A stretch of DNA of 6,276 nucleotides from a candidate division TA06 bacterium SM23_40 (lineage in GTDB: Bacteria > LJUI01 > SM1-40): contig LJUI01000144.1 in the NCBI GenBank assembly GCA_001303705.1, positions 1 through 6,276 of the forward strand. Direction: 5' to 3'. The position numbers were made by a program, and so were the translations under genes. This document shows, piece after piece, positions 1-6,276 of this stretch (positions are counted from its first letter, which is position 1; every line of letters begins with the position of its first letter). The notes below the pieces were generated by a model. The model saw only the letters and a program-made list of their open reading frames with translations, made no database searches and was not told the DNA's origin.

Positions 1-234
1 AGCCCCGGTGCACCTGGTAGTGCGCCAAGTCCAGGGGGTGGACACCGATTTCGCTGACCCGAGCGGTAGAGCTGCTGGGGTTTGTCTATTTTGTGGCTAG
101 TGCCCCGGCAGAGTGGCGAGTCCACGGTCGGCTGACCTGTCACATGACTGGCAGGTATCCGGCTCGCCTTCGCAACTGTGAGAGGAGGTGAGATCAAGAA
201 AGACAAGCGGTGATAAGTCAACCCCGAAATTGGG
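1..234. other. Non-coding stretch: putative IS110 right end plus flanking DNA
   Basis: No gene is recognisable here. One plus-strand frame is open from the window edge (base 2) to a TAG at 98-100; its 32 residues, beginning APVHLVVRQVQGVDTDF, could be the tail of an upstream gene, but I do not recognise it. A short inverted repeat, ACCTG (135-139) and CAGGT (152-156), lies inside. A near-perfect Shine-Dalgarno string, AGGAGGTGA (183-191), has no ATG, GTG or TTG at a usable distance. The part nearest 235 follows the transposase stop codon and should include the right end of the element, which is normally short in the IS110 group. The exact junction cannot be placed because these elements usually lack terminal inverted repeats and target duplications. 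Confidence 0.4.
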
Positions 235-1443
235 CTAATGTGAATCCTCCGCTGCGGCGATGTGAGGGGTATACGGTTGCCTGTTCTTCAGCACAGAGAA
301 GATGACGTGGAGCATTTTGTGAGCGACATGGCTGAGTGCGACGGTGTGATGTTTTCCCCGTGCGCGTTGGCGTTCATACACACCTTTGAAGAGCGGGTCC
401 CGTGCAGTAAAGACGGCACTCTCGGCAGCCTGGATGATGGCCGTGCGCAGATACTTGCTTCCCCGTTTGGACATTCTGGTCTTGCCTGAGGATTCGCCGC
501 TTTCCCGGAGACGGGGATCGATTCCGGCGGCAGCGACAAGTTTTCGGGCTCCTGTCTTCAGTTCAGGATGGAAGACAGGCAGGACTTCCGCCAGGACCGT
601 AGGCGCCCACACCTTGCCCAGTCCGGGGATCGACTGCAAGAGCTTCTGCTCGGCGGGCAGCAACTGTGCAAGTCGCTCGGTCAGTTCTGCGATCTGGTCC
701 AATAGGAGGTTGATGCGCTCCACGATGAACCGGACTTCCAGGGCAAGTGAGTCGGTGTCTCCGGTGAGTGCGAACGATGTCCTGGCAGCCCGTCTGAGAC
801 GCTCGGCATGTGGTCTGCCCATGCGGCCCCGGCTTGCTTCGCGCAGAACACGAGTCAGGCGACGGATGTCAACCTTTGCCAACATCTGGGCGGTGGGAAA
901 TTGGGCAAGGACTTCCCTGCTCGTGGCACCGAAGATATCCGAGAAGTGCTGAGCGTATTCGGGGAAGACCAGGTCGAGGAGGGCGACAAGGCGCTGTTTC
1001 TCAGCCATGGCCGCCTGTGCGCACTCGAAGCGCAGACGCGTCAGGTCGCGCAAATGGCGAATGTTCTCTTCCGGGATCGCGGATACGCTGAGGCTGTCCT
1101 CGCGCAACAGCTGAGCGATCAGGTAGGAATCGACGGCGTCTGTCTTGCTGCCACGGATGGTGACATTTCGCCGTGCTGCGGTCACCATTGGATTGATGAC
1201 GAGCACCTTGTAGCCGAGCTAGGTGAGGTGCTGAAACAGCACCATCCAGTAGTGGCCGGTCGCCTCCATCCCGATGAGGATCCCCGCCGGCGACTGTCCG
1301 GTGGCGGCCAGTTTAGCCGCGAAGCCATTAACGCCTTGGTGGCTATGAGCGAACGAGAAGTTACGGAACACAACTTTGCCCTCTGCATCCAACAAGGTCG
1401 CGTTATGACGACGTTTGGCGATGTCGATCCCCAGCGTCCACAT
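235..1443 (-). pseudogene. IS110-family DEDD transposase, interrupted by an in-frame amber codon
   Basis: The family consists of bridge-RNA-guided recombinases with an N-terminal RuvC-like DEDD domain and a C-terminal Tnp_20 domain carrying a catalytic serine. The gene has 402 codons before its final TAG. Codon 75 (1219-1221) is TAG, between ...LFQHLT and LGYKVLVINP; the frame is the same on both sides, so one base change explains it. The four acidic residues are present in the expected context: D7 (GIDIAK), E60 (GMEATGHYW), D102 and D105 (KTDAVDS). The C-terminal domain shows QSIPGLGKVWAPTVLAE and MSKRGSKYLRTA, with candidate catalytic serines. The amber splits the RuvC site: the first fragment (74 residues) keeps D7 and E60, and the second, openable only at a GTG at 1206 without a clear ribosome-binding site, keeps D102 and D105. 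The ATG at 1443 is chosen because GGAGG lies 7 bases upstream. Inactive unless the codon is read through. Confidence 0.9.
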
Positions 1444-1445
1444 GA

Positions 1446-1480
1446 GCAGACCTCCGTTCGGGCTGAGAGTTGGAGGCTGC
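1446..1480 (-). repeat. Hairpin sequestering the transposase ribosome-binding site
   Basis: This is an inverted repeat with 9 paired bases per arm (GCAG plus CCTCC against GGAGG plus CTGC), one bulged base at 1450 and a 16-base loop. Its 3' arm contains the Shine-Dalgarno of the transposase. Pairing was checked base by base; folding in the cell is inferred. Confidence 0.6.
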
Positions 1481-1632
1481 CCAAGATCGGGGTGACGCCA
1501 GACGGCACGTCCTCGCGGCTAGATCAGGGAACATGGTCCCATCAAGCGGTAAGTGCATCGTGCTGGCGCCGGCGGTCTTTCTAAGGGGACAATGCCCCGG
1601 GGACGAAAAGCCGAACCCCAGCAGCCTCGCCA
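1450..1632 (-). ncRNA. Candidate bridge RNA of the IS110 element
   Basis: IS110-group elements transcribe a structured RNA of roughly 150-250 bases from the non-coding end upstream of the transposase; its internal loops pair with target and donor DNA. The segment has the right position, strand and length. It begins just downstream of a promoter candidate (TTGCTT, 17 bases, TATACT) and contains several inverted repeats: CGCCAGC/GCTGGCG (1628-1634 with 1562-1568), enclosing two GGGG/CCCC hairpins (1585-1598 and 1599-1619); GAT-GGGA/TCCC-ATC (1522-1543); GACGCC/GG-CGTC (1494-1511); and the hairpin at 1446-1480. The first arm may begin slightly before the predicted transcription start, so that stem could be shorter in the RNA. 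Neither the guide loops nor the ends could be assigned with confidence. No convincing protein-coding frame explains the segment. Confidence 0.5.
1451..1455 (-). promoter_or_regulatory. Ribosome-binding site of the transposase, inside a hairpin
   Basis: On the minus strand GGAGG is followed by a 7-base spacer and then the transposase ATG, which fixes the start at 1443. The GGAGG lies in the 3' arm of an RNA hairpin: CCTCC at 1472-1476 (minus sense) pairs with it, and GCAG/CTGC (1477-1480 with 1446-1449) closes the stem around a single bulged base at 1450. A ribosome-binding site held in a stem would keep transposase translation low. Confidence 0.65.
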
Positions 1633-1637
1633 GCCTG

Positions 1638-1666
1638 AGTATAGTCGCCATCGGCGAGCGAAGCAA
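1638..1666 (-). promoter_or_regulatory. Sigma-70-like promoter candidate for the bridge RNA and transposase
   Basis: Reading the minus strand, TTGCTT (1666-1661) is followed by exactly 17 bases and then TATACT (1643-1638). The -10 matches the consensus at 5 of 6 positions and the -35 at 3 of 6. Transcription would start near 1632-1630, giving a leader of about 190 bases before the transposase ATG, in line with IS110-group elements. The same bases read TATAGT on the plus strand, but no matching -35 was seen in that direction. Confidence 0.5.
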
Positions 1667-1701
1667 GTCTTCCGCTAGTCGCAGAACCACACCAACACTG
1701 C

Positions 1702-1736
1702 CTCCTGCCTTCGGCAGGAGTCGGTAGAACCTGCCG
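1702..1736 (+). promoter_or_regulatory. Mutually exclusive hairpins in the leader of the GyrI-like gene
   Basis: CTCCTGCC (1702-1709) pairs perfectly with GGCAGGAG (1713-1720) around a TTC loop, giving an 8-bp stem. The middle arm can instead pair with a downstream copy, as CGGCAGG (1712-1718) with CCTGCCG (1730-1736) around an 11-base loop. The two structures cannot coexist. A third small hairpin, CAGCC (1739-1743) with GGCTG (1749-1753), follows. The arrangement resembles an attenuator, but no T-run follows either stem, so transcription termination is not supported. It could also be target or end structure left from the IS110 insertion. Confidence 0.4.
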
Positions 1737-1770
1737 ATCAGCCATCGAGGCTGTTCGACATATCATACGA

Positions 1771-1776
1771 GGAGGG
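1771..1776 (+). promoter_or_regulatory. Ribosome-binding site of the GyrI-like gene
   Basis: GGAGGG lies 8 bases before the ATG at 1785 but only 2 bases before the in-frame ATG at 1779. The spacing therefore favours 1785 as the true start. Confidence 0.75.
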
Positions 1777-1784
1777 TAATGGCC

Positions 1785-2411
1785 ATGGAAAAGGCCGATC
1801 TGACTAAGAGTCTCAAGGACCTGTATCGAGCGGGCCACGAGATCGAGGAAGTCATCGCCGAAAGAGGCGTTTTCTTCTGCGTGGACGGGCGGGGTGATCC
1901 GGGTGGCGATGTCTTTCAACGTGCGGTCGAGCAACTCAAACAAGTTGCCTATACGGTCAGAGCCCGCCTGAAGAAGGCGGGGAGGCTACAGTTCAGGATA
2001 TCGAAGCTCGAGTGTCGGTGGATGTGTGATCCGGGCGAAACTCCGAGAGAGAAGTGGTTATGGAGAGTACTGGTGCGTGTCCCGGAGGAGGTTACCCAGA
2101 ATGATCTCAGGGAAGCCCGCACAATCCTGCGCGATAAGAAGGGATTGGACGTATCAGCAGTGAAACGGGTCTCCTGGCGGGAAGGGCGCGCACTCCAGGT
2201 GATGCATGTCGGTCCGTACGGCCAGGTCAGTAAAGTCTACGCGGATCTTCGAGCAGAGGCCGAGACACTCGGGTACCGTGTGAAGGGGCCCGGCCACGAA
2301 ATCTACATCAACGACCCGCGCCGAGTGGAGCCAGTCAAGCTGAAGACCATTGTCCGCTTGCCGATCGCCTGGCCCCGTCCGGACTATGCTCGAGGAGGCT
2401 CTCGGCGCTGA
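1785..2411 (+). CDS. GyrI-like small-molecule-binding domain protein
   Basis: This 208-residue protein matches the stand-alone GyrI-like family (SOUL/SBM fold, as in the effector-binding domain of AraC/BmrR regulators). Visible hallmarks are the opening EKADLTKSLKDLYR, VFFCVDGRGDP (about 29-39), a helix with AVEQLKQVAYTVR (47-59), WLWRVLVRVPE (91-101), ALQVMHVGPY (136-145) and a strongly conserved C-terminal stretch including GHEIYINDPRRVEP (170-183). It spans the usual length of the family, with no DNA-binding domain and no signal peptide, so it is cytoplasmic. Family members bind hydrophobic or cationic small molecules, and some hydrolyse cyclopropanoid genotoxins; which applies here is not shown. 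The start is at 1785 from ribosome-binding-site spacing; an alternative ATG at 1779 would add two residues. It lies directly beside the IS110 element, whose insertion may have replaced its original upstream region. Confidence 0.88.
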   Translation: MEKADLTKSLKDLYRAGHEIEEVIAERGVFFCVDGRGDPGGDVFQRAVEQLKQVAYTVRARLKKAGRLQFRISKLECRWMCDPGETPREKWLWRVLVRVPEEVTQNDLREARTILRDKKGLDVSAVKRVSWREGRALQVMHVGPYGQVSKVYADLRAEAETLGYRVKGPGHEIYINDPRRVEPVKLKTIVRLPIAWPRPDYARGGSRR

Positions 2412-2434
2412 TCGACTGACTGAGATTCTGGCTG

Positions 2435-2485
2435 GCCGTCGGGCGCCGATGGCTCCGGACTAGAGCGGGTGATCGTCATGCCCGC
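2435..2485 (+). terminator. Two hairpins between the GyrI-like and glycosyltransferase genes
   Basis: Twenty-three bases after the stop of the GyrI-like gene, GCCGTCGG (2435-2442) pairs with CCGATGGC (2446-2453) through 8 pairs including one G-T, around a GCG loop. A second hairpin, GCGGG-TGA (2465-2472) with TCA-CCCGC (2476-2485, with a 2-base bulge), follows. Neither is followed by a T-run, so a classical intrinsic terminator is not shown. They may still slow transcription or stabilise the 3' end. Confidence 0.3.
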
Positions 2486-2547
2486 CGCACAGGGATTTCC
2501 TCCATGCCGCGGCTCAATCCGATCCGCAGGGAGAAACAGGATCTATC

Positions 2548-4155
2548 ATGAGGTCTATCAAGAGGCATTGGCCTCTCATAGTGGCGGCGATCGTCCTCTG
2601 GTCGACAATAGCAGTATTGCTGCTCTCGTCTGTCACACAGAATCATCGACATCTCGTCTACGCGCTCGATGACCCCTATATCCATATGGCTATCGCCAAG
2701 AACTTCTCCCAACACGGGGTCTGGGGCGCGACGAAGTATGAGTTCGGTTCACTATCATCCTCACCTCTCTGGACACTGATATTATCCTCGGTCTACTTCC
2801 TGTTCGGGGTAGACGAGGTGAGCCCGCTTGTCCTGAATCTAGTCTTCGCGACCCTCCTTTTGACGTTGTCATATATCCTCCTCAGAAGATCCGGACTGAC
2901 TCCTTCTGCCCTGTTTCTGGTCCTGCTGCTGATGCTGTTTGCCACCCCGCTTCCGGCAATCACCTTCTGTGGTCAGGAGCATATCCTGCATGCTCTCCTG
3001 GCGCTCCTCTTCGTTCATCTCTCGGCCAAGACACTCTCGACTGAACGACCCGGGTCCTGCGGATTCATCACCCTCCTGATACTGGCACCTCTGGTGACAA
3101 TGGTTCGCTATGAAGGATTATTTCTCCTGTTTGTCGTCTCTGTTCTGTTTGTCATGAGACGGCGGGTCTTCCATTCCTTGTCGCTGGGAGCAATCGGCGT
3201 TCTTCCGCTCTGCGCGTACGGCATACTATCGGTTCTGAATGGTTCGTATTTCTTGCCGAATCCAGTCCTACTGAAGGGGAACCTTCCTGATGTTTCCGGT
3301 CTCGAAGAAACGATCAAGAACCTCGCTCACTTCGTCTATCAGGCGGTCCGTGCTCCTCATATGCTCGTCCTCCTCTCCGTCGTCCTCATCCTCTTTCTCC
3401 ACTCGTACAAAAGGCAGAGACAGATCTGGAGTTATCCCACCATCATGAATACTATCTTCATTGTCACGACTGTCCTGCATATGCAGTTCGCTGGGATCGG
3501 CTGGTTCTATAGGTATGAAGCGTACCTTCTAGCCCTCGGGTTCTTTGTCATTGTCCGGGTAGGGTCTGACTACCTGCCGGCGAAGCGGTCAGTGGCGTTT
3601 GATGGGATCCTCTGGCCGAGTCATGCGGCGGCTGCACTGCTCGTTCTTCTCCTCGTTTCGCCGCTGGCCGAGAGGGCAGTCGTCTCCCTGATAAGAGTAC
3701 CGCGCGCTACGACTAACATCTATCAACAGCAATACCAGATGGGATTATTTCTCAGAGACTATTATGAGGGAGAGGCGGTCGCTGTGAATGACATCGGCGC
3801 CGTCAATTTCGTTGCGGATATCAGATGTCTGGATCTGTGGGGATTGGCGAGCATTGAGGTGGCGAGACTCAGACTGCGGAATGGTTACACGCAAGAGATG
3901 ATGCGTGAATTGGTGAGAGAGAAGGGGGTCAAGATCGCGATACTGTACGACTCCTGGTACGGCGAGTACGGTGGAGTACCCTCAGAGTGGGTCAGGGTCG
4001 GGCAGTGGCAGATTCCCAACAGCGTCTTAGTCGATTCCCTCGTCTCCTTCTACGCGGTTGACCGGCTGGAGAGAGATGAGTTGGTGGAGAACCTGAGATC
4101 GTGCTCTTCCCAGCTCCCCAAAGAGATTGTACAGTCCGGGGAGTACACCAGGTGA
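2548..4155 (+). CDS. GT-C-type membrane glycosyltransferase, multi-pass
   Basis: I infer transfer of sugars from a polyprenyl-phosphate donor to an acceptor outside the cytoplasmic membrane, the usual role of GT-C enzymes. The 535-residue protein has about ten to eleven hydrophobic segments (roughly 9-28, 73-87, 92-113, 119-133, 144-159, 172-184, 190-203, 210-230, 271-286, 299-312, 324-340, 357-375) and a soluble C-terminal part. The first external loop carries ALDDPYIHMAIAKN with Asp41-Asp42, the paired acidic motif of GT-C enzymes, followed by SSSPLW. Another typical stretch is MVRYEGLFLL (185-194). The C-terminal region has VNDIGAVNFVADIRCLDLWG (413-432), common in related uncharacterised bacterial proteins. 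The donor and acceptor cannot be read from sequence. The Shine-Dalgarno is weak (AGG 7 bases before the ATG). A general membrane protein without transferase activity is the main alternative. Confidence 0.75.
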   Translation: MRSIKRHWPLIVAAIVLWSTIAVLLLSSVTQNHRHLVYALDDPYIHMAIAKNFSQHGVWGATKYEFGSLSSSPLWTLILSSVYFLFGVDEVSPLVLNLVFATLLLTLSYILLRRSGLTPSALFLVLLLMLFATPLPAITFCGQEHILHALLALLFVHLSAKTLSTERPGSCGFITLLILAPLVTMVRYEGLFLLFVVSVLFVMRRRVFHSLSLGAIGVLPLCAYGILSVLNGSYFLPNPVLLKGNLPDVSGLEETIKNLAHFVYQAVRAPHMLVLLSVVLILFLHSYKRQRQIWSYPTIMNTIFIVTTVLHMQFAGIGWFYRYEAYLLALGFFVIVRVGSDYLPAKRSVAFDGILWPSHAAAALLVLLLVSPLAERAVVSLIRVPRATTNIYQQQYQMGLFLRDYYEGEAVAVNDIGAVNFVADIRCLDLWGLASIEVARLRLRNGYTQEMMRELVREKGVKIAILYDSWYGEYGGVPSEWVRVGQWQIPNSVLVDSLVSFYAVDRLERDELVENLRSCSSQLPKEIVQSGEYTR

Positions 4156-4165
4156 CGTGCTGTGG

Positions 4166-4200
4166 AGGAGTCCGGCTGGCGGTCCGGCGCCCCGGCTCCT
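4166..4200. terminator. Hairpin between convergent genes, possible bidirectional terminator
   Basis: AGGAG-CCGG (4166-4170, 4172-4175, with T4171 bulged) pairs with CCGG-CTCCT (4192-4200) around a 16-base GC-rich loop. It fills the 43-base gap between the glycosyltransferase stop (4155) and the lipoprotein stop (4199-4201) and overlaps the latter. No T-run follows on either strand, so termination would need Rho or a strong pause. Confidence 0.3.
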
Positions 4201-4825
4201 ACTTCCGTTCCCAGGTCACCCTGAAGTCTCGTGTCGTCTCCTCGACCAACGTATCGACGAGCCTTCCGTACGCCTCCTCCGGGTCTTCTGCATCGAAGGT
4301 GAAGGTATCGCCGCCGAAGATACTGACGTGGCCCACGCGCTCCGTAGTGCTCGCGGAACTACTCCAGATCGATGCACCACTCACGGTCTCGACCATCTGC
4401 ACGGCAAGCGAGGCATCCACCTCAGCCGCGAAGCTCAGGAACCCAAAGCCCGGGGTAATCGATATGTCCGGCCTTACATCAGAAACCAGGAGTTCCCCGG
4501 TAATGATCGTGTTGATCCCGCGTGTCTCTCCGAGCGCCTGGAATGCGGCCTGATCCAGCCGATCCCGGCCAACTTCTCTGAGAACTTCTGCCTCCGACCC
4601 GAGGTCTACGATACGCACCATGCCCTGGTCGCGGCGAGCCGCGTCCGTGAACTTCCTCGTTGCATGCGATGCGAGCCCGCCTTCGCTTGAGGAGGTGAAC
4701 TCGATAATCCCGATGACTTCGTGTTGCACGAGGTCGATCCTGGGGGGGACCATGACCTTTGGTCCGCACCCCGCCGCGGCGGCCATCAGGGCAGCCACAA
4801 TGCCCAGACTGAGTCCGTGTTTCAT
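4199..4825 (-). CDS. Outer-membrane-type lipoprotein, CsgG/LpoB-like fold
   Basis: The 208-residue product begins with a lipoprotein signal: MKHGLSLGIVAALMAAAAGC, with the lipobox AAGC and the lipidated Cys at residue 20. The mature part has the pattern of CsgG/LpoB-like periplasmic domains: a first strand VIGIIEFTSSS (37-47), a helix ending before GMVRIVDLGSEAEVLREV (68-85), then LGETRGINTIITGELLVSDV (98-117, where the family commonly has GAD-x-IITG) and DASLAVQMVETVSGASIWSSSAS (137-159), like the substrate-derived 'D..TG...W' strand of the family. Such proteins act at the outer membrane as secretion-pore subunits or as peptidoglycan-synthase activators; neither role is shown here, and the protein is shorter than CsgG. 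The ATG at 4825 is supported by AAGGAG 7 bases upstream. It converges on the glycosyltransferase gene. Confidence 0.72.
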   Translation of the reverse strand: MKHGLSLGIVAALMAAAAGCGPKVMVPPRIDLVQHEVIGIIEFTSSSEGGLASHATRKFTDAARRDQGMVRIVDLGSEAEVLREVGRDRLDQAAFQALGETRGINTIITGELLVSDVRPDISITPGFGFLSFAAEVDASLAVQMVETVSGASIWSSSASTTERVGHVSIFGGDTFTFDAEDPEEAYGRLVDTLVEETTRDFRVTWERK

Positions 4826-4832
4826 GCACGCG

Positions 4833-4838
4833 CTCCTT
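4833..4838 (-). promoter_or_regulatory. Ribosome-binding site of the lipoprotein gene
   Basis: AAGGAG on the minus strand is separated by 7 bases from the ATG at 4825. The product from that ATG opens with a complete lipoprotein signal peptide, so site and start support each other. Confidence 0.8.
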
Positions 4839-4879
4839 CTGATCGAGGGTTGAGGATTATTGGTTCGTGGTCCGGGTTC

Positions 4880-4908
4880 ATCTTCTCCAGTCTCGCTCTC
4901 GTTGTCAA
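4880..4908 (-). promoter_or_regulatory. Promoter candidate for the lipoprotein gene
   Basis: On the minus strand a perfect -35 hexamer TTGACA (4908-4903) is followed after 17 bases by GAAGAT (4885-4880), which matches the -10 consensus at only 3 of 6 positions. Transcription would start near 4873, leaving a leader of about 48 bases. The strong -35 and fitting distance favour it; the weak -10 is against it. Confidence 0.35.
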
Positions 4909-4993
4909 CATCCTTTCTGCGTTGAGAGGAACAGCGCTTTTCTGATCCGGGTCACGCATGGGAATCGTGTCGGGGATCCGGGCGGGTACGTAG

Positions 4994-5018
4994 GCGACAA
5001 GGCTTTTCAAATTGTCGC
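4994..5018. repeat. Inverted repeat upstream of the lipoprotein gene
   Basis: GCGACAA (4994-5000) and TTGTCGC (5012-5018) are perfect inverted copies separated by 11 bases. The repeat lies about 85 bases upstream of the -35 candidate. It could be a regulator-binding site or an RNA hairpin; no T-run follows on either strand, so it is not a standard terminator. Confidence 0.4.
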
Positions 5019-5171
5019 ATGTGGATCGTTCACGTGATTCTTCAGCGACGGGCGCGACTGTAGAGGCAGGCTTCGGGTGGTGGTGTTCCAATGCTGCGGC
5101 GCGTGCCAAGTGCTAGTCTTCGAGACCGGTCGCGGAGGGCTGGGCGATGGTGACGGCAACTCTATATTATG

Positions 5172-6276
5172 CTATCGCACTATTACCATTCGCCTCGTTC
5201 CGCTGAAGTCACCAGCCTCGAGACGGCAGAAGTAGACGCCGCTGCTCACCCTGTGGCCCCGTCCGTCACGTCCGTCCCAGGTCATCCGATGGCGCCCTGC
5301 CGGGACCATCCCGGGCTCCAGTCTCCGCACAAGGGCGCCGCGGATGTCATAGATGTTCAATGTGACCTGCGTCGGAGCCAGAAGCGAGTACGTGATCGTG
5401 GTCGTGGAGCGAAAGGGGTTGGGATAGTTCTGGGCGAGGTACTGAGATAGCGGGACGCCGAGATTCTCCTCCTCGCCCGTCACGCGGGTGACATCGGTGA
5501 CGGTGATGTCGGTCTGCGTGGTGTCAGCGAGGGGCGGAAGGCCGTCATCGGTGGCGATGAACGTCACTACATAGAGGCCCGCCTGTTGGTACGTTGGAGT
5601 CCACTCGAAGACACCCGTGACCGAGTCGAGGACAGCTCCCGTCGGTAGGTCGGGAGACGAGAAGGAGATAGTATCGCCGTCGGGATCGGTCGCCATCAGG
5701 GTGAAGGTGAGATACTGATTCTCGGCGACCGTGGTGTCGGCCTGATCGAGCAAGTCAGGTGGACGGTTCACATCGCCCACGGTGATAATGGTCTGTTCGG
5801 TATCGGCGAGGGCAGGGGTGCCCCAATCAGTGGCAATGAAGGTGGTCGGATAGTTGCCCGCCTGGCCGTATGTTGGAGTCCACTCGAAGAGACCCGTGAC
5901 CGAGTCGAGGACAGCTCCCGTCGGTAGGTCGGGAGACGAGAAGGAGATAGTATCGCCGTCGGGATCGGTCGCCACCAGGGTGAAGGTGAGATACTGATTC
6001 TCGGCGACCGTGGTGTCGGCCTGATCGAGCAAGTCAGGCGGTCCGTTCACATCCGTCACGGTGATGGTGGTCTGTTCCGTATCTGCCAGTGCCGGGGGGC
6101 CATTGTCGGTGGCGATGAAGGTAGTCAGGTGGTTACCGGCTTGTGCATAGGTCGGAGTCCACTCGAAGACGCCTGACGCCGAGTTCAGCGTAGCTCCGGC
6201 GGGCAAATCGGGAGATGAGTAGGAGATGCTGTCACCGTCGGGATCGGTCGCCACCAGGGTGAAGGTGAGATACTGG
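5172..6276 (-). CDS. Secreted repeat protein with Ig/cadherin-like units and type IX sorting domain (5' end outside the window)
   Basis: The frame is open to the window edge, so the start, signal peptide and an unknown number of repeats are missing; 367 complete codons are present. Numbering from the first of these, residues 1-78 end a first repeat, 79-171 are a full unit beginning PPDLLDQADTTVAENQYLTF, 172 to about 263 are a second full unit, and about 274-367 are the C-terminal domain. Each unit carries ATDPDGD, a DxDxD-like stretch suggesting calcium binding, and EWTPTYxQAGxYxxTFIATD, the signature of the putative Ig (He_PIG) fold. The end domain has LAQNYPNPF, TLNIYDIRGALVRRL, WDGRDGRG and SGVYFCRLEAG, typical of FlgD-like/type IX secretion sorting domains. 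I infer a secreted or surface-anchored protein; its activity would lie in the missing N-terminal part. It ends with TAG at 5172-5174. Confidence 0.88.
   Translation of the reverse strand, partial: QYLTFTLVATDPDGDSISYSSPDLPAGATLNSASGVFEWTPTYAQAGNHLTTFIATDNGPPALADTEQTTITVTDVNGPPDLLDQADTTVAENQYLTFTLVATDPDGDTISFSSPDLPTGAVLDSVTGLFEWTPTYGQAGNYPTTFIATDWGTPALADTEQTIITVGDVNRPPDLLDQADTTVAENQYLTFTLMATDPDGDTISFSSPDLPTGAVLDSVTGVFEWTPTYQQAGLYVVTFIATDDGLPPLADTTQTDITVTDVTRVTGEEENLGVPLSQYLAQNYPNPFRSTTTITYSLLAPTQVTLNIYDIRGALVRRLEPGMVPAGRHRMTWDGRDGRGHRVSSGVYFCRLEAGDFSGTRRMVIVR
5593..6276 (-). repeat. Tandem 279-bp coding repeat, at least three copies
   Basis: The spacing is constant: GATACTG occurs at 5711, 5990 and 6269, 279 bases (93 codons) apart. 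Bases 5593-5759 and 5872-6038 are identical except at 5612/5891 (C/G) and 5696/5975 (T/C), that is 165 of 167. Outside that block the two units differ much more. The third copy is divergent from about 6151 to 6235 and then matches the second from about 6236 to the window edge. The array continues beyond the window. Confidence 0.9.

What the first reader, a model, noticed from the sequence alone, without database searches (positions are those of the whole stretch)
1450..1666. Candidate bridge RNA with its own promoter upstream of the IS110 transposase
IS110-group elements use a structured RNA from this position to guide recombination. Seen here: a TTGCTT-17-TATACT promoter in the correct direction, a predicted transcript of about 180 bases before the transposase, and at least five inverted repeats that no coding frame explains. 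The RNA of this particular element, from what appears to be an uncultivated lineage, is probably undescribed, and its loops would reveal the target specificity.
Basis: partly seen in the sequence, partly recalled or inferred. Interest (0 to 1): 0.65.

Follow-up and report, generated by a model that had tools for sequence, protein, structure and literature searches.

The report
Bridge RNA of ribosome-site-targeting IS110 element
The segment is a real guide ("bridge") RNA of a small, probably disabled jumping gene, and its relatives show something less expected: many such elements carry RNA guides matching the ribosome-binding sequence in front of genes and insert exactly there, leaving that sequence working.

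Summary
The finding is essentially right. The window (one whole contig of a MAG) holds a 1.57-kb IS110-group element on the minus strand, 203-1771. Its bridge RNA lies at about 1629-1487. A covariance model built from three relatives only hits there with 118.9 bits (E 8e-28). Paired positions covary in 4 of 4 relatives. The donor guides match both element ends, and the right target guide matches the right flank 6/6. The reported promoter is weak (8/12) but keeps position and spacing in all four relatives. A stronger TTGACT-17-TATGAT promoter would form at the circle junction, as known for IS621.

Three corrections: the left end is at 1771, about 100 bp beyond the finding; the transposase has an in-frame TAG at codon 75; and the left target guide does not match its flank. 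This copy is probably decayed.

The main new point comes from relatives. In 49 of 63 distinct insertions the CT core lies 6-17 nt before a divergent gene start (background 6-16%). The joined-site consensus is AAAGGAGG, the Shine-Dalgarno sequence, and the left target guide carries the anti-Shine-Dalgarno (CACCUCCU). IS900 is cited as targeting translation-initiation signals, so the site preference has a precedent. I found no report of the RNA basis or its breadth.

The parts
203..1771 (-). IS110-group element, 1569 bp counted with one CT core; left end at 1771/1770, right end at 203
   Evidence: Ends by homology with clusters whose flanks diverge at CTCGTAT and the invariant TTGAC+13-nt right end; coordinates
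235..1443 (-). IS110 transposase (PF01548 + PF02371), in-frame TAG at 1219-1221 (codon 75)
   Evidence: DEDD and SG positions conserved in the family alignment
203..221 (-). Right end TTGACTTATCACCGCTTGT: left donor plus -35 of the junction promoter
201..202 (.). Right core dinucleotide (CT on minus strand, AG on plus)
1762..1771 (-). Left end CTCGTATGAT: core CT, right donor, and -10 (TATGAT) of the junction promoter TTGACT-17-TATGAT
1638..1666 (-). Internal promoter TTGCTT-17-TATACT, position conserved in four relatives
1487..1629 (-). Bridge RNA core (target-binding and donor-binding loops)
   Evidence: covariance model built without the window: 118.9 bits, E 8.2e-28
1600..1608 (-). Left target guide position (TTTCGTCCC); does not match the left flank TACCCTCCT
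   Evidence: register from alignment A5
1585..1598 (-). Target-loop hairpin GGGG-CAUUGU-CCCC, GAGG/CCUC in relatives
1575..1582 (-). Right target guide AGAAAG plus handshake AC (AC pairs with the donor GT before the core)
   Evidence: 6/6 complementary to right flank CTTTCT
1543..1550 (-). Left donor guide ACCGCTTG, identical to the right-end sequence before the core
1512..1520 (-). Right donor guide AGCCGCGAG; CGAG complementary to CTCG at the left end
1496..1501 (-). CTGGCG, 3' strand of the outer donor-loop stem (pairs with CGCCGG)
   Evidence: covarying pairs 221-292 and 222-291 in A5
1770..1776 (+). Shine-Dalgarno AGGAGGG of the adjacent gene; the core AG lies in it and the sequence from the core onwards stays with the gene
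1785..2411 (+). Gene next to the left end (GyrI-like domain PF06445); listed start 1779, ATG 1785 is better spaced from the Shine-Dalgarno

Best explanation
Segment 1629-1487 (minus strand) is the bridge RNA of an IS110-group element. Its donor loop pairs with the element's own two ends and its target loop pairs with the insertion site; by analogy with IS621 the transposase then recombines the two at a CT dinucleotide. In this element's lineage and in many other IS110-group elements the target loop is an anti-Shine-Dalgarno guide, so the elements insert into ribosome-binding sites. The part of the Shine-Dalgarno from the core AG onwards stays joined to the gene, so the gene keeps its ribosome-binding site. 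Shown here: RNA structure, donor matches, element ends, site preference, and guide-target correlation across elements. Inferred: transcription, recombination, and that the guide causes the preference. The window copy itself is probably inactive (TAG in the transposase, mismatched left target guide).
For: Transposase domains. Homologous left ends in L033, L055, L056 with covarying helices. Covariance model made without the window finds it at E 8e-28. LDG 8/8 and RDG 4/4 in window and close relatives, own-versus-permuted LD match 6.31 against 5.80, 0 of 5000. RTG 6/6 in the window. Multi-copy clusters of 16, 8 and 6 copies diverge at CTCGTAT with anti-Shine-Dalgarno flanks. 49 of 63 distinct sites have a start codon 6-17 nt from the core with an ORF of at least 50 codons, background 16% and 6.5%. 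Consensus AAAGGAGG. Own left target found in own left end 7.53/9 against 6.58 permuted, 0 of 5000. Empty site predicted from L066: 671 plasmid records hold at least 80% of it in one place, listed best rows full length and 100% identical.
Against: The window's left target guide (TTTCGTCCC) does not match its flank (TACCCTCCT). Folding energy of the segment alone is not unusual. No Rfam family matches. No expression data. Only four close relatives with a left end were found, so covariation counts are small and the sequences are related. Not every group member targets a Shine-Dalgarno: L036 sits in another sequence, L045 has no gene start there, and several ends were not assigned. The left-end motif and TTGAC were used to pick ends in most elements, so the junction-promoter count is partly circular.
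Confidence: 0.9

Rival explanations
1. The segment is only the 5' untranslated leader of the transposase mRNA with regulatory hairpins (as sRNAs and leader structure regulate ISPpu9), not a guide RNA.
For: It lies directly upstream of the transposase; ISPpu9 has such regulation (PMC8450116, abstract); overlapping alternative helices A-X and X-B could be a switch.
Against: Loops match both donor ends and the right flank, and across the family guides track their own targets and donors; the order left target guide, hairpin, right target guide, donor loop is that of IS621.
Confidence: 0.05
2. Insertion next to Shine-Dalgarno sequences is a survivorship effect: only insertions that spare genes are kept, and the RNA is not the cause.
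For: Phage and plasmid contigs are gene-dense; the insertions leave the gene's Shine-Dalgarno intact.
Against: The left target guide contains the same anti-Shine-Dalgarno letters, and elements with other sites carry other guides (L056 AGACCCT, L036 GGGGACA, L055 TCTCCT).
Confidence: 0.1
3. The window copy uses a different, non-Shine-Dalgarno target, and its present position is accidental.
For: Its left target guide TTTCGTCCC is not anti-Shine-Dalgarno-like.
Against: The core lies in AGGAGGG before a gene start and the right target guide fits 6/6.
Confidence: 0.15

Closest known systems
IS621 bridge RNA system (Durrant et al. 2024, PMC11208160; Hiraizumi et al. 2024, PMC11208158)
   Same: RNA in the long left end upstream of a DEDD transposase; target loop then donor loop; LTG, RTG, LDG, RDG and handshake positions; CT core; [quoted passage not shown]
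   Different: IS621 targets REP elements. This element has a longer left end (about 327 nt), a longer transposase (about 400 aa) and an additional internal promoter-like site.
ISEc21 seekRNA (IS110 family; Siddiquee et al. 2024, PMC11187229)
   Same: Upstream non-coding region encodes an RNA with matches to both target strands; circular intermediate with junction promoter; no target duplication.
   Different: ISEc21 targets a conserved spot inside IS3-family transposase genes, not ribosome-binding sites.
IS900 of Mycobacterium avium subsp. paratuberculosis (IS110 family; Doran et al. 1997, doi 10.1099/00221287-143-2-547, cited in PMC8141618)
   Same: Titled as targeting translation initiation signals; an ORF (hed) spans the element on the opposite strand. 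Close relatives here (L033, L055, L056) also keep a whole-length open antisense frame.
   Different: From memory of the older literature, IS900 separates the Shine-Dalgarno from the gene; here the Shine-Dalgarno from the core on stays with the gene. No RNA guide was described at that time. IS900 itself was not analysed here.

Membership tests
IS110 family (IS110 group) | DEDD RuvC-like domain plus Transposase_20 domain with SG motif | tested here: met
   PF01548 and PF02371; D, E, D, D and SG conserved. The window copy is interrupted by TAG.
IS110 family (IS110 group) | Long non-coding end upstream of the transposase, short right end, no target duplication | tested here: met
   Left end about 327 nt, right end about 30 nt; empty site of relative L066 shows no duplication
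IS110 bridge RNA | Conserved structure with two loop modules upstream of the transposase | tested here: met
IS110 bridge RNA | Donor loop pairs with both element ends | tested here: met
   LDG ACCGCTTG 8/8; RDG CGAG to CTCG
IS110 bridge RNA | Target loop pairs with both flanks | tested here: inconclusive
   Window: right guide 6/6, left guide fails. Relatives: left guide matches own target beyond all 5000 permutations, right guide matches in many.
IS110 bridge RNA | RNA is transcribed and bound by the transposase | not testable with these tools
   No RNA or protein data
IS110 bridge RNA | Promoter restored at the circle junction | tested here: met
   TTGACT-17-TATGAT by sequence; 41 of 41 family junctions at least 10/12, with partly circular choice of ends. 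Activity not tested.
IS1111 group | RNA in the right end, long sub-terminal inverted repeats | tested here: not met
   RNA lies in the left end; right end short

The most novel reading that the evidence does not exclude
A broad part of the IS110 group uses bridge RNAs whose left target guide is an anti-Shine-Dalgarno sequence, the same letters as the 3' end of 16S rRNA. These elements home to ribosome-binding sites in general rather than to one locus, and are arranged so that the gene keeps its Shine-Dalgarno.
Probability: 0.8. Interest if true: 0.75.

Novelty: new variant of a known kind. Interest (0 to 1): 0.58.

Why it matters
Bridge RNAs are programmable recombination guides. A natural class that aims at the most common short signal in bacterial genomes, without destroying it, would explain how many IS110 elements spread with little harm, give a mechanism for the reported IS900 preference, and provide many natural guide-target pairs for learning pairing rules. 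It also predicts insertions between promoters and genes at ribosome-binding sites, including in resistance clusters such as aadE-sat4-aphA3.

Tried and rejected
Rfam scan: no match to any family. Folding of the single sequence: not significant. Close relatives in viral contigs by the window protein or the right-end pattern: none. Relatives within the genome's own class: no other genome held. Early attempts to place the left end at GACTATACT or at CTCGCCGATGG by matching guides within the window alone were abandoned once L055, L056 and the multi-copy clusters fixed it at CTCGTAT. Empty site for L079 in phages: none. Outward promoter at the left end: no excess over shuffles. Internal promoter as a family-wide feature: only a slight excess (mean 8.4 against 7.8), so it is claimed only for the close group. 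One genome search gave nothing new. Single origin of Shine-Dalgarno targeting on the tree: not supported, the label needs 12-14 changes and unassigned elements blur it.

Full report
What was checked. The window is the whole of contig C112 of a 2.88-Mb MAG, the only genome held of its class. On the minus strand it carries an IS110 transposase (PF01548 and PF02371) at 1443-235. An in-frame TAG at 1219-1221 (codon 75) splits it. The element occurs once in the assembly.

The TTGCTT-17-TATACT site is at 1666-1638. It scores 8/12 and falls below the scan threshold. The segment folds no better than shuffled sequence (z -0.26). Inverted repeats alone therefore prove nothing, and comparison was needed.

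Relatives. A scan of 84,980 genomes gave three elements with 65-73% identical transposase and one with 41%. Searches of Desulfobacterota-side groups gave two more, L055 and L056. L033, L055 and L056 have left ends that align with the window. The promoter hexamers and their 17-nt spacing stay in register in all four (TTGCTT/TATACT, TTGCCT/CACAAT, TTGCCT/CATAAT twice). A structure of 18 pairs is formed in 98.6% of cells, with 6 pairs changed on both sides (shuffled mean 2.5, 1 of 500 shuffles as high) and no slid version near it. A covariance model built from the three relatives without the window hits the window at 1629-1487 with 118.9 bits, E 8e-28; weak hits in the left ends of six more distant elements (E 0.005-0.04) are the next best.

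Ends. In clusters of 16, 8 and 6 near-identical elements at different places, homology in most pairs stops at CTCGTAT, give or take target bases shared by chance; a few ungapped comparisons stop earlier because of indels inside the left end. The right end is TTGAC plus 13-14 nt followed by CT in nearly all elements where it could be read. Applied to the window this gives an element from 1771 to 203 with CT cores at 1771-1770 and 202-201. As a direct test, the flanks of relative L066 were joined with one core. The predicted 222-nt empty site is held at 80% or more of its length by 671 plasmid records, and the listed best rows cover all of it at 100% identity. L036 sits in a repeat whose uninterrupted form is on the same contig; its core is CA, its left target guide carries GGGGACA and its right target guide ATTGTG, matching GGGGACACAAT.

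Guides. With the IS621 layout (PMC11208158) the window reads: left target guide position 1608-1600, hairpin 1598-1585, right target guide AGAAAG 1582-1577, handshake AC 1576-1575, left donor guide ACCGCTTG 1550-1543, hairpin 1540-1527, right donor guide ending CGAG at 1512, handshake GA. The left donor guide is identical to the right end before the core. CGAG pairs with CTCG of the left end. AGAAAG matches the right flank CTTTCT. The left target guide TTTCGTCCC does not match the left flank TACCCTCCT. Together with the TAG this suggests a decayed copy; it could also mean that the guide changed after insertion. Across the family the left target nonamer occurs in the element's own left end at 7.53/9 on average against 6.58 when targets are permuted (0 of 5000), and the left donor octamer at 6.31 against 5.80 (0 of 5000).

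Promoters. The circle junction would form TTGACT-17-TATGAT in the window. Over 41 distinct family junctions all score at least 10/12, but TTGAC and the TAT of the -10 were used to find the ends, so only the spacing and remaining letters are independent. Junction promoters are known for IS621 (PMC11208160). The internal promoter is an addition in the close group. It would allow the integrated copy to make the RNA; this is inference.

Target rule. On the gene strand the window reads ATACG-AGGAGGG-TAATGGCCATG, so the core AG lies in the Shine-Dalgarno of the GyrI-like gene. The same holds for L055, L056, L037, L038, L044, L046, L059, L065 and L066. A viral-contig scan gave 80 more elements. Of 63 distinct assigned sites, 49 have a start codon 6-17 nt from the core that opens at least 50 codons, against 16% and 6.5% at other positions of the same flanks. 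Several of the remaining 14 look like Shine-Dalgarno sites with shorter frames or a mis-chosen motif. The consensus of joined sites is AAAGGAGG. The left target guides contain CACCTCCT-like letters. The elements thus carry an anti-Shine-Dalgarno guide, and after insertion the gene keeps the Shine-Dalgarno from the core onward. On a transposase tree such elements are spread over deep branches with exceptions. The sample is phages, plasmids and a few MAGs, not a census.

Literature. IS621 and ISEc21 bridge or seek RNAs define the mechanism (PMC11208160, PMC11208158, PMC11187229). IS900, an IS110-family element, is cited as targeting translation initiation signals (Doran et al. 1997, cited in PMC8141618). 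Searches for an IS110 Shine-Dalgarno guide found nothing, but most subscription journals and ISfinder were not available. Novelty is therefore claimed only for the RNA basis and breadth, with that caution.

Verdict. The element is an ordinary member of a known kind in its mechanics; the target rule revealed by its relatives is the part of interest.

Noticed in passing
L033 332-1522; L034 33-986; L055 and L056 transposase genes; window 235-1443: The transposase genes of four close relatives contain no TTA, CTA or TCA codon (about 170 Leu and 90 Ser codons in all), while neighbouring genes use them at roughly 15%. The antisense frame is therefore open across nearly the whole element in the complete copies (509-531 codons), reminiscent of hed in IS900; no Pfam match. 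The window copy has four such codons.
   Followed up: partly
window 1615-1610, 1573-1565, 1501-1496: The 3' strand of the target-loop stem is complementary both to its 5' strand and to a segment after the donor loop. Both pairings hold in 4 of 4 close relatives with covariation and exclude each other; similar overlap in 18 of 30 family members.
   Followed up: partly
window 1670-1760 (minus strand): Up to three hairpins between the left end and the internal promoter are conserved in position but not in sequence in L033, L055 and L056; they may be terminators or protective structures.
   Followed up: no
window 1219-1221: In-frame TAG at codon 75 of the transposase; relatives are open here. Could be decay or an assembly error.
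   Followed up: partly
L066 637-2267: An IS110 element of Enterococcus faecium sits in the Shine-Dalgarno of sat4 inside the aadE-sat4-aphA3 cluster; the uninterrupted site is in hundreds of plasmids.
   Followed up: yes
L036 1966-1980 and 3470-3520: This Omnitrophota relative has a CA core and targets a repeated GGGGACACAATACC sequence, with both target guides changed to match: natural reprogramming.
   Followed up: partly
family left target guides, e.g. L079, L072: The guide CACCUCCU is also the 3' end of 16S rRNA, so the 16S gene itself should be a perfect target; no such insertion was seen among the sites read here.
   Followed up: no
window 182-190: A second Shine-Dalgarno-like GAGGAGGTGA lies about 10 bp outside the right end.
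   Followed up: no
window 5172-6275: Surface protein fragment with near-identical Ig-like repeats (He_PIG, Big_9) and a C-terminal sorting or FlgD-like domain.
   Followed up: no
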